From NCBI RefSeq assembly GCF_016595525.1, contig NZ_JAENII010000014.1:62001-126000 (forward strand): a stretch of DNA of 64,000 nucleotides, in the 5' to 3' direction. The notes beneath the pieces were generated by a model. The model was not told where the DNA came from. It searched no databases and saw only the letters and a program-made list of their open reading frames with translations. Each line of letters begins with the position of its first letter. Within the stretch, counting starts at the first letter, position 1. The position numbers were made by a program, and so were the translations under genes. Shown here piece after piece: positions 1-64,000 of the stretch. This DNA comes from Haloferula rosea (GTDB taxonomy: Bacteria > Verrucomicrobiota > Verrucomicrobiia > Verrucomicrobiales > Akkermansiaceae).

Positions 1-771
1 CTCGAACACCCGGTCGACGGGGTGCGCCACCGCACCCGTGTGGAGTTGAGCGAACGGGGTACCCGCGAGGTCATGGCCGAAGTCGCCAAGTGGGTGAAGA
101 AGTTCGACCCGAGCCGCAAAGAAGACGGCCTGCCGCTGCTTGAAGCACTCTGGGTCCATCAGCAGCACAACGTGAAGAACGAAGCGCTTCTCGAAGCCGT
201 GCTCACCTCACCCGACCCACACGTCCGCATCAATGCCGCCACGGTGAAGCATTTCTGGGGACCCGCCGATCCCACCAAGGGCAAGGCCATCCCGGCCGGG
301 AGGGAAAGGAAAGCCAAGGTGAAGGTGCCCGCGCACCTCACTCGCGAGGAAGGGAAAGCCTACGAACTCGGAGCCCGGGTCTTCATGCGCGAGGCCCACT
401 GCGTGACCTGCCACCAGGCGGATGGCAAGGGACTCGCCCCCGCCTACCCTCCGCTCGCCGGCAGCGAGTGGGTCCAAGGCAGCGACGAACGTCTGATCAA
501 GCTCACCCTTCACGGCCTGTGGGGACCGATCACCGTCAAGGGCGTCCACTACGACCCCAACAAGGGAGTGCCGCCGATGACCCGTTTTGCCGAGTTGCTC
601 GACGACAAGGAAGTCGCCGCCGTGCTGACCTATGTCCGCAACAGCTGGGGGAACAAGGGGCCCGCCATCAACAAAAAGGACGTGAAGGAAGTGCGCAAGG
701 CCCACTCGAAACGCTCCACCTTCTGGACCACCGAAGAACTCCTCAAGGACCACCCGATGGAGAAACCCTAA
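1..771 (+). CDS. C-terminal part of a PVC-type membrane-bound dehydrogenase/cytochrome c (partial)
   Basis: The frame is open from base 1, so the gene starts left of the window; 256 residues are visible. The first ~90 residues are helical and repeat-like (HEAT-type), followed by a c-type cytochrome domain with one heme site, CVTCH, at visible residues 134-138 and a plausible distal Met ligand in PPMTRF. This order (repeats, then one C-terminal heme domain) matches the large periplasmic dehydrogenase-cytochrome fusions abundant in Verrucomicrobia and Planctomycetes. The substrate cannot be told because the N-terminal catalytic part is missing. The stop overlaps the end of the convergent membrane-protein gene by 4 bases. 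Confidence 0.85.
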   Translation, partial: LEHPVDGVRHRTRVELSERGTREVMAEVAKWVKKFDPSRKEDGLPLLEALWVHQQHNVKNEALLEAVLTSPDPHVRINAATVKHFWGPADPTKGKAIPAGRERKAKVKVPAHLTREEGKAYELGARVFMREAHCVTCHQADGKGLAPAYPPLAGSEWVQGSDERLIKLTLHGLWGPITVKGVHYDPNKGVPPMTRFAELLDDKEVAAVLTYVRNSWGNKGPAINKKDVKEVRKAHSKRSTFWTTEELLKDHPMEKP

Positions 772-1319
772 GCCGGGTTTTCCGCCCGGCGGCGCCAGCG
801 GCGGATCCAGATGAGGAAGACCACCCCCACCACGCCTCCAATCAGGTAGCAGGTCAACTGGATCGATTGACTGGTGATGAGCGGGCGGGTGAGCTCCGGG
901 TAAATGATCTCCGGATAGACCGTGCGACCGGTGAACCACGAGTAAGCACCCGCCGCAAGTCCGCAGCACTCGGTGATCACCAGCCCCGTCGCGACGGCGG
1001 CAAACATCGGCTTCAGGGGCATCTTGGGAAGCCTGCCACCGCGACCCACGAAGGTCGCCGCCAACCCGAGCAGGATACCCGGTCCGATGGACGCCCTGAA
1101 CGCCCATGCCAGCGCGAGCAGGGACTCATTCTCGATCCCCCACAACTCCGGGTGATAGACAGTGAAATGCTCGGGAGCCAGACGCACGAGATATTGGTCG
1201 TGCAACGCGCAGTAGAAAAACACGAGGCCCCAGATCCCGAAAGTGAGTCCGTAAACCACGGAGCGTTTCTCATTGATGAGACTCCGCCACCACGGAGCCG
1301 GTGCTCCGTCGACCGTCAT
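768..1319 (-). CDS. Hypothetical four-helix membrane protein
   Basis: A 183-residue protein with about four hydrophobic segments (near residues 22-40, 88-108, 122-142 and 155-172) and a basic C-terminus, RRWRRR. I recognise no catalytic motif or named family. Its ATG overlaps the stop of the HAD phosphatase gene (ATGA), so the two are probably co-translated. The OmpA-like gene lies upstream on the same strand. It is probably an inner-membrane protein of unknown role. Confidence 0.7.
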   Translation of the reverse strand: MTVDGAPAPWWRSLINEKRSVVYGLTFGIWGLVFFYCALHDQYLVRLAPEHFTVYHPELWGIENESLLALAWAFRASIGPGILLGLAATFVGRGGRLPKMPLKPMFAAVATGLVITECCGLAAGAYSWFTGRTVYPEIIYPELTRPLITSQSIQLTCYLIGGVVGVVFLIWIRRWRRRAENPA

Positions 1320-2116
1320 GATGCCGAGAAGTAGTGCTCCAGCGCCTCGACGCAGCCCGCACTGTGGGCCGCGGAACAGATGTAGCCACCAACCGTCCCC
1401 ACATGGGTGCGGACTTCGTCCACCGCATTCCCCGGACAGGCGATCCGCGCCGCAGCATCGGGTGAAAGCATCTCGAAATCATTGTGGCTGTCACCGATCG
1501 CGAAGCATCGCTCCGGACCCAACCCGTATCCCGACGCGACCTGGCGCAAACTACTACCTTTCTGGTAGTTCTTGTGACCGAATCGGAGATAAATTGAATT
1601 GCGCTGCCAACCCAGCAGCGGTTCGGCCGCAGCGTGGGTCCTGACCCTGCCAAGGATCCATTCCATCTCCTCATCCGTCCGGGCGATCAACCCCGCCAGA
1701 TCCCCCTTCTGTTCGACCCATGTCGCACCGGTGTGTTCCTCGACCTCCGCACGGATCAGCAGGAGGAGTTTGCGGATCTTCTTGAAGAAGCGCTTGTGGT
1801 CACGGTCGCAGGTCTTGTTCCACTTGATGTCACCGACCCATCGTCCGTATGGGTTCGGGTACCAGATCTCACGCTCACGGGCGACGACCCAGTCGGGCGA
1901 GAAGGGAAACCGGCTCTCGATCAGACCTTCGATCACATGTTCCATCGAACGCCCGGTATTGATGCCCCAGACCACGCAATCCCGCCGGCGGAGATTGGAG
2001 ATGAGGTCGAAGAATTCGCTGTCGACCGGAGATGACGACGCCGGGTCGTGGAGTGTCCCGTCGAAGTCGAAGGAAAGCACCCACTCCGGGTTCTCAGGCA
2101 GGTCCAAGGCGCGCAC
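1316..2116 (-). CDS. Cof-type HAD-IIB family phosphatase
   Basis: A HAD superfamily hydrolase. Motif I is FDFDGTLHDP near the N-terminus (nucleophile Asp, then Asp as acid/base), and the late metal-binding motif is GDSHNDFEML. The length of about 266 residues and the large cap between the motifs fit the Cof/IIB class, which dephosphorylates sugar phosphates or similar small phosphates; the substrate is unknown. I chose the GTG at 2116, which puts motif I about 15 residues from the start; the frame is open further upstream, but that part lies inside the OmpA-like gene. It sits between the OmpA-like gene and a membrane-protein gene in one probable operon. Confidence 0.85.
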   Translation of the reverse strand: MRALDLPENPEWVLSFDFDGTLHDPASSSPVDSEFFDLISNLRRRDCVVWGINTGRSMEHVIEGLIESRFPFSPDWVVAREREIWYPNPYGRWVGDIKWNKTCDRDHKRFFKKIRKLLLLIRAEVEEHTGATWVEQKGDLAGLIARTDEEMEWILGRVRTHAAAEPLLGWQRNSIYLRFGHKNYQKGSSLRQVASGYGLGPERCFAIGDSHNDFEMLSPDAAARIACPGNAVDEVRTHVGTVGGYICSAAHSAGCVEALEHYFSAS

Positions 2117-2177
2117 GGTCTGACAATAGCATTCGGGTTTCGGGCGGGACGAGCCAATATGCAGCCTTGCCAATCCT

Positions 2178-3395
2178 TCACTCAGGCACCGGGACAGCAC
2201 GCGGCACCGGCTCCGGCACAGGCACCGCCCGGGGAGCGGGCTCGGGCACCGGCACCGCCTTCGGTGGAGCAGGCTCTGGCTCAGGTTCGGGCACAGGCAC
2301 GGCACGGGGAGCGGGCGGCTCCACCGGCGGAGCAGGCATCGGTTCGGGCTCCGGTTCGACCGGTTGCGGTCGTGGGACCACCGGTTCATCCTTCGGCGGC
2401 GTTGTCCGACGCATCTTGATTTCCACCCGTCGGTTCGGGCCCTGTTGCTCAACGGTTCCCGCCGCGATCAAGGGACGGGATTCGCCGTATCCACGGGTGA
2501 TGATCTTTTCCTCCGGCAAACGAAGCGACTCGACCAGATAACCCTTCACTGCCTCGGACCGGCGCTGCGAAAGCTCCAGATTGAAGGAGTCCCCCCCGTA
2601 GAGATCGGTATGCCCTTCGATCCAACAGAACAGGCCGGGATTCCGCTCCACCAGCAGGGCCAACTTCATCAACCCAACCCGGGCGCTCTCCCTGAGTTCA
2701 GCGCTGTTGTATTCAAACAGCAGGTCGCTCGGCAGCATGGTCTTCTTCCCGACCAGCACATTCTCGGGCAAGCCGACCAAATCATCGAGCGTCACCACAC
2801 CATCCAGCGATCCCTCGGGCGCCTTGCCACCGGCCCCATTCTTCAGGATCTCCTCGGTGAACTCATCCATCGCCGGGTCGGCCACCGTCACCTCGCCGGG
2901 GTCGACGATCACCTGCCCCTCAGCCGCCAGGGGCAGCGGCTCCTCGGTGCGCCCCATGTCGGGGAGTTCGCTGGCGAGATCGAAGTCGGATGCGGCATCC
3001 AGCTCGATCGACTGCGGGGCGCCATCGGGAAGAGGTTGCTGAGGCTTGATTGCGAACTCCGGATCGATCGTGTCCGGAGTGATGTCGAGTTCCATGTCTT
3101 CCGGCAGTTGGGCCAGCACGTCGATCTCGTCCAGCAACGACGCGGCATCCGGGATCTCCTCCACCACCGCATCCACCGGCACATCCTGCATCGTCGGGGG
3201 CAGCACCTCGACCTGATCCACATTGATCGGAGCGGTCCGGATTTCCTCCGCCTCCGTGAAACCAAGCGCCACCTTGATCTGACCAAGTGCCAGAAAGGCC
3301 GCCGCATGGAGCACGATGGCGACCAGCAGCGCGACGCCGGCCCACCAGCCCAGATGGTCCGGCCCGGGTAACCGGGACGGCCCTTCATCACGCAT
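2178..3395 (-). CDS. OmpA-family envelope protein with C-terminal proline/glutamate repeat tail
   Basis: A 405-residue protein. A short N-terminal segment is followed by one membrane anchor (residues ~15-37), a long acidic linker, and an OmpA-like peptidoglycan-binding domain at about residues 225-335. The domain shows the hallmarks FEYNSAEL, IEGHTD and LSQRRSEAVKGYL. Unusually, the domain is followed by a ~70-residue tail of PRAVPVPE and EPEPEP units. The ATG at 3395 has GGAG four bases upstream; an in-frame extension to 3521 is possible but looks non-coding. The single anchor with a distal OmpA domain suggests a cell-wall tether at the inner membrane, as in MotB-like or TolR/Pal-like proteins. 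The binding role is inferred from the family. Confidence 0.85.
   Translation of the reverse strand: MRDEGPSRLPGPDHLGWWAGVALLVAIVLHAAAFLALGQIKVALGFTEAEEIRTAPINVDQVEVLPPTMQDVPVDAVVEEIPDAASLLDEIDVLAQLPEDMELDITPDTIDPEFAIKPQQPLPDGAPQSIELDAASDFDLASELPDMGRTEEPLPLAAEGQVIVDPGEVTVADPAMDEFTEEILKNGAGGKAPEGSLDGVVTLDDLVGLPENVLVGKKTMLPSDLLFEYNSAELRESARVGLMKLALLVERNPGLFCWIEGHTDLYGGDSFNLELSQRRSEAVKGYLVESLRLPEEKIITRGYGESRPLIAAGTVEQQGPNRRVEIKMRRTTPPKDEPVVPRPQPVEPEPEPMPAPPVEPPAPRAVPVPEPEPEPAPPKAVPVPEPAPRAVPVPEPVPRAVPVPE
2181..2375 (-). repeat. Repeat encoding PRAVPVPE / EPEPEP units
   Basis: In-frame degenerate repeat at the 3' end of the OmpA-family gene. It encodes alternating proline, glutamate, alanine and valine, with PRAVPVPE recurring at least three times (also KAVPVPE). 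It is a low-complexity tract, probably an extended flexible or wall-spanning segment. Confidence 0.75.
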
Positions 3396-3524
3396 GTCGC
3401 TCCATGAGTAGCCTTCGCTCACAAGGAGATCATACGATACAACCGACTCGTTACAATCATCGGCTTGTTGTCGAATTCCGCTTGCCTTGGCATCGACACT
3501 GCTCCACTGCGCGCGCCCCACATT

Positions 3525-3705
3525 ATGCCTGCGAAGAAAGCTACCAAGAAGTCAGCCAAGAAAGCCGCCAAGAAGGTCACGAAAACGACCGCGAAGAAGG
3601 CAGCCAAGAAGGTCACCAAGAAAATCGTGAAGAAGGCGGCGAAGAAGGCACCTGCCAAAAAGGCTGCGGCCAAGAAGGTCGCGAAGAAGAAGCCGGCGGC
3701 CAAGG
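3525..3705 (+). repeat. Lysine/alanine-coding short tandem repeat
   Basis: Repeated AAGAA and GCCAAGAAG units encode the KKA/KKV/KKT tracts of the histone-like protein. Such tracts often vary in length between strains by slippage or recombination; here no frame break is seen. Confidence 0.7.
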
Positions 3706-3830
3706 CAGCCCCGTTGCATCATGAGATCGCGGAGCGCGCGTATTACTGCTACCTTGAGCGCTGTGCCAAGGGAATCCCCGGCGACAGCGCGGGTGACTGG
3801 GCAGCCGCCGAAAAACAACTGACTTCCTGA
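3525..3830 (+). CDS. Histone H1-like lysine/alanine-rich protein with DUF2934 tail
   Basis: 101 residues. Residues 1-62 are almost entirely K, A, T, V and P in KKAAKK- and KKVTKK-type repeats, as in the C-terminal tail of eukaryotic H1 and bacterial Hc1/HctB/AlgP-like proteins, and so very likely bind DNA. The last ~35 residues (EIAERAYYCYLERC ... DWAAAEKQL) match the small DUF2934 domain. The longer frame upstream was rejected because the protein pattern starts at the ATG at 3525. The gene stands alone between a divergent OmpA-like gene and homoserine dehydrogenase. The role in nucleoid compaction is inferred from composition. Confidence 0.85.
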   Translation: MPAKKATKKSAKKAAKKVTKTTAKKAAKKVTKKIVKKAAKKAPAKKAAAKKVAKKKPAAKAAPLHHEIAERAYYCYLERCAKGIPGDSAGDWAAAEKQLTS

Positions 3831-3877
3831 CTCGGTTTGCACTTTCCCCGCCCGCGGGGAGAGATGAGGCTCGGCGC

Positions 3878-5191
3878 GTGAAATGCTCCACGCTCGGCAT
3901 CGGCCTCGCTGGCCTCGGAACCGTTGGTTCCGGGGTCGTCCTCGCACTCCAACGCAACAGTGACCTCATCACCGACCGCACCGGCGGCACGGTGCGGCTC
4001 AAGGTTGCCAAGGCTCTCGTTCGCAACCCGGCCAAGGCCCGGGCAGCGGACCTGCCCGCGGATGCCATCACCACGGACTGGCAGGAACTCGTCGCCGACC
4101 CGGCGGTCGATATCGTCGTCGAGCTCATCGGCGGCACCGATACCGCCTTCGACATCGTCGCCGCCGCCCTGAAAGCCGGGAAACCGGTCGTCACCGGAAA
4201 CAAGGCGCTGCTCGCGGAACGCGGCACCGAACTCTTCGCCCTGTCCAAGGAGCACGACACCCCGATTCATTTCGAAGCGGCGGTGGCCGGAGGCATCCCG
4301 ATCATCAAGACCGTCCAGGAGTCCTTTGTCGGTAACCGGATCCTTTCGATGACCGGCATCATCAACGGCACCTCGAACTACATTCTCGAGCGGATGGCCA
4401 ACGCCGGCCTGGAATTCAGTGAAGCCCTCAAGGAAGCCCAGGACCTTGGCTACGCGGAAGCCGACCCCGCCCTCGACGTCAATGGCTGGGATGCCGCCCA
4501 CAAGGCCATCCTGCTTGCCACCCTCGCCTACGGATTCTCCATCGATCCCACCAAGGTCTACGTGGCCGGGATCGAGCAAGTCCGCCCGATCGACATCGAG
4601 TTCGCCACACGCCTGGGCTACGTCGTCAAGCTACTGGCCGTCGTGCGTGAGCATGACGACGGATCCATCGAGGTGCGCGTTCAGCCGTCCTTCATCCCCA
4701 AAAGCCACATCCTCGCGAGCGTGCACGGCGTCTTCAATGCCGTCGCCGTCCATGGCGATGCCGCCGGGGAGTCCCTCTTCTATGGAAGTGGGGCCGGCCA
4801 GGACCCGACCGCCTCATCCGCTGTCGCCGACCTGGTGGAGGCCGCGCGCTCGCTGCGTCAGCCGGACGGCCATCGCGGGTTCCTCCCCTACAAGGAGGCC
4901 GGAGCCCTCGTGCCGGTGGAAGAAACCACCACCGCCTACTACGTCCGTTTCGATGTGACCGATCGCCCCGGTGTGGTCGCGGAAATCGCGGCCAAACTCG
5001 CAGCCGCAGGCATCGGCATTTCCGGCACCCACTCGCCGGTCAATCCTGAGACCCCGGACGCCGACTTTGTCGACATGGTGTTCCAGCTCCACAGCTGCCC
5101 GTTCGGCCTCCTTCAGGAGACACTCACCGAGATCGAAGGCCTCGACTGCGTCAACAGCAGCCCGGTCGTCTTCCGCATCGAAAAGCTCTGA
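3878..5191 (+). CDS. hom: Homoserine dehydrogenase
   Basis: Converts aspartate semialdehyde to homoserine with NAD(P)H, at the branch to threonine and methionine. The N-terminal Rossmann motif is GLAGLGTVGSGV; the catalytic region includes GGIPIIKT and the substrate signature AEADPALDVNGWDAAHK. The last ~80 residues are an ACT domain (VRFDVTDRPGVVAEIA), which usually gives threonine feedback inhibition. The length of 437 residues is typical. Translation starts at GTG 3878, fixed by the Rossmann strand. It stands alone, with no thrB or thrC nearby. Confidence 0.96.
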   Translation: MKCSTLGIGLAGLGTVGSGVVLALQRNSDLITDRTGGTVRLKVAKALVRNPAKARAADLPADAITTDWQELVADPAVDIVVELIGGTDTAFDIVAAALKAGKPVVTGNKALLAERGTELFALSKEHDTPIHFEAAVAGGIPIIKTVQESFVGNRILSMTGIINGTSNYILERMANAGLEFSEALKEAQDLGYAEADPALDVNGWDAAHKAILLATLAYGFSIDPTKVYVAGIEQVRPIDIEFATRLGYVVKLLAVVREHDDGSIEVRVQPSFIPKSHILASVHGVFNAVAVHGDAAGESLFYGSGAGQDPTASSAVADLVEAARSLRQPDGHRGFLPYKEAGALVPVEETTTAYYVRFDVTDRPGVVAEIAAKLAAAGIGISGTHSPVNPETPDADFVDMVFQLHSCPFGLLQETLTEIEGLDCVNSSPVVFRIEKL

Positions 5192-5219
5192 TCGCGTCCC
5201 GCGACTTCAGAGCTTCGCC

Positions 5220-5987
5220 TCAAACACGACCTGCCCTGCCGGATGGCCGGAACCAGGTCAGCGTCGCGAGCCACATCCACAGATAGATCGAGAAGAAGGC
5301 CAACCTCTGGTAGAGCCCGAAGTTCTCGCCCCGGGAGTGGAACATGGCGGCCAGGGTCGCCACGAGGAGGAGCACACTCAGCACCTGCCAGCGCCGCCCC
5401 AGCGGCAGGGCCACGCCCAGGGCCATCGTCAGGACCACCGCGATGATGACACCACGGATGCCGATCATGTGGCCCATGTTGGATTGAAAGACACGGACGA
5501 CATCCCATGCCGAATCGCGCTCGGGAGCGACCTGGCCACGCACCTCGCGATACACATCCTCGATCTCGTCCCGGATTTGCTCAAACACCCCGCGGTCGAG
5601 ACGCGCCTGCAATTCCCCGACCGTCACCTCCGGTGGTTTGACCGGGAACACCGCGACCTCCACCAGCTTCAGCGATGCGTAGGCGAGCAGGATCGCCATC
5701 AGCCAAACCACCGCCCGCGGTCCCTTGAGCCGAGTGAAGACCCGATACGACAGCGCCGCCAGCACCAGCGCGAACAGATCCATGCAGGCGATGAACCACG
5801 GCCACGCCGGACTACGATACGCATAGTCACTGACCCAGTTCGTCAACGGACTGAACAACTCCCCCGTTTGGTGGTTCCACACCGCATCCCGCCCGAGCAC
5901 ATGCCCGATGACAAAAGCCACCGGCAGGATGACCAGCAGGCCCATCATCCATGTTCGTCCGTTCCCCCTCCTTCGATCGCTCATCAT
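5220..5987 (-). CDS. Hypothetical multi-pass membrane protein
   Basis: 255 residues with about six hydrophobic segments. Between the third and fourth lies a hydrophilic, charged section (about residues 118-160, ERDSAWD region) that probably faces one side of the membrane. The segment count and length recall DUF998-like proteins, but I see no diagnostic motif and do not assign a family. Either of two adjacent ATG codons (5987 or 5984) may be the start; the longer frame upstream is antisense to the hydrolase gene and was rejected. It is divergent from the dienelactone hydrolase gene, 42 bases away. Confidence 0.75.
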   Translation of the reverse strand: MMSDRRRGNGRTWMMGLLVILPVAFVIGHVLGRDAVWNHQTGELFSPLTNWVSDYAYRSPAWPWFIACMDLFALVLAALSYRVFTRLKGPRAVVWLMAILLAYASLKLVEVAVFPVKPPEVTVGELQARLDRGVFEQIRDEIEDVYREVRGQVAPERDSAWDVVRVFQSNMGHMIGIRGVIIAVVLTMALGVALPLGRRWQVLSVLLLVATLAAMFHSRGENFGLYQRLAFFSIYLWMWLATLTWFRPSGRAGRV

Positions 5988-6029
5988 CACTGGTTGACTC
6001 CTCGACAGGCTGCGCTTTTCTGGATGGTC

Positions 6030-6803
6030 ATGAAAGTCATCGCTCTCATTCTTTCCCTCATCACCGCAAGCTTCGCAGAAGTCATCGAACGTGACGTGGA
6101 ATATCAGCACAAGGATACGACACTGCTCGGATTCCACGCCTACGACACCGCCACCGATGGCAAGCGCCCCGGCATCCTCATCGTCCATCAATGGACCGGC
6201 CTGACGGACTACGAAAAGCGGCGTGCCCGAATGCTCGCGGAGCTCGGCTACAATGTCTTCGCCCTCGACATCTACGGCAAGGGCATCCGCCCACAACCTC
6301 CCGCTTCCGGCAAGGAAGCCGGCAAATACAAGGGCAACCGCAAGCTGTTCCGTGAGCGACTGCATGCCGGCCTGGACGTGCTCAAAGGCGACTCCCGGAC
6401 GGACCCGGAGAACATCGCGGCGATCGGATACTGCTTCGGCGGCACCGGCGTCCTCGAGCTCGCCCGCTCCGGAGCGGCGATCGACGGTGTCGTCTCCTTT
6501 CACGGCGGCCTCGGCGCGGCCGACGGCATGGCAGCCGGCAAAGGAGACATCCAAGCCTCCATCCTCGTCTGCCACGGCGCCGTGGACCCCCATGTTTCGG
6601 ACGAGGAAGTCGCCGGCTTCCAGCGCGAGATGACGGAAGCCGGAGCCGACTGGCAATTCATCGCCTACAGCGACGCCGTTCACGCCTTCACCCAGCCGAT
6701 GGCCGGCGATGATCCGAGCAAGGGAGCCGCCTACCAGAAAAAGGCCGATGAGCGGTCATGGCGACACATGCAGGATTTCTTCTCCGAGCTCTTCGAAGAA
6801 TGA
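6030..6803 (+). CDS. Exported dienelactone hydrolase family protein
   Basis: An alpha/beta hydrolase of the dienelactone hydrolase (DLH) family, 257 residues. The nucleophile motif is GYCFGG (Cys in place of the usual Ser, characteristic of DLH), with an acid in DPHV and a catalytic His in DAVHAFT. An N-terminal signal peptide (MKVIALILSLITASFA) indicates export, so it acts in the periplasm or outside. No catechol-pathway genes are nearby, so the substrate is unknown. The ATG at 6030 was chosen because it begins the signal peptide; an ATG two codons earlier is possible. A SOUL-family gene follows on the same strand after 39 bases. Confidence 0.9.
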   Translation: MKVIALILSLITASFAEVIERDVEYQHKDTTLLGFHAYDTATDGKRPGILIVHQWTGLTDYEKRRARMLAELGYNVFALDIYGKGIRPQPPASGKEAGKYKGNRKLFRERLHAGLDVLKGDSRTDPENIAAIGYCFGGTGVLELARSGAAIDGVVSFHGGLGAADGMAAGKGDIQASILVCHGAVDPHVSDEEVAGFQREMTEAGADWQFIAYSDAVHAFTQPMAGDDPSKGAAYQKKADERSWRHMQDFFSELFEE

Positions 6804-6842
6804 TTTCCCTTGCGACTTCCCGGATCCAAACGTCCTTCCGGG

Positions 6843-7427
6843 GTGAAAAAACAATGGTTTCCACTTTTCGCCCTGATGGCGGCCTGCAGCTTGCAGGCCG
6901 ACGACAAGTCCGGCGAAGCTCCAAAATACGTCAACGAAGCTCCCCTTCCTGAGAACTGGCCGGCCCCCGGGCCCTACAATCAGGTTGCCGAGAAAACCTA
7001 CCCGTCCTACCGCGCAGCCTTCACCAATGGGAAGGGCGAGCGCGGAGCTTTCTGGACGCTCTTCATGCACATCAAGAAGAACGACATCCCGATGACGGCC
7101 CCGGTCGAAATGGCGATGACCGATGAGGACCGGGATGGGGAACTCGAACAGAAAGGCATGGCCTTCCTCTACCAGAACGGGAAGGTCGGTGCGACCGGAC
7201 CCGACGGAGCCAAGGTGGAAGTCCGGGACGTGCCATCAACCAAGGCACTGAGCTACGCGTGGCAGGGTTCCGATTCGAACAAGAACGTCGCCGTCGCACG
7301 CGAGGCTCTGGAAGCTGTCATCGAGCACAAGGGACTGGAAACCAAAGGCTTCAGGATGCTCGGCTACAACGGACCGGGCACCCCACGAGACAAGAAAACC
7401 TGGGAACTGCAGGCCTTGCTCGAATAA
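6843..7427 (+). CDS. SOUL heme-binding family lipoprotein
   Basis: 194 residues from GTG 6843. The N-terminus is a signal sequence ending in LMAAC, a plausible lipobox, so the protein is probably a lipoprotein. The rest matches the SOUL/heme-binding-protein fold: YPSYRAAF, then the family signature around IPMTAPVEM, and a C-terminal YNGPGTP segment. SOUL proteins bind heme or tetrapyrroles weakly; no single conserved ligand can be assigned here. It follows the exported hydrolase and is convergent with the thioredoxin pair. Confidence 0.85.
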   Translation: MKKQWFPLFALMAACSLQADDKSGEAPKYVNEAPLPENWPAPGPYNQVAEKTYPSYRAAFTNGKGERGAFWTLFMHIKKNDIPMTAPVEMAMTDEDRDGELEQKGMAFLYQNGKVGATGPDGAKVEVRDVPSTKALSYAWQGSDSNKNVAVAREALEAVIEHKGLETKGFRMLGYNGPGTPRDKKTWELQALLE

Positions 7428-7448
7428 GCCAGGCCGTGGGCGGGGGAA

Positions 7449-8006
7449 TCAGCGCTTCTCCAAACCCTCGGGCATCCAATCCTTGTTCATCCGCTGGATC
7501 GGCTCTTCGGCGGGAGCCTCGGCGTCGGGATCCTCAGACCGCTTCTCAGCCATTTCCAGCAGGGTCACCTGCGCTTGAAACTTTGAGCGGATCAAGGTTC
7601 CGGGAATGTCGCCGACAAATCGGTCCACCTGACTGCCGTCCCGAAAGAGTCGGACGTCGGGGATACCGCTCACTCCGAGCCTCGAAGCGAGGTTCTTGGC
7701 ATCGTCAACGTTGATTTTCCCGACCACGACATCGTCGCCGAATTCAGCCGAGATCGTCTTGAGCTTCGGCCCCAGCGTTTTGCACGGGCCGCACCAGTCA
7801 GCGTGGAAGTCCACCACCACCAACTTGCCCTTGATGGCGGTGAATGAATCAAAATCCGTCGCCTCGATATCACGAACCTGCTCCCCGGAATCGTTCACGG
7901 TGGTCCCGCCCGCCTCACCGAATTTCGGAATCTTGTCACACTGGACAAGCAGGAGAACGGCTGGAACAAGCCCACAGAGGCAGAGGAGAATGCGCTTGGA
8001 ATTCAT
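7449..8006 (-). CDS. Thioredoxin-like lipoprotein
   Basis: 185 residues. The signal sequence ends in LLLVQC (lipobox-like, Cys acylation site), followed by a linker and a thioredoxin domain with the redox motif WCGPC and the cis-proline segment GIPDV. About 35 extra acidic residues follow the fold. It should act on the periplasmic side of a membrane as a disulfide reductase or isomerase. The ATG at 8006 starts the signal peptide. It is the second gene of a pair, 18 bases after another thioredoxin-fold protein. Confidence 0.9.
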   Translation of the reverse strand: MNSKRILLCLCGLVPAVLLLVQCDKIPKFGEAGGTTVNDSGEQVRDIEATDFDSFTAIKGKLVVVDFHADWCGPCKTLGPKLKTISAEFGDDVVVGKINVDDAKNLASRLGVSGIPDVRLFRDGSQVDRFVGDIPGTLIRSKFQAQVTLLEMAEKRSEDPDAEAPAEEPIQRMNKDWMPEGLEKR

Positions 8007-8024
8007 GATCAAATCTTGAGGAGT

Positions 8025-8564
8025 TCAGCGACCTGACGAGATCGGGGTCATCCCCTCCACCTCCGGCAGCCAGCCCGGTCCCGTCCGCATGATGAGACCC
8101 TTCAAATGACGTTCGATCTCGGACTGGACCACCTTCCGGTCCGTCTCGCCTACCAGCTCACCGAGCTTCTTGCCGCCAGCGTAGAATCCGACAAAGCCCT
8201 TGGACTCTTCCTTGGGATCCGCTCCCATCTGCGCGGCCAGCTCGGGATTCGCATCTCCATCCACCTCGGCAAAGAGCACCTGATCGCTGTAAACATCCCG
8301 CTTCTTGAGTTCCTCAAAGAACGCCTCGAGGCTCTTCGACTCCTCCGACCGCTTCTTCTTCAAATTCACCACCACCAGAACATCCTCCGCCGCGATCGCC
8401 GCCGCGAAGTTCTTCACCGTCAACTTCTTCAGCTCCTTGGCCTGCTCGACAGCCGCCACCTCCTCTTGAGGCATTCCCTTGATGAAACCCCATGCTGCCG
8501 CGCCCACAACCAGCGCCAAAATCACCAGACGCTTGGCCCACCAGCCACCAGATCCTCGACTCAT
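8025..8564 (-). CDS. Membrane-anchored thioredoxin-fold protein without CXXC
   Basis: 179 residues. One transmembrane anchor (about residues 10-28), then a domain with the thioredoxin strand order (VLVVVNLKKK, VLFAEVDGD, FVGFYAGGKKLGELVG). The position where CXXC should be is occupied by KKKRSEES, so classical dithiol chemistry is not possible. It may be a structural partner or a non-catalytic chaperone-like member. It precedes the WCGPC lipoprotein by 18 bases, which suggests they work together. Confidence 0.75.
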   Translation of the reverse strand: MSRGSGGWWAKRLVILALVVGAAAWGFIKGMPQEEVAAVEQAKELKKLTVKNFAAAIAAEDVLVVVNLKKKRSEESKSLEAFFEELKKRDVYSDQVLFAEVDGDANPELAAQMGADPKEESKGFVGFYAGGKKLGELVGETDRKVVQSEIERHLKGLIMRTGPGWLPEVEGMTPISSGR

Positions 8565-8711
8565 GGCGGCTTTACTATCAGGAATTCCGAAACTTTAAAG
8601 ACCGGAATCCAGCAGAGAATGGAGCGCAAGTCCCCGCCAACAAATCACGCGACCTCCGGGAAGGAGTCAGGGTCGCTGCTCTAGCCCCGATGGCTGGAGC
8701 CACCGTGACGA

Positions 8712-8730
8712 GCGCATGCAAACCATGCGC
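8712..8730. terminator. Stem-loop in the 8.57-8.75 kb gap
   Basis: A perfect 7-bp stem GCGCATG / CATGCGC with a 5-base loop lies just beyond the stop of the PUR-type gene (minus strand, ends 8754). No T-tract follows on either strand, so it may be a terminator or an mRNA-stabilising hairpin. The rest of 8565-8753 shows no gene. Confidence 0.35.
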
Positions 8731-8753
8731 GTGCTTTCAGAGATGAATCAAGC

Positions 8754-8966
8754 TCAGCGGCTGTCCGCCGTCGCCTTGATATCACTCAACGCAGCAATGA
8801 AGTCGCCGAGGATGTCCGCCGGCACCATGATGGTGTCCCGGTTTCCTCCGACGTCTTCGGTGATTTTCACCACCATACCCCGCTGGTTTTCCTTCAGATC
8901 GAGAAAGAATGTCTTCCGATCTGCCAGGATCTTCTCCGTGTGCAGCAAGTCGTTATTATGCACCAT
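8754..8966 (-). CDS. DUF3276 / PUR-alpha-like small nucleic-acid-binding protein
   Basis: About 70 residues. The core RKTFFLDLKENQRGMVVKIT followed by DTIMVPADILGDF fits the small bacterial PUR-domain (DUF3276) proteins known from Bacteroidetes, spirochaetes and related groups, which bind single-stranded DNA or RNA. A perfect AGGAGG lies directly before ATG 8966 (spacing of one base) and four bases before the next codon GTG 8963, so GTG 8963 may be the true start; a GTG at 9002 would bury the AGGAGG inside the gene. It is one of the few starts in the window with a full Shine-Dalgarno match. Confidence 0.8.
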   Translation of the reverse strand: MVHNNDLLHTEKILADRKTFFLDLKENQRGMVVKITEDVGGNRDTIMVPADILGDFIAALSDIKATADSR

Positions 8967-9066
8967 GCCTCCTTTCCATAGAAATGATGTCGTAGCTTTC
9001 ACCAGACATATTGAATGTCAAGCAAGCTCTCTTGCGCGACGCCCGCCCCGCCCCCATCCTCACCTC

Positions 9067-9669
9067 ATGGAACTCGATCTCTTAGGAGCGCACGCCGACC
9101 GGGCCTACCCCGTTCTTTCCAGCCTGATCACCCCGCGCCCCATCGCATGGGTCAGCACGGCGGAAGAAGACGGAGCCGTCAATCTCGCACCCTTCTCGTA
9201 CTTCAATGTCTTCGGGTCCCGCCCACCGCTGGTCATCTTTGCGCCGGGGAACCACCCCGATGGAAGGGAGAAGGACACTGCCCGGAATGCCCAGCGAACC
9301 GGTGAGTTCGTCGTCAACCTCGTCTCTCCGGAGCTGACGAACGCCATGGTTCGCACTGCGGCATCACTCCCGCCGGGAGAAAGCGAAGCCGACCGGGAAC
9401 AACTCGAAACCCTCCCCTCGTCCACGATTGCCCCGCCCCGTCTGGCCAAGGCACCGGCCGCCCTGGAGTGCAAGGTCCACTCGATCCAACGGATCGGACA
9501 GAACCGCATTGTGCTCGGCATCGTCCACCGCGTGCATGTGCAGGATGAGTTGATCGATGCCGACACCCTGAGGATCCGACAGGAGATGCACACCCCGCCA
9601 GGACGCATGGGTTCGCCGGACTGGTACTGCCACACAGACAAGCTGTTTGAGCTTCCCCGACCGGAATAG
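9067..9669 (+). CDS. Flavin reductase (DIM6/NTAB) family protein
   Basis: 200 residues with the split-barrel FMN-binding pattern: ITPRPIAWVST near residue 20, NLAPFSYFN, then GEFVVNL and a C-terminal region with IVLGIVHRVHV. The TPRPIAW start is typical of the stand-alone flavoprotein oxygenase/reductase subgroup that uses FMN. The ATG at 9067 precedes the first conserved strand by ~20 residues. A tRNA-dihydrouridine synthase gene begins 7 bases after its stop, so they are probably co-transcribed. Confidence 0.88.
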   Translation: MELDLLGAHADRAYPVLSSLITPRPIAWVSTAEEDGAVNLAPFSYFNVFGSRPPLVIFAPGNHPDGREKDTARNAQRTGEFVVNLVSPELTNAMVRTAASLPPGESEADREQLETLPSSTIAPPRLAKAPAALECKVHSIQRIGQNRIVLGIVHRVHVQDELIDADTLRIRQEMHTPPGRMGSPDWYCHTDKLFELPRPE

Positions 9670-9675
9670 CGTCCA

Positions 9676-10710
9676 TTGATCGACCTCCTTCCAACCGACC
9701 GACCGGCGCTCTTCCTCGCGCCGATGCAGGATGTCACCAACCTCTCGTTCCTCGAGGTCCTCCACCGCTATGGCGACGCGGACATTTATGTGACCGAGTA
9801 TTTCCGCGTCCACAGCGACTCACGACCAGACCCCTGGATCCTGCGGTCGATTGATGAGAACCCGACCGGCAGGCCGATCTTCGCGCAAATGATCGGTCAG
9901 GATATCGACGCCCTGATCCGCACTGCCGGCGAGCTGGCCGTGCACCCGATCGCCGGCATCGACCTCAATCTCGGCTGCCCCGCGCCGGTCGTGTGCCGCA
10001 AGGAAGCAGGCGGCGGCCTGCTGCGGAACCTCCCGAAGGTGGATCGTATTCTCGGCTCCCTGCGCGATGCCATTCCCGGGCGATTCACCGTGAAAACCCG
10101 CGTGGGATACCACTCGCACGAGGAATTCGATGAACTCCTCGCATTATTCGCACGCCACGCCATCGATGCGCTCGCCATTCACGGGAGGACGGTTGTCGAA
10201 CGCTACCAGACACCGGTTCACACCGACTGTGTCCGTCAGGCCGTCGAGACGCTGAAGTGCCCCGTGATCGCCAACGGCAACGTCGTCGACGTGGAAACCG
10301 GCCGCGCCTACCATGCCCGGACCGGCTGCGCGGGCCTGATGATCGGACGGGGAGCAATCCGCAATCCGTGGCTGTTCGAACAACTGCGCTCCGCCTTCCT
10401 GGGCAAGCCACCCCATCCACCGACGGGCCGAGAGCTGTTGGGCTACATCGATTCGCTCTACCAGACCATCGCTTCCCATACACCCCACTTTGATCCCAAG
10501 CTCCATGTCCAGCAGATGAAGAAGACGATGGTCTTCGTGACCCAGGGTCATGATCCGGATTTCGAGTTCCAGCTCAGGCGATGCAAGAGCCAGGAGGAGT
10601 TTTACGACATCTGCCGTACTTTCCTTGATCACAACGATCCGGTCCCCTCGCTGCCGTCCGAAAATTCGAGGCTGTTCTGCGGATTCTCCGAGCTCACCCG
10701 TCAGACCTGA
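9676..10710 (+). CDS. dus: tRNA-dihydrouridine synthase
   Basis: An FMN- and NADPH-dependent enzyme that reduces uridines in tRNA D-loops. The 344 residues show LAPMQDVTN at the N-terminus, LNLGCPAP with the catalytic Cys in CRKEAGG, KTRVGY, AIHGRT and MIGRGAIRNPW for FMN binding. The frame has a stop three codons upstream, so the only early start is TTG 9676, seven bases after the flavin reductase stop. The Dus subclass (A, B or C) cannot be fixed by eye. Confidence 0.93.
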   Translation: MIDLLPTDRPALFLAPMQDVTNLSFLEVLHRYGDADIYVTEYFRVHSDSRPDPWILRSIDENPTGRPIFAQMIGQDIDALIRTAGELAVHPIAGIDLNLGCPAPVVCRKEAGGGLLRNLPKVDRILGSLRDAIPGRFTVKTRVGYHSHEEFDELLALFARHAIDALAIHGRTVVERYQTPVHTDCVRQAVETLKCPVIANGNVVDVETGRAYHARTGCAGLMIGRGAIRNPWLFEQLRSAFLGKPPHPPTGRELLGYIDSLYQTIASHTPHFDPKLHVQQMKKTMVFVTQGHDPDFEFQLRRCKSQEEFYDICRTFLDHNDPVPSLPSENSRLFCGFSELTRQT

Positions 10711-10746
10711 CTTTCCACGCGACCCATCCCCCGTCACACTCCAGCC

Positions 10747-11508
10747 ATGTCCGAGCCCTTCATCCGCGTTCGTGAGCTGCACCAGCGCTTCGGGGACAAT
10801 CACGTCCTGAAGGGACTGAACCTCGATATCCACCGTGGTGAGACGCTCGTGCTCCTCGGGGGATCCGGCGCGGGCAAGTCAGTGCTTCTCAAGCACTTGC
10901 CGGGGCTGATGTGCCCGGCGGAAGGGACCGTGACCGTGGATGGCACCGAGATTTCCTGCCTGAACGAGCGGGAACTCGGACCAATCCGGAGAAAGGTCGG
11001 CATCATGTTCCAAGGCGGCGCCCTGTTCGATTTCATGAGCGTCGGGGACAATGTGGCCTTTCCCCTGCGGGAATCCGGAGTGACAGATGAAGAGGAAATC
11101 GGGAAGCGGGTGACCGCCGCGCTCGCCATCGTGAAGCTCGATGGGCAGGAGTCGAAGATGCCCGCCGACCTATCCGGCGGCATGAGGAAGCGCGTCGCAC
11201 TCGCACGCGCCGTCGTCGATCGCCCCGCTTGTGTCCTCTACGACGAACCTCACGCGGGGCTGGACCCGGTGACCGCGGATACCATCGACCACATGATCAA
11301 GTGTCTTCAGGAAGACCACGGAATGACCAACGTGGTGGTGACCCACGAAATGCGTTCCGTCTTCCACATCGCCGACCGGGTGATCTTCCTCAAGGACGGG
11401 AAGATCCACTGGGAGGGCACCGCCAAGGAGCTCCGCGACACCTCGGACCCGGAACTCCGGGCCTTCGTCAATGGCGACTCGGGAATCCCATGGAAGACCC
11501 CAGGTTGA
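10747..11508 (+). CDS. mlaF: ABC transporter ATPase of the Mla/MCE lipid-transport type
   Basis: 253 residues with Walker A GGSGAGKS, Q-loop at MFQGGALFD, signature LSGGMRKR, Walker B CVLYDEPHAGLDP and the switch His in VTHEMRS. The FQGGALFD and LSGGMRKRVALARA forms are diagnostic of the MlaF/Ttg2A branch. It energises phospholipid movement between inner and outer membranes together with an MlaE permease and an MlaD MCE protein. MlaD follows after 59 bases, but no MlaE-type permease is next to it. Confidence 0.93.
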   Translation: MSEPFIRVRELHQRFGDNHVLKGLNLDIHRGETLVLLGGSGAGKSVLLKHLPGLMCPAEGTVTVDGTEISCLNERELGPIRRKVGIMFQGGALFDFMSVGDNVAFPLRESGVTDEEEIGKRVTAALAIVKLDGQESKMPADLSGGMRKRVALARAVVDRPACVLYDEPHAGLDPVTADTIDHMIKCLQEDHGMTNVVVTHEMRSVFHIADRVIFLKDGKIHWEGTAKELRDTSDPELRAFVNGDSGIPWKTPG

Positions 11509-11567
11509 TGGCCCCGCGAGCTTTCGCCCTTTGATTTCACGGGATTTCCCGCTAACCGTAACTCAGC

Positions 11568-12566
11568 ATGAGCGAGTCTCCCCGCAAAACCGAAGCCATG
11601 GTCGGGCTGTTCATTTTTGTCGGCCTCGCCCTGCTCGGTATCCTCATCGTCCAATTCGGTCGCTTCGGAGATCGTTTCATCGGAAAATACGCGGTGACCG
11701 TGGTCTTCGACGATGCTGCCGGCTTGATCCGGGGTTCCGAAGTGCGGATGGGAGGGGCGAAGATCGGCAAGGTGGCCACCCATCCGGCCCTGAATGAAAA
11801 TGTGAAAGTCGAGGTGCAGGTCGACATCGATGAACGCATCCGCATCCCGGAAGGGTCCGCCTTCCAGATCTCTTCAGCGTCCATCCTTGGCGACAAGCTC
11901 ATCGTCATCACCCCGCCGGCCACGTCGACCGGTGAATTCATCGAAGCCGGCACGACCATTGCCGGTGCGGGACCCTCCGGTCTCGATGCCCTCCAGAACA
12001 ACGCCGAAGCCGTTTCCCGGGACGCCCGTCAGTTGCTCGTGGATGCCGCCAAGACCATGAAGCAGATCGACGGCGCGATCGGAGACATCCGCACCGCCAC
12101 CGGCGAGCTGACGACCACCCTTCAGAAGGTGAACGAGGGCATTCTCACCGAGGAAAACATGGGGCGGATCGAAACGACTCTCGCCAATCTCGAACAGGCG
12201 AGCGCGGGGCTCGACCCAACGCTTGCCGATGCCCGACAGGCCATTCAAAGCATCGAATCCGCTGCTGCGGAAGCCCGCACCACCTTCGCGGAAGCCACGG
12301 TCCGGATCGAGGAGCTTGAGCCAGCCTTGAAAGAGATTCCCTCCGCCGTCTCCTCGCTGTCCCGAGCTGCAGACAAGGCAGCCGAAACCCTCGACCACGT
12401 CGAGGGAGGCAAGGGACTACTCGGGACGCTTGCGTACGATGAGGAAGTTTCGGATGACGCCAAAACCTTCATCCGCAACCTGAAGCAGCAGGGAATCCTC
12501 CGCTACCGCGACAAGGAGACCCCCGAGGATGATCCACGGACGCGCTTCAAGAGCCGCCGTCGCTGA
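11568..12566 (+). CDS. mlaD: MCE-domain lipid-binding protein
   Basis: 332 residues. One N-terminal transmembrane helix (VGLFIFVGLALLGILIV), then a single MCE domain at about residues 38-125 (VVFDDAAGLIRGSEVRMGGAKIGKV), then a long helical region rich in EA/EQ heptads (residues ~145-275) and a basic C-terminus. It is anchored in the inner membrane with the MCE ring in the periplasm, where it carries phospholipids. It is longer than E. coli MlaD (183 residues) because of the helical extension. Adjacent to mlaF. Confidence 0.9.
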   Translation: MSESPRKTEAMVGLFIFVGLALLGILIVQFGRFGDRFIGKYAVTVVFDDAAGLIRGSEVRMGGAKIGKVATHPALNENVKVEVQVDIDERIRIPEGSAFQISSASILGDKLIVITPPATSTGEFIEAGTTIAGAGPSGLDALQNNAEAVSRDARQLLVDAAKTMKQIDGAIGDIRTATGELTTTLQKVNEGILTEENMGRIETTLANLEQASAGLDPTLADARQAIQSIESAAAEARTTFAEATVRIEELEPALKEIPSAVSSLSRAADKAAETLDHVEGGKGLLGTLAYDEEVSDDAKTFIRNLKQQGILRYRDKETPEDDPRTRFKSRRR

Positions 12567-12573
12567 TCCCCCA

Positions 12574-12588
12574 GCCGGATAACCCGGC
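12574..12588. terminator. Small hairpin between convergent mlaD and CDGSH genes
   Basis: GCCGG-ATAAC-CCGGC in the 25-base gap between the two convergent genes. The stem is short and no T-tract follows, so it is only a possible bidirectional terminator. Confidence 0.3.
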
Positions 12589-12591
12589 GAT

Positions 12592-12837
12592 TCACCCCTG
12601 CAGCGCCTTGTGGCTGCCATCGCACAGCGGAGGGTTCCCCGTCTGCTTGCACTGGCAGAAATGAAGCGTCTTCTTCTCGTCGACTTCGATCATGACCGGT
12701 TGAAGACCCGTCCCCTTGTGGCTGCCATCGCAAAAGGGCTGACTCGATGAACGTCCGCAGGAACACCAGAAATGCTTTCCGGGCTCCACTTCGACCGCCA
12801 TCGGCTTGGTATCACAAACAATCGGTTCTTCTGCCAT
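12592..12837 (-). CDS. Double CDGSH iron-sulfur protein
   Basis: 81 residues holding two CDGSH motifs in tandem: CSCGRSSSQPFCDGSHKG and CQCKQTGNPPLCDGSHKA. Each has the 3-Cys-1-His ligand set (CxC, CxxxH) that binds a 2Fe-2S cluster in mitoNEET-like proteins, so two clusters are expected within one chain. Such small bacterial proteins act in redox or iron-sulfur handling in the cytoplasm. The ATG at 12837 is preferred because it starts just before the first domain strand; ATG 12855 would add six residues. Confidence 0.92.
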   Translation of the reverse strand: MAEEPIVCDTKPMAVEVEPGKHFWCSCGRSSSQPFCDGSHKGTGLQPVMIEVDEKKTLHFCQCKQTGNPPLCDGSHKALQG

Positions 12838-12894
12838 GGAAGCACCATGGACCAATGGCGGGATTCCGCCAATGCTGAATCAACTGGAGAATCC

Positions 12895-13095
12895 TCAGTC
12901 CATCACGATCGCAGACTCAGCCGCAATCTCTTCAGGAATGACCTCAACCTCAGCCACATCCGACTCCACAGAGGCAGTCAACGGGCCACGGCCGAGTTCC
13001 GGGTAGCTCTCGCGCGGAACCTCGCGCACGAAGGTGAGCCCCAACCACCCCGCGAAAACCGCGGCCGAACCAGAAACAAAGATACGAACTTTCAT
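12895..13095 (-). CDS. Small secreted or membrane-anchored hypothetical protein
   Basis: 66 residues: a basic start (MKVRIF), a hydrophobic stretch to about residue 20, then an acidic tail ending in EEIAAESAIVMD. I recognise no family. GTG 13098 directly before the ATG is an alternative start. The gap 13096-13224 upstream shows no other gene. The hydrophobic N-terminus and clean start favour a real gene, but the short length leaves doubt. Confidence 0.5.
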   Translation of the reverse strand: MKVRIFVSGSAAVFAGWLGLTFVREVPRESYPELGRGPLTASVESDVAEVEVIPEEIAAESAIVMD

Positions 13096-13224
13096 CACAT
13101 TCTCGGGATGCTTCCGTGAATGGAAGTTCCTCAGGGTGGGACGCGCGGAGTCAAACCCGACCCACTAACCGAAGTAAAGCATTATCCGGACCAAGCAAAT
13201 CATGCACAGTCAGTGACTTGCGCG

Positions 13225-14655
13225 TCAGCGGGCCAGAACGACCGGCCCACTCAGGTTGCCGAAGCGGTCGGCGGCGCTGACCGACACCGCGTCCGGCATC
13301 CCCTTGCTTCCCGCCTTGATGAGGGCATCGCTGCCACCTCCCGGAAGCACGCGCAGCATGTGCCACTTGCTGCCGAAGCGCCCCATCACCGCAATGACCG
13401 AGGTGTGCGCATCCCCCTTTCTCCAGCGAATTCTCAGGTCCCGACCCTCCCCGTTGACTTCCACCGACGGCCGCGCAACCTCACGTTTTCCCATCCACGG
13501 CATCGGTGGCACCAGGGCAGGTTCGGAGTAGGCGCTCTTGGCCAATGCGGTCGATATTCCGCCACGATTCTGCCGGAGCCCGGAAATGCTCCAGTGGATG
13601 TGCCCCACCCAGTTTCGGTCCACCGTGCGGGACAATCCGACCTGCTTGAGAATCTCGCTGGCTGGCCGGCCCGGGTCTTCGCTGCTGTCGATCCTTGAGG
13701 TGGCGATGCCGGGCCAAACCGGCCGGCTGCCTTGATCTCGCCACCATTCCAGCAGCGCGGAAAAACTCTGCTTCCGGGGTTGGTCGCGCCAGTAAAGCTG
13801 GGGAGCGAGGTAGTCCACCCAGCCCTTGGCCAGCCACTTGCGGGCATCCGCGCCGAGGTCGTCGTAGGCATCCAGACCGGCTTCAATCCCCGCAGGCACG
13901 CCCGGCCTCCAGATCCCGAACGGAGAAATCCCGACCCGCACCCACGGCTTGGTCGCCTTCACCTGCTTGTAGAGACCCTCGACGAAGCCATCGACAACCT
14001 CCCGCCGCTGGGCCGGGCTACGGCCGTCCTTGAAGCTCAGTCCCGGTTTGGGATAGGGATAAAAATAGTCGTCCAGATGCACCCCGTCCACGTTGTAGCG
14101 GCGGACCACATCGAGGATCGCCCCCATCGCCCGCTCACGGGTCTCCCGGTGAGCCGGATCACACCACACCAAGCTCCCATAGCGTTTCGTGATGTGCGGC
14201 GCGGCACGACAGACGTGATTGGCACTCGTCCCATGCTCCACGTTCGAGAGGGCCCGGAAAGGGTTGAACCATGCGTGGACCTCGATCCCGCGGCGGTGGG
14301 CTTCATCGATGCAGAATTTCAGCGGGTCGTAGCCGGGTGACTTGCCCATGGTCCCGGTCAGCCACGGACTCCATGGCTCCCGCGAGGAGGCATAGACGGC
14401 GTCGCAGTGGGGACGCACCTGGAAAATCATCGCGTTCATGTTGAGCGATGCCATCCGGTCCAACAGCGAGCGCAGTTCTGCCTGCTGGGCGCCCGCGCTG
14501 AGTCCCTTTCGGCTCGGCCAATCGATATTGTGAACCACCGCCACCCAGGCACCGCGGAACTCCCGCGCCGGCATCGGGGGACGCTCCCTCGCCGGCTTGA
14601 ATGACTGCCCGAAGGCGACCGGGATCATGAGCAGCAGAAACAGCAAAATCTTCAC
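13225..14655 (-). CDS. Exported GHL10 (DUF187) family glycoside hydrolase
   Basis: 476 residues with a signal peptide (MKILLFLLLMIPVAFG). The catalytic barrel spans about residues 30-345: FRGAWVAVVHNIDWPS, IFQVRPHCDAVY, GIEVHAWFNPFR, DGVHLDDYFYP, VGISPFGIWR and YLAPQLYW are the usual landmarks of glycosyl-hydrolase-like 10 proteins. The C-terminal ~110 residues look like a fibronectin-type beta domain (VEVNGEGRDLRIRW). It probably cleaves a cell-wall or environmental polysaccharide in the periplasm or outside; the substrate is unknown. The start is GTG 14655. Confidence 0.9.
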   Translation of the reverse strand: MKILLFLLLMIPVAFGQSFKPARERPPMPAREFRGAWVAVVHNIDWPSRKGLSAGAQQAELRSLLDRMASLNMNAMIFQVRPHCDAVYASSREPWSPWLTGTMGKSPGYDPLKFCIDEAHRRGIEVHAWFNPFRALSNVEHGTSANHVCRAAPHITKRYGSLVWCDPAHRETRERAMGAILDVVRRYNVDGVHLDDYFYPYPKPGLSFKDGRSPAQRREVVDGFVEGLYKQVKATKPWVRVGISPFGIWRPGVPAGIEAGLDAYDDLGADARKWLAKGWVDYLAPQLYWRDQPRKQSFSALLEWWRDQGSRPVWPGIATSRIDSSEDPGRPASEILKQVGLSRTVDRNWVGHIHWSISGLRQNRGGISTALAKSAYSEPALVPPMPWMGKREVARPSVEVNGEGRDLRIRWRKGDAHTSVIAVMGRFGSKWHMLRVLPGGGSDALIKAGSKGMPDAVSVSAADRFGNLSGPVVLAR

Positions 14656-14775
14656 GCCCGCACGCTGGAGCCTGTCATCGACTCACGCAAGTTCATCCCA
14701 CATCGTCCCGGCAGCGGTCCTGTGGGCTTGCCAGCCCCAGACGGACCCGCCTGACTGGCCCCAGCTTTCCCTATC

Positions 14776-15525
14776 ATGACTGATCTCGAACTCACCATCC
14801 AGGCCGCCCACGAAGCCGGACAACTCCTGAAGGCCAACTTCGGATCCGAAGCCGTGGTCGACGAAGCCCTTCACCACGACATCAAGCTCGCTCTCGACAA
14901 GGAGTCGCAGAACCTGATCGAAGGCATCCTTCTCGGAGCACGCCCCGATGACGCCTTCTACGGGGAGGAAGGAATCGGAGGAAATCAGGAATCCAACCGT
15001 CAATGGATCGTCGATCCGATCGACGGCACCGTAAACTTCTTCTACGGCATCCCCCACTTCTGCATCTCCATTGCCCTCCGGATCGACGATGAAGTCGTCC
15101 TCGGCGTGATCCACGATCCCATTGTCGGGGAAACCTGGACGGTCGAGAAGGGTGGCACACCGATGCTCGACGGAAAGCCCATCTCGTGCAGCAAGCGCGA
15201 CCAGCTCGAGGAGTGCGCGCTGTTCATCGGCTGCGGCAAGGACGAGGAAGCCCTGAAGATCGGGCTCGAGCGCTTTCGCAAGGCATCACTCCGGGCACGG
15301 AAGATGCGCATGATGGGCTCCGCCGCACTCGGCCTCGCCTACATCGCCACCGGCCGACTCGATGCCTACATCGAATCTCGTATTTCCCTCTGGGACATCG
15401 CCGCGGGCAAGCTTCTCGTCGAGGCCGGCGGCGGCAAGGTCGACCTCGAACCCTCCGAGGGAAATGCCGATACCTGGGCCATCGTCGCCACCAACGGACG
15501 GATCCCGATCGAGGAGATCCTCTGA
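14776..15525 (+). CDS. Inositol monophosphatase family protein
   Basis: 249 residues of the Mg-dependent phosphatase fold shared by SuhB, HisN-type and CysQ enzymes. Metal-binding motifs are GEEG (residue ~57), DPIDGTVNF (~78) and WDIAAGKLLVEAGGG (~205). It hydrolyses a small phosphate monoester such as inositol-1-phosphate, histidinol phosphate or PAP; the sequence does not decide which. A dioxygenase-family gene follows after 18 bases. Confidence 0.92.
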   Translation: MTDLELTIQAAHEAGQLLKANFGSEAVVDEALHHDIKLALDKESQNLIEGILLGARPDDAFYGEEGIGGNQESNRQWIVDPIDGTVNFFYGIPHFCISIALRIDDEVVLGVIHDPIVGETWTVEKGGTPMLDGKPISCSKRDQLEECALFIGCGKDEEALKIGLERFRKASLRARKMRMMGSAALGLAYIATGRLDAYIESRISLWDIAAGKLLVEAGGGKVDLEPSEGNADTWAIVATNGRIPIEEIL

Positions 15526-15543
15526 GTTGCCCGCCCTCATTTC

Positions 15544-16209
15544 ATGACCCCTCCGGAGGAAATCCAGCACGACCCGGGATTCCGCATCCACCGCGGCGTC
15601 CTCTCAGCCGGAGAAGTCGAGGCACTCCGGATCGAGTGCGACCAGCTCGCCGCGCAGGCGGGAAGCGCGTGTGTCCGCCACATTCGGAAGAAGTCGGAAC
15701 GCCTGCATGCTCTGGCCCACCACGAGCGACTGCTTTCGCTCCTCCCCTCCGGGTTTCACGTCGTGCGCAGCATCCTCTTCGACAAGACCCCGGAAGAGAA
15801 CTGGCCGGTTGCCTGGCATCAGGACCTCACCATCACCGTGACCCGACAGCAGGATGTCCCGGGCTACGGGCCGTGGTCCGTGAAGGATGGCACCGTCCAT
15901 GTGCAACCACCCGAAGAGCTCCTCCGCCACATGAGGACATTGCGGATCCACCTCGACGACACTCCGGCCGGCAATGGAGCACTCCGGGTCGTTCCCCGGT
16001 CCCACCTGGTGGGGCGGACAAGCCGCGAGGCAATCCCCGCACCGGAACACGTGTGCGAATGTGAGCCAGGCGACATCCTCGAGATGTCCCCACTCATCCT
16101 TCATGCCTCGAGTCGCTCGACGGCTCCCTCCCGTCGACGGATCATCCATTTCGAATACGCCGCTCCGGGCATCCTCCATCCCTCCCTCGAGTGGGACGAG
16201 TCCGCCTGA
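15544..16209 (+). CDS. Phytanoyl-CoA dioxygenase (PhyH) family protein
   Basis: 221 residues of the non-heme Fe(II)/2-oxoglutarate oxygenase fold. The iron facial triad is visible as WHQDLT (His and Asp) and a distal His in LILHASSRS; the 2-oxoglutarate-binding Arg is probably in the following SRRRIIHFEY. The signature GALRVVPRSH is typical of PhyH. The substrate is unknown. It sits directly after the inositol-phosphatase family gene. Confidence 0.88.
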   Translation: MTPPEEIQHDPGFRIHRGVLSAGEVEALRIECDQLAAQAGSACVRHIRKKSERLHALAHHERLLSLLPSGFHVVRSILFDKTPEENWPVAWHQDLTITVTRQQDVPGYGPWSVKDGTVHVQPPEELLRHMRTLRIHLDDTPAGNGALRVVPRSHLVGRTSREAIPAPEHVCECEPGDILEMSPLILHASSRSTAPSRRRIIHFEYAAPGILHPSLEWDESA

Positions 16210-16277
16210 TCCGCGCCGATGCCACCCCCCAGGTTTCCGGGGTGGACCTCTGATGCCCGATCCTCCAGTCTCCCGCC

Positions 16278-16748
16278 GTGATTGGTTTTGGATATGACGT
16301 GCACCGCTTTGCCGAGGGACGTCCGTTGATTCTGGGTGGGGTGGAAATTCCTCACTCCCACGGACTGGACGGGCATTCGGATGCCGATGTGCTGGCCCAT
16401 GCCGTGGCGGATGCCGTGCTCGGAACTCTCGGCCTGCCGGACATCGGCCACTGGTTCCCGCCCGGCGACCCGAGCTGCAAGGACATCAACTCGCTTAAAA
16501 TCCTCGAGAAGGCCGCCGAGCTGATCCGGGAGAAAGGATACGAACTCGTGAACATCGATTCCACCCTCGTCGCCGAGGCTCCCAAAGTGCTGCCTCACCG
16601 CGAAGCCATGCAGCAGAACATCGGCAAGGCACTTGGCCTTGCCCCGGAACGCATCGGCATCAAGGCAACCACCAACGAGTTGATGGGATTCGTCGGACGC
16701 AAGGAAGGCATCGCCGCCATGGCCGTCGCCTTGGTCAAGGAAGCCTGA
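16278..16748 (+). CDS. ispF: 2-C-methyl-D-erythritol 2,4-cyclodiphosphate synthase
   Basis: 156 residues, the usual length. Forms the cyclodiphosphate in the MEP isoprenoid pathway. The zinc ligands are in GYDVHRF (Asp and His) and near residue 42; GHSDADVLAHA and DIGHWFPPGD are signature blocks, and ATTNELMGFVGRKEGI closes the CDP pocket. The start is GTG 16278, fixed by the first strand. No other MEP gene is adjacent. Confidence 0.97.
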   Translation: MIGFGYDVHRFAEGRPLILGGVEIPHSHGLDGHSDADVLAHAVADAVLGTLGLPDIGHWFPPGDPSCKDINSLKILEKAAELIREKGYELVNIDSTLVAEAPKVLPHREAMQQNIGKALGLAPERIGIKATTNELMGFVGRKEGIAAMAVALVKEA

Positions 16749-16771
16749 ATTGGCTTCTTCTCGCGGCCCGG

Positions 16772-17059
16772 ATGAGCTACACCACCGGCGTGGCTCCCCC
16801 GAAACCCGACCGCCCTTTCCTCGCCAGCTGGCTGCGCCGCACGCGCAAGCAACTGGCTCCGAGCGGTCGGCTCACCGAGCTTTCCATGCTCCTCGCCCAG
16901 CGCGAAGGCCACACGAGGGAATACTGGGCGAAGTGGCTCAGACAGGTGCTGGACAACGAACTCGCGCCATCGCTCGACGAATTGACCACGATCGACGCGC
17001 TTCTGGCCAAGCCCAAAAGCTCGAACCCTGTACGCGAGGAAGCCCTGCTCCCGTTCTAG
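16772..17059 (+). CDS. Small HTH-like hypothetical protein
   Basis: 95 residues with no named family by eye. The stretch from residue 35 to 85 (LTELSMLL, then WAKWLRQVLDNELAPSLDELTTIDALL) has the spacing of a divergent XRE/Cro-type helix-turn-helix, and the protein is basic at its N-terminus. DNA binding is therefore possible but unproven. It follows ispF by 23 bases and ends 6 bases from the convergent porin gene. Confidence 0.65.
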   Translation: MSYTTGVAPPKPDRPFLASWLRRTRKQLAPSGRLTELSMLLAQREGHTREYWAKWLRQVLDNELAPSLDELTTIDALLAKPKSSNPVREEALLPF

Positions 17060-17065
17060 TCGGGC

Positions 17066-18310
17066 TCAGAACATCAGGCGGGTCGAAAACCAGCCGGTCA
17101 GACCCGCGTACACCTTCGTATCCCGCGAAGTGAGGCGCTCCCACTCAAGACCGGCGAGGATGGACATCCGCTTCGGACAGACCCACCACACCAGACCACC
17201 GTAGATCGAGTGGTGGAAATCACCCCGCCCGTTGGCGAGGCTGGGAATGCCCTCGTTGGCAGGCAGCCCCGCTTCACGCGCATAGCGGGAAGTCAGGCGC
17301 ACCCCTCGCGGCCCCTCGGATCCCATGATCGTATAGCGCGCCACTGCCTGCAAACGATCCGGAACGATGTCGTATTCCGGTGTGATCGACGCTCCATAGA
17401 AGGCACCGCCGGTCGTCACCGAGGGCCCTTCGTTTTCACCGATCGCCCCACTGATCCTCAGCATCCAGGGACCCTTTTTGAATTTCACCCAAGGGGTGAA
17501 GACCCATTTCCAAGGTGCATAAACCTCATCTCCCCGGCCCACATCCTGGATCCCGCCGCCAAGCGACAAGGCCGCCTCATCAAGGTTCCACGCCTCGGCG
17601 AAATCATGCTTCCATGCTCCCACCACCAAGGTGCCATCCGCCCAATTCCCGAACTCCTCCGAGGCATCGGTCGTATACAGCCCGATCGAGAAGGAGTCCT
17701 TTCCACGGCTCCCCTGCATCCACGCCCCGGTCGTGCCCGTCCCGGCACGGAAGGGCACCAGTTGGGCCGCAAACGACGACCTCTCGACCGTGAGGATCGC
17801 ATTGATCGAAGTATCCATCTCCTCGTTGAGTTCCTTCAGCTTCCGCTTGCCGTAGCTGACCGTCCACGAGTCGAGGAAATCCGTCCCGGTGATCTTCTTC
17901 AGATCCAGATCAGCCCATGCGAGGAACAGACCGAAGTAATCGAATTCCACCCCACCCCCGCTTCTCCCCTCATCGCGGACCATGTTGATATGGGTCAGGA
18001 AACTCAATGCATCGAAGACCTGGGCCTTGGCCGTGATCCGGGCCCGACGCCAATCGGCACCACGTCCATACCAGAAATCCTGCCCCCCCGCCTCACCGTC
18101 GACGAAAGCCGAGTGGAAGTGCGCATAGGCCCCGATCTGGAATCGCTGCACGGTCGCCGCGTCCGGATTGTCGACCAGCACCCCGACATCCGCCGGAATC
18201 GTCAGACACCAGTCGCCCCCTTGGTTCTCTTTTGGCGGAACCACCTCCTCGGCCCGGGCTGGAAGAGAAAGAAGAACCAAGCCAAGCGAAAGGACGCGAT
18301 GAAGTTTCAC
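17066..18310 (-). CDS. OprO/OprP-type outer-membrane porin
   Basis: 414 residues with signal peptide MKLHRVLSLGLVLLSLPARA. The mature protein alternates short amphipathic strands (WRRARITAKAQVF, WTVSYGKRKLKEL, WKWVFTPWVKF, KMSILAGLEWERL) and ends in phenylalanine (STRLMF), the classic outer-membrane barrel end. The arrangement resembles phosphate-selective porins O/P, but the substrate is not known. GTG 18310 was chosen over TTG 18319 because it begins the signal peptide. Confidence 0.8.
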   Translation of the reverse strand: MKLHRVLSLGLVLLSLPARAEEVVPPKENQGGDWCLTIPADVGVLVDNPDAATVQRFQIGAYAHFHSAFVDGEAGGQDFWYGRGADWRRARITAKAQVFDALSFLTHINMVRDEGRSGGGVEFDYFGLFLAWADLDLKKITGTDFLDSWTVSYGKRKLKELNEEMDTSINAILTVERSSFAAQLVPFRAGTGTTGAWMQGSRGKDSFSIGLYTTDASEEFGNWADGTLVVGAWKHDFAEAWNLDEAALSLGGGIQDVGRGDEVYAPWKWVFTPWVKFKKGPWMLRISGAIGENEGPSVTTGGAFYGASITPEYDIVPDRLQAVARYTIMGSEGPRGVRLTSRYAREAGLPANEGIPSLANGRGDFHHSIYGGLVWWVCPKRMSILAGLEWERLTSRDTKVYAGLTGWFSTRLMF

Positions 18311-18353
18311 AAGGGCCAACTACCCCCGGAGCCCGCACAGTGGAAGCGCAAGG

Positions 18354-19163
18354 TCAGATCGCGGCAGTGAATCGCAAGATCTGCCCAAGCTTGTCCGCCT
18401 TTCCTTTCCACGGTACCTGCGGTCTGAGAATCTCCCAGCCCTTCTCTTCGCCGATCTCCGTGAGCCGGGGCGATGGGTTCACCAGAGTCCCCTGCTCACA
18501 GCAGCGCATCATCGGCAAATCCGCCGTGCTGTCCGTGTAGCCGTGACTCCGCGGCCAAACTCCATTCGGTGGGGCTCCGAGCAAGCGACTCAGCCTGACC
18601 ACCTTCTCCTCACCCTTGTGATTCCGCAGATCCGGAAACAAGGGCATCGTATCACCAAACTCGACCTCGGTCCCCAGAGCGATATCGAAGCCCAACACCC
18701 TCCCGACTTCGCGGATGTACAAATCCGGACTCGCCGATGCCAACACGGTCAATTCGCCCGCCTCCTGATGCCGCTTCAAGCGATCTAACAACCCGGGGTA
18801 GCACATGCCGACCAACCTCTGCTCCACGAACTCGCGCGCCCACACCTCGATCTGCGATCGGTGCGCCTTCCACAAGTAGCTCAGGAATACCCGCTTCAGG
18901 CCCTCGTCCCCGAGGATCTTGTAGCAAGGTGCGAAGGCTGCGAAGAGCGGAAGGAAGCTGCGCCGGATCGGCTCCTGCCGGATCACGAAATCCGAGAACA
19001 GCACCTGGGTGTCCCAGGGCACCAGCGTCCCATCGAAATCAAACAGGGCCAGTCCACGACCCAACTTCTCCTGATGCTCCTGCGTCACCGCCTCAGCGTT
19101 CCAGCCCCGTGCCGGATGGTCAACCGAGTAGCCAGCGAACTCGACATCCCCCCGGATTTCCAT
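18354..19163 (-). CDS. HAD-IB family phosphatase (SerB-like)
   Basis: A 269-residue HAD phosphatase of class IB. Motif I is LFDFDGTLVPWDT, motif II lies in LASASPDLY, and the last metal motif is GYTDSTADLPMM. Members act on phosphoserine or on phospholipid/sugar phosphates; the substrate is unclear. Motif I starts at residue ~41, late for the class, so the GTG opening VTQEHQEK may be the true start. It is divergent from the ADP-ribosylglycohydrolase gene, 39 bases away. Confidence 0.88.
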   Translation of the reverse strand: MEIRGDVEFAGYSVDHPARGWNAEAVTQEHQEKLGRGLALFDFDGTLVPWDTQVLFSDFVIRQEPIRRSFLPLFAAFAPCYKILGDEGLKRVFLSYLWKAHRSQIEVWAREFVEQRLVGMCYPGLLDRLKRHQEAGELTVLASASPDLYIREVGRVLGFDIALGTEVEFGDTMPLFPDLRNHKGEEKVVRLSRLLGAPPNGVWPRSHGYTDSTADLPMMRCCEQGTLVNPSPRLTEIGEEKGWEILRPQVPWKGKADKLGQILRFTAAI

Positions 19164-19202
19164 TGGCGATCCCCCGGCTCATGAAAGAGGGTTGAAGCAC
19201 TC

Positions 19203-20102
19203 ATGACCTCACGCGACCTGATTCTTCCCGCCCTCATTGGTGATGCCCTCTCGCTGGGGCCTCATTGGATCTATGATGCCTCGAAGATCGAGCAACTCTA
19301 TCCCGGAGGCATCCTCGACTACGACGACCCGAAATCATCGTACCACCCGGAAAAGAAGGCCGGTGACCAAACCCACTACGGAGATCAGGCACTCGCCCTC
19401 CTCGACTCGCTCACAGCCCACCCCGGGAACTGGGACCAGAGCGCATGGCGCAGCGACTGGGCCGACTGGGCACGACAGACCACCGCCTACAAGGACGGAG
19501 CCACCACCCGGACCCTCGAGAACATCGAAGCGGGTCTCACGACTCCGTCCGACTCCAACGACCTTGCCGGAGCGTCCCGATTCATCGGTCTGTTTGCCCG
19601 CTTCACCGGAGACGCCCTGATCGAGGCCGCACGAGCCCAGACCGCCCTCACCCACGGTGACCCTCAAGTCATTGACTCCGCCGAGTTTTTTGCCCGCGCC
19701 GCCACCGCACTCCTCGCAGGAGCGGGGCTTGGTGAGGCTCTCGACGAAGCCGCCGCCCACCCCTACGACAGCCTCCCCGCGATCGACTGGCTGAATGCCG
19801 GACGTGCCGCCAGCGAGGGGGACCTCGACCAGGAAGCCGGCAAGCTCGGCCTCACCTGCCACGCTCCGGATGCCGTCCCGCTCACCTTGGCCCTCGCCCT
19901 CAAGTTCGAGGACGACCCCGTCGCCGGACTTTCCAGGAATGCCATGCTGGGAGGCGACTCCGCAGCGCGCGGACTCCTGCTTGGCCTGCTTCTGGGGGCA
20001 CGCCACGGGCTCGGGGCCTTTCCGCAGCAGTGGACCGAGCAACTCGCCGCCGCCGGGCGCATCCAATCCCTGCTCCGCGATGCCGATGATCGATTGGCGT
20101 AG
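19203..20102 (+). CDS. ADP-ribosylglycohydrolase family protein
   Basis: 299 residues of the all-helical ARH fold that removes ADP-ribose from proteins or small molecules with two Mg ions. The N-terminal GDALSLGPHWIYD block and THYGDQALALL take the place of the usual metal-binding GDD/TDDT motifs, and a C-terminal LGGDSAARGLLLG corresponds to the second metal site. The metal acids are partly replaced (THYGD, GGDSA), so activity may differ from DraG-type enzymes. A small lipoprotein gene follows. Confidence 0.85.
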   Translation: MTSRDLILPALIGDALSLGPHWIYDASKIEQLYPGGILDYDDPKSSYHPEKKAGDQTHYGDQALALLDSLTAHPGNWDQSAWRSDWADWARQTTAYKDGATTRTLENIEAGLTTPSDSNDLAGASRFIGLFARFTGDALIEAARAQTALTHGDPQVIDSAEFFARAATALLAGAGLGEALDEAAAHPYDSLPAIDWLNAGRAASEGDLDQEAGKLGLTCHAPDAVPLTLALALKFEDDPVAGLSRNAMLGGDSAARGLLLGLLLGARHGLGAFPQQWTEQLAAAGRIQSLLRDADDRLA

Positions 20103-20144
20103 GAGATCCTTGCTGAATCGACAGCCGATTTGCCAGTTTCACCC

Positions 20145-20309
20145 ATGAGAATTTCATTCCGACTCACGTCCATCCTCATCCTCGCGAGCTCGCTGCTCTC
20201 CAGCTGCCTGGTCAAACGCACGGTTACCACCGGCGGCCAAGAGGTTGAGAGTGGCTACGCGATCAAGCGCCCGATCAAGGAGGCCATCGACAATTCCAAG
20301 AAGCGCTGA
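20145..20309 (+). CDS. Small lipoprotein
   Basis: 54 residues. A basic N-terminus (MRISFR), a hydrophobic core, and the lipobox LLSSC at residues 17-21, followed by a short basic tail (VKRTVTTGG ... NSKKR). I recognise no family. The clean lipobox supports a real gene between the ADP-ribosylglycohydrolase gene and the next secreted protein. It is probably anchored to a membrane facing the periplasm. Confidence 0.7.
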   Translation: MRISFRLTSILILASSLLSSCLVKRTVTTGGQEVESGYAIKRPIKEAIDNSKKR

Positions 20310-20385
20310 AGAACCAAACTGCCGCCTCCATGTAACCTTGCCGGTCACCAAAGGCGTAAAGAGCAGTAGAGCCATCCAAACCACC

Positions 20386-20955
20386 ATGAAAACCATCCTC
20401 CTCACTCTCCTCCTCGCCCTTCCGTTTGCAGCCGCCCAGGACAAGAAGGACCCCTTCGAAGCGGGCATCCGTGAAACGTGGGAACTCTACAAGCAGGGCA
20501 AGGAAGCCGAAGTCACCGAGAAACTTCGCGAGCTACTCAAGATGATGGAGGAGAAGAGCACCGAGAAGGTGGTCGAAGTCCTGCCCGACCAGATCGACTA
20601 CTGGAAAGGTGGCGAACTGACGCGCGAGGACCTCGCCGTCATGGGCGGCGGCACGTCGCTCTCCCGCGTCTATGCCACCGGCAAGCGCAAGGTCGAGATC
20701 AAGGTCATCAAGGACTCCCCACTGATGCAGAAGCTCGCCCCCCTCATCGCCAATCCCCAGCTGCTCGCCCTCGGCAACCGGGAAACCCACAAGATTTCCG
20801 GCAAGACCGCGGTGATGGATGGAGACAAAAAACTCCAGATGATCCTCAGCGACCGGATCTATCTGGAAGCCAATGCCATCGGCGAGGCGACCGAGAAGGA
20901 TCTCGTCGCCATCGTCCGGGAACTGGACCTGAAGGCCCTGTCGAAGATCGACTGA
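20386..20955 (+). CDS. Secreted hypothetical protein
   Basis: 189 residues with signal peptide MKTILLTLLLALPFAAAQ. The mature part has a charged helical section (residues 25-75, with EVTEKLRELLKMMEE) and a beta-rich second half (RKVEIKVIKD, KTAVMDGDKKLQMILSD). I see no catalytic motif or known family. The upstream frame to 20245 overlaps the small lipoprotein and was rejected. It is convergent with the KGSA dehydrogenase gene, 2 bases apart. Confidence 0.75.
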   Translation: MKTILLTLLLALPFAAAQDKKDPFEAGIRETWELYKQGKEAEVTEKLRELLKMMEEKSTEKVVEVLPDQIDYWKGGELTREDLAVMGGGTSLSRVYATGKRKVEIKVIKDSPLMQKLAPLIANPQLLALGNRETHKISGKTAVMDGDKKLQMILSDRIYLEANAIGEATEKDLVAIVRELDLKALSKID

Positions 20956-20957
20956 TT

Positions 20958-22535
20958 TCAGCGGGCGAACTCGCCGTCCACCATGCGCTGGATTCCCAGC
21001 GGATTGCCGTCGCGCAGCTCCTCGGGGAGCGCCGCCGCGGGGAATCCCTGCCAGGCCACAGGCCGGCAGAACCGATGGATCGCCATGGTTCCGACGGAAG
21101 TACTACGCCCATCCGAAGTCGACGGGAACGGCCCTCCGTGAACCATCGACGGGCACACCTCGACACCGGTCGGGAAGCCGTTGAAGATCAGGCGTCCGGC
21201 CCGACGTTCCAACGCCCCGATCAGGCCGGGACGCTCGGCGATTTCCTCTTCGGTCCCATGCACGGTGGCCGTCAGCTGACCTTCCAACTCCGGAATGGTC
21301 GCCTCGATCTCATCCATTGACCCACGAACGATCAGGGTGCCGGGACCGAACATCTCCCCATGCAACCGGGCTTCCTCGAGGAAGCGTCGGACATTGACTG
21401 AGAAGACCACCGGAACCGCCCGCTCCTCGACCTGCTTGGTGAACGCGTGCGCGACGGTTTCCACCCCCTCGGTCTCGCCGAAGGATTCCGTCGCGTCCTT
21501 GAAAGCCTGGCAAATTCCCGAATTCAGCATCACCGCGGACGGTGCGACTTCGATCAACTCCTTCAACTTCGCCAGGAAGGCCTCACCATGCCCGTCGGGC
21601 AGGAAAACCAAACCGGGATTCGTGCAGAATTGTCCTGCTCCCAGAGTCAGGGATCCGAACAAGCCCTCCGCCAGTGCCTCGCCACGAGCATCGACCGCCT
21701 TCGGCATGAGCACGACGGGATTCACCGAGCTCATCTCCGCGTAAACCGGGATCGGTTGCGGCCGATTGGCCGCGGCATCCATCAAGGCGAGCCCCCCACT
21801 TCGGGAGCCCGTGAATCCCACCGCCTGCACCACCGGGTGCTTGACCAGCGACATCCCCACGTCGCGACCCGAGCCGTAGAGCAGCGAGAAGACGCCCTCG
21901 GGCATGTCGGTGGCCTGGGCAGCACGAACCACGCAGTCTCCCACGATTTCAGCGATGCCCGGATGCGACGAGTGAGCCTTCACCAGCACCGGACATCCCG
22001 CTGCCAGAGCCGCAGCCGTATCCCCGCCCGCCACGGAGAAGGCCAAGGGAAAGTTGCTGGCGCAGAACACCGCTACCGGCCCCAGCGGGCGCTGCATGGA
22101 TCGCAAGTCGGGCTTCGGCAACGGAGCGCGGTCCGGCTGGGCATGCTCGATGCGTGCGTCCACCCACGATCCCTCTTCGATCAAATCGGCGAACATCCTC
22201 AGCTGGCCGGTCGTCCGAGCCGTCTCGCCCCTCATGCGGGCTTCAGGGAGACCGGTTTCCAACGGTCCCCGCTCGGCAATCTGATCCACCGCCGATTCGA
22301 TCTCAGCCGCGATCGCCCGCAGGAAGCCCGCCCTCTTTTTACCCGACATGGATGAGAACACCGGGAAGGCTCGCTCGGCGAGAAGAACGGCCTGCTCGAC
22401 CTCCGACTCGCTGGGAGCATGGAACTCAGGATCGAGTTTCTGACCGCTGGCTGGATTCACGGCGGAACTGGTGGACCCACCGCCCCCGCTTCGTGAATAG
22501 CCGATGATGGATTTGCCTTGGATGGTGTAGCTCAT
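20958..22535 (-). CDS. 2-oxoglutarate semialdehyde (2,5-dioxovalerate) dehydrogenase
   Basis: 525 residues of the aldehyde dehydrogenase superfamily, with features of the KGSADH branch: ASNFPLAFSVAGGDTAAALAAG for cofactor binding, GFTGSRSGG, AEMSSVNPV and the catalytic Cys in GAGQFCTNPGL. It oxidises 2-oxoglutarate semialdehyde to 2-oxoglutarate, the last step in hydroxyproline and pentose/hexarate catabolism. The adjacent hydroxyproline-epimerase-type gene points to the hydroxyproline route. The same-strand epimerase gene lies 100 bases upstream. Confidence 0.92.
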   Translation of the reverse strand: MSYTIQGKSIIGYSRSGGGGSTSSAVNPASGQKLDPEFHAPSESEVEQAVLLAERAFPVFSSMSGKKRAGFLRAIAAEIESAVDQIAERGPLETGLPEARMRGETARTTGQLRMFADLIEEGSWVDARIEHAQPDRAPLPKPDLRSMQRPLGPVAVFCASNFPLAFSVAGGDTAAALAAGCPVLVKAHSSHPGIAEIVGDCVVRAAQATDMPEGVFSLLYGSGRDVGMSLVKHPVVQAVGFTGSRSGGLALMDAAANRPQPIPVYAEMSSVNPVVLMPKAVDARGEALAEGLFGSLTLGAGQFCTNPGLVFLPDGHGEAFLAKLKELIEVAPSAVMLNSGICQAFKDATESFGETEGVETVAHAFTKQVEERAVPVVFSVNVRRFLEEARLHGEMFGPGTLIVRGSMDEIEATIPELEGQLTATVHGTEEEIAERPGLIGALERRAGRLIFNGFPTGVEVCPSMVHGGPFPSTSDGRSTSVGTMAIHRFCRPVAWQGFPAAALPEELRDGNPLGIQRMVDGEFAR

Positions 22536-22636
22536 GAGATTGGGAGAATTGGTGGTTTCAGTTTGAGAAAAGAACGAATCTGGATGGTTTGCACCCGAAA
22601 AATGTGTCGGCCTCGCGACCGGGATGCCGATGGGCT

Positions 22637-23581
22637 TCAGATACTAGGAATCCCGTATCGAAAGGGATCGTCGTCATGGAATTCATAGGCCGACTCACCG
22701 GTCACCCAGGCGCGCCCACTGACCAGAGGCAGGACCTTCCCCTCGCCGAGGTCCCGCACCCGCCCCTCGAAGACGGTATCGAGGATGCCTGCCTGTCTCC
22801 ACAAGTCACCCGCCGACAGTTTCCCGTCCGCATGAAGGCAAGCCAGCTTGGCGCTCGTCCCGGTCCCACACGGAGACCGGTCATAGGCACTGCCCGGACA
22901 CAGCACGAAATTCCGGCTATCCGAGGTCGCCTGATCCGTCGGCGGCCCGAACACCTCGATGTGATCGATCTCCCCGCCATCCGCACCGCGGATCTCCGCC
23001 GCCTCCAGTGCCGCCCGCACCGAGCGCCCGAAACGGGTCAGCTCCTCAAGATTTTCCGGAACCACCGACGGCCCCTGCCCATCGATCAGGAAAAACCAGT
23101 TCCCGCCCCACGCGATGTCCCCCGTGACCTCGCCCCAGCCATCGACGTGAATGGCAACGGATGCCTCCGCCCGATAGCTCGGCACATTTTCAACCGTCAC
23201 CCGCCCGCCTTCACCGACTTCCGCCGTGACGACCCCCACCGGCGTCTCGATCCCGTGCGTCCCGGCGCCGATTCGGCCCATGTGCACCAGCGTCGCGACC
23301 AGGCCGATCGTTCCGTGAATGCACATGTTCAGCGTGCCCACGTTATTGAAGAAAATCACGCCGCACTCACACGACTCCAGGTCCGACTCACAAAGCAACG
23401 CCCCGACCATGGCGTCATGACCCCGGGGCTCGTTGCACACCGAGCTGCGTACCCAGTCATACTCTTTCCGGAATCTCACGGCTCGCTCCGCGACCGTTCC
23501 CGGGCCGAGATCAATCGGACCCTCAACCACGACTCGGGTGGGCTCTCCTTCGGTATGGGAATCGATCACTGCTAGCTTCAT
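22637..23581 (-). CDS. 4-hydroxyproline 2-epimerase / proline racemase family
   Basis: 314 residues of the proline racemase superfamily. Both catalytic cysteines are present: MCIHGTIG (residue ~86) and SPCGTGTSAK (residue ~236), so it should be an epimerase or racemase rather than a dehydratase. The first motif has Ile where MCGHG is the common form. The family interconverts trans-4-hydroxy-L-proline and cis-4-hydroxy-D-proline. The neighbouring KGSADH, FAD dehydrogenase and AraC regulator support hydroxyproline use. It is divergent from the regulator gene. Confidence 0.92.
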   Translation of the reverse strand: MKLAVIDSHTEGEPTRVVVEGPIDLGPGTVAERAVRFRKEYDWVRSSVCNEPRGHDAMVGALLCESDLESCECGVIFFNNVGTLNMCIHGTIGLVATLVHMGRIGAGTHGIETPVGVVTAEVGEGGRVTVENVPSYRAEASVAIHVDGWGEVTGDIAWGGNWFFLIDGQGPSVVPENLEELTRFGRSVRAALEAAEIRGADGGEIDHIEVFGPPTDQATSDSRNFVLCPGSAYDRSPCGTGTSAKLACLHADGKLSAGDLWRQAGILDTVFEGRVRDLGEGKVLPLVSGRAWVTGESAYEFHDDDPFRYGIPSI

Positions 23582-23601
23582 GCGACTCCCATGAAGATAA
23601 C

Positions 23602-23660
23602 CTTCACGGTCTTGGGGAAATCGCTAGCGGCAGCCGCCGAATCTGTCTAGGAACGTGAAG
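23602..23660. promoter_or_regulatory. Possible regulator half-sites between epimerase and AraC genes
   Basis: Two inverted 7-base arms, CTTCACG (23602-23608) and CGTGAAG (23654-23660), lie 45 bases apart in the 89-base divergent intergenic region. The layout suits an operator for the adjacent PAS-AraC regulator, but the arms are short and could be chance. Confidence 0.35.
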
Positions 23661-23670
23661 TCAACGCGCC

Positions 23671-24429
23671 ATGCAACTTCACCAAGCCGCTGCCCTGTTC
23701 CGCAAACAATTCGGTGAGTCAATCGACGGCCTCCTGCCGATTGCCGACCTGTTTGATAACGTCCCGGACATCCTCGTCTTCGTGAAAGACCGCAGTTTCC
23801 GCTACGTCGCCGTCAGTGCGAGCTTCGCCTCACGCTGTGGTCTGGCCGACAAGCTTTCCGCCATCGGCCACACCGCCCGCGAGCTCTACCCCGAGCCCCT
23901 CGCCGAGGCATTCATCGAGCAGGACCGGGAAATCCTCCTCACCGGTGTGGGTTTCCACGACCGCCTCGAACTCCACCTGTATCCCGGTGGGCGCAGCGGC
24001 TGGTGCGTCACATGCAAGGAGCCCATCCGCGGAAAGGACGGGACCGTGATCGGCATCTGCGGCATGTCCCGGGATCTCCACGCCGTCAGCGACAAGGACA
24101 AGAACTACGAGGCACTGTCGAAAACCGTCGACTACATCCACCGTCACTTCGACGAACCCCTGCGACTTCCCCAGCTTGCCGAAATGGCTGGCCTTTCGGT
24201 CTATCAGTTCGACCAGCGCATTCGCGCCCTTTTCCACGTCACCGCCGGGCAGTATCTGGTCAAGGTGCGCATCGATTCCGCCTGCGAACTGCTCGCCAGC
24301 ACAAAAGATGCCATTGCCCAGATCGCCTTGAGCTGCGGCTACTCCGATCAATCGGCGTTTTCCAGGCAGTTCAAGCAGGCCGTCGGCGTCAGCCCGCTGG
24401 CCTACCGGAAGAAGATGGAAGCCAGCTGA
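23671..24429 (+). CDS. PAS-domain AraC-family transcriptional regulator
   Basis: 252 residues. An N-terminal PAS-type sensor (about residues 25-135, DNVPDILVFVKDRSFRYVAVS with a PAC-like end GICGMSRDL) is joined to a C-terminal AraC DNA-binding domain (residues 150-250) with two helix-turn-helix units: LPQLAEMAGLSVYQF and IAQIALSCGYSDQSAFSRQFK. The divergent placement before the epimerase suggests it controls the hydroxyproline cluster, sensing a metabolite or cofactor through PAS. It is convergent with the dehydrogenase gene, 5 bases apart. Confidence 0.92.
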   Translation: MQLHQAAALFRKQFGESIDGLLPIADLFDNVPDILVFVKDRSFRYVAVSASFASRCGLADKLSAIGHTARELYPEPLAEAFIEQDREILLTGVGFHDRLELHLYPGGRSGWCVTCKEPIRGKDGTVIGICGMSRDLHAVSDKDKNYEALSKTVDYIHRHFDEPLRLPQLAEMAGLSVYQFDQRIRALFHVTAGQYLVKVRIDSACELLASTKDAIAQIALSCGYSDQSAFSRQFKQAVGVSPLAYRKKMEAS

Positions 24430-24434
24430 GAAGC

Positions 24435-25709
24435 TCACCCGAACCGACCGACCGCCAGATCCCCGATCGGAGTGAACGGCTTGCGACCCGTCAGCAGATC
24501 CGCCATCAAGCGACCCGTGACCGGCCCGAGGCTGAGGCCCATCATGGCGTGGCCGGTCGCCGCGTAGAGGTTCTCCATCCCATCCACCGCACCCAGATAC
24601 GGCATCCCGTCCGGCGAGACCGGCCTCAGCCCGGCCCACGGCTCGACGCCATCGAAATCCTCCTCGGAGAAGCGTGGGAAATAGCGGGAGATCGACTTGA
24701 TGATCCCGTGCACGCGTTGGCGGTTGATCGACAACCGGTCGCCACCCACTTCCATCGTGCCTGCGAACCTCAACGACTTACCCATCGGCGTGATGGCCAC
24801 TTTGGCTTCGGCGAAAATCGAGCAGAGCCGGGGCAGTTCAACGGGGTCGTTCAAGGTCAGCGAATACCCCTTGCCCGCCTGTAGCGGGAGCTTCAGTCCG
24901 ACCTGGCGCAGCAGGCCCGCGGTCCACACTCCACCGGCAACCACGAAGCGCCCTCCCTCAAACGCCCGCTCACCCGACCGCACAGCCATCACTCGTCCAC
25001 CGGACGACACGACCTCATCCACCGGCACCCCATATTCGATCCGCCCTCCGAGTTCAACCACCCGCTCACGCAGCCGCCCCATGAAACGGGACGGATCCAG
25101 ATGGCAATCCTGCCGGTAGTGCACCGCTCCCTCGACCCGCATGGTCACATCGGGATCCATGGCCGCCGCCCCCGCGGCATCCAGCACCTCTGCCCGCACC
25201 CCGATCTCCTCAGCCTCCTGCGCCACCTCCGCTTCGGCCTCAAGCCCCTTGGCGGAATCACAAAGCATCAACAGACCTTTCTCGCACCAACCGAAATCAT
25301 CCTCGCTCGCCAGCTCGGCAAAAAGCCGCCGACTTTCGAGGTTCAGATCCCGCAGCAAGCCGCGCGAGGCCGCGACGTGAGCGGGAGTCGACTTGCGGTA
25401 AAAGAGCCAGCCCCACCGCATCAGATCCAGACTCAAGCGAGGTTTGACATAAAACGGACTCTCCGGATCGAGCATCCAGCGTAGCCCCTTCGCAATCATG
25501 CCCGGAGCTGCCAGCGGGATGAAATGGCTCGGCACCACCATGCCCGCATTCCCCACCGAGCAACTGTCCCCGCCCTCGGGCTCCCTTTCCAGCACCGTCA
25601 CTTCCAGCCCGGCCCGCAGCGCGTAATACGCCGTGGCCAGTCCAATGACGCCCCCGCCGACGACGACCACCCGATTTCGCGCTTCCTGCATCACGAATAA
25701 ACTACTCAT
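24435..25709 (-). CDS. FAD-dependent D-amino acid / D-hydroxyproline dehydrogenase
   Basis: 424 residues of the DadA-like glycine/D-amino acid oxidase family. The FAD motif VVVGGGVIGLATAYY is near the N-terminus and an ERxxxGG-like EREPEGGDSCSVGNAG follows; the C-terminal GLRPVSPDGMPYLG and GHAMMGLSLGP are typical. It probably oxidises cis-4-hydroxy-D-proline to the pyrroline carboxylate and passes electrons to the membrane chain. The start may be ATG 25709 or ATG 25691. It closes the catabolic cluster on the right. Confidence 0.9.
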   Translation of the reverse strand: MSSLFVMQEARNRVVVVGGGVIGLATAYYALRAGLEVTVLEREPEGGDSCSVGNAGMVVPSHFIPLAAPGMIAKGLRWMLDPESPFYVKPRLSLDLMRWGWLFYRKSTPAHVAASRGLLRDLNLESRRLFAELASEDDFGWCEKGLLMLCDSAKGLEAEAEVAQEAEEIGVRAEVLDAAGAAAMDPDVTMRVEGAVHYRQDCHLDPSRFMGRLRERVVELGGRIEYGVPVDEVVSSGGRVMAVRSGERAFEGGRFVVAGGVWTAGLLRQVGLKLPLQAGKGYSLTLNDPVELPRLCSIFAEAKVAITPMGKSLRFAGTMEVGGDRLSINRQRVHGIIKSISRYFPRFSEEDFDGVEPWAGLRPVSPDGMPYLGAVDGMENLYAATGHAMMGLSLGPVTGRLMADLLTGRKPFTPIGDLAVGRFG

Positions 25710-25802
25710 GCGGTCTTGCGAATCTGCTCAGAAATCCCTCACCAATGAGTCGCAATCGCCGGGACTCGACAGGGGCACATCCCGGGTACATCTTGGCGGC
25801 AG

Positions 25803-26381
25803 ATGATTCGCGCCGCACTCCTGATCCTCTGCCTGCTCGCCACCAGCGCGGCCGTGGCTGCGCCAAAAATCGCCAGTATTCGTGTCGGAGACGTTTATCG
25901 CGAACTGGACAAGACCAAGGAAATGAACGCCGACATCACGGCGAAACGCCAGGCCTTGCTCAGGGACCCACGGCTTGCAGCCTACCGGGAGGCCTTTGGC
26001 GACCTTGAGGCACTTCAAAAGGGACTGATCAAAGTCGCCGATCATGATCGCGCCACGCGCCAACGATTGATGCAGAAGTTCAACCTGAAACGTCAGGAAG
26101 CACTGACCCTCAAGCGTGAGTTCGAAGAGTTTCAGCGCAAGGAGACGAAGAAGATAGACCGGGAAATGGTCTCTCGTATGGAGGCCATCCTCACCGAGAT
26201 TCGTCAGAAGGCGGACACTCTGGGACAGAAGAACGGCTACGATTGGGTCATCGATGTGTCGGGAAAAACCAACACCGGCCTCCCATTCGTCCTTTACTCA
26301 AAGCCATCCGACGACATCACTAACGACGTGCTCTCCGCCATGGGACAAACCATCGCGGAGACCTCCGACGAAGACAACTGA
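25803..26381 (+). CDS. OmpH/Skp-family periplasmic chaperone-like protein
   Basis: 192 residues with signal peptide MIRAALLILCLLATSAAVA. The mature part opens with the family strand PKIASIRVGDVYRELDKTKE, continues as long charged helices (coiled coil, residues ~45-140) and ends with the beta strand YDWVIDVSGKT, as in Skp. Skp trimers hold unfolded outer-membrane proteins in the periplasm. It is followed after 6 bases by a membrane-anchored coiled-coil gene, likely its partner. Confidence 0.85.
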   Translation: MIRAALLILCLLATSAAVAAPKIASIRVGDVYRELDKTKEMNADITAKRQALLRDPRLAAYREAFGDLEALQKGLIKVADHDRATRQRLMQKFNLKRQEALTLKREFEEFQRKETKKIDREMVSRMEAILTEIRQKADTLGQKNGYDWVIDVSGKTNTGLPFVLYSKPSDDITNDVLSAMGQTIAETSDEDN

Positions 26382-26387
26382 CCCCTC

Positions 26388-26897
26388 ATGGAAACATTCC
26401 TCAACATCATCAAGGAGCCCTTCGTTTGGGGCCTCGCCATCGGCCTCGCCCTCACCATTTTCACTTGGAAATCCGGCCTCTCGAACAAGCTTCGGCTCTC
26501 GAAGGATGTGCGCCGACTTGAGAACGAACTCCGCGATCTTCAAGGGCACCTGAATACCCAGCTCAAGATCAACTCGCAAGGCAACCAACAGCTTCAGCAG
26601 GAGCTCGAAACCCTCCGCGAGCAGAACGAGAACATGCGGGTCTCGATGGCCACCCTGCAGAGCAAACCAGGACGCGCCGAAGTCCGCCAGTACCAGGTGA
26701 TGGAAGCCGCCGTGCGCCAGATGCGCGAGCAGGCCCCCGGTTTCGCCCCCGCTTGGGAAAAAGCGGTCCGGCAGGCCGAGACGGAAATCGAAGCCGGAGA
26801 GAACGGCCTCAAGAAACTGGTACGCAAGGTCATCCCGGGCATCGGCATGACGACCGGAACCCAAGCTTCCGGCTCCGACAACGAGGACAAGGACTGA
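26388..26897 (+). CDS. Membrane-anchored coiled-coil protein
   Basis: 169 residues: one N-terminal transmembrane segment (FVWGLAIGLALTIFTW, residues ~12-27), then a coiled coil from about 40 to 95 (LENELRDLQGHLN ... LQQELETLREQNENMR) and an acidic end. No enzyme motif is seen. Its start follows the Skp-like stop by 6 bases, so translational coupling is likely. Its job is unknown, perhaps envelope scaffolding. Confidence 0.75.
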   Translation: METFLNIIKEPFVWGLAIGLALTIFTWKSGLSNKLRLSKDVRRLENELRDLQGHLNTQLKINSQGNQQLQQELETLREQNENMRVSMATLQSKPGRAEVRQYQVMEAAVRQMREQAPGFAPAWEKAVRQAETEIEAGENGLKKLVRKVIPGIGMTTGTQASGSDNEDKD

Positions 26898-26991
26898 TCC
26901 TTCCCCCACAGGTGACGCCTATGCTCATCTGCGCAGCTCCAGCGGCCCGTTAAGTGCATTTTTCGAGCGCTTTCACCACCTGCACAACACC

Positions 26992-27020
26992 GACACGAAC
27001 CAAAAAATGAGGTTCATGTC
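26992..27020. promoter_or_regulatory. Inverted repeat upstream of the AraC-VHL gene
   Basis: GACACGAACC (26992-27001) and GGTTCATGTC (27011-27020) are inverted copies with one mismatch, spaced 9 bases apart and 65 bases before the AraC-VHL start. It could be an operator used for autoregulation, or an RNA hairpin in the leader. The rest of 26898-27085 shows no gene. Confidence 0.45.
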
Positions 27021-27085
27021 CAAATGGAGGATTGCCAGCCTCCCACAGAAATTGGTTGGATCTGCGGCCTGCCCGATTTGATCCA

Positions 27086-28261
27086 ATGACCCATTCCCCA
27101 TCCAGCTCTGAACAAGACCTCATCGAGCTCCTGAAGCTTGCTGGCCCGGAATGGATGAGTGACCGGGTCTGGAAAGCCGAAACGCTGCAACCCAGCGACC
27201 ACGAACTGGCGCTCCAGGTCGAAGGTCCAGCCTTCTGCTACCGTTGGGAAATCGAGGGCTCCCAGGTCAACGTTGCCTTCATCCCCTCTGGAACCACCAG
27301 CATCGCTCCCGGTCTTTCCAGACTGATGGTCATCGAGGTGGGGCGCGGCACCATCCGCGTCCACATCCCCGGACGGGACCCGCAAATCATTGGGGCCCTG
27401 TCTCCCGCGATCTATCAGCAGATCGCGGAACTGGTGACCGAGGCCCAGAATGCCATCGCGCAGGGGCTTTCGAGTTGGAATACGAGCATGTCGCTCATCG
27501 CAGGCAGCATGAGGATGGCCACACTGACCTTGGAAGCCGCCACCGCAGCCGCTGCCCCGGAACGCGGTGGCAAGCGCTCGCCGAAAAAGGATCAATTGGT
27601 GACCCAACTTCATGAGTGGCTGCGGCCCAACCTCGGCAACTCGGTCAAACTTGCCGATGCGGCCAAGCGCTTCGACAAGAGCCCGCGCCAACTCATCCGC
27701 ATCCTCAAGGAAACGACCGGCGCAGGATTCGCCGAGCACCTGACGATGCACCGGCTCACCTTGGCGCGCTCGCTCCTGATGCGCTCCGACCAGTCGGTCC
27801 GCGAAGTTGCCAAAGCCGCCGGCTTCAACAGCCGGGAGCAATTCATCCGCTCCTTCAACAAGGCCTTCTCGTGGACTCCCCTCCAGTTCCGCAAGGCGTG
27901 GAACCGGGCGTCCCTATCCGAAAGCGATCTGGAAACGCTCTGCAAGGTGTCCGGACGCTCGGAAGTGACTTGGACCCCACCCGGGGAAACCGCCCTGACT
28001 CCCGAGGAAGGAAGTGAAGGTGCACCCCACACCGTGGTGGTCGCCAACGCACTCCACGAGATCGTCGAGCTATTCTGGGTCAGCCCGCAAGGCAAGCAGG
28101 CACGCATCGACGTCCTCGAGCATGGAGGCATGGCCTTCGTCAACCGCGACAGCGGAGGGTCCGCATGGGTGGTCCGAGCTCCATCATCCGGACTGGAACG
28201 CTTCTTCGTCACCCCGGACGATCACTCACTGGCAATCGTCTCGCGCGAACTCGCCTCGTAG
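27086..28261 (+). CDS. AraC-family regulator with C-terminal pVHL beta-like domain
   Basis: 391 residues from ATG 27086. The N-terminal ~150 residues are an unrecognised sensor domain. Residues ~170-282 are an AraC DNA-binding domain with helices KLADAAKRFDKSPRQLIRIL and VREVAKAAGFNSREQFIRSF. The last ~77 residues (from about 315) look like the beta domain of the von Hippel-Lindau protein: VVVANALHEIVELFWVSPQG, then a Gly-rich turn and SAWVVRAP, matching the N, VxLxW, G and W-x-x-R spacing of human VHL. Bacterial VHL-beta domains exist as small stand-alone units; fusion to an AraC regulator is unusual. Its target and ligand are unknown. Confidence 0.85.
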   Translation: MTHSPSSSEQDLIELLKLAGPEWMSDRVWKAETLQPSDHELALQVEGPAFCYRWEIEGSQVNVAFIPSGTTSIAPGLSRLMVIEVGRGTIRVHIPGRDPQIIGALSPAIYQQIAELVTEAQNAIAQGLSSWNTSMSLIAGSMRMATLTLEAATAAAAPERGGKRSPKKDQLVTQLHEWLRPNLGNSVKLADAAKRFDKSPRQLIRILKETTGAGFAEHLTMHRLTLARSLLMRSDQSVREVAKAAGFNSREQFIRSFNKAFSWTPLQFRKAWNRASLSESDLETLCKVSGRSEVTWTPPGETALTPEEGSEGAPHTVVVANALHEIVELFWVSPQGKQARIDVLEHGGMAFVNRDSGGSAWVVRAPSSGLERFFVTPDDHSLAIVSRELAS

Positions 28262-28265
28262 GCCG

Positions 28266-28302
28266 AAAAAAGGTGAGCCACTGCGAATGCAGTAGCTCAC
28301 CT
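28266..28302 (-). terminator. Intrinsic terminator of the sigma-factor gene
   Basis: On the minus strand a hairpin (AGGTGAGC and ACTGC arms against GCAGT and GCTCACCT, loop GAAT) is followed by six Ts (the A-run at 28266-28271). It lies 22 bases past the sigma-factor stop and on the plus strand lies just after the AraC-VHL stop, so it may serve both. Confidence 0.85.
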
Positions 28303-28324
28303 GAATCTAGCGTCCGCCCCCGTA

Positions 28325-29182
28325 TCAGGAAGCGGCGAGGCCGTCAGCTGCCTTGGGCAGCGGCAGCTCTTTCCGGCGCAGCGCTTTCCGCATCTTGGTC
28401 AGCGCCACATTCTGCAACTGACGGATGCGCTCGCGCGTCACTCCGAATTCGCGACCGACTTCCTCCAGCGTGAGCGGCTTGCGCCCGCTGAGACCGAAAC
28501 GTTCGTCGATGATCTGGCGCTCGCGCTGGTCGAGCACCGCAAGCAGGTCGTCGAGTTCACCATGGAGGTTCTTGTCGCTGAGAGCCATCAAGGGGTCCTC
28601 GGCGCTCTCATCGCCAATGATCTCGCTGTATTGCGTGGCCTCACCGTCGTTGATCGGCGCATCCAGCGAAGTCGGCCGCTGGGATGCCTGCTTGAGCATC
28701 GCAAGCTTGCGGCGTGGAAGACCGATTTCCTCGGCCAACTCGTCGTCGGTGGGTTCGCGCCCGAGTGCCTCGGCCAGCATGGATGAGATCCGCCGCATCT
28801 TGGCAATCTTGTCCACCATGTGCACGGGCAACCGGATCGTTTTGCTCTGGTTGGCCAAAGCACGCTTGATCGATTGCTTGATCCACCAGGCGGCGTAGGT
28901 CGAAAGCTTTCCTCCCTTTTCGGGATCGAATCGCTCAACGGCCTTCATCAGGCCGATGTTTCCTTCAGAAATCAAATCCGGCAGGGGAAGTCCGTAACCG
29001 GAGTAGTCTTGGGCGATCTTCACCACCAAACGGAGGTTCGCATTGATCATTCGCGTCCTGGCTTCCTTGTCTCCTGCCTTGATCTTCGCCGCCAGCTCGA
29101 CCTCATCAGCTGGGGTCAGCAAAGGCGTCCGAGAGATCTCGCGGAGATAGAGTTTGAGACTGGAGTCGTTTTCAATAGCCAT
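28325..29182 (-). CDS. RpoD/SigA-like RNA polymerase sigma-70 factor
   Basis: 285 residues. Region 1.2 is visible (SLKLYLREISRTPLLTPADE), region 2 includes LISEGNIGLMKAVERFDP and STYAAWWIKQSIKRALA (-10 recognition), region 3 follows, and region 4 has the helix-turn-helix LTLEEVGREFGVTRERIRQLQ (-35 recognition). It lacks region 1.1 and the large non-conserved insert of E. coli RpoD, as in short primary-like or group 2 factors. A T-tract terminator follows it, and a palindrome lies upstream in its 477-base leader region. Confidence 0.94.
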   Translation of the reverse strand: MAIENDSSLKLYLREISRTPLLTPADEVELAAKIKAGDKEARTRMINANLRLVVKIAQDYSGYGLPLPDLISEGNIGLMKAVERFDPEKGGKLSTYAAWWIKQSIKRALANQSKTIRLPVHMVDKIAKMRRISSMLAEALGREPTDDELAEEIGLPRRKLAMLKQASQRPTSLDAPINDGEATQYSEIIGDESAEDPLMALSDKNLHGELDDLLAVLDQRERQIIDERFGLSGRKPLTLEEVGREFGVTRERIRQLQNVALTKMRKALRRKELPLPKAADGLAAS

Positions 29183-29659
29183 AGGATTGGTGCCCTGGGG
29201 GCGGTTAGAAACTCGATTCGTTCGGTTCCTTGTCTGTTAAACGACACAGGACGCCTATTTATTCCCAAAATCGAATCCTCAATTCGTAATTACACTGTGA
29301 TTACTGCAACGATAAGAATTGCGGAATACAATCCAGCCCGATTTCACCCCTCCCGGAACTGAAGTTAATGCACTGATCGCAAATCACTTGTGAAAACCAA
29401 AGGGATGCGGTGCAATTTGCATTTGCTATCCAGATTGGGCTGATATGCGTAGATCTACGGAAGCCAGTTTGAAGTCACCGGGTGAGTTACGAAAATGTCA
29501 CCAAAGCTCATCGCAGATTCCCTGATTTTCTTGCTCGCCGACTGCAAGATCGCCCCCTTCTCTAGCTGTAACGTTCCTTGTACCGCCATTAGAGTGATTT
29601 CGCGTCCTGCAAGAAAGGCCGTGGCGGTTTCCTGTCCTCCGTAGCTTTACCAAAACGCC
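29183..29659. other. Gene-free divergent regulatory gap
   Basis: No coding signal is seen in these 477 bases. They separate the sigma-factor gene (minus) from the ABC exporter gene (plus) and are richer in A/T than their surroundings, as expected for promoters. They contain the 19-base palindrome at 29286-29304, a TGTC-N8-GACA element at 29231-29246 and a perfect 12-base palindrome CGTAGATCTACG at 29448-29459. I could not identify -35/-10 boxes with confidence. Confidence 0.7.
29286..29304. promoter_or_regulatory. Palindromic operator-like site upstream of the sigma factor
   Basis: GTAATTACA-C-TGTGATTAC is a 9-1-9 inverted repeat with one mismatched pair, in an A/T-rich stretch 104-122 bases before the sigma-factor start. 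Its form suits a dimeric helix-turn-helix regulator; the binder is unknown. Confidence 0.5.
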
Positions 29660-31420
29660 GTGCTCGAACTCAAAGACGTCTGTTTCACCATCCAGAAAGA
29701 TGGCGAAAGCGTGAATCTCATCGATTCCGCCTCCATTCAGATCCCACGTGGTCATTTCATGGCAATCGTCGGACCTTCCGGATGCGGTAAAACCACGCTG
29801 CTCAAGACCATCGCGGGCTTGAACCCCGAATCCGATGGCGCCCTGTTCTGGGAAGGTCGCAATCTCTCCGAGGAAGGGGATTTCGAGCCGGCGGAGATCG
29901 GCTACGTGCCGCAGTTCTCCATCGCCTACGATCCGCTGACCGTCGACGAATCCATCGAGGCCGCCACCCGACTTCGTGTGCGCACTCGCGATGCCGAGGA
30001 TCTGGATCACCGGATTGATCGCGTCCTTGAGGAAACCGGGCTGACGGCGATCGCCGATCGCCACGTGAAGGTGCTCTCCGGCGGACAAAAACGCCGTCTG
30101 GGACTCGCCATGGAGTTGGTCTCCGACCCCAAGCTCCTTCTTTGCGATGAGGTCACCAGCGGACTCGATCCACGCTCGGAGCGGGAGATCGTCCGACTGC
30201 TTCACGACCTGTCACGACGTGACGGACGGATCGTCCTCTCGGTGACGCACTCGCTCGCCCACCTCGAGCTCTACGACTCCATCCTCGTTCTTCATGAAGG
30301 TCGCGTCGCCTACCACGGACCACCCGATCTGGTGACGCACTACTTCTCCGTCCATGATACCGAAGAGGTCTATCCGAAGCTCGCCACCCAACCGAGTGAA
30401 CGCTGGCAGGGATCGTGGCTGAAGCACCAGGAAGCCTACTACGGGAAGCTCGAGCGCAGCCGCCAGCGCGCCATCGATGCAGGGACACTGCATGTTCCTG
30501 AAAAACACGAGGAAGAGGTGTCCGACGAGGATCAGGAGGAGAAACCGGAACAAGCCGCTTCAGTCAAGGCCCCCGGCTTCTTCACCCAACTCGGCACCCT
30601 GTTGTCACGTCGATGGAGGATCTTCTTCCGCGACAAAGGACAGGTGTTCCTCCAGCTCGCGATCATTCTCTGTTTCCCCATCCTTGTCACCCTGTTCTCG
30701 GACAAGGCCGAGGGACCGATTGCCAGCCTGTCGGATGCGAAACAAGACAACATCCTCGAAGAGATCCAAGAGCGGCAGATGGTCCGCCAAGAACAGGTCA
30801 AGGTCGGATCGGCGGTCAGCGGAATCATCATGTTTCAGGTGATCCTGCTGTCCCTGATGGGTTCGAACAACTCGGCCCGCGAGATTGCGGGTGAACGGCA
30901 GATCTTCGAGAAGGAGAAGTTCGGGGGACTCCGACCCAGCGCCTATCTGGCGAGCAAACTCGCCTTTCTCGCCTGTCTCGTCCTCGCCCAGTCGATCTGG
31001 ATGGGGGTCTTCGTCAACTTCTTCGGGGTATTCCGCGGTGAATTTCCCCAGCACCTCCTCTTCCTGCTGCTGATCAATGGAGCCATGACGGCCATCTGCC
31101 TGGGGATCTCCGCATTGATGCGGACGGCCGAGCAGGCCTCCCTGCTTTCCATCTACCTCGTCGGATTCCAGCTACCCCTGTCCGGCGCGGTCCTCGCCCT
31201 GCCCGAGCATATCGAAAAGTTCACCCGGCCATTCATTTCAGCCTACTGGGCTTGGTCAGGCAGCGTGGATGCCTTGGAAAGCAAGGTCCTCTACGCGGTC
31301 AAATCGGTCATCGACACCTCACTCACCCCACAAAACGTGTGCCTCTACACGCTGCTGTTCCACATCGGCGTGGGGTTGATCGCCGCCTGGATCGGTGCAC
31401 GGCGTCACCAATGGGATTGA
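29660..31420 (+). CDS. ABC transporter, fused ATPase and ABC-2 (ABCG-type) permease
   Basis: 586 residues. The N-terminal ATPase has Walker A GPSGCGKTT, a signature LSGGQKRR, Walker B LLLCDEVTSGLDP and switch His VTHSLAH. A charged linker (about residues 265-310, with EEEVSDEDQEEK) leads to an ABC-2 membrane domain with about six helices from residue ~325 on. This ATPase-then-permease order is the ABCG/White half-transporter layout. It probably exports lipid or polymer as a dimer. The start is GTG 29660. Two envelope proteins follow. Confidence 0.9.
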   Translation: MLELKDVCFTIQKDGESVNLIDSASIQIPRGHFMAIVGPSGCGKTTLLKTIAGLNPESDGALFWEGRNLSEEGDFEPAEIGYVPQFSIAYDPLTVDESIEAATRLRVRTRDAEDLDHRIDRVLEETGLTAIADRHVKVLSGGQKRRLGLAMELVSDPKLLLCDEVTSGLDPRSEREIVRLLHDLSRRDGRIVLSVTHSLAHLELYDSILVLHEGRVAYHGPPDLVTHYFSVHDTEEVYPKLATQPSERWQGSWLKHQEAYYGKLERSRQRAIDAGTLHVPEKHEEEVSDEDQEEKPEQAASVKAPGFFTQLGTLLSRRWRIFFRDKGQVFLQLAIILCFPILVTLFSDKAEGPIASLSDAKQDNILEEIQERQMVRQEQVKVGSAVSGIIMFQVILLSLMGSNNSAREIAGERQIFEKEKFGGLRPSAYLASKLAFLACLVLAQSIWMGVFVNFFGVFRGEFPQHLLFLLLINGAMTAICLGISALMRTAEQASLLSIYLVGFQLPLSGAVLALPEHIEKFTRPFISAYWAWSGSVDALESKVLYAVKSVIDTSLTPQNVCLYTLLFHIGVGLIAAWIGARRHQWD

Positions 31421-31477
31421 AGCTGAGCCCTTGATTCTTGGCATTCCTCTGAAACACTGTCTTCTCACCAATCTACC

Positions 31478-31882
31478 ATGGCACGTCGCGCTAGTTCTGG
31501 ACCCAAACCCGGCCTCCTCATCGGAGTCGCCGCCGCCCTTGCTGTAGCCTTCTTCGGAGGAAAGCTCGTCCTCGGCGGAAAAAGTGGCAAACCCATCTCA
31601 GGCACCAGCCTTGAAATGCGGGCTGTCACCGAGAACGCCAATTCCCTGCGGGGCAACCAATACGTGGTCGAAGGAAAGATCGATGAGAAGCTACGCTGGA
31701 CGCCCGACATGGGGCAGGTGATTTCTCTCAAGGTGGACGAAGGAAGCGGCCCGGACTTCCTCGCGATCGAGATCCCACCCAACCTTTCCGCCGTCAATAT
31801 CGAGCGCGAGCAAACCTACGCATTCAAAGTCCGCTTCCGCCAAGGCGGCATCGCTGTAGCCGAGGAGATCACCCGGCTCTAA
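31478..31882 (+). CDS. Membrane-anchored hypothetical protein
   Basis: 134 residues: a basic N-terminus (MARRASSGPKPG), one transmembrane segment (residues ~13-33), and a C-terminal beta-rich domain (YVVEGKIDEKLRW, VISLKVDEG, YAFKVRFRQGG) that could be an OB-like fold. It carries no catalytic motif. It lies between the ABC exporter and a large secreted protein on the same strand, 22 bases before the latter. Confidence 0.75.
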   Translation: MARRASSGPKPGLLIGVAAALAVAFFGGKLVLGGKSGKPISGTSLEMRAVTENANSLRGNQYVVEGKIDEKLRWTPDMGQVISLKVDEGSGPDFLAIEIPPNLSAVNIEREQTYAFKVRFRQGGIAVAEEITRL

Positions 31883-31903
31883 ACCCAAACACGCCCTTTC
31901 ATC

Positions 31904-33880
31904 ATGATTGCCAACCGCATCGCTCCCCTTTTTCTCCTCGCTGGCATCGCATCGGCCCAAGTCTATACGCCACCACCATCCGACGGCGGCTCGACACGTG
32001 GTTCTGACTCTGGAGGCGGCGACACGGTCATTCAGCGTCAGCCTGAAAAGAAGAACGACTCTCCCTTCCTCGGCAGTGAGTTGCCCTTCATGGATCCCAA
32101 TAGTGAGATGGTTTCTTGGAATGGAAGCACCTGGGCTGCCACCGACAACCGCTTGATGGCCGCCCGCTTCGAACGCTATCTGAACGAGCCTGAGGACGAT
32201 TCCGAGGCCGCTCAGGAGTATCGCGACACGATCGAGGAGATCCTCGACTTTGTCTCCCCCCACCACCCCGGAGGCCCTGACTTCGCCGCTGCGGTCAAAC
32301 TGCTTCCTCGTGCATCCAGTTTCCCGGGCGACGCCAAACTCTGCGACTCACTCTCTCAAGCCATCTACGCTGCGGTCCTCGCGAAAAAGGACGTCAACTC
32401 CACTCGCGCGCTCAACGAAGCGATGGAGGGCGAGAAGCAACGCTTGGTGCGCAAGTACGACTGGAAAGCCGCTCAGGAAACCGATCCCGCCTTGCGCCAA
32501 GGTCCTCAAGGTGGCGGTGGCGGTGGCGGAAACAACGGCGGAGGAAACCGTCAGGCCACCAATCGTCAGCCTGCCCAGAATCCGGGGCGTGGCACCCAGT
32601 CCCTCGAGTACAAAGATGCCATTCGCCGCGTGGCTGAGATCGAAGCACTCAAGAAAACGAACACCGCCAAGAACGAAGTGCAATTGGTCCAAGCGAAGGT
32701 CCAATACCAGGCGCTGATGATTCAGTTCTTCGTCCAACGTCGGTTCGAGCACGTCATGATGGCAGCTCGTTTCTACCATCAGATCTTCACCGACGGAGAC
32801 AACAAGCTACGCATCGACAAGAAGTCGGACGTTTCCAAGATGATCAGCGAAACCTTCGGCACCAGCCCCACGGTCGCCGCGCTGGACTCCTTGGCCAGTG
32901 AAGCCATCCGCGACGTCAACAAGGGTGTCGAGGCATTCAAGTTCCTCTCTGAACGGGGCGAGTTGGAGAGCGCCGCCAAGCGCCTGAGTGAGTCCTACAT
33001 GGTGGGTGAATTCATGCCCGCCATCCAGACTCTCCCACGCGAAGAGAAACGCCGGGTACTGCTTTTCGTCAGGGAATCCTACAAGCTCATCGCCGCGATC
33101 GATTCCAAGGACTACGCCACCGCCAGCCAACTGGTCGACAAGCTGACCGAGGAAGCCGGCGACTTCGATGCCACCAAGGCCCGAGCCGCCATTGCGACCT
33201 ACACCCGGGTCAGCAACATGCACATCGACTCTGCCAAACTTGCGGCCGCTAACGGCGACAACGACAAGGCGGCGGCCGAGATCCAGAAGGCCATGGAGGT
33301 CTGGCCGCAGAACCCGAAACTCGCCGAGTTTGATCAACTCGTCGCGCAGGGAGGTAGCCTCGTGCGCGCCAAAAACGACTTCGACCGCCTGCTCAGCGAG
33401 AACAACTACCGGGAGATCTTCAAACGCCAGTATGAGATCGCCCCGGCCATTCAGGGAGATGAAATCCGCGAAGACGCCTTCAAGCAGATCATCACCAACA
33501 TCTTCCGTATCGATGGCGCACTTGAGAAAGCCACCGAGTTCTCGAAAATGGGGCAATCCTACGCTGCGTGGGAGCAACTCGCCACCCTGCGCGAGGAATT
33601 CCCGGACGACCCGAAGCTGGGCCGCCAACTCGAGCAGCTCGCTCCCGAAGTCGCAGACTTCACCAAGGCCCTCGATCGGGCACGCACCTTGGAAGACCGC
33701 CGCGACAAACAAGTGGGTTCCGCCCTGTCATGGTATCTCAAGGCCCGCTCGATCTACCCGCGCAGTGAGATGGCCCAATCCGGCATCGACCGCCTCGTGA
33801 ACGAGATTCTTCCCACCGACAGCGGCATGGGAAGCGAGGAACCGGCGACGTCAGCAACTGCCGACGGTTACGACGACTGA
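31904..33880 (+). CDS. Large secreted helical-repeat protein
   Basis: 658 residues with signal peptide MIANRIAPLFLLAGIASAQ. A disordered stretch follows, and a glycine/asparagine run (PQGGGGGGGNNGGGN) sits at about residues 200-215. The C-terminal half (from ~320) is helical and charged, with TPR-like units such as AAEIQKAMEVWPQNPKLAEFD. I recognise no named family. It may be a periplasmic scaffold for the ABC exporter two genes upstream. Its end overlaps the convergent DUF971 gene by 13 bases. Confidence 0.8.
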   Translation: MIANRIAPLFLLAGIASAQVYTPPPSDGGSTRGSDSGGGDTVIQRQPEKKNDSPFLGSELPFMDPNSEMVSWNGSTWAATDNRLMAARFERYLNEPEDDSEAAQEYRDTIEEILDFVSPHHPGGPDFAAAVKLLPRASSFPGDAKLCDSLSQAIYAAVLAKKDVNSTRALNEAMEGEKQRLVRKYDWKAAQETDPALRQGPQGGGGGGGNNGGGNRQATNRQPAQNPGRGTQSLEYKDAIRRVAEIEALKKTNTAKNEVQLVQAKVQYQALMIQFFVQRRFEHVMMAARFYHQIFTDGDNKLRIDKKSDVSKMISETFGTSPTVAALDSLASEAIRDVNKGVEAFKFLSERGELESAAKRLSESYMVGEFMPAIQTLPREEKRRVLLFVRESYKLIAAIDSKDYATASQLVDKLTEEAGDFDATKARAAIATYTRVSNMHIDSAKLAAANGDNDKAAAEIQKAMEVWPQNPKLAEFDQLVAQGGSLVRAKNDFDRLLSENNYREIFKRQYEIAPAIQGDEIREDAFKQIITNIFRIDGALEKATEFSKMGQSYAAWEQLATLREEFPDDPKLGRQLEQLAPEVADFTKALDRARTLEDRRDKQVGSALSWYLKARSIYPRSEMAQSGIDRLVNEILPTDSGMGSEEPATSATADGYDD

Positions 33881-34176
33881 GCCGCAGCCAGCCGCTTCAG
33901 ATAGTCAAAGCTGTAGATGCCGGTCGAGTGGCCATCGCCCCAGAATAGCTGGAGGGCATAACCACCGACCTTTTCCATCCTCCGCAACTCGAAACCGAAT
34001 TCACCGATGTGCACGTCGGGACGGATCACCCGCCCCATCGCGTCGGGTTCTCCCTGACAGGCAGCGCACGGGCAGGCGCGCCGCAGGAGGTCGAGAGCCA
34101 GAAATACTTCGGAGCCGTCACCAAAGGCAATGGCGAGTTCGTTCCCCACGACCGCAATCGTCATATCTTCACTCAT
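33868..34176 (-). CDS. DUF971 (GBBH-like N-terminal) domain protein
   Basis: 102 residues. The pattern LAIAFGDGSEVFLALDLLRRACPCAACQGE, then GGYALQLFWGDGHSTGIYSFDYLKRL, is the DUF971 domain seen also at the N-terminus of gamma-butyrobetaine hydroxylase and linked to iron-sulfur processes. It is thought to bind metal through the CPCAAC cysteines. It overlaps the YggS gene by 4 bases (ATG inside the stop), so the two are coupled. Confidence 0.88.
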   Translation of the reverse strand: MSEDMTIAVVGNELAIAFGDGSEVFLALDLLRRACPCAACQGEPDAMGRVIRPDVHIGEFGFELRRMEKVGGYALQLFWGDGHSTGIYSFDYLKRLAAAQSS

Positions 34177-34865
34177 ACTTCGCTCGGGCGTTGCCCGAAA
34201 ATGGCAGATCCCACTCGGACCACAGTGGATCCTTCCTCGACCGCGATTTCGAAGTCGTGACTCATCCCCATGCTCAGCCCTGGCAGAGAACATCTGTGTT
34301 CTGCTGCGAGTTGATCCCTCAAGTTCCTGAGCTTCGCAAACCATGGCCTCACCAACTCAGCGGAATCGACCTGTGGCGGAATGGTCATCAGTCCGAGCAC
34401 TTCGAGGTGCTCAAGCGCCATAAGTTCTCCAAACACCCGTCGAAACTCCTCTTCCGGGAAGCCTCCCTTCCTCTCTTCGCCTGCTTGATTCACCTCGAAG
34501 TAAACCTTCGGACGCTTTCCAAGCTCGCCAGCGATTCGATTCAGGTGCCCTGCCAGCTTGAGTGAGTCCACACTGTGAATCACCTCGAAATCCTCCAACA
34601 CCTTACGTGCCTTGTTTCGCTGGAGCTTTCCGATGAAGTGCCAGCGAATGTCGGGTGACATCACCGCCACCTTCTCAGCAGCCTCCTGCTGTCGGCTTTC
34701 ACCAAGGTCCAACTGTCCGGCGGCCACAACCGGCTCGATCATGGCCGGTGGAAACCGCTTCGAGACCGCGAGGAGGCAGACATCCGAAGCATCCCGTCCA
34801 GCACGCTCACAAGCGTTCCGAATCCGATCCTGGATGCCGACCAAACGATCGGCAGAAGTGTTCAT
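34173..34865 (-). CDS. yggS: YggS-family pyridoxal phosphate homeostasis protein
   Basis: 230 residues. The PLP lysine is in LLAVSKRFP, and the landmarks LGESRQQEAAEK, WHFIGKLQRNKAR, IHSVDS, EVNQAGEERKGG and LSMGMSHDFEIAV are all present. It binds PLP without catalysis and balances free B6 vitamers in the cytoplasm. It is coupled by ATGA overlaps to the Prc gene upstream and DUF971 downstream. Confidence 0.95.
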   Translation of the reverse strand: MNTSADRLVGIQDRIRNACERAGRDASDVCLLAVSKRFPPAMIEPVVAAGQLDLGESRQQEAAEKVAVMSPDIRWHFIGKLQRNKARKVLEDFEVIHSVDSLKLAGHLNRIAGELGKRPKVYFEVNQAGEERKGGFPEEEFRRVFGELMALEHLEVLGLMTIPPQVDSAELVRPWFAKLRNLRDQLAAEHRCSLPGLSMGMSHDFEIAVEEGSTVVRVGSAIFGQRPSEV

Positions 34866-37138
34866 CAGCGAGACTCCGAAGACTTGAGCATGCCCGCCAT
34901 CTTGGCGTTCCGGGTGATCTCGACGAGATCCGCGGTGACCGCAAGAGCCTCCCGTTTGAATGGGTCAAGGCGGCTCGGCCACTCCGGCGTCGTGTCGAGT
35001 TCTGCGGTCTTGTCCTTCGCGCGGCGCATGTAGTCGCTTTTCTCGTCGGAAGGATCCACTTGCTTGAGCGGGGCCTGAGCTTCCACAGCGTCCAAACTGA
35101 GCTCGTAGAACTTCATTTGGCTGGCGTCGCGCTTGGCAACCTCAGCGAAGCGCTTGCGGCGCTCCTCGTTGCGCACACGCTGGCGCTCATCTGCGTCTTC
35201 CAACTCGGTTCGACGCTTCTCGAGGTTCAGGGAAACCTGATTCTCACGGCGACGGCTGCGCTCCTTGGAAACGTCTTCGATGATGTAGGCGAAGTCTTTG
35301 GATTTATCCAAACGCTCACTGCTGAGCTCCTTCAAGCGGGGAAGGAACAGGTTTGCCTTGGGCAGTGGGTCGAACCCGGGAGCAGGTCGGATGATGTCGT
35401 GATCCAGCGCATGATCGAGATAGCTTTCGCCAATCTCCAACGCGTCGGTGAGGCTGGGAAGAATCACGTCCGGCACCACACCCAGATTCTGGGTCGAGGA
35501 CCCGGAGGGCCGGTAGAACTTCTGGATCGTCACCTTCAGGTTGCCCGCCTTTTCCCGATCGGCGAAGAAAGGCATCTGACGCCCGATGTCCATCGGCTGT
35601 TGCACCGTTCCCTTTCCGAAGGTCGAGGACTCACCGACGATCACCGCGCGGTTCTCGTCCTGAAGCGCTCCAGCCAAGATCTCACTGGCCGAGGCGCTGC
35701 TTTTGTCAGTCATCACCACCATCGGGCCGTCATAGATCGGCCGGCGGTTCTCCGACTCCTTCACTTGCACCTGACCCAGCGTATTCTTCACCTGCACCAC
35801 CGGCTGGCGCTTCGTGAAGAAACCGGTCATCCTCCGCACCTCTTCCAAGGCTCCACCCCCGTTGCTGCGCAAGTCGAGGATCAGTCCATCGATCTTTTCG
35901 ACCATCAGACGACGAAGCAGCTTTTCAATATCCAGCGAGCACCGCGTCGTCCCTCCGTCGAAATCGGCATAGAATGAAGGAAGCGTGATCACGCCAATCC
36001 GCTGCTTGGAGCCATCCGGCCCCGTCCGTTCAATCAACTCCGCGGACGCTTGTTCATCCTTGAGTTCAACCTTGCCGCGCTTGATCACCACCATGGTCGT
36101 TTCCCCTGGCAAACCACCAGCAGGCTCGACCTTCAGGCGGACCTCCGTATTCTCCTTTCCCCGGATGAGTTCGACCACCTTGTCGATCTTCATGAACATG
36201 ATGTCGACGAGATCCTCGGGTCGCCCGCTGTTGAGAGGATCCACTGCCACCACTCGATCATTCAGCTTCAGTTCGCCGGCACGGTCGGCCGGACCACCAA
36301 CAACAATACCCATGATCTTTGTGGCACCGTCTTCTTCGGCCTGCAGCAGCGCGCCGATTCCCACGAGCTGGTTCCTCATTCCATCACGGAAACGCTCCAT
36401 CTGACGAAAGCTCAGGTAGTCGGTATGAGGATCAAAGGTCTTGGCCACCGCACTGAGGAAGTAGGCCGCGATGTCCGCATCGTCCACATCCTTGACACTG
36501 TGGAGGAAGCGCTCATAGCGAAGCAGGATCTTCTCCTTCGGGTCCCGCTCATCCTTGAAAAGGTCTTCCTTGTTCTGCTCCTTGGCGAGCTTCACCACCA
36601 TCTCGCGACGCAGCGTCTCGGATAGGAGCGCTTCCTTGATCTGCTTGCGCCAGAGTTCGGTGGCTTCGGCTTCATCCTTCGGCCACGCAGCCTCCTTCCT
36701 CGACCTCATCACACTCTCCTCCTTGGTGAAGTCGAATGCATCGTTCTTCAGCATCTCCTGCCCATCCGCAACCCGCTTCTCAACTCGCTCAACGAAGGTC
36801 TTATAGATATCGAGAGCGGCTCTCATACTGTCCTTCTCAAGCAACATCTGGGACAGGCGGTCCCCGTACTCCTTGTCAAACCGATCGATGTCCGACTGGG
36901 TGAAGTAGACGCGCCCGTAGTCCAGATCGCGGAGGTAGGTGGCGAGAAAGTCGTCGCTGAGTTCCTTGAACGGCTGCCTCGAACGGTCGAAGTGACTGTT
37001 CTGAAGCATGATCGCCATTTGGCATCCCACTTGGTTGAAGTCTGCCTGCTGTCCGCAGGCAACCTGTGTACTCGCAGCACACAACACTGCAACCGCCGCA
37101 GCCTTGCACTTGATCGTCTTTATCAACTTACCTTGCAT
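34865..37138 (-). CDS. prc: Carboxy-terminal (tail-specific) protease Prc
   Basis: 757 residues of the S41 peptidase family. A signal peptide (from ATG 37138) is followed by the TSP N-terminal helical domain (LRDLDYGRVYFTQSDIDRF), a PDZ domain at about residue 245-345 and the S41 catalytic core with LILDLRSNGGG and the Ser-Lys pair in TDKSSASASEILAGAL and STFGKGTVQQP. A long helical tail follows. It trims periplasmic proteins and regulates peptidoglycan hydrolases. A start at 37171 was rejected as it lies before the signal peptide. Confidence 0.95.
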   Translation of the reverse strand: MQGKLIKTIKCKAAAVAVLCAASTQVACGQQADFNQVGCQMAIMLQNSHFDRSRQPFKELSDDFLATYLRDLDYGRVYFTQSDIDRFDKEYGDRLSQMLLEKDSMRAALDIYKTFVERVEKRVADGQEMLKNDAFDFTKEESVMRSRKEAAWPKDEAEATELWRKQIKEALLSETLRREMVVKLAKEQNKEDLFKDERDPKEKILLRYERFLHSVKDVDDADIAAYFLSAVAKTFDPHTDYLSFRQMERFRDGMRNQLVGIGALLQAEEDGATKIMGIVVGGPADRAGELKLNDRVVAVDPLNSGRPEDLVDIMFMKIDKVVELIRGKENTEVRLKVEPAGGLPGETTMVVIKRGKVELKDEQASAELIERTGPDGSKQRIGVITLPSFYADFDGGTTRCSLDIEKLLRRLMVEKIDGLILDLRSNGGGALEEVRRMTGFFTKRQPVVQVKNTLGQVQVKESENRRPIYDGPMVVMTDKSSASASEILAGALQDENRAVIVGESSTFGKGTVQQPMDIGRQMPFFADREKAGNLKVTIQKFYRPSGSSTQNLGVVPDVILPSLTDALEIGESYLDHALDHDIIRPAPGFDPLPKANLFLPRLKELSSERLDKSKDFAYIIEDVSKERSRRRENQVSLNLEKRRTELEDADERQRVRNEERRKRFAEVAKRDASQMKFYELSLDAVEAQAPLKQVDPSDEKSDYMRRAKDKTAELDTTPEWPSRLDPFKREALAVTADLVEITRNAKMAGMLKSSESR

Positions 37139-37190
37139 CGGGATGAAATTTGGGTCGGAAGGGTCGCACACCCCCTAGGGATGTCGAACG

Positions 37191-37213
37191 AAAAGCTCCG
37201 TCAACACCGGAGC
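37191..37213 (-). terminator. Intrinsic terminator after the PDZ gene
   Basis: On the minus strand the hairpin GCTCCG-(7-base loop)-CGGAGC is followed by TTTT (37194-37191), about 20 bases beyond the PDZ-gene stop. The stem is short, so termination before prc may be only partial. Confidence 0.5.
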
Positions 37214-37233
37214 AAGACCACACCCACCTCGAC

Positions 37234-37983
37234 TCAGTCCGCAGCAGACTCCACCGCGTCTGCCGCTTCCAGGTCCCGTGCATCGAGCCACTCCTGAAAT
37301 GCCTTGTCACGGGCGGTCTCCTCGTCGTTCGGCACAAACATCAATCCTCCGCCCCGCTGCATGAACATGCGACGTTGCTCGCCATACTCTCCAGCAGACC
37401 AAGGTCTCGCACCGAGCTCCAGCTCCACCTCCTGCTTCTCACCGGCCCTGAGGATCCCCAGCGTGATCCGGGTCCCTGGTGCCATCTTGCCCACTCTCGC
37501 GGCGAAAGAATCCGCCGCATCCAGACCATCCCAACCCTCTCCATTGAGCTCCGTCACCACATCCTGAGGCAAAAGACCCGCTTTCTCCGCAGGAGAATCG
37601 GGACTCACCATGCGGATTTGAATGCCGAAACCTTCTTCGTCACCCAACTCGACATCTGTCGGAGCCATCGTGATCCCGACGAAGCCAGGACGCTGGTCGG
37701 AAAGCGACCTGAGCACCGATGCTTTCAGGACCGAAAGCGATCGCTCCTGGACCTCGGGAGAGGGGTCACCTTTCGAACGTGCCAACAACCACGGCCATGC
37801 CGCCTCGCCTTGCTCCATCGCCCATTGACGAAGCGCATTCTCAGCTGCAACCCGCTCCGGATACGACTCCGCAGAGAGACCTGCAACGAGTTCCACGGGG
37901 GGCTCAACCTGACCAAGAACCGGTCCGGCAAGGCCAATGCCGCCGACGAAGACCCCAAGAACAAGCCGAGCGATGCTTTTCAT
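37234..37983 (-). CDS. Exported PDZ-domain protein
   Basis: 249 residues with signal peptide MKSIARLVLGVFVGGIGLAGPVLG. A helical domain (residues 28-95, repeat-like LSAESYPERVAAENALRQW) is followed by one PDZ domain (about 105-200, GFVGITMAP, SPAEKAGLLPQDVVTELNG). There is no protease part. It should bind polypeptide C-termini in the periplasm. It lies between the Wza-like gene and prc, suggesting it works as an adaptor in envelope quality control. Confidence 0.85.
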   Translation of the reverse strand: MKSIARLVLGVFVGGIGLAGPVLGQVEPPVELVAGLSAESYPERVAAENALRQWAMEQGEAAWPWLLARSKGDPSPEVQERSLSVLKASVLRSLSDQRPGFVGITMAPTDVELGDEEGFGIQIRMVSPDSPAEKAGLLPQDVVTELNGEGWDGLDAADSFAARVGKMAPGTRITLGILRAGEKQEVELELGARPWSAGEYGEQRRMFMQRGGGLMFVPNDEETARDKAFQEWLDARDLEAADAVESAAD

Positions 37984-38007
37984 TCGTCCAAATCGGAATC
38001 GGATGAA

Positions 38008-38565
38008 CTACCGACCAAGAAGGTTCTTTTGCGGAACTTCGATGGTGTCATTCGGCTGCACGAGGATCGTCTTGTTTTCGGTCTTGGTGAGGTCCACCTG
38101 TCGGAGCCTCCCGTTTCGAATCAATTTCACCCGATACATGCTGCCGAATTCGGTGGCTCCACCTGCAGACTGCACGGCGCTGTACAGAGTCAGCCCTCGA
38201 TTGAACGGTTTGGGGCCAGGAGCCCTGACAAAGCCACCGACGGTCACCACGAATTGCTCGATCGAATCACCATCGCTGGTGATCACCTGAATCGTTGGAT
38301 TGGTGTAGATCTTGGCCGAGCGGTAGCGGGATTCAATGCTCTGAGCCAAAGAGTTGCCGGTCAGGCCAGCAGCCTTCACGGAACCGATGAAGGGCATCCG
38401 AATGAAACCACCATCCGAAACCGGGTAGGTGTTGTTCACCCGGGCCATCTCCTCGGTAGGAACGCCTTGGATGCGGATCTCGATCGCTCGCCCTGCCCGA
38501 ATCGTGCTCTGGGCTGAGGAAATCATCGGAATCAAAGTGAGCAGAAGTAGGAGTAAGGTTTTCAT
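38008..38565 (-). CDS. Polysaccharide export protein (Wza-like, short)
   Basis: 185 residues with signal peptide MKTLLLLLLTLIPMISSAQ. It carries the poly-export domain (residues ~22-105, VSDGGFIRMPFIGSVKAAGLT) and one SLBB domain (FVVTVGGFVRAPGPKPFN ... DTIEVPQ). At half the length of E. coli Wza it lacks the second SLBB repeat and the outer-membrane helix. It probably forms the periplasmic part of an exopolysaccharide exporter with the neighbouring Wzc-type kinase, 41 bases upstream. Confidence 0.88.
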   Translation of the reverse strand: MKTLLLLLLTLIPMISSAQSTIRAGRAIEIRIQGVPTEEMARVNNTYPVSDGGFIRMPFIGSVKAAGLTGNSLAQSIESRYRSAKIYTNPTIQVITSDGDSIEQFVVTVGGFVRAPGPKPFNRGLTLYSAVQSAGGATEFGSMYRVKLIRNGRLRQVDLTKTENKTILVQPNDTIEVPQKNLLGR

Positions 38566-38606
38566 GAATTTGAGGTCGTTGGGTTCGTCCCGTCTGGCAA
38601 ACCAGC

Positions 38607-40772
38607 TCAGTAGAGGTCGTCCTGAGTAGCTGAGCCCGTTGCCTTGGAAGCGCCCTTAGACGGTTCTTCGGTCTTTCTCGGTGACGCAGCCGGAACATTC
38701 TCCGTCGGGGCGTAGTAGGTGTAGTAGCTGGTGTAATATTGATACTGGCTATCGCTGCGTACGTCCACATTGTTCAGCACCACGCCGATCACATGCCCGC
38801 CAACCCCTTCAACCGCGGACTTCACACGCATCAGCATGTTACGCGGCAGCTTCCGGTGTTGAACGACAATCATCGTAAGGTCGACCTCACTTGCCAGCAC
38901 CGAAGCATCACTGACACCCAAGATCGGCGGCGAGTCGATGAGAACGAGGTCGAAGCGCTGCTTCACATCCTGGATCAACTCCGACATCCGGCGTGAGTTC
39001 AGGATTCCAGCTGCATCCGCAGGAAGGATCCCGGACGGCATGAAATACAGGTTGTCCACCGGCGTTTGGAGGATCACATCCTCAAGCATCAGGTCGGTCG
39101 TCAGGTAGTTGGTCAAACCCACCGAGTTGTTGATGTCAAAGAAGGTGTGAAGCCTTGGGCGCCGAAGGTCAGCATCGATCATCAAGGTCGTGTAGCCACC
39201 CTGAGCACAGATGTACGCCAGGTTCACCAGCGTGGTGGACTTACCTTCACCCGCACCACCAGACACGACAGTGATCGCGTTGTCTTCTGGATTCTTGCGA
39301 TTGAACTCGATGTTCGTTCGTAAAATTCGATAGGCCTCGGCATCGGGGCTCATGCCGCTCTGCTTGTAGAGAACCCCGACATCCTTCGGAATGACCGCGA
39401 GAACCGGAACCTGAAGGTAGCGCTCAACGTCTTCCAGCGTCTTCACCGAGGTGTCGAGATACTCGAGGAAGAAGGCGATACCCACACCGAACACAAGGCC
39501 CACGACGGCGCCCAGCGCCAGATTCAGCTTCACATTGGGACTGACCGGCACCTGCGACTCCACCGGGTCGGCGTGAACGATGATCGGGTCCTCCGAAATC
39601 CGCCGCTGCATTTCCTCACCGATCTGCTTGATCTTGAGCTGTTCAAGCAGGCGTTGCGAAGTTTCGAAATCCGTCCGGGCATCCTCGAAACTATGGCGGG
39701 CGATTCCCGAAGTAATGGCTTCTTCCTCCTGCTCATCCGACTCGATCTTAAGACGGCGGGACTGCTCCTTGATGAGTTCAAGCTGCGCCAGCAGGGTTTC
39801 GCGCAGAGCCACAACCCCTTGATCCAAATCCCGGCGTAAACCCGCCAAAATCTCCTTCTGTTGCTTCACATTCGGGTGATTTTCTCCCAATCCACCAAGT
39901 GCCAAGGCATCCAATTGGCGTTTTGCTTCCAGAAACTGCGGGTGCAGGGACTTGATGATGTTCTCCGGGAGATTGAGTCCCGCCGCGTAGGTCATCAACT
40001 GGTCACCGTCGTAGCGAAGCAAGGTTTCGATCTGACTCTCCAACTTGATCTTTTCCGCCTCGAGGTCTGCATAGCGGCGCGCCGCATCCTGAGCCTCCTG
40101 CTCAGGTGTGTATCCACCGAGTTGACCCATGCCTGATCCTGAGGGCGTATACATCACCTTCTCATTTCGGATCAGTTGGGTAAGGACTTTCCGCTTCTCC
40201 TCAACTAGGTCCTCTTGGGCGAGCACTGCATCCCGCAATTCAACGAGAGCTTGGTCAGACCGCTGATTCTCAAGTTCGGTCCGGCGCATCCTGTAGGCCG
40301 TTGCGACCCGCTCAGCGATCATCCGTGCGTCCGAAGCACTACCCGCCCTGACTCGAACTTCGATCAGGTCCGTGCCACGGATATTCTGAGCATCGATGAT
40401 TCCTCGTAGAGTACGCCTCACCGTTTCGCGATCCTTGCCCCAATGGTTGGTGAGATTGAGATCGTCGATCACGAGGTCCAGGGTCTTCTGCGACTTGATG
40501 ACCTCGAACTCGGTCGGGAAGAACGATTGGGTCATTCCCCCTGCGCTGCCAGAAACCACACCAGGAAGCACCTCCACCGAAGCAACACGGGGCCGCACCT
40601 GCATGGTGGCAGTCGATTGATACTTCTTTGGCGTCACATAGGTGATGACCAGAGCCGTCATGAAGACGAGCAGAAAAGTGAGCAGGATAATGCCGTAACG
40701 GTTCTTGATCACCTGCCAGTAATCGATGGCGTGCAGGGAGGCTTCCGAAGGATTGGATTCTTGAGGATTCAT
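38607..40772 (-). CDS. Wzc-type chain-length regulator fused to tyrosine autokinase
   Basis: 721 residues. An N-terminal Wzz domain with transmembrane helices near residues 27-48 and 430-450 encloses a long coiled-coil periplasmic part. The C-terminal BY-kinase has Walker A GGAGEGKST, Walker A' MIDADLRRPR and Walker B LVLIDSPPILG. After it comes a tyrosine cluster, SQYQYYTSYYTYY, the expected autophosphorylation site. Such kinases control polymerisation and export of exopolysaccharide. No glycosyltransferases lie within the window. Confidence 0.94.
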   Translation of the reverse strand: MNPQESNPSEASLHAIDYWQVIKNRYGIILLTFLLVFMTALVITYVTPKKYQSTATMQVRPRVASVEVLPGVVSGSAGGMTQSFFPTEFEVIKSQKTLDLVIDDLNLTNHWGKDRETVRRTLRGIIDAQNIRGTDLIEVRVRAGSASDARMIAERVATAYRMRRTELENQRSDQALVELRDAVLAQEDLVEEKRKVLTQLIRNEKVMYTPSGSGMGQLGGYTPEQEAQDAARRYADLEAEKIKLESQIETLLRYDGDQLMTYAAGLNLPENIIKSLHPQFLEAKRQLDALALGGLGENHPNVKQQKEILAGLRRDLDQGVVALRETLLAQLELIKEQSRRLKIESDEQEEEAITSGIARHSFEDARTDFETSQRLLEQLKIKQIGEEMQRRISEDPIIVHADPVESQVPVSPNVKLNLALGAVVGLVFGVGIAFFLEYLDTSVKTLEDVERYLQVPVLAVIPKDVGVLYKQSGMSPDAEAYRILRTNIEFNRKNPEDNAITVVSGGAGEGKSTTLVNLAYICAQGGYTTLMIDADLRRPRLHTFFDINNSVGLTNYLTTDLMLEDVILQTPVDNLYFMPSGILPADAAGILNSRRMSELIQDVKQRFDLVLIDSPPILGVSDASVLASEVDLTMIVVQHRKLPRNMLMRVKSAVEGVGGHVIGVVLNNVDVRSDSQYQYYTSYYTYYAPTENVPAASPRKTEEPSKGASKATGSATQDDLY

Positions 40773-40823
40773 GGATGCGCTTGGGAGAAGTCTTATTCAC
40801 CGGGCTTTCGTCCTTTTCAAACG

Positions 40824-40856
40824 AAAAACTCCCGCAATGGATCACCATTGCGGGAG
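40824..40856 (-). terminator. Strong intrinsic terminator after the outer-membrane barrel gene
   Basis: A perfect 12-bp stem CTCCCGCAATGG / CCATTGCGGGAG with a 4-base loop, followed on the minus strand by TTTTT (40828-40824). It lies about 70 bases past the barrel gene stop and 52 bases before the Wzc-type gene start, so it separates the two transcripts. Confidence 0.92.
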
Positions 40857-40926
40857 AAGTAGATAGTATGGAAGCTCAGGTGTTGAGTATCCTTTTCTTG
40901 TGAAAATTCAGTGAAGCATCCGCTTC

Positions 40927-42210
40927 TCAGAATTCAGCACGGAGACCCAGACTGACTCGGTTCCGGTCGTAGTTGTAACCGATGAAGTCAGAGGTGCTGT
41001 CGGTGTAGTTGTAGGAAAGAGTGCCGTAGAGGTAGTCAGTGAATTTCACTGAGACTCCGACGTACGCGTTCCAAATATCCTCATCGATTCCGCCAGCCGT
41101 CAAGGCAGGGGCTCCTGCAGTTACTCCTACGAGGCGGCCATCGTCAAACGATGCAGGGATGTAGTCGATACCTCCGAAGAGCGAGAACATTGGAGAAATC
41201 GAATACTCCGAGCTAATACCAAGGCGGAGTGTCCGGCGGTCGTCGAAGTCATACAGGCCGGCACCACCAAGGGTCGCAACGGTCCGGGTTGTATCGTAAA
41301 CCTCCGCGGAGTAGCGGGCAAATGCCCGAACCGAGAACTGCGAATTGATCTGTGAGCGCAACGCGAGTTCCACGAACGGATTCGTTCCATCTGAACCGAA
41401 GACTGCATCGGAACGACGAATCTGTGCACCAGCCCGGGCGATCAGGATCGTATTCGGGCTGAAGCGATGCTCAATACCAGCGAGGAGGTAATGCGACGAT
41501 GAATCAGCTGCAAGTCCGTCAGCTTCCGTCTGGCTGTAGCGATACTCAAAAGTGAGCACCGAACGAGGATTCAACTGGTAACGGAACTGCTGATAGAGCC
41601 CGAGAGTCAAACGATCCGAATTGCGAACGGTGTTGTCGTAGTCAAGACCCGTGATACTGAAACCCGTGTAGGTGGCGAAACGCTCCGTCCAGCGGTAACC
41701 GATCGAGTTGTTAGTCTGCCAGTAGAGATACGGATCTGTCTGGCGGGTTGTCGCGAAGCCATAAGCGTAATTCGGCTCCATCTCATAGGCGAAGAAATTA
41801 CGAGTGCTAAAACGCAGACGTTCGGTGAAACGTCGAGTCCAATTTACTCCAACCCGCACTTCGGGAGTCCAGTCGTCCTGCTGGGCTGCCGGCTTGTCAA
41901 AGTAGTAAATCGCCCCGACGCGTGCGTAGACATCCAGGGTCGACTGCGGAGAAATGTTGACGAACGAGAGGCCTGCGTAGCCACCCAAGCTCAGCACCGA
42001 GTCGTCCTTGAATGGCAAACCCGTTGCTGGGTTGATGATCGTTCCCGAGGTGGGAGTTGGATTGTCATCCCAAGTGAGATTGGTTCCGACGGTCCACTTC
42101 AAGGGCAGGCTTTCCTGAGCCTCGGAACCAACGTAGTAAAGACCCTCGGCGGCGGACGCCGAAGAAACGGCTGCCGCAGCGGCCAAGAGGGTGAAAATTT
42201 TTGATTTCAT
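40927..42210 (-). CDS. Outer-membrane beta-barrel protein of exopolysaccharide locus
   Basis: 427 residues with signal peptide MKSKIFTLLAAAAAVSSASA. The rest is a run of amphipathic strands with aromatic girdles (YRWTERFATYTGFSIT, RYQLNPRSVLTFEYRYSQ) ending in RVSLGLRAEF, with terminal Phe as for BamA substrates. This form occurs near EPS/Wzc loci as putative porin-like secretion barrels (BBP2 type). It is followed by the strong terminator before the kinase gene. Confidence 0.82.
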   Translation of the reverse strand: MKSKIFTLLAAAAAVSSASAAEGLYYVGSEAQESLPLKWTVGTNLTWDDNPTPTSGTIINPATGLPFKDDSVLSLGGYAGLSFVNISPQSTLDVYARVGAIYYFDKPAAQQDDWTPEVRVGVNWTRRFTERLRFSTRNFFAYEMEPNYAYGFATTRQTDPYLYWQTNNSIGYRWTERFATYTGFSITGLDYDNTVRNSDRLTLGLYQQFRYQLNPRSVLTFEYRYSQTEADGLAADSSSHYLLAGIEHRFSPNTILIARAGAQIRRSDAVFGSDGTNPFVELALRSQINSQFSVRAFARYSAEVYDTTRTVATLGGAGLYDFDDRRTLRLGISSEYSISPMFSLFGGIDYIPASFDDGRLVGVTAGAPALTAGGIDEDIWNAYVGVSVKFTDYLYGTLSYNYTDSTSDFIGYNYDRNRVSLGLRAEF

Positions 42211-42242
42211 GATTTGCTGGGGTGAATGGATTCCTGAGTCAC

Positions 42243-42866
42243 TCAGCGGGGCACAGGTGTCATGTCAAAATCGGTTGGGGTCGCAACCGGCGGCTCGATA
42301 ACGGGTGGAAGTCCTGGTAGGATGATTGGAGGACCACCGCCTGGAGGGATGACCGTGGGTGGCATCCATGGATAACCACCGGGGCCACCAGGATTCGGGC
42401 CAATGCCCTGACCGGGGAAATCCAGCGGATTCCAAGCGGGCTTCACGTCGACAGGAGCCTTCGGGCTCTTGGCACTCTTGCCGCTGTAATCGGACTCACC
42501 TTGGCCGGGCTCAAGTCGGGCCATCACCATTTGGACTTCGGTGAGTGCGTCCGGAGCAACCGCCACAGCGCATTGTGACACGAGCCGCATTTGGTCCGGG
42601 ACAACCTGGGCAACGGTCTCGACAATTGCTGCGACTGTCTTCGCATCTGCCTTGGTGGCTTCGATTGCCGCCTTCACGATCTCGCACGCGCAGGAGGGGT
42701 TTGCCGAAACCTGGCGTTCGACCAACTCAAGAACAGCTTCTGGCTTCGCGGTGGCCGCGTGCTTCACTTCCACTGAAAGCTTGAGACAGTCCGTATCGGC
42801 CAAAACCGCATTCGAACTGATTCCAAGAACCAGTACTCCGAGAGCGAATCGTAGAGTGTTTTTCAT
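42243..42866 (-). CDS. Secreted proline/glycine-rich hypothetical protein
   Basis: 207 residues with a signal peptide ending near ADTDCLKL. The first half is helical with a Cys pair in NPSCACEIV; the second half is proline- and glycine-rich (GPNPGGPGGYPWMPP, PPGGGPPIILPGLPP). No family was recognised. It lies 32 bases before the barrel gene on the same strand, so it is probably co-transcribed with it and may be exported with the envelope polymer system. Confidence 0.7.
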   Translation of the reverse strand: MKNTLRFALGVLVLGISSNAVLADTDCLKLSVEVKHAATAKPEAVLELVERQVSANPSCACEIVKAAIEATKADAKTVAAIVETVAQVVPDQMRLVSQCAVAVAPDALTEVQMVMARLEPGQGESDYSGKSAKSPKAPVDVKPAWNPLDFPGQGIGPNPGGPGGYPWMPPTVIPPGGGPPIILPGLPPVIEPPVATPTDFDMTPVPR

Positions 42867-42892
42867 GACAATATAGGGTTAAGAAAAGGGCG

Positions 42893-42966
42893 TGGAGCGG
42901 GTAGCGGGAATCGAACCCGCATAGCTAGCTTGGAAGGCTAGAGCTTTACCACTAAGCTATACCCGC
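42893..42966 (-). tRNA. tRNA-Gly (anticodon TCC)
   Basis: On the minus strand the 74-base cloverleaf has acceptor GCGGGTA/TACCCGC, D-loop, anticodon stem CTAGC/GCTAG with loop CTTCCAA (anticodon TCC), T-loop GGTTCGATTCC and an encoded CCA. Confidence 0.93.
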
Positions 42967-43116
42967 GTCTGCGTGATGATTGCTATCAATCTGATCCACC
43001 CCCCGGCAAGGCTTTTTTCCTAGAATTTATCAAGGTTTGCGCGCCTCGAGCCCATCACATTTTGGGATTGCATTGCCCATCCACCGAACGTAGGCCAGCG
43101 CCGCGCCACACAGAAA

Positions 43117-43190
43117 GCGGGTGTAGTTCAATGGTAGAACGCGAGCTTCCCAAGCTCGATACGTGGGTTCGATTCCCATCACCCGCTCCA
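43117..43190 (+). tRNA. tRNA-Gly (anticodon CCC)
   Basis: 74-base cloverleaf with acceptor GCGGGTG/CACCCGC, anticodon stem CGAGC/GCTCG, loop TTCCCAA (anticodon CCC), T-loop GGTTCGATTCC and encoded CCA. Six Ts follow directly, a plausible terminator. It is divergent from tRNA-Gly(TCC), 150 bases away. Confidence 0.93.
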
Positions 43191-43297
43191 TTTTTTACGA
43201 TTTTCACTCTAAAAAGACCGTTCGTTTGAACTGCTCTCTGCGAAAAAATGGTCGCATCCGCGGGAAATCGCAGGCCGTGGCACATAATTGGGCTGCA

Positions 43298-43319
43298 TGC
43301 ATCCCTCCCTCAGGATGCA
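43298..43319. terminator. Stem-loop between tRNA-Gly(CCC) and Nif3 genes
   Basis: TGCATCC and GGATGCA arms (7 bp, 8-base loop) lie 7 bases past the Nif3 stop on the minus strand. No T-tract follows, so it is a possible but unproven terminator. Confidence 0.35.
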
Positions 43320-43325
43320 GATCGA

Positions 43326-44081
43326 TCACAATCCGGTCGGATGATCCACAAACTCCCACTCGAGCTGGAAAGTCCTCGCCAATTCCTCAGCCAAGGCTTT
43401 CACCCCGAAGGTTTCCGTCGCGTAGTGACCTCCATAGACCAGATTGATTCCCAGTTCTTCAGCCAACGGGTAGCTCCAATGAGGCCCCTCACCGGTGACG
43501 AAAGCTTCCACGCCGGCCGCCGCCGCATCAGCCACCTGAGAACCCGCGCCTCCGGTAACGATTCCTACGGATCCTATGCGCTCCGGACCTCCCGGGCAGT
43601 GATGGACTCTGGCCCCGACTGCATTCTTGACCCGCTCCACCAACTCGTCCCTCGACCAATCCACCTCCGCCCTCAAACCCATGGCCATTCCCTTCCAGTC
43701 CATGAAAGGCTGCCAATCGGCCAAACCCATCGCACGCGCCAAACCAACGTTGTTTCCCCATTCCGGATGAACGTCCAGAGGGAGGTGTGACGAATAGATC
43801 GCCATCCCGGCGTCCATGGCAGCCTTGATTTTTCGATAGTTTGCCCCGGTCATCGGTTGGGCGCCCTGCCAGAAAAGCCCATGGTGCACGAGCATCAGGT
43901 CCGCACCTGCAGCGATCGCTTTTTCGATCACAGGCAAGGAAGCGTCCACGGCTGCTGCAACCTTGGTGACCGGACCCGGATTCTCCAGTTGAAGCCCATT
44001 GACGGCCCCCGAGTAGTCCGCGATTTCAGAAGTCTTCAGGGATTGTTCGAGAAATTGGCAAATTGCTCCCAAGTCAGCCAT
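43326..44081 (-). CDS. Nif3-like dinuclear metal center protein
   Basis: 251 residues of the Nif3/YbgI family (also annotated GTP cyclohydrolase I type 2). The metal-binding motifs are LVHHGLFW (two His), SSHLPLDVHPEWGNN and the C-terminal TGEGPHW with YGGHYATETFGV. It binds two metal ions; the true cellular reaction is uncertain. It overlaps the RluA-type gene by 8 bases, so the two are probably one transcript. Confidence 0.92.
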   Translation of the reverse strand: MADLGAICQFLEQSLKTSEIADYSGAVNGLQLENPGPVTKVAAAVDASLPVIEKAIAAGADLMLVHHGLFWQGAQPMTGANYRKIKAAMDAGMAIYSSHLPLDVHPEWGNNVGLARAMGLADWQPFMDWKGMAMGLRAEVDWSRDELVERVKNAVGARVHHCPGGPERIGSVGIVTGGAGSQVADAAAAGVEAFVTGEGPHWSYPLAEELGINLVYGGHYATETFGVKALAEELARTFQLEWEFVDHPTGL

Positions 44082-44862
44082 GCCAGACCCCTACGGGGCT
44101 ACCGGACGAAAACCGAGCGAATTCGGAAGGCCTCGGCGACTTCCAGACCCGCCACTCCCCGGCCCAACGCACGCTCAACTCAGTGCAGTGGAGTGCTTGT
44201 CGGGGCAAAATCATCCTCGCCACCGAATCCTCACTCAGTTCACCTCGCACCTGCTCCAAGTAGGCTTCCCCACCGCCACCATAAATCTTGTCCCCGACGA
44301 TCGGGTGACCCAGCGCCTCCAGATGCACCCGAATCTGGTGCATCCGCCCAGATTCCGGAAAACATCGAATGCTCGAGAACCTCCCCTCCGGCCTCTGGAA
44401 ACGATCCTCGACCCGAAATCCCGTTGTGCAGGGCTTTCCCTCGGGATGAACACGCTGCCGAACCCAGATCGGGCACTCTTGAACCTCACCGGTTCTTAGG
44501 ATTGGTCGATTGCAGACCGTTTGCTCCCATTCAGGCCAACCATGAACCATGGCCAGATACTCCTTCCTCACCTCCCGCTTCTCGAATTGAAGGGACAGCG
44601 CGTGAGCCACAGGTCGCGTTTTGGCCACCAACACCACTCCGCTCGTCTCGCGGTCGAGCCTCGTTAGGATCGACAAGGTCCCGCCTCCCGCCAACTCACA
44701 AGCCAGCAATGCCTGCAATCCACCCAGAAGGGTCGGCTCATCCTTCTCCCCCGTCGGATGAACCACCAACGGAGCCGGCTTCTCGACCACGATCCACTCC
44801 GCGGTCTCATCGATCACGGTGAAGTCCAGTTGCGTCGACACTCCGCGAGCGTCGCCTGACAT
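44074..44862 (-). CDS. RluA-family RNA pseudouridine synthase
   Basis: 262 residues. The catalytic Asp is in TRLDRETSGVVL, with PLVVHPTG, KEYLAMVHG and GRMHQIRVHLEALGHPIVGD also present. It isomerises uridine to pseudouridine in rRNA or tRNA; the target cannot be read from the sequence. It has no S4 domain, unlike RluD. Its end overlaps the Nif3 start. Confidence 0.93.
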   Translation of the reverse strand: MSGDARGVSTQLDFTVIDETAEWIVVEKPAPLVVHPTGEKDEPTLLGGLQALLACELAGGGTLSILTRLDRETSGVVLVAKTRPVAHALSLQFEKREVRKEYLAMVHGWPEWEQTVCNRPILRTGEVQECPIWVRQRVHPEGKPCTTGFRVEDRFQRPEGRFSSIRCFPESGRMHQIRVHLEALGHPIVGDKIYGGGGEAYLEQVRGELSEDSVARMILPRQALHCTELSVRWAGEWRVWKSPRPSEFARFSSGSPVGVWHG

Positions 44863-44921
44863 ACAGGATTCGTCACGCTTTTGTCTGGCATCCGGATTCT
44901 GAACTCTGGTCTCTTTCCCGC

Positions 44922-46235
44922 ATGCCCGCCGACGCGCAACACACCCTGGCCGCCGCTGCCACCCTCGAAGGAACCTCCCTCCACACCGGCGAGAAGGTGA
45001 CGCTGACCCTCAAACCAGCTCCTGAAGACCACGGCTTCAAATTCCGCCGGGTCGACATCCCGGACCAACCTTTCATCGATGCCGATGTCGAAAAAGTCCA
45101 GACGGTCGAACGCGCCACCACCTTGGCCGAAGGCTCGGTCAAAGTGCACACCGTCGAGCACGTCATCTCCGCACTGACCGGAATGGGCGTCGACAACGCC
45201 ATCGTCGAAATGGACGCCAACGAACCACCGATCGGAGATGGTTCGGCGCAGCCATTCGTCGAACTCATCAAGAAGGCCGGCATCGTCGCTCAGGATGCCC
45301 CCCGAAAGACTTGGGAGATCCGCGAACCCATCCACCTGGAGTGCGGCGACGGATCGCTCCTCACCATCGTCCCGTGCAAGACCTTCCGAGTCTCGGTGAC
45401 CAACGTCGGCCCCGACGGCCGCTTCGCCCAATACTTCTCATCCGAGGTCACTCCTGAGATCTACGAACGCGAAATCGCCCGCGCCCGCACCTTCGTCTAC
45501 TACGAAGACGTGAAGCCCCTGCTCGACAAGGGACTGATCAAAGGGGGCTCACTCGAGAATGCCGTCGTCGTTCGAGGCGATCAGGTCATGTCGAAAGAGC
45601 CGGTCCGGTTCGACAACGAATTCGCCCGCCACAAGGCGCTCGACCTGATCGGCGACCTGATGCTTTGCGGAAAGCGGATCCTTGGCCACGTGATCGCGGT
45701 GAAACCCGGCCACGGCCCGAACACCCAGCTCGCCGCAACCCTCAAGAAGGAATATTCGCGGATGCGCTCCCTTGCGGCGCCATTCGAAATCCCACAAGGC
45801 GAAGCCATTCTCGATATCAACGATATCATGAAGCTCCTTCCCCACCGTCACCCCTTCCTGCTCGTCGACCGCATCGTCGACTTCGAGGGCGACAACAAGT
45901 GCACCGGACTGAAGAACGTGACCATGAACGAACCCTTCTTCCCCGGCCACTTCCCGGATCACCCGATCATGCCCGGTGTGCTGCAGCTCGAGGCGATGGC
46001 CCAGGTGTCGTCCGTCCTCATGCTTCGCAAACCCGAGAACGCCGGCAAGATCGGCTACTTCATGAGCGCCGACAAAGTGAAGTGGCGTCGCCCGGTCCTG
46101 CCCGGCGATGCGCTCTACATTCAGGCCGAAATGACCAAGTCCCGTGGCTCCATCGGCACCGCCAAGTGCCGATGCCTCGTCAATGGCGAAACCGCCTCGG
46201 AAGCCGAGCTGAAGTTCGCCCTGGTCGACAATTGA
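44922..46235 (+). CDS. lpxC-fabZ: Fused LpxC-FabZ: UDP-3-O-acyl-GlcNAc deacetylase / hydroxyacyl-ACP dehydratase
   Basis: 437 residues. Residues ~1-285 are LpxC, committing to lipid A: zinc ligands in HTVEH and RHKALDLIGD, plus the GDGSAQPF block. Residues ~295-437 are FabZ: LPHRHPFLLVDR and PGHFPDHPIMPGVLQLEAMAQ carry the catalytic His and Glu. The fusion is known from Bacteroidetes, Chlorobi, Verrucomicrobia and some others, and links fatty acid and lipid A synthesis. It starts at ATG 44922. Confidence 0.97.
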   Translation: MPADAQHTLAAAATLEGTSLHTGEKVTLTLKPAPEDHGFKFRRVDIPDQPFIDADVEKVQTVERATTLAEGSVKVHTVEHVISALTGMGVDNAIVEMDANEPPIGDGSAQPFVELIKKAGIVAQDAPRKTWEIREPIHLECGDGSLLTIVPCKTFRVSVTNVGPDGRFAQYFSSEVTPEIYEREIARARTFVYYEDVKPLLDKGLIKGGSLENAVVVRGDQVMSKEPVRFDNEFARHKALDLIGDLMLCGKRILGHVIAVKPGHGPNTQLAATLKKEYSRMRSLAAPFEIPQGEAILDINDIMKLLPHRHPFLLVDRIVDFEGDNKCTGLKNVTMNEPFFPGHFPDHPIMPGVLQLEAMAQVSSVLMLRKPENAGKIGYFMSADKVKWRRPVLPGDALYIQAEMTKSRGSIGTAKCRCLVNGETASEAELKFALVDN

Positions 46236-46263
46236 AACCCACCCTGATCCACCCTCGAAGCCG

Positions 46264-47013
46264 ATGAGCGAGAATCAGCAGAAACTTGCCGTCCTCATCG
46301 ACGCCGACAACGCCTCTCCAAAGCAGGTCGCCGACCTGTTCGGAGAGATCGCGAAATTCGGCACCGCCTTCGTTCGCCGGATTTATGGCGACTGGACCAC
46401 CGACCAGCTCAAAGGCTGGAAGAAAGATCTGCCGGAATACGCGATCCAGCCCATCCAGCAATTCGCCCACACGACCCGGAAGAATTCGACCGACAGCGCC
46501 ATGATCATCGATGCCATGGACCTGCTCTACACGGGTCGCTTCGATGCATTCTGCCTTGTGACCAGCGACAGCGACTTCACCCGACTCGCGTCCCGCATCC
46601 GCGAAGACGGCCTCGACGTGTACGGTTTCGGCGCACGCAAGACGCCCGCCCCCTTCCGCAACGCCTGCACCACCTTCGTGTATCTGGATTCCCAGAACGC
46701 GAGCAAGTCCACGAACAAGACCGAAAACCCGGAACAACGTCTGGAGAAACGTCGGACCGAGCTCATGAAGCAGTTCAATGGCAACGCCGGACTGATCAAG
46801 GCCATCCGTGAAACCATCGCCGACATCTCGGACGACGATGGCTGGGCTCGCCTCGGCCCCCTCGGATCCAAAGTGCGGAATGCCTGGCCCGACTTCCTTC
46901 CCCGCAACTACGGTTTCTCCCGCCTGAGCGACCTTCTCGAGCGAAGCCACCTCTTCGAGCTCCGGAAAGGATCCTCCGGCATCTTTGAAGTAAGGGACCG
47001 CAAACCAAGCTGA
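46264..47013 (+). CDS. NYN-domain (LabA-like) putative nuclease with OST-HTH domain
   Basis: 249 residues. The NYN/PIN-like domain (residues ~6-145) opens with VLIDADNAS and includes STDSAMIIDAMDLL and LVTSDSDFTRLA, whose acidic residues form the metal site of RNases. The C-terminal half has an OST-HTH/LOTUS-like pattern (GWARLGPLGSKVRN ... RLSDLLERSHLFEL) that binds RNA. It probably processes RNA in the cytoplasm. It follows lpxC-fabZ by 28 bases and may be co-transcribed. Confidence 0.87.
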   Translation: MSENQQKLAVLIDADNASPKQVADLFGEIAKFGTAFVRRIYGDWTTDQLKGWKKDLPEYAIQPIQQFAHTTRKNSTDSAMIIDAMDLLYTGRFDAFCLVTSDSDFTRLASRIREDGLDVYGFGARKTPAPFRNACTTFVYLDSQNASKSTNKTENPEQRLEKRRTELMKQFNGNAGLIKAIRETIADISDDDGWARLGPLGSKVRNAWPDFLPRNYGFSRLSDLLERSHLFELRKGSSGIFEVRDRKPS

Positions 47014-47023
47014 CCTGGCTCCC

Positions 47024-48658
47024 TCATTCCTCCTCGATCGTTCCCTCTTCCACTCCCCGCCCGATCATCTCGTTCGAGAGCTTGTGGTTGAACTCGAACA
47101 AATCCGTTCTGCGATCACTGATCGGAGTCACCGCCCCGCTGGAGCGGGAGCGATACAGATCCGAGATGTCCAGGTCCGTCACCAGCATCGTTTCCACATT
47201 CGCATCCGCCTGCGCATGGATGCCGTCGCGGGCGAACTCGAAGTCACACGGGGTGAAAACCGACGCCCGCCCGTAGTGGATGTCCATCGCCGGCACATCC
47301 GGCAGATTTCCTACGACGCCTGCCGTAGCAACATAGATCTGGTTTTCAATGGCCCTCGCCGCCGCACAGGTGCTGACCCGCATGTGCCCCTGTCGATTGT
47401 CGGTGCAATACGGCACGAAAAGGATCTCAACCCCGCGGTCCGCGAGGTAGCGGGCGGCTTCCGGGAATTCGACATCGTAGCAGATGAGGATCCCGATCCG
47501 CGCCTTGGGCGTCTGCACCACCACCAGAGAATCCCCTCCGGAAATACCCCACCACGTCCGTTCCGACGGGGTGATGTGAAGTTTCGGCTGGGACACGAAA
47601 CTCCCGTCCGGCCGGAAGACCATCGCCGTATTGAGCAGCCGACCATCCGACTGCGCCACCGGATGCGAACCCGCGATCAGGTAGAGTCCCTGCTCCCTCG
47701 CCAGGGTCGCCATCAGTTCCACGAATTGGTCAGTGTATTCCGCCAATTTCCTGATCCCCTCGCGCGAACCCATCGGCGGCAGACCACTCAGGAGCTGGAC
47801 ACTGAGAAACTCGGGGAACAGCACGAACTCCGCACCATAATCCTCCCCCGCCGTCTCGACGAAATAGCGCACCTGCTGGGCGAAATCATCGAACCCATCC
47901 AGTCGACGCATCTGATACTGCACGCAAGCAATCCGCACTTTCGCACCACCCTGCTCCTGAGGCTGGTAGTCAGGATTCAACCACTCGATCAGTGACGCAT
48001 AGTCCTTTGATCTCGGATCCCGGATGTAGTTCGGCATCACCCCCCTCACCGCGAACCCTTGCGCGATCTGAAAGCCCAGGACCGGGTCCTTGATCTTCCC
48101 TTCCTGCACCTGCCAGACATACTCCTCCGGCGTCAATCGACTCGCGTGGTCCACGTAGTTCGCCAGTCGTCCCCCCGCCAGGATGCGACGCAGATTCAGC
48201 CGGCGGCACAGGTCACGTCGCGCCTCATACAGCGCCTTGCCGATCCCCCGGCCGCGCATCTCGGGATCCACATAAACCTCCGCGCCATACAGCGTGTCTC
48301 CCTGCGGGTCATGATTGTAAAAGTAACCGTCATCCGTGATGCCGTAGTAGGTGTGCTTGCGCAACGGATCACGCCCCATGTTGACGATCAACGATGAGGC
48401 CACCCCCACGATCTTCCCGTCAATCTCGGCCACCAACTGGCCATCCTCGAAGAGGTCGAGATGCGACTTGAGTTCGGAGACCTCCCACGCCCCGTCGGCA
48501 GCGACCATGAGCGGGAAGCAGCGACGGTGGAGATTGATGATCGCGGAGATATCTTCCGCGACGGGGTTTCGGATCCATACGTTGCCTTGGTCCGTTTCGT
48601 AGTCTCGTGGTAGCACGGCGGTAGAGTCGGGCCCCCATTCAGGGATGGCAAATCCCAT
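47024..48658 (-). CDS. GNAT acetyltransferase - carbon-nitrogen hydrolase fusion
   Basis: 544 residues. The N-terminal GNAT domain (residues ~25-200) has the acetyl-CoA loop VDPEMRGRGIGKALYEARR. The C-terminal nitrilase domain (from ~240) has the catalytic Glu in LFPEFLS, the Lys in PKLHITP and the Cys in ILICYDVEFPEAAR. It should form or cleave an amide; the substrate is unknown. Similar fusions occur widely but are uncharacterised. It is convergent with the NYN gene, 10 bases apart. Confidence 0.92.
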   Translation of the reverse strand: MGFAIPEWGPDSTAVLPRDYETDQGNVWIRNPVAEDISAIINLHRRCFPLMVAADGAWEVSELKSHLDLFEDGQLVAEIDGKIVGVASSLIVNMGRDPLRKHTYYGITDDGYFYNHDPQGDTLYGAEVYVDPEMRGRGIGKALYEARRDLCRRLNLRRILAGGRLANYVDHASRLTPEEYVWQVQEGKIKDPVLGFQIAQGFAVRGVMPNYIRDPRSKDYASLIEWLNPDYQPQEQGGAKVRIACVQYQMRRLDGFDDFAQQVRYFVETAGEDYGAEFVLFPEFLSVQLLSGLPPMGSREGIRKLAEYTDQFVELMATLAREQGLYLIAGSHPVAQSDGRLLNTAMVFRPDGSFVSQPKLHITPSERTWWGISGGDSLVVVQTPKARIGILICYDVEFPEAARYLADRGVEILFVPYCTDNRQGHMRVSTCAAARAIENQIYVATAGVVGNLPDVPAMDIHYGRASVFTPCDFEFARDGIHAQADANVETMLVTDLDISDLYRSRSSGAVTPISDRRTDLFEFNHKLSNEMIGRGVEEGTIEEE

Positions 48659-48689
48659 TTATCGAACTCCGCCAGTTCCTCGAACCGAC

Positions 48690-49763
48690 CTAATCCTCGA
48701 ACTCGACCATCGCGGCCGAGTCCCCGACCCACGCACCGAAATACGGCCACTCGGCACCATCGCGCCACAAAAACACGAAGAACGGACGGTCATACACCAG
48801 GTCCCGCGGCACGGTCCTGGGCGCCGCACCAAAAGGATCCATCCCCCCTTCCGCGGCGGCACGGACCTCCGCGCCGCGCTCGTGCAGGGCGAACTCCACC
48901 CGTTGCCGGGCGGCATTCACGACGTAGGGATCACCCGGACGACCATAGAACCGACCACCCTGAAGAGCCTCCTTGAAGTCCCCCTGCGCGGACAGCTTCA
49001 AATACGGCACCTGTAGTCGATCTCCTGAATGCAGGGCCGGATCGGAGTGCAATCCCGCGTTCTCTCCCACTGCCGCGTGCCATCCTTTCCTCCACACCCT
49101 CAACCATCGACAGGCCGCGGCAAAGCCCTGTCGACCCGGTGGCTGATACAGCACGACCGACCCAAACTCCTCCTGCCTGCATCGCAGCTCTACCGCATGG
49201 AAACCCGCCTTCCGACGCCACGCGAGCACCCGGACCTCATCGCGGTAGTCCCCACTGTCCTCACCCACCACTCCGAAGAATGAGACACGATCCTCCGTGC
49301 CCGCCATCGACTTGAACTCCAGCGGCACCTTCCGGCTCCGGTAAAACGGCTTCACAAAGGCCACTTGGGCATCAAGCAGGGAATAGAATGCCACCGCGCC
49401 CGGCCTCGCCCCTTCCACCTCCCGAAAGGGACCACGATCCTCGCCGAGGAAATCCGCAGCCTCCCCATTCACCTTCAGGAAGAAGTCCCGCGTGGCTTCA
49501 CCGGACCACACCTTCCAACGCCCCTGGGGCATCACCTTCTCCGGCTCCCAGCGAAAGGTATCGAGTCTCTTGCCAAGCTCACTCCCGCTCTCCTTCGGCG
49601 GTCCGCCCAGCCCCTCATTCATCGCGTCCCACCCGGCTTGGAATGTCGGAGTCCACACCACCGTGCGCCGCACATCGAAATCCTCTTCGGGGTGGGCGAT
49701 CGACAGCACCTCGGCACCCGCCAGCACCCCGCTCAATCCCAGTATGCCAATGAACGCCTTCAT
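48690..49763 (-). CDS. Divergent exported serpin-like protein
   Basis: 357 residues with signal peptide MKAFIGILGLSGVLAGA. The second two-thirds follow the serpin order: a FVKPF strand, LEFKSMAGTEDRVSFFG, VELRCRQEEFGSVVLYQP, then PYLKLSAQGDFKEALQ, a hinge-like HERGAEVRAAA, and the C-terminal strands YDRPFFVFLWR and PYFGAWVGD. The N-terminal third is shorter and atypical. The hinge has Arg and Val where small residues are needed for inhibition, so inhibitory action is doubtful. It overlaps the preceding gene by ATGA. The assignment is by eye. Confidence 0.65.
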   Translation of the reverse strand: MKAFIGILGLSGVLAGAEVLSIAHPEEDFDVRRTVVWTPTFQAGWDAMNEGLGGPPKESGSELGKRLDTFRWEPEKVMPQGRWKVWSGEATRDFFLKVNGEAADFLGEDRGPFREVEGARPGAVAFYSLLDAQVAFVKPFYRSRKVPLEFKSMAGTEDRVSFFGVVGEDSGDYRDEVRVLAWRRKAGFHAVELRCRQEEFGSVVLYQPPGRQGFAAACRWLRVWRKGWHAAVGENAGLHSDPALHSGDRLQVPYLKLSAQGDFKEALQGGRFYGRPGDPYVVNAARQRVEFALHERGAEVRAAAEGGMDPFGAAPRTVPRDLVYDRPFFVFLWRDGAEWPYFGAWVGDSAAMVEFED

Positions 49764-50518
49764 CACTCAGACTCCTTCACCACCAGCACATCGCATTTGA
49801 GAAACACCATGAGCACCCGTTTCTCCCCAGCTTCCTCACCAAGGGCAGGGAGTGCTGATAGAAGCACATACTGCCCGTCGCGACAGGTCACCGCCACGCC
49901 GAGATCCCTCGAATCAAAGATCGGATGCTTGTCCTGATAGAGTTCACCGAGATGGTTCCTCCTCTCCAAATGCACCTTGTAGCCCGCGAAGCGGACGATC
50001 TCAGGAGCGAGCTGGACATCCACCAGCTGCCCCAACTCCCCGACGTTTGGAGCAATCTCCAACGTGCTGCCCACATTCCGCGTCTCAAAAGACGTCGGCA
50101 CCGTGAAGGCTGCGGCGAGCGGGTGGAACTTGAAGCCTTCCCCCAACCCCTGGATCGGGGTCGATGCAAAGCTTCCCGAAAGACCACCCGGGGGCTCATA
50201 CTCACTCGGATAGATCCGTTCGCAGATCGATTCCACGGTCGCCTTCTCACCGCTGCGTCCCATCACCAGCATCGTTTCGACCACTGAGGCTTCGCCCTGC
50301 TCGACCAAGCCCACGACCTGCCTGCGCAGACCCGTCGCATCCGCGGTCTTCTGTTCGGTTTCCATCAGAGCCAAGTACGAGGCCTGCTTGACTTCGACGA
50401 ACTCGACCTGCACCCGCACCATCCTCGGCCGGTTCAGGTCCGGATCGAATGGATCATACCCCTCGGCCCAGGCCGCGGACGCCCACGGCAAGACCAGCGC
50501 CATCAGCAAAGGCTTCAT
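49763..50518 (-). CDS. Secreted secretin-like protein, paralog 2
   Basis: 251 residues with signal peptide MKPLLMALVLPWASAAWA. It shares with its upstream neighbour the blocks VQVEFVEV, ATGLRRQVVGLVE, RIYPSEYEP, FETRNVGSTLEIAPNVG, LAPEIV and CRDGQYVLLSALP, so the pair arose by duplication. The strand GSTLEIAPNVG followed by VQLAPEIV recalls the secretin-fold core of type II/III secretion proteins, but the short length and lack of a barrel argue against a true secretin. It overlaps both neighbours by ATGA. Confidence 0.75.
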   Translation of the reverse strand: MKPLLMALVLPWASAAWAEGYDPFDPDLNRPRMVRVQVEFVEVKQASYLALMETEQKTADATGLRRQVVGLVEQGEASVVETMLVMGRSGEKATVESICERIYPSEYEPPGGLSGSFASTPIQGLGEGFKFHPLAAAFTVPTSFETRNVGSTLEIAPNVGELGQLVDVQLAPEIVRFAGYKVHLERRNHLGELYQDKHPIFDSRDLGVAVTCRDGQYVLLSALPALGEEAGEKRVLMVFLKCDVLVVKESE

Positions 50519-51369
50519 CACTCGGACTCCCTCACCTTCATCACATCGCACTTCACGAACACCATCACCTTCCTCGTGAAATCCATCTCACCCGTCTGAT
50601 CCTTCGGAGAAAGTGCCGCCACCAGGGTATACTGGCCATCGATGCAGGTGATCGCCGTATTGACGGCCAATTTGTAGATGAGCGGCATTTCGATGGTCGA
50701 CTCATTGCCCGCCCCGTCGGTCGTCTTGTTCCAGACGGTATTCCCCGTATGCCAGACGATTTCCGGCGCGAACCTCAAATCGATCACCCGCCCCGAATCC
50801 CCGACCGTTGGCTCGATCTCGAGCGTGCTGCCCAGGTTGCGGGTCTCGAACGCCGTCGGAGTCGCCGGAGTCCGCAGCATCCACAGCAACTTCACATCCT
50901 CCGGAGAAAGCCCGCCTTCCTTCTCCGGCAGATCCACCTCGTTGGGAATCTCCGCCGGCTCGTATTCCGTTGGATAGATGAATTCCTTGATCCCCTCACT
51001 CACCGCCTTCTCCCCACTCCGCGCGACCACCATCATCGTCTCAAGCACCTTCGCCTCGTCGCTCTTCACCATCTCGGAGAGCTGCTTCCGCAATCCCGTC
51101 GCATCGCTACTCTCAGGCTTCGAAAGGAACAGCAGCTCCGTCATCTTTTTGTGGCTCAACTCCACAAACTCCACCTGAACCTGAACAAAAAACGGCTCGT
51201 TCTGGTGGGGATCAAACGGGTCGAAGCCCCCTCCTCCGTCCTCTCCTCCAGAAGAATGCTCGACGGCATCCTCACTCGAAAAGGCCTCAGGCACCTCCTC
51301 CTGTCCAAACCCCGAGCCGGAGAAAACCAACCCCGCCAACATCGCCCATCCAACCGCATATGCCTTCAT
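50518..51369 (-). CDS. Secreted secretin-like protein, paralog 1
   Basis: 283 residues with signal peptide MKAYAVGWAMLAGLVFSGSGFG, then an acidic Gly-rich linker (SSGGEDGGGGFDPFDP). The conserved domain (from ~55) has VQVEFVEL, DATGLRKQLSEMVK, FIYPTEYEP, FETRNLGSTLEIEPTVG, LRFAPEIV and CIDGQYTLVAALSP, as in paralog 2. It is the first gene of a three-gene operon, its stop overlapping the next start. Function is unknown; an envelope or surface role is inferred from the signal peptide. Confidence 0.75.
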   Translation of the reverse strand: MKAYAVGWAMLAGLVFSGSGFGQEEVPEAFSSEDAVEHSSGGEDGGGGFDPFDPHQNEPFFVQVQVEFVELSHKKMTELLFLSKPESSDATGLRKQLSEMVKSDEAKVLETMMVVARSGEKAVSEGIKEFIYPTEYEPAEIPNEVDLPEKEGGLSPEDVKLLWMLRTPATPTAFETRNLGSTLEIEPTVGDSGRVIDLRFAPEIVWHTGNTVWNKTTDGAGNESTIEMPLIYKLAVNTAITCIDGQYTLVAALSPKDQTGEMDFTRKVMVFVKCDVMKVRESE

Positions 51370-51449
51370 CACTGCTGATAGACGCAGCTGACCCGCATCC
51401 ATTCAAGTCAATCCACCTGAGCCGAAACCAGCGTCCGACCGCAGAAGCC

Positions 51450-51656
51450 TCACGCTCCGTAGAACCAGAGACCGACGCTGCCCACCGTGTTCAGAGCCGC
51501 CACGAGAAGCCCCACGCTCACCCACATCAGGCGATTCAGCACCGCGTGAACCTCAGGCGAAGCCGTCTCCGCACGCACATGACCCGCCCGAACAGATTTC
51601 AGTTGGCCAACATGGTAGGCCTGCTCAAGAGCTTGGAGGTGCGGAGGGTTCATCAT
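51450..51656 (-). CDS. Small membrane protein
   Basis: 68 residues from ATG 51656. A polar N-terminal half (HLQALEQAYHVGQLKSVRAG) and one transmembrane helix at residues ~44-66 (MWVSVGLLVAALNTVGSVGLWF). No family is recognised. It sits on the same strand as the CPA2 antiporter gene (downstream of it by 82 bases) and upstream of the secretin-like genes. Confidence 0.6.
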   Translation of the reverse strand: MMNPPHLQALEQAYHVGQLKSVRAGHVRAETASPEVHAVLNRLMWVSVGLLVAALNTVGSVGLWFYGA

Positions 51657-51738
51657 CCAATAAGGTAAGGGGTTCCTTACTACCAATCGCACCAATCCTT
51701 AGCAATTTCTAAAATAGATGGAGTTTCTTCAGGATTTC

Positions 51739-53481
51739 CTAAATGCCTGAATCGGAAGCACGCTCAAGAATCTCCCTAACTTCCTGATTTTCAATCTCCG
51801 CCCGCTGATACACACCCATCGCAGCCCGGATCATCGCACCTCCACTTTCGCGCTCATCATGGATCACCTGCACGTCCTGAGCGCGTAGTTGGCTGACCTC
51901 ACTCGGAAATTTCGCCCGCGCAAACACCAGAATTTCAGGATTCCGCTCCCGGACCAAGGGCAGCGCCGCCAGTGTGAATTCCACCGCTGGGAAAGTGAAT
52001 GCCACCATCCTCGCATGCTCAATGCCCGCCAGATCGAGAGCCTCCGGATGGCTCGCATCGGCAAAGAGGACCCGCTGCTTCTGCCGCTTGAGCTCCCTCA
52101 CCGTATCCGCATTCAGCTCCAGGATTACCGTCTCCACACCGGAGCGCCGGAGCGCATCATTTACCGCCCGACCCACCGGCCCATACCCACAGATCACCGC
52201 ATGGTCGCCCAGACCATCCGTCGCCAGACCCAGCTCATGCCCCGTCGGAGCAGCACCCCCTCGCGCCAACCCACGAGTCTCCAACCACCGTCCAAAGGGA
52301 CCGCTGGCGCGCATCAGACTCGGCACCAGGCCCATCGACACCGCCGTGCACCCGAGCAGGATTTGGGAAAACACGGGATCCAGCGCGCGGAACTGCGACG
52401 CCTGACTGAGCAGTACCAACGAGAACTCCCCCATGCTCGACAAACTCGCCGCCGCCAGAAGGGCAGGCCGGAGCGGCAAGCGGATCGCCCGCACGGCTCC
52501 CAGCACGATCGCCCCTTTCACCACCAGCACCGTGATCGTTCCCAGTAGCACCCATAGCCAGTTCTCAAGCAGCGCGCCCACATCAATGAGCAGGCCGACC
52601 GAGACGAAGAAGATCGTCAAGAACAGGTCCTTGAACGGAAGAATGTCGGAAAGAATCCGGTGCGAGTAGATCGACTCACTCACCACCAGTCCGGCGGCAA
52701 ACGCCCCCAGCGACAGCGATAGATTGAAGGCCTCACCGGCCAGGGCCACCACCGCACACAGCGAGACCACCGCCAGCGTGAAAAGCTCACGACTCCGCGT
52801 CCGGGCCACCCGGTGCAGCAGCGGTTCATTGACGAACTTCCCGAAAAGCAGCACTGCCCCAAGGAAGACGATTCCCTTGATGATCGCCACCAGCACCCCG
52901 CCCACCAGACCACCTTCCCCACCCGAGTAGAGCGCTGGCAGCACCAGGATGAAGAGGATCACCAGGATATCCTGAAACAGCGCCACGCCCAAGGCCGCCC
53001 GTGCACCCGGATTGTTCGGCTGCCCCAGCTCTTGGAACGACTTCATCGCCACCGCCGTGGAGCTCAGCGCCACCGCCACCCCGATCACCGCCGCCTCCGC
53101 ACCCCCGAGTCCGAAAAGATGGGCAGCCCCGCCCGCCAGCAAGCCGGTGGTCAACACCTGCAGCCCTCCACCAAACAGCGACATCCGCCACAGGTGCTTC
53201 ATCTCACCCAGTGAAAACTCAATCCCGAGGGTGAACATCAGCAGGATCACCCCCAGCTCCGCCAGCATGCCGATCGCAGGATCATCCGGCTTCGCCCCCA
53301 CCAACTCCAACAGCCCGCTGTTCGCGATCAGCACCCCCACCAGGAAATACCCCACCAGCACACTCTGACGGAATCGCGTCAGCAGCAATGCCACCACCAC
53401 CGCCATCACCAACACCAGTGACAGCACCCCAAAAAACGGTGTGATCGGCGACTCCCCGGCCGCAAGCAACTCAAGCAACAT
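51739..53481 (-). CDS. CPA2-family cation:proton antiporter with RCK (TrkA-N) domain
   Basis: 580 residues. About twelve transmembrane helices fill residues 1-390, including LGVILLMFTLGIEFSLGEMK and the Asn/Asp-containing PGARAALGVALFQD; a Rossmann RCK domain follows (HAVICGYGPVGRAV, NADTVRELKRQ, DASHPEALDLAGI). It exchanges K+ or Na+ for protons, as KefB/KefC/YbaL types do, and may sense NAD(H) through the RCK domain. ATG 53481 was chosen with GGAGG just upstream. It is divergent from the His/Asp-rich barrel gene. Confidence 0.93.
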   Translation of the reverse strand: MLLELLAAGESPITPFFGVLSLVLVMAVVVALLLTRFRQSVLVGYFLVGVLIANSGLLELVGAKPDDPAIGMLAELGVILLMFTLGIEFSLGEMKHLWRMSLFGGGLQVLTTGLLAGGAAHLFGLGGAEAAVIGVAVALSSTAVAMKSFQELGQPNNPGARAALGVALFQDILVILFILVLPALYSGGEGGLVGGVLVAIIKGIVFLGAVLLFGKFVNEPLLHRVARTRSRELFTLAVVSLCAVVALAGEAFNLSLSLGAFAAGLVVSESIYSHRILSDILPFKDLFLTIFFVSVGLLIDVGALLENWLWVLLGTITVLVVKGAIVLGAVRAIRLPLRPALLAAASLSSMGEFSLVLLSQASQFRALDPVFSQILLGCTAVSMGLVPSLMRASGPFGRWLETRGLARGGAAPTGHELGLATDGLGDHAVICGYGPVGRAVNDALRRSGVETVILELNADTVRELKRQKQRVLFADASHPEALDLAGIEHARMVAFTFPAVEFTLAALPLVRERNPEILVFARAKFPSEVSQLRAQDVQVIHDERESGGAMIRAAMGVYQRAEIENQEVREILERASDSGI

Positions 53482-53607
53482 CCCCTCCACCCTAACCACT
53501 GCTACCAACCCGCGAGATCATAAACTGCTAACACGAATCAATTACTACTGCATTTTTATTGCATTAAAGGCTTGCAGAGTTTCGTAAATCCTAATTTGTT
53601 TCGCTCC

Positions 53608-54924
53608 ATGCTTTACCGCATCCTTCCTCTTGCCCTTGCCCTGCCACTGCACGCCGCCGAGTCTCCGGCCTGCGGCGACCACTGCAACCACAGCCACGGC
53701 TCTGACTCGGAAATCCTCCGGGATGCCGAAGACGAGGCCTGGCTCCAATTCCACCCTCACCTGAGTGCCGCCATCGCCATCGGTGGGTCGACCTCATGGA
53801 AGAACCTCGACCTCGTTCCCGGTGGCCACGCCCCCTTGGATGACGGGTTCAACCTCCAGGGCATCGAAGTCGGCGGCATGCTGGGCCTTGGCGAGCACGT
53901 CTCGATCTTCGCCGAAGGCAATTTCTTCTGGGACCGCTACGACGGATGGGATGCCGAACTCGAGGAAGGCTACCTCTCCGTGGACCTCCCTGCCGGGTTC
54001 TCCGTGCGCGGCGGCCAGTTCTTCGCTCCCTTCGGGATCGCGAATGAACTCCACCTTCACTCACGAACCTTCGTCGAGCCTCCCATTTCCGTCATCCGCC
54101 TCCTGGGGGAAGATGGCTTGATCGTCCAGGGGGGCGAACTCGCCTGGCAGATTCCCAGCGCCCCCCGACGCACGACTTTCCGCCTCGGCTACGGCAAGGG
54201 GCGCGACCACTCCCACGGCGGTGCCCGTGACCGACGCAATGAGTTCTACTACGAAGCGCTCGAGGAACTGGGTGGAGGACACGACGATCATGACGACCAC
54301 GACGATCATGACGACGATGACCATGATGATCACGACGACCACGATGATCATGACCATGACGACGAGCATGGACATGCTCATGGTCGCGCAGGGAATGGCG
54401 GCGTCTATGATGCGGACGATGCCTATCTCGACGATGGCTTCTTCTTTGCCCGTCTCGAAACGGCCGTCTGCGATGGACTCGGTCTCAATCAAGTCGGCCT
54501 TTCCTTTGCCGGTGGCCGGAATGGATTCGATCGCAACACCTGGATTGTCGGAGCTGATCTATCAGGCACCTACACCCTCGGCGGACTCCCGGCATGGTGG
54601 CGCGCGGAAGCCTTCTACCGCTACGTCGAAGCCATCGATCAGGCTGGCAATCGCGGCCACTTCGACGAAACCGGCATCTATGCCATGAGCGAGCTCGAGT
54701 TTGCTGAAGGCTGGACCACAGCGATTCGCGGCGAATGGGCCTCCGGCAACCGGATGGTCGGCCACGAGCGTCGCTGGCGCGCCTCCGCCAACGTCGGACG
54801 GCTGACCCAACTTGGGGACTACGCCAACCTGCGGACACGCCTCCAGTACTCCCTCGATGATCTGGGTGGCTACACCACCGAGCATTCCATCTGGCTCCAG
54901 TTCGTCCTCGATTTCGGTCACTGA
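53608..54924 (+). CDS. His/Asp-rich outer-membrane porin-like protein
   Basis: 438 residues with signal peptide MLYRILPLALALPLHA. The mature N-terminus carries a Cys/His motif, CGDHCNHSHG (residues 22-31). The barrel strands follow (FAEGNFFWDRY, FSVRGGQFFAPFG). Residues 225-258 form a loop of HDD repeats ending in EHGHAHG, well suited to binding zinc, nickel or copper. Such loops occur in zinc-uptake barrels like ZnuD. The start at 53608 begins the signal peptide; the frame upstream is not coding. Confidence 0.85.
   Translation: MLYRILPLALALPLHAAESPACGDHCNHSHGSDSEILRDAEDEAWLQFHPHLSAAIAIGGSTSWKNLDLVPGGHAPLDDGFNLQGIEVGGMLGLGEHVSIFAEGNFFWDRYDGWDAELEEGYLSVDLPAGFSVRGGQFFAPFGIANELHLHSRTFVEPPISVIRLLGEDGLIVQGGELAWQIPSAPRRTTFRLGYGKGRDHSHGGARDRRNEFYYEALEELGGGHDDHDDHDDHDDDDHDDHDDHDDHDHDDEHGHAHGRAGNGGVYDADDAYLDDGFFFARLETAVCDGLGLNQVGLSFAGGRNGFDRNTWIVGADLSGTYTLGGLPAWWRAEAFYRYVEAIDQAGNRGHFDETGIYAMSELEFAEGWTTAIRGEWASGNRMVGHERRWRASANVGRLTQLGDYANLRTRLQYSLDDLGGYTTEHSIWLQFVLDFGH
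54280..54384 (+). repeat. HDD-coding tandem repeat
   Basis: Tandem CACGACGAT/CATGACGAC-type units encode H-D-D repeats in the putative metal-binding loop of the barrel protein. Slippage could change the loop length between strains. Confidence 0.75.
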
Positions 54925-55117
54925 TACCCCTTGCGGTGCTGCTTGATGCCGGGCCTCTGGTTTGCCTCCCCCCGACGACCGGTCCAAACACTGGCCTCAA
55001 GCAGCACCAAGCCGCTCCGAAGGTCATCACGGCACCGCGACCTCACTGAATTCGTCGCTGCCAGCTTCAGACCTTTCTCATTGCCGCCACGTCGGGACGG
55101 TTCCATCCTCCCCGGCA

Positions 55118-56044
55118 ATGACCCTGCCAGCTCTCCAACAACTCCTCCAGGACGTGGGAGGTGTCGACGCCGTCGGTGTCGAAGAACGCGTCGCCAAATA
55201 CGCTACCCGGTCCATCAAGAAGGAGTCCAAGGTCTTCGGCCTCAAGCTGGCCGCTTCCATGGTCGACCTCACGACCCTCGAAGGACAGGACACCCCGGGA
55301 AAGGTCGCCTCACTCTGCCAAAAGGCACTCCATCCCCACCACCTCGGCGAGACCCCTCGGGTTGCCGCCGTGTGCGTCTATCCATCCATGGTCCGGCATG
55401 CCAAGCCCCTGGTGGAAGGCAGCGGCATCAAGGTCGCATCCGTGGCGACGGCATTCCCCTCCGGTCAGGCTCCACTCGCCACCCGCCTCGCCGAGGTCAG
55501 GGCCGCCGTGCAGGATGGAGCCGACGAGATCGACATGGTCATCAATCGGGGAGCATTCCTCTCCGGAGAACTGAACTTGGTCGCGGATGAAATCGCCCAG
55601 GTCGTTGAAGCCTGCGGCGAATCCACCCTGAAGGTGATCCTCGAGGTATCCGAGCTGGGCACCTACGACCACATCCGCGCCGCATCGTTCCTCGCCATGC
55701 GCACCATCCGCCCGGGTGACTTCATCAAGACGTCCACCGGCAAGACCTCCGGCAACGCCACCCTGGCCAACAACCAGGTCATGCTCGACGCCATCCGCGA
55801 TCACTACCTCGCCACAGGCATCGAAATCGGCATGAAACCCGCCGGCGGAATCAAAACCGCGAAACAGGCCCTTCACTTCCTCGTCGCCGTGAAGGAAACC
55901 CTGGGCGACGCATGGCTCACCAACAGTCGCTATCGCTTCGGGGCCTCCTCACTGCTCAACGACCTCCTCCGCCAACTCGAAACCCAGCGCACCGGGTCCT
56001 ACCAGGCCCCGTGGAGCTTCACCGAGAACGCAGGCAGCTACTAG
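55118..56044 (+). CDS. deoC: Deoxyribose-phosphate aldolase
   Basis: 308 residues from ATG 55118. The Schiff-base lysine is in DFIKTSTGK and the second active-site lysine in IGMKPAGGIKT; VCVYPSMV, VATAFPSG and EIDMVINRG are further landmarks. It cleaves 2-deoxyribose-5-phosphate to acetaldehyde and glyceraldehyde-3-phosphate. At ~308 residues it belongs to the longer DeoC subgroup. Two aldehyde dehydrogenase genes follow, suggesting that the acetaldehyde is oxidised on. Confidence 0.95.
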   Translation: MTLPALQQLLQDVGGVDAVGVEERVAKYATRSIKKESKVFGLKLAASMVDLTTLEGQDTPGKVASLCQKALHPHHLGETPRVAAVCVYPSMVRHAKPLVEGSGIKVASVATAFPSGQAPLATRLAEVRAAVQDGADEIDMVINRGAFLSGELNLVADEIAQVVEACGESTLKVILEVSELGTYDHIRAASFLAMRTIRPGDFIKTSTGKTSGNATLANNQVMLDAIRDHYLATGIEIGMKPAGGIKTAKQALHFLVAVKETLGDAWLTNSRYRFGASSLLNDLLRQLETQRTGSYQAPWSFTENAGSY

Positions 56045-56104
56045 AAACATCGGAGAACATTCCCACTCCGCACACTTCACCATTTTCCACCCCCGCCCTT
56101 TCCC

Positions 56105-57583
56105 ATGCCCGCCCGTAAATCCAAATCCCAGGCCCGAGAGCTCCTCTTCGGCGACTTGTGGGAATTCGATCCCGCCCCGGAGTCCGCACCGGCCCACATC
56201 GACGAACGCTACCGGCTCTTCATCAACGGCAAATACGTCGCCCCGAAGAGCCGCAAGTACTTCGACACCATCTCACCACGCAACGGCCGCAAACTGAGCG
56301 AAATCGCCGAGGCCAATGAGGCGGATGTCGACGCCGCCTACTCCGCCGCCGCCAAGGCCTTCCCGAAATGGTCGGCCCTGCCGGGCAAGGAACGTGGCAA
56401 ATACCTGTTCCGCATCGCCCGCCTCCTCCAGGACCGCTCCCGCGAATTCGCCGTCGCCGAAACCCTCGACGGAGGCAAGCCGATCAAGGAATCGCGCGAC
56501 TTCGACCTGCCGATGGCCGCCGCGCACTTCTTCTATCACGCGGGCTGGGCGGACAAGCTCGACTTCGTCGCGCCCGGACGGACGCTCAAACCGCTGGGCG
56601 TCGTCGGCCAGGTCATCCCGTGGAATTTCCCGCTGCTCATGCTCGCATGGAAGTTGGCACCCGCACTCGCTACGGGAAATACCGTAGTCATCAAGCCAGC
56701 CGAGACCACTTCGGTCACCGCGCTCAAGTTCGCCTCCATTCTTCAGGATGCCGGACTTCCACCGGGCGTGGTGAACTTCGTCACCGGAGCAGGTGAAACC
56801 GGGGCCGCCGTGGTGAACCATCCGACCGCCGCCAAGATCGCCTTCACCGGCTCCACCGGAGTCGGCAAGCTCATCCAGCGCTCACTTGCGGGCACCGGCA
56901 AACGCCTGACCCTCGAACTCGGAGGCAAGGCCGCGAACATCGTCTTCGAGGACGCCCCGATCGATCAGGCCGTCGAGGGCATCATCAACGGGATCTTCTT
57001 CAACCAGGGCCACGTGTGCTGCGCAGGCTCCCGACTGCTCGTGCAGGAAAACATCGCCACCGACTTCATCGCCCGCCTGAAACGCCGGCTCGCCGTCCTC
57101 CGGGTCGGCGATCCACTCGACAAGAACACCGACGTCGGAGCGATCAACTCGAAGGAACAACTCGGCAAGATCCGCGAACTCGTCGACGCAGGCATCGCCC
57201 AGGGAGCGGAGATCCACCAGCCTTCCTGCAAGCTCCCGCGTAAGGGCTTCTACTTCCCACCCACCCTCTTCACCGGAGTGAGCCAGTCCCAGCGCATCGC
57301 CCGGGAGGAAATCTTCGGCCCCGTCCTGTCCGTGCTCACCTTCCGCACGCCCGATGAAGCGGTCGAGAAAGCAAACAACACCTGCTATGGCCTGAGCGCG
57401 GGAGTCTGGACCGACAAGGGATCCAGAATCCTGAACATGGCCTCCTCGCTGAAGGCGGGCGTCGTCTGGGCAAACACCTACAACAAGTTCGATCCGTCCT
57501 CACCATTCGGAGGCTACAAGGAATCCGGCTTCGGCCGCGAAGGCGGCAAGCACGGCCTCCTCGACTACGCACAACTCGACTGA
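56105..57583 (+). CDS. NAD-dependent aldehyde dehydrogenase
   Basis: 492 residues. The cofactor segment is [14 protein letters not shown], with [10 protein letters not shown], the catalytic Glu in [11 protein letters not shown], the catalytic Cys in [12 protein letters not shown], and [11 protein letters not shown] and [12 protein letters not shown] at the end, so all key residues are present. It likely oxidises the aldehyde made by DeoC. The gene lies 60 bases after deoC and 7 bases before an incomplete relative. Confidence 0.95.
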
Positions 57584-57590
57584 ATCCACC

Positions 57591-58448
57591 ATGTCCCTCA
57601 CCATCACCAAGACCCCGAAATGCTACGTCGGCGGCAAGTTCATCCGCTCGGAGTCCGGCCGCATCTACCCCATCCATCGTAGCAACGGTGAATTCTTCGC
57701 CAACATCCCGCTGTGCACCCGCAAGGACCTGCGCAACGCCGTCGAAGCCGCCGCCAAGGCCGGTTCGGGATGGGCCGCACGCTCTCCCTACAACCGCGCC
57801 CAGATCCTCTATCGACTCGCCGAGATGATCGAGGCACGCCGGTCGGAAATGCAGGACGCCCTCAAGCTGCACGGAGCCTCCACGAAGGATGCCTCCACCG
57901 AGGTGCAGGCCACCCTCGACCGCATCGTCCACTTCGCCGGCTGGGCCGACAAGTTCGAGCAGATCCTCGGCAGCGTGAACCCGGTGGCTTCATCCCACTT
58001 CAATTTCACGATCACCGAACCCGTCGGTATCGTCGGGATCCTCGCCCCGGAGGACTCACCCCTTCTCGCCCTCATGACCCTCGTCCTCCCCGCCATCACC
58101 GCCGGCAACAGCGTGATCGCGATGGTTTCCAAGGGCGCCCCCTACCCCGCCATCCTCCTCGGAGAAATGCTTGCCACCTCCGATCTCCCGGGCGGTGTGG
58201 TCAACCTCCTCACCGGAGATCGGGCCGACACCCTGCCAACCTTCGCGAGCCACGAGCACCTGCGTGCGCTGTCCGCCGTCGCCGATGCGGCCGAAGCCAA
58301 GGTCCTGCAGGAAGGCGCCGCCGAATCCGTCAAGAAAGTCGTGCTCCACGACCCCGACACCGACTGGTTCTCCGACTCCCACGACTCACCCTACGGTATC
58401 CGCTCGCTCACCGAGGCAAAGACCGTGTGGCACCCGATCGGAAATTGA
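57591..58448 (+). CDS. Aldehyde dehydrogenase-like protein lacking the catalytic half
   Basis: 285 residues matching the N-terminal (cofactor-binding) half of aldehyde dehydrogenases: PKCYVGGKFIRSESGR, then VGIVGILAPEDSPLL and GGVVNLLTGD. The order ends around residue 225 with a unique tail; neither the catalytic Cys nor its Glu partner is present. The frame is intact with a clean start and stop, so it may be a stable subunit rather than a remnant. It is 7 bases after the full enzyme gene. Confidence 0.88.
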   Translation: MSLTITKTPKCYVGGKFIRSESGRIYPIHRSNGEFFANIPLCTRKDLRNAVEAAAKAGSGWAARSPYNRAQILYRLAEMIEARRSEMQDALKLHGASTKDASTEVQATLDRIVHFAGWADKFEQILGSVNPVASSHFNFTITEPVGIVGILAPEDSPLLALMTLVLPAITAGNSVIAMVSKGAPYPAILLGEMLATSDLPGGVVNLLTGDRADTLPTFASHEHLRALSAVADAAEAKVLQEGAAESVKKVVLHDPDTDWFSDSHDSPYGIRSLTEAKTVWHPIGN

Positions 58449-58503
58449 GCCACTCGCAAGTAGCCCTGCCGTCAGGCCAATGCCCCGCCCACCCACCTGT
58501 GGC

Positions 58504-58520
58504 ATGACCGCCCCGGTCAT
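58504..58520. terminator. Hairpin downstream of the deoC-ALDH operon
   Basis: A 7-bp stem ATGACCG / CGGTCAT with a 3-base loop lies 55 bases past the second ALDH-like gene. No T-tract is seen; the remainder of the gap 58449-58701 shows no gene. Confidence 0.35.
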
Positions 58521-58701
58521 TCCCCATCACATCCCCGACTCCCCCCTCAAAGCAGCGCCATTCCCGTCAGCTCCCGAGCACTCCGCATCTTCCATCACCC
58601 GTGCACCCCGAGCGAGCCACAGCGCGCTGACAGGCAGATTACCATGCTGCTCTCATCCGCTCTTCCCCTACGGCATGCGGGCTGCTTGACTCCCCGCGTC
58701 C

Positions 58702-61431
58702 ATGACCTCCTCCACCACTCGGGAAGAACTCCGCCTGCAAGGTTTCGATCTCATCGATGAAAACCTGTCGTTTCTCATTTCCTGCCTCGCCGACGCGCTC
58801 GAATCGCTCGGAGAGACCGACCTGATCCCCTACCTCCCCTGGACGGGCACGGTCCCCGAGGGCGAACTTCCGGAAGGCACCCAGCAACTCTATTCGGTCG
58901 GCTTCCAGCTGCTCAACATGGTCGAGGAGCGGGTCGCTGCGGCCATTCGCCGCGAACGAGAAAAGGAACTCGGTGCCGATTCGATCCGTGGACTCTGGCC
59001 GCGGGCGCTCAAGGACATGACGGAATCCGGCCTCAAACCGGATGAAATCATCGACGTCCTCAGCACCGTCAACGTCCAGCCCGTGCTCACCGCCCACCCG
59101 ACCGAGGCGAAGCGCAGCTCCGTCCGCGAACGCCACCGCGCCCTCTACGACCAACTGGTTCGCAGCGAGTATCCGAAATACACCGAGCGCGAACGCCGCC
59201 GCCTCCGCGAGCGCATGGTCACCGCCCTGGAAACCCTCTGGCGCACCGGTGAGATCCACCTCGTCCGGCCCGACATCTACCGCGAGCTTCGCGACGCCAT
59301 CCACTACCTTCGCGACCTGTTCCCCGCCGCGCTGAACCGCCTCGACCTGCACTTCACCGAAGCCTGGCGCGATGCCGGCTTCCCGCTCGAAACCCTGCGC
59401 GAGGCCGGAAACGTCCCCGTCCTTTCCTTCGGAACCTGGATCGGTGGCGACCGCGACGGCCACCCACTGGTCACCCCCGAAGTGACCGATACCGCACTCG
59501 GCATGCTGCGCCGCGCCGCGCTCCAGCTGCTCCACCGCGAACTCACCCAACTCGCCTCCCACCTGACGCTCTCACGCCATCTGAATGACGTCCCCGAAGA
59601 GGTGGAAACCCGCATCGATGAGCTCGCCTTCGTCCTCGACGACGAGGAAATCGCCAACGACCTGCACCACCGCGTCGGTGAGGAACCATGGCGCCACCTC
59701 GCCAGCCTGATGGCGGCACGCCTCGAAAAACAAGTCAACGGTGCCCCCGGCTACGAAAGCCCGGAAGACCTCGCCGCCGACCTCAAACTCATTTCCGACA
59801 GCATCACCGCCAATGGCTGCACCCTCATCGAGGAACAGCACCTGCGCCCACTGCGTCAGAAACTCGAGATCTTCGGCTTCCACCTTGCCACCCTGGATGT
59901 CCGCCAGAACTCCGAATTCCACGATCAGGCCATCTCACAGCTCCTCGCCGCCGCAGGCATCGAGGATGGGGAGAACTACGGCAGCTGGCCGGAAGAACAG
60001 CGTGTGGAATTCCTCAACAAGGAGCTCAAGTCGACCCGCCCCTTCCTGCACGACGGCCTTCAGGCCGGTGAGCAGGCCGACCTCGTGCTCGACGCCTATC
60101 GCGTCCTCACCATGCACCTCGACGAATATGGCCCCGATGGACTCGGCGCGCTGATCGTGTCGATGACCCGCCAACTTTCCGACCTCCTCGGCGTCTTCCT
60201 GCTTGCTCGCGAAGCCGGCCTGATGATCCGGACTGATGAAGGTCTGGTCTGCCCCCTCGAGGTGGTGCCCCTCTTCGAAACCATGGACGACCTCGAGCGC
60301 GCTCCCGGCATTCTCGATGCCTTCCTCAGCCACGAGCTCGTCCAGCGCCGCCAGGCCGACGAGCAGCAGGTGATGCTCGGCTACTCCGATTCCAACAAGG
60401 ACTGCGGCATTCTCACCGCCGCTTGGGCCCTCCACCGCGGCCAGCAGAACCTCTCCGAAGTCGCGCGGAAGCATGACATCAAACTGCGCTACTTCCACGG
60501 CCGCGGCGGCACCATCTCCCGTGGCGCTGGCCCGACCCATTGGTTCATGGCGGCCCTGCCCCACGGTTCGATGAATGGCGGATTCCGCATGACCGAACAG
60601 GGGGAAACCATCGCCCAGAAATACGCCAACCTCGCCAACGCCACCTACCACCTCGAACTCCTGCTCGCCGGCGCGGCCATCACCACCGCCCAGCACCGCC
60701 AGCCGCAGGGGCCCGTGGATCCGGCCGAGGAATTCCTCCCCGAACTGTCCAAGGCCAGCCAGGAAGCCTATCAGCAACTGCTGCGCTCCGATGGGTTCAT
60801 CGAGTTCTACCGCGAAGTCACCCCCATCGATGCCCTCGAGAATTCCCGCATCGGCTCCCGCCCAGCACGGCGCACCGGGAAGAAAGGCCACTCGATTGCC
60901 GACCTTCGCGCCATCCCATGGGTGTTTTCCTGGACCCAGGCCCGCTTCTACCTCCCCGGTTGGTTCGGTGTTGGCACCGCACTCGAATCCCTCAGGAACG
61001 AGCAACCGGAGCGCTTCGCCAAACTCAAGCAGGAGTTCCGCGGGTCGACCTTCCTTGGCTACACCCTGACCAATGTGGAAACCAACCTTGCCTCCGCCAA
61101 CCTGGAGGTCATGGAGCAGTATTCCTCGCTCGTTCAGGATCCCGAGCTCCGCGAACGCTTCATGACCATCATCGTCGCCGAGTTCAACCGCACCCGTGAT
61201 CTCCTCGCCGATCTGTACGACGCCGACATCCACACGCGTCGTCCACGGATGGCCAAGACCCTCGACATCCGCGAAGCTCCCCTGCGCGTCCTCCACCAGC
61301 AACAGGTCGACCTTCTGCGCGAATGGCGCGGCCTGGTTCAAGCTGGAAAGGATCACGAAGCCGAAGCACTCTTCCCCCGCATGCTTCTTTCGATCAACGC
61401 GATCGCCGCGGGCCTCCGCACGACCGGTTGA
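58702..61431 (+). CDS. ppc: Phosphoenolpyruvate carboxylase
   Basis: 909 residues, near the usual ~880-930. The catalytic His is in TAHPTEA, the Lys in GYSDSNKDCG, the Arg-rich loop in FHGRGGTISRGAGP, and MTEQGE and the terminal ...GLRTTG are as in the family. It carboxylates PEP to oxaloacetate, replenishing the TCA cycle. It has no obvious partner genes and is followed by a Sel1-repeat gene after 27 bases. Confidence 0.97.
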   Translation: MTSSTTREELRLQGFDLIDENLSFLISCLADALESLGETDLIPYLPWTGTVPEGELPEGTQQLYSVGFQLLNMVEERVAAAIRREREKELGADSIRGLWPRALKDMTESGLKPDEIIDVLSTVNVQPVLTAHPTEAKRSSVRERHRALYDQLVRSEYPKYTERERRRLRERMVTALETLWRTGEIHLVRPDIYRELRDAIHYLRDLFPAALNRLDLHFTEAWRDAGFPLETLREAGNVPVLSFGTWIGGDRDGHPLVTPEVTDTALGMLRRAALQLLHRELTQLASHLTLSRHLNDVPEEVETRIDELAFVLDDEEIANDLHHRVGEEPWRHLASLMAARLEKQVNGAPGYESPEDLAADLKLISDSITANGCTLIEEQHLRPLRQKLEIFGFHLATLDVRQNSEFHDQAISQLLAAAGIEDGENYGSWPEEQRVEFLNKELKSTRPFLHDGLQAGEQADLVLDAYRVLTMHLDEYGPDGLGALIVSMTRQLSDLLGVFLLAREAGLMIRTDEGLVCPLEVVPLFETMDDLERAPGILDAFLSHELVQRRQADEQQVMLGYSDSNKDCGILTAAWALHRGQQNLSEVARKHDIKLRYFHGRGGTISRGAGPTHWFMAALPHGSMNGGFRMTEQGETIAQKYANLANATYHLELLLAGAAITTAQHRQPQGPVDPAEEFLPELSKASQEAYQQLLRSDGFIEFYREVTPIDALENSRIGSRPARRTGKKGHSIADLRAIPWVFSWTQARFYLPGWFGVGTALESLRNEQPERFAKLKQEFRGSTFLGYTLTNVETNLASANLEVMEQYSSLVQDPELRERFMTIIVAEFNRTRDLLADLYDADIHTRRPRMAKTLDIREAPLRVLHQQQVDLLREWRGLVQAGKDHEAEALFPRMLLSINAIAAGLRTTG

Positions 61432-61458
61432 TCCAACACACAGACCCCTCCAGAACCC

Positions 61459-62982
61459 ATGAAAGCCATCCTTCTCGCACTCGCTCTTGCGCTTCCACTC
61501 CACGCGGCAAACACCCTGACCCCGGAAACCCCGGCACTCGCTCCCGACAAGACCGACAGCCCTGCCAACGAAGCCCTCGAGCTCTTCCGCCAAGGCCGCC
61601 ACCACTCCGCCGTCGCCGCAGCCCGGCCTCTCGCGGAGAAAGGTGACCCCGACGCCCTGTTCCTCCTCGCCTACGCGTCGGAGACCGGTCAGGGCACCGA
61701 GATCTCCCGCGAGAACGCCCTGAGCTTCTACCTGAAAGCCGCCGAAAAGGACCACAAGGAAGCCACCTACCGCCGCGCCCTGATCCTTCTGAATTCAGAG
61801 GACGACAAGGAACGGGAAGACGGAAAGAAGGCACTCGAAGACGCCGCCAAAACCGACCCGTCGACCGCCGGTCGCATCCTCGGCGAAGCATGGCTGCGCG
61901 GACTGATCACCAAAGAACCCGACTTCGAGAAGGGTGCCGAGTGGTGGACCACCGCCAGCGAAGCAGGCGACTCCACCTCCCTGCTCCTCCTCGCCCGCCT
62001 CTACAGCGGCGACTTCGGCTTCCGCGAAAAGGCCGACCTCGAGAAATCCGTCGCCCTTTACCGCAAGGCCGCCGGACTCGGTGAAGCCAGTGCCTACCTC
62101 CCACTCGGATCCCGCCTGCTCAATGGCGCCGAAGAGCAACGCAATGAAAAGGAAGGCCGCGAATGGCTCGCCAAGGCCATCAAAGAAGAACAATTCGCCG
62201 CCTACCTCGCCATCGGCGACTACGAGGAAAACGTCAAAAAGAACGGCAAGGCCGCACTGGATGCCTACCTCAAGGGGGCCGAAGCCGGACAGGTCGAGTG
62301 CATGCTCCGCTCCGCCCGATTCCTCTATCAGGGCATCGCCGGTGCCAAGGATCCGGAAGGCGGACGCAAGTGGCTCGACAAGGCCGCCGAAGCCGGCAGC
62401 CCGACCGCCCACTTCGAGATCGCGCGGCTCATCACCGAGGATGAGAAGCCCGACCTCATGAAACTCTACTCCCATCTCGCTGCCGCCGCCGATGGAGGAA
62501 TCGCCCTAGCCCAGAATGACCTCGGGCTGTTCTACCTCTCCGGCAAACTCGGCTTCGCCGATGCGCCCGCCGCCGCCGCCTGGTTCACCCGCGCTGCCAA
62601 GGTCGGTCACGCACCTGCCCAGAACAACCTGGCCACACTCTACGAACGCGGTCTTGGCGTCGACGTGAACCTGAACAACGCCGGCGAACTCTACAGCCTG
62701 GCCGCGAACCAAGGCCACGGCCCTGCGACCACCGCCCTCGCCCGCCTCTACGCAAACGGTGCCGGCACCCAGCCGAATCTCGTCAAGGCGTGGGCCCTCG
62801 CCACACTTGCCGTCGAGCGCGGTGACGAGGACGCCAAGAAGATCCTCGGCGAACTCTCGCCACGCCTCACACCCGATCTGCTCGAAAAGGCAGAGAAGGA
62901 ACTCGAGGCCATGAAAACGCCGAAATCGGAAGAAACTGCAGCGCCCGCCACCGAGGAAACCGACAAGAAGGACAAGGAATGA
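61459..62982 (+). CDS. Exported Sel1-repeat protein
   Basis: 507 residues with signal peptide MKAILLALALALPLHA. About ten Sel1-like (TPR-related) repeats run from residue ~35 to 460, with units such as GDPDALFLLAYASETGQG, AQNDLGLFYLSGKLGF and PAQNNLATLYERGLGV. An acidic, lysine-rich tail closes it. Sel1 proteins serve as scaffolds for protein interactions; the location is periplasmic by its signal. The role is not known. Confidence 0.9.
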   Translation: MKAILLALALALPLHAANTLTPETPALAPDKTDSPANEALELFRQGRHHSAVAAARPLAEKGDPDALFLLAYASETGQGTEISRENALSFYLKAAEKDHKEATYRRALILLNSEDDKEREDGKKALEDAAKTDPSTAGRILGEAWLRGLITKEPDFEKGAEWWTTASEAGDSTSLLLLARLYSGDFGFREKADLEKSVALYRKAAGLGEASAYLPLGSRLLNGAEEQRNEKEGREWLAKAIKEEQFAAYLAIGDYEENVKKNGKAALDAYLKGAEAGQVECMLRSARFLYQGIAGAKDPEGGRKWLDKAAEAGSPTAHFEIARLITEDEKPDLMKLYSHLAAAADGGIALAQNDLGLFYLSGKLGFADAPAAAAWFTRAAKVGHAPAQNNLATLYERGLGVDVNLNNAGELYSLAANQGHGPATTALARLYANGAGTQPNLVKAWALATLAVERGDEDAKKILGELSPRLTPDLLEKAEKELEAMKTPKSEETAAPATEETDKKDKE

Positions 62983-63007
62983 CCCCCGTTTCCCATCCCC
63001 CCGCGCC

Positions 63008-63658
63008 GTGAAGGTGCTCGTCACCGCCGGCCCCACCCGCGAGGCCCTCGACCCCGTCCGCTACCTGACGAATCGCTCGTCCGGGAAGATGGGCTACGCA
63101 CTCGCCCAAGCATTCGCCGAGGCCGGCCACGAAACCCTCCTCGTTTCCGGCCCGACCGAGCTCGACGTCCCATCCGGAGTCGACCTGCTGCCCGTAGAGT
63201 CGGCGCTGGAGATGTTCGACGCCGTCCGCCGCCACCTCTTCCGCATGGAGGCCGCCGTCTTCTGCGCCGCCGTCGCCGACTACCGCCCGGCGAAAGCCTC
63301 GGCCCAGAAAATGAAGAAGGGAGACGACAGCATCACCCTCGAGTTCGTCAAGAACCCCGACATCCTCGGCAGCGCCCGCAAGGAATTCGGCTTCCAAGGC
63401 ACCCTCGTCGGCTTCGCCGCCGAAACCCAGAACCTTGAGACCTACGCCCGCGCCAAACTGCTGCGGAAGGGCTGCGACCTGATCATCGGCAACGACGTCT
63501 CCAAAGCCGGCATCGGCTTCGACTCGGATCGCAACGAACTCCTGCTCGTCTATCCCGACCACAGCGAATCGCTGCCCGAAGACGAAAAACACCACCTCGC
63601 CCCGCGGTTGGTGCGCGAAATCGAAAGGCTTGAGGCCACGCGGAAGCAGTCAGCCTGA
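63008..63658 (+). CDS. coaB: Stand-alone CoaB-type phosphopantothenoylcysteine synthetase domain
   Basis: 216 residues corresponding to the second half of Dfp/CoaBC. It begins VLVTAGPTREALDPVRYLTNRSSGKMGYALA, has AAVADYRPA, KNPDIL, VGFAAET and DLIIGNDV, and lacks the N-terminal flavin decarboxylase (CoaC). It condenses 4'-phosphopantothenate with cysteine in coenzyme A synthesis. The start is GTG 63008. It overlaps the convergent cytochrome gene by 9 bases. Confidence 0.93.
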   Translation: MKVLVTAGPTREALDPVRYLTNRSSGKMGYALAQAFAEAGHETLLVSGPTELDVPSGVDLLPVESALEMFDAVRRHLFRMEAAVFCAAVADYRPAKASAQKMKKGDDSITLEFVKNPDILGSARKEFGFQGTLVGFAAETQNLETYARAKLLRKGCDLIIGNDVSKAGIGFDSDRNELLLVYPDHSESLPEDEKHHLAPRLVREIERLEATRKQSA

Positions 63659-64000
63659 CTTCTTCACCGCCAGCACGTAGGCCAGCACCGCCTGCTCATC
63701 CGCCGACTGCAGCCCGGCGTGCGAAATCATTTCCGGGACCGCATCCTCCCACTCGTCCTCGAAGAGATCCTTCGGAAGCATGTAGGCGTGGCATTCACCG
63801 CACTTCAGCATGTAGGTGACATGACCGCGCTGCAGCGTTTCCAGCGACGTCCCACTCGCCTTCGCCATCGCCGGAGTGGGGTTCGGAACCTCGGAAATCC
63901 CGCCTTCCGCCGGCTCATCCTCCGGCAGATCCCCCATGTTTCCCGTACTCGCTCCAGTCCCTGCCGTGCACGCCACCACCGCCATGGCCATCACACCCAT
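63650..64000 (-). CDS. c-type cytochrome lipoprotein (partial or edge-limited)
   Basis: 116 residues read to the right edge; the ATG at 64000 may be an internal Met, so the start may lie outside the window. A hydrophobic start with AVVACTAG resembles a lipobox. One heme site, CGECH, is at about residue 67, and a C-terminal helix QAVLAYVLAVKK follows. It is likely a small periplasmic electron carrier. Confidence 0.75.
   Translation of the reverse strand: MGVMAMAVVACTAGTGASTGNMGDLPEDEPAEGGISEVPNPTPAMAKASGTSLETLQRGHVTYMLKCGECHAYMLPKDLFEDEWEDAVPEMISHAGLQSADEQAVLAYVLAVKKSG

Follow-up and report, generated by a model that had tools for sequence, protein, structure and literature searches.

A 64,000-nucleotide stretch of the genome of Haloferula rosea (the window), a member of a verrucomicrobial genus, encodes an AraC-type regulator of 391 residues whose C-terminal tail is predicted to be a diverged homolog of the beta domain of von Hippel-Lindau protein (VHL), the human tumor-suppressor protein that reads hydroxyproline in the oxygen-sensing pathway of animals. 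A VHL fold thus appears to be joined to a bacterial DNA-binding domain, in an arrangement that is conserved across the genus and that carries a changed pocket. The regulator is rather likely to be a genus-specific and possibly autoregulated protein in which this diverged domain has been reused for another ligand or partner. If true, VHL-type domains would have wider uses, and the regulator would offer a test case for a reader domain changing its ligand.

Domain organization of the regulator

The regulator gene (positions 27086-28261, forward strand) is a single open frame with an ATG start. The DNA-binding part of the protein is a canonical AraC-type helix-turn-helix (residues 193-270; 27662-27895, forward strand), which matches the Pfam family HTH_18 with an E-value of 4.9e-19 and 68.8 bits against a curated cut-off of 33.6, placing the protein among AraC-type regulators. 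The same family is matched in all 16 orthologs, and structure matches of this part include 3w6v, 3oio and others. Within the regulator, the AraC DNA-binding domain is the only Pfam domain that exceeds its cut-offs.

The helix-turn-helix is preceded by an N-terminal domain (residues 1-160; 27086-27565, forward strand) that, in the full-length AlphaFold2 model, consists of strands between residues 28 and 102 followed by helices at 107-125 and 130-156, and for which no family emerged from the searches. No consistent Pfam match to this domain emerged over the 16 orthologs, the matches outside the helix-turn-helix families being confined to one member each at E-values of 0.02-0.06. A profile search of the PDB gave weak and unconvincing matches, the best of them to designed armadillo proteins (E 0.01) and CarD (E 0.32). 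The structure matches listed for the full model were filled by the helix-turn-helix and VHL parts, and thus barely probe the N-terminal domain. The VHL-like beta domain (residues 302-391; 27989-28258, forward strand) occupies the C-terminus.

A predicted VHL-type beta domain in the C-terminal tail

Direct sequence searches from the tail do not reach VHL. The Pfam family of the VHL beta domain, PF01847, gave no match to the whole regulator, to the tail alone, or to any of the 16 orthologous tails, none of which attained the curated cut-off, and a PF01847 search of the regulator's own genome was likewise negative. Sequence searches of the PDB with the tail or a tail profile returned nothing up to an E-value of 10. 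The reading that there is no VHL match, drawn from these negative searches alone, was overturned by comparisons of profiles and of predicted folds.

The profile comparison used an alignment of the 16 orthologous tails and one of 25 PF01847 domains from Verrucomicrobiota. A PF01847 search of the phylum matched 24 of 387 genomes, 20 of them above the cut-off, and 25 of the 30 rows listed were retained; L047-L050 (below the cut-off, three with internal stops) and L054 (a fragment of 25 positions) were left out. All but one of the 25 frames matched PF01847 again at an E-value of 0.001 or less. Aligned with hhalign, the two profiles match with a probability of 96.2 and an E-value of 2.2e-9 over 77 columns, the latter being a pairwise E-value and not that of a database search. 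Controls were clean: reversed profiles gave probabilities of 1.5% and 2.8%, and among 200 column permutations the highest score was 17.0, compared with 50.9 for the real alignment. When a profile of the whole regulator was compared with the bacterial VHL profile, a single match was found, at residues 305-388 (E 6.7e-8). Searched against the PDB, the bacterial VHL profile picks up human VHL with an E-value of about 5e-13, so that sequence connects the tail to human VHL by way of the bacterial VHL domains.

Consistent with this relationship, the bacterial VHL domains share a similar VELFW-type strand with the tail. Searched against the 387 genomes, the tail profile gave 21 matches outside the genus at E-values of 0.0005-0.09 (threshold 0.1), two of which fall in the right place on known VHL domains, ranking third (L082 over L034, E 0.006) and sixth (L085 over L029, E 0.014). 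The two top-ranking matches (E 0.0005 and 0.002) are not among the PF01847 rows of the phylum and, like the rest of the other 19, are partial.

Structure prediction points to the same fold. AlphaFold2 modeled the full-length regulator from the 16-row alignment with a mean pLDDT of 87.8, and four of the five models exceeded 82; of five runs on the tail only, one was confident (88.3), the others falling between 49 and 61. Against the PDB, a Foldseek search with the tail model gave 65 matches at an E-value of 0.001 or less, and the best 50 of these 65 are all VHL-complex entries, the top one with an E-value of 1.1e-4 and a probability of 1.00. In VIA-align 2 the tail-only model reached a best Z-score of 9.8, with an rmsd of 2.5-3.5 over 77-80 residues in the top matches. 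With the full model, AraC-type DNA-binding domains come first among the matches listed and VHL entries next, residues 302-391 superimposing on residues 62-155 of human VHL with an rmsd of 1.9-2.2 Å over 82-84 residues. The corresponding Z-scores (10.4-11.0) exceed the 7-8 that VIA-align 2 quotes as typical where there is no clear match. Identity between the tail and VHL in these structure alignments is 17-18%.

By its profile match and predicted fold, then, the tail is a VHL beta domain in the wider sense of a homologous fold. The preliminary description, which had proposed an AraC regulator carrying a VHL beta-like domain from an alignment by eye, was borne out on this point by the hhalign comparison with its controls, by Foldseek and by VIA-align 2; the checks against VHL that it had named placed VHL-complex entries at the head of the Foldseek matches and the profile match well above noise. 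Its coordinates for the gene and its placement of the domain at the C-terminus stand, while the extent it gave, the last 77 residues, is somewhat short, the domain beginning near residue 302. The likeness ends with the beta domain. The regulator chain stops where the VHL alpha domain, which binds elongin C, would start (residue 391 aligns to VHL 155 in several matches), and a protein lacking this domain does not qualify as a pVHL-type E3 ligase subunit.

Distribution and conservation

Orthologs matching over most of the length are found in 16 of the 18 Haloferula and Luteolibacter genomes sampled, the two genomes without one being 61% and 72% complete. They include records from Haloferula sp. 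BvORR071, Luteolibacter marinus and metagenome assemblies (six loci), and in two of them (L015 and L016) the start was set by alignment, without an ATG. The regulator's own genome holds one match at an E-value of 1e-10 or less. Among 39 genomes of other relatives there is no full-length ortholog; four match by the helix-turn-helix part only, and these four of the 20 matching genomes were excluded from the ortholog set.

Mean pairwise identity among the orthologs is 0.749 in the helix-turn-helix, 0.667 in the tail and 0.477 in the N-terminal domain, and the higher value in the tail than in the N-terminal domain suggests, as far as sequence comparison goes, that the tail is under selection. In a tree of 81 columns with midpoint rooting only, in which most inner forks are weakly supported, the AraC tails cluster together (support 100/98), split off from human VHL and the other VHL domains by a stem of 1.65 changes per column. 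Such a long-stemmed group would be accounted for by one recruitment event and rapid change thereafter.

The hydroxyproline pocket

According to the excerpt of PMC9528729 that describes the VHL pocket, hydroxyproline is surrounded by Trp88, Tyr98, His110, Ser111, His115 and Trp117, and three of these side chains, those of Ser111, His115 and Tyr98, hydrogen-bond to it. At positions 88, 98, 111, 115 and 117 of the joint alignment, human VHL reads W-Y-S-H-W. Twelve of the 16 AraC tails have W-I-D-S-W, the remaining four being R-V-D-S-W, E-H-T-S-W, C-I-D-S-W and H-M-S-T-W. The preliminary description had pointed to the tyrosine, serine and histidine of VHL as residues to look for in the tail, and they are largely gone: none of the 16 tails has Tyr98 or His115, Ser111 is replaced in 14, by Asp in all 14, with Ser or Thr left at this position in two, and no tail has all five pocket residues together. 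The position of His115 is occupied by Ser or Thr in 16 of 16. Trp117 and the position of Asn78 are retained in every tail, and Trp88 in 12, giving way to R, E, C or H in four diverged orthologs, so that the pocket, as rebuilt, varies among the orthologs. A gap of one residue, somewhere between positions 104 and 111, has to be opened to align the pocket; in the window protein no shift of it yields Tyr98 or His115.

In contrast, 21 of the 25 Verrucomicrobiota VHL domains recognized by Pfam keep all five residues (with Ser or Thr at 111), a count biased upwards by their having been picked with a profile that rewards pocket residues, whereas the 16 AraC tails were picked otherwise. Judged by its aligned residues, the tail would not be classed as a VHL-type hydroxyproline reader, and with most of the hydroxyproline-recognizing residues gone it probably senses or binds something else.

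One specific form of this idea, tenable if tentative, is that the protein is a one-component regulator with a VHL-fold sensor in which the pocket has been remodeled, Asp and Ser standing in for Ser and His, to take a different and perhaps amine-bearing ligand or a peptide mark. The domain might instead bind no ligand at all and act as a structural or dimerization module, or as a protein-docking surface that fixes the assembly of the regulator on DNA. The invariant residues of the tail (T316, V319, N321, E328, R340, L344, G347, W361 and F374) could be mostly core or paired-charge positions, as a ligand-free module would have them, and the variation at the position of Trp88 in four of 16 orthologs is of a piece with this. 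The Asp at the Ser111 position and the Ser or Thr at the His115 position, however, are conserved at the ligand site of VHL, and a ligand-free role is somewhat unlikely.

Other VHL-type domains of the phylum

The 25 Verrucomicrobiota frames with PF01847 (L027-L046, L051-L053, L055 and L056) are of a different build. DPPIV_N is found in 20 of them and Peptidase_S9 in 19, counts that are lower bounds as most of the frames are truncated at a locus end, and no helix-turn-helix family was matched in any of the 25 at an E-value of 0.001 or less. These proteins are a candidate lead in their own right, in that their domain content would suit prolyl-peptidase-like proteins that carry a VHL-type module for binding hydroxyproline and whose substrates might resemble collagen or extensin. 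Two of the 25 match Sulfatase and SGSH_C, namely L056, where by eye the VHL domain ends a sulfatase-like frame, and probably L053, where the VHL domain lies at the end of a 572-residue frame and the sulfatase match is presumed. In L055 several VHL-like tandem repeats appear, by eye, to follow the recognized one.

A conserved element upstream of the regulator gene

Upstream alignments of the regulator locus revealed a conserved element, ATGTC-N11-TTGCCA (27016-27037, forward strand), 49-70 bases upstream of the start codon, that is a candidate operator or promoter part. It lies between the regulator gene and the gene of its upstream neighbor (protein CC, below), and is exact in 13 of the 16 orthologous loci. 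G004 has an imperfect copy of the element, and G016 and G017 lack it. The latter two encode proteins that rank among the four most diverged; in G001, whose protein is likewise diverged, the element is present. Its two short boxes fall within about 20 bases, a layout that would fit an AraC-type protein. The intergenic repeats are limited to two short inverted pairs, neither of them upstream of the regulator.

Over the 18 genomes the exact pattern occurs 49 times, compared with two occurrences of the pattern read backwards, and 36 of the 49 lie away from the regulator gene. A longer form, searched with up to three mismatches, has 10 sites in the 18 genomes, eight of them upstream of the regulator gene, the form having been derived from those sites. 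Within the window, the search with up to two mismatches gave 10 matches, the element itself included, against 8.6 expected, which is not above chance. The simplest reading is that the regulator possibly acts on its own gene through the candidate element; alternatively, the element may be part of a promoter or the site of another factor.

The neighborhood and the hydroxyproline genes

The gene immediately upstream of the regulator encodes protein CC (26388-26897, forward strand), helix-rich by eye and with no Pfam or NCBIfam match, which is the upstream neighbor in all 16 orthologous loci. It is preceded by a gene for an OmpH-like protein (25803-26381, forward strand; PF03938, E 1.3e-13), a neighbor in 15 of 16, and, on the reverse strand, by a gene for an FAD-dependent oxidase or dehydrogenase (24435-25709; PF01266, with an NCBIfam match to D-amino acid dehydrogenase below the cut-off), again a neighbor in 15 of 16 and perhaps of the hydroxyproline pathway. 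Farther upstream lie genes for a second AraC-type regulator with a PAS domain (PAS-AraC; 23671-24429, forward strand; PAS_4 and HTH_18), for a probable 4-hydroxyproline epimerase (22637-23581, reverse strand), whose best family, NF052296, is matched with 389 bits, below the curated cut-off of 450, and for an aldehyde dehydrogenase (20958-22535, reverse strand; PF00171, with no subfamily over its cut-off among the matches listed), which may take part in the pathway judging by its place. A hydroxyproline-type cluster near the regulator, as the preliminary description had it, is thus present in the window, with epimerase, oxidase and aldehyde dehydrogenase at distances of 1.4-6 kb.

Elsewhere in the genus, conserved linkage of the regulator to hydroxyproline catabolic genes is not observed. 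The epimerase is present in 17 of the 18 genomes and lies within about 9 kb of the regulator in 8 of 16 (a sigma factor is near in six of 16). The PAS-AraC gene, by comparison, is found no more than about 3 kb from the epimerase in 17 of 17 genomes, eight of these cases being at AraC-VHL loci and nine at separate epimerase loci, so that a relocated cluster retains a regulator of its own. In G001 a further PAS-AraC-like match lies near the AraC-VHL gene. From this linkage, control of the hydroxyproline genes probably falls to PAS-AraC, with its PAS sensor, rather than to the AraC-VHL regulator. The oxidase mostly remains alongside the OmpH-like protein and CC; in G016 it accompanies the epimerase and not the AraC-VHL regulator, and in G023 it adjoins CC where no AraC-VHL gene was found. 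CC itself was found in 47 of 57 genomes in a search of relatives, and at 14 CC loci outside the genus the AraC-VHL gene is beside CC in none, OmpH in four and the oxidase in one. Because CC is widespread without the regulator, the latter appears either to have arrived next to an older gene or to have been lost elsewhere.

These observations bear on the more speculative part of the preliminary description, a link to hydroxyproline, under which the VHL-like domain would read free hydroxyproline or hydroxylated peptides and control the nearby catabolic genes. In its favor are the predicted VHL fold, the pathway-type genes close by in the window, the retention of Trp117 and in most cases Trp88, and the presence of one pathway-type gene, the FAD oxidase, near the regulator in 15 of 16 loci. 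Yet the pocket is mostly lost, the epimerase is nearby in only half of the loci and has PAS-AraC as its constant companion, the oxidase can part from the regulator, and matches to the candidate operator across the window do not exceed chance. A hydroxyproline sensor is therefore very improbable, and a hydroxyproline link argued from the neighborhood was rejected in view of the synteny tables and the pocket count.

A model for the regulator

The preferred reading, in which a diverged domain of VHL fold has taken on another ligand or partner, can be set out as a series of steps. The tail would descend from VHL-type domains like those of the phylum, which mostly sit on prolyl-peptidase-like proteins; that it has a common beta-sandwich shape only, without VHL kinship, would fit the failure of Pfam and PDB sequence searches from the tail and the identity of 17-18%, but is scarcely credible given a model-independent profile match with clean controls and VHL Z-scores above the range of unclear matches. 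The pocket would then have been rebuilt, with W-I-D-S-W in place of W-Y-S/T-H-W, and the rebuilt tail would bind another small ligand or a protein partner and in this way tune DNA binding. The regulator would act at least on its own gene, via the ATGTC-N11-TTGCCA candidate element.

Comparison with known systems

As such, bacterial VHL domains are already known: PF01847 detects them directly, and PMC9002001 is a bioinformatic note describing one such protein in Litorilituus. The main text of PMC4522959, on prokaryotic prolyl oligopeptidases, makes no mention of VHL or Hippel, and the available portion of PMC5800844 has nothing on bacterial VHL. The combination of an AraC-type regulator with a predicted VHL-fold domain is new; the literature searched contained no paper joining von Hippel-Lindau with the AraC family, and neither the domain combination nor the pocket change was found there.

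Compared to the VHL beta domain (PF01847, human pVHL 62-155), the tail is alike in its profile match, its predicted superposition to about 2 Å over 82-84 residues, and the positions of Asn78 and Trp117; it is unlike in having no Pfam match and in the replacement of Tyr98, Ser111 and His115 mostly by Ile, Asp and Ser. Unlike human pVHL, it is attached to an AraC helix-turn-helix and is followed by no alpha domain. The VHL domains of Verrucomicrobiota, from the same phylum, give the best profile match and have the VELFW-type strand in common with the tail, whereas 21 of 25 keep the five pocket residues and most belong to DPPIV_N/Peptidase_S9 proteins.

With AraC-type regulators (HTH_18) the protein shares the canonical DNA-binding domain, but here the helix-turn-helix is central, flanked by an N-terminal domain without an assigned family and by an extra C-terminal beta domain. 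LhpR is the AraC-type regulator of hydroxyproline genes in Pseudomonas. The AraC-VHL regulator resembles it in type and in having hydroxyproline genes near it in half of the genomes, and differs in that a separate PAS-AraC protein fits the control of those genes better.
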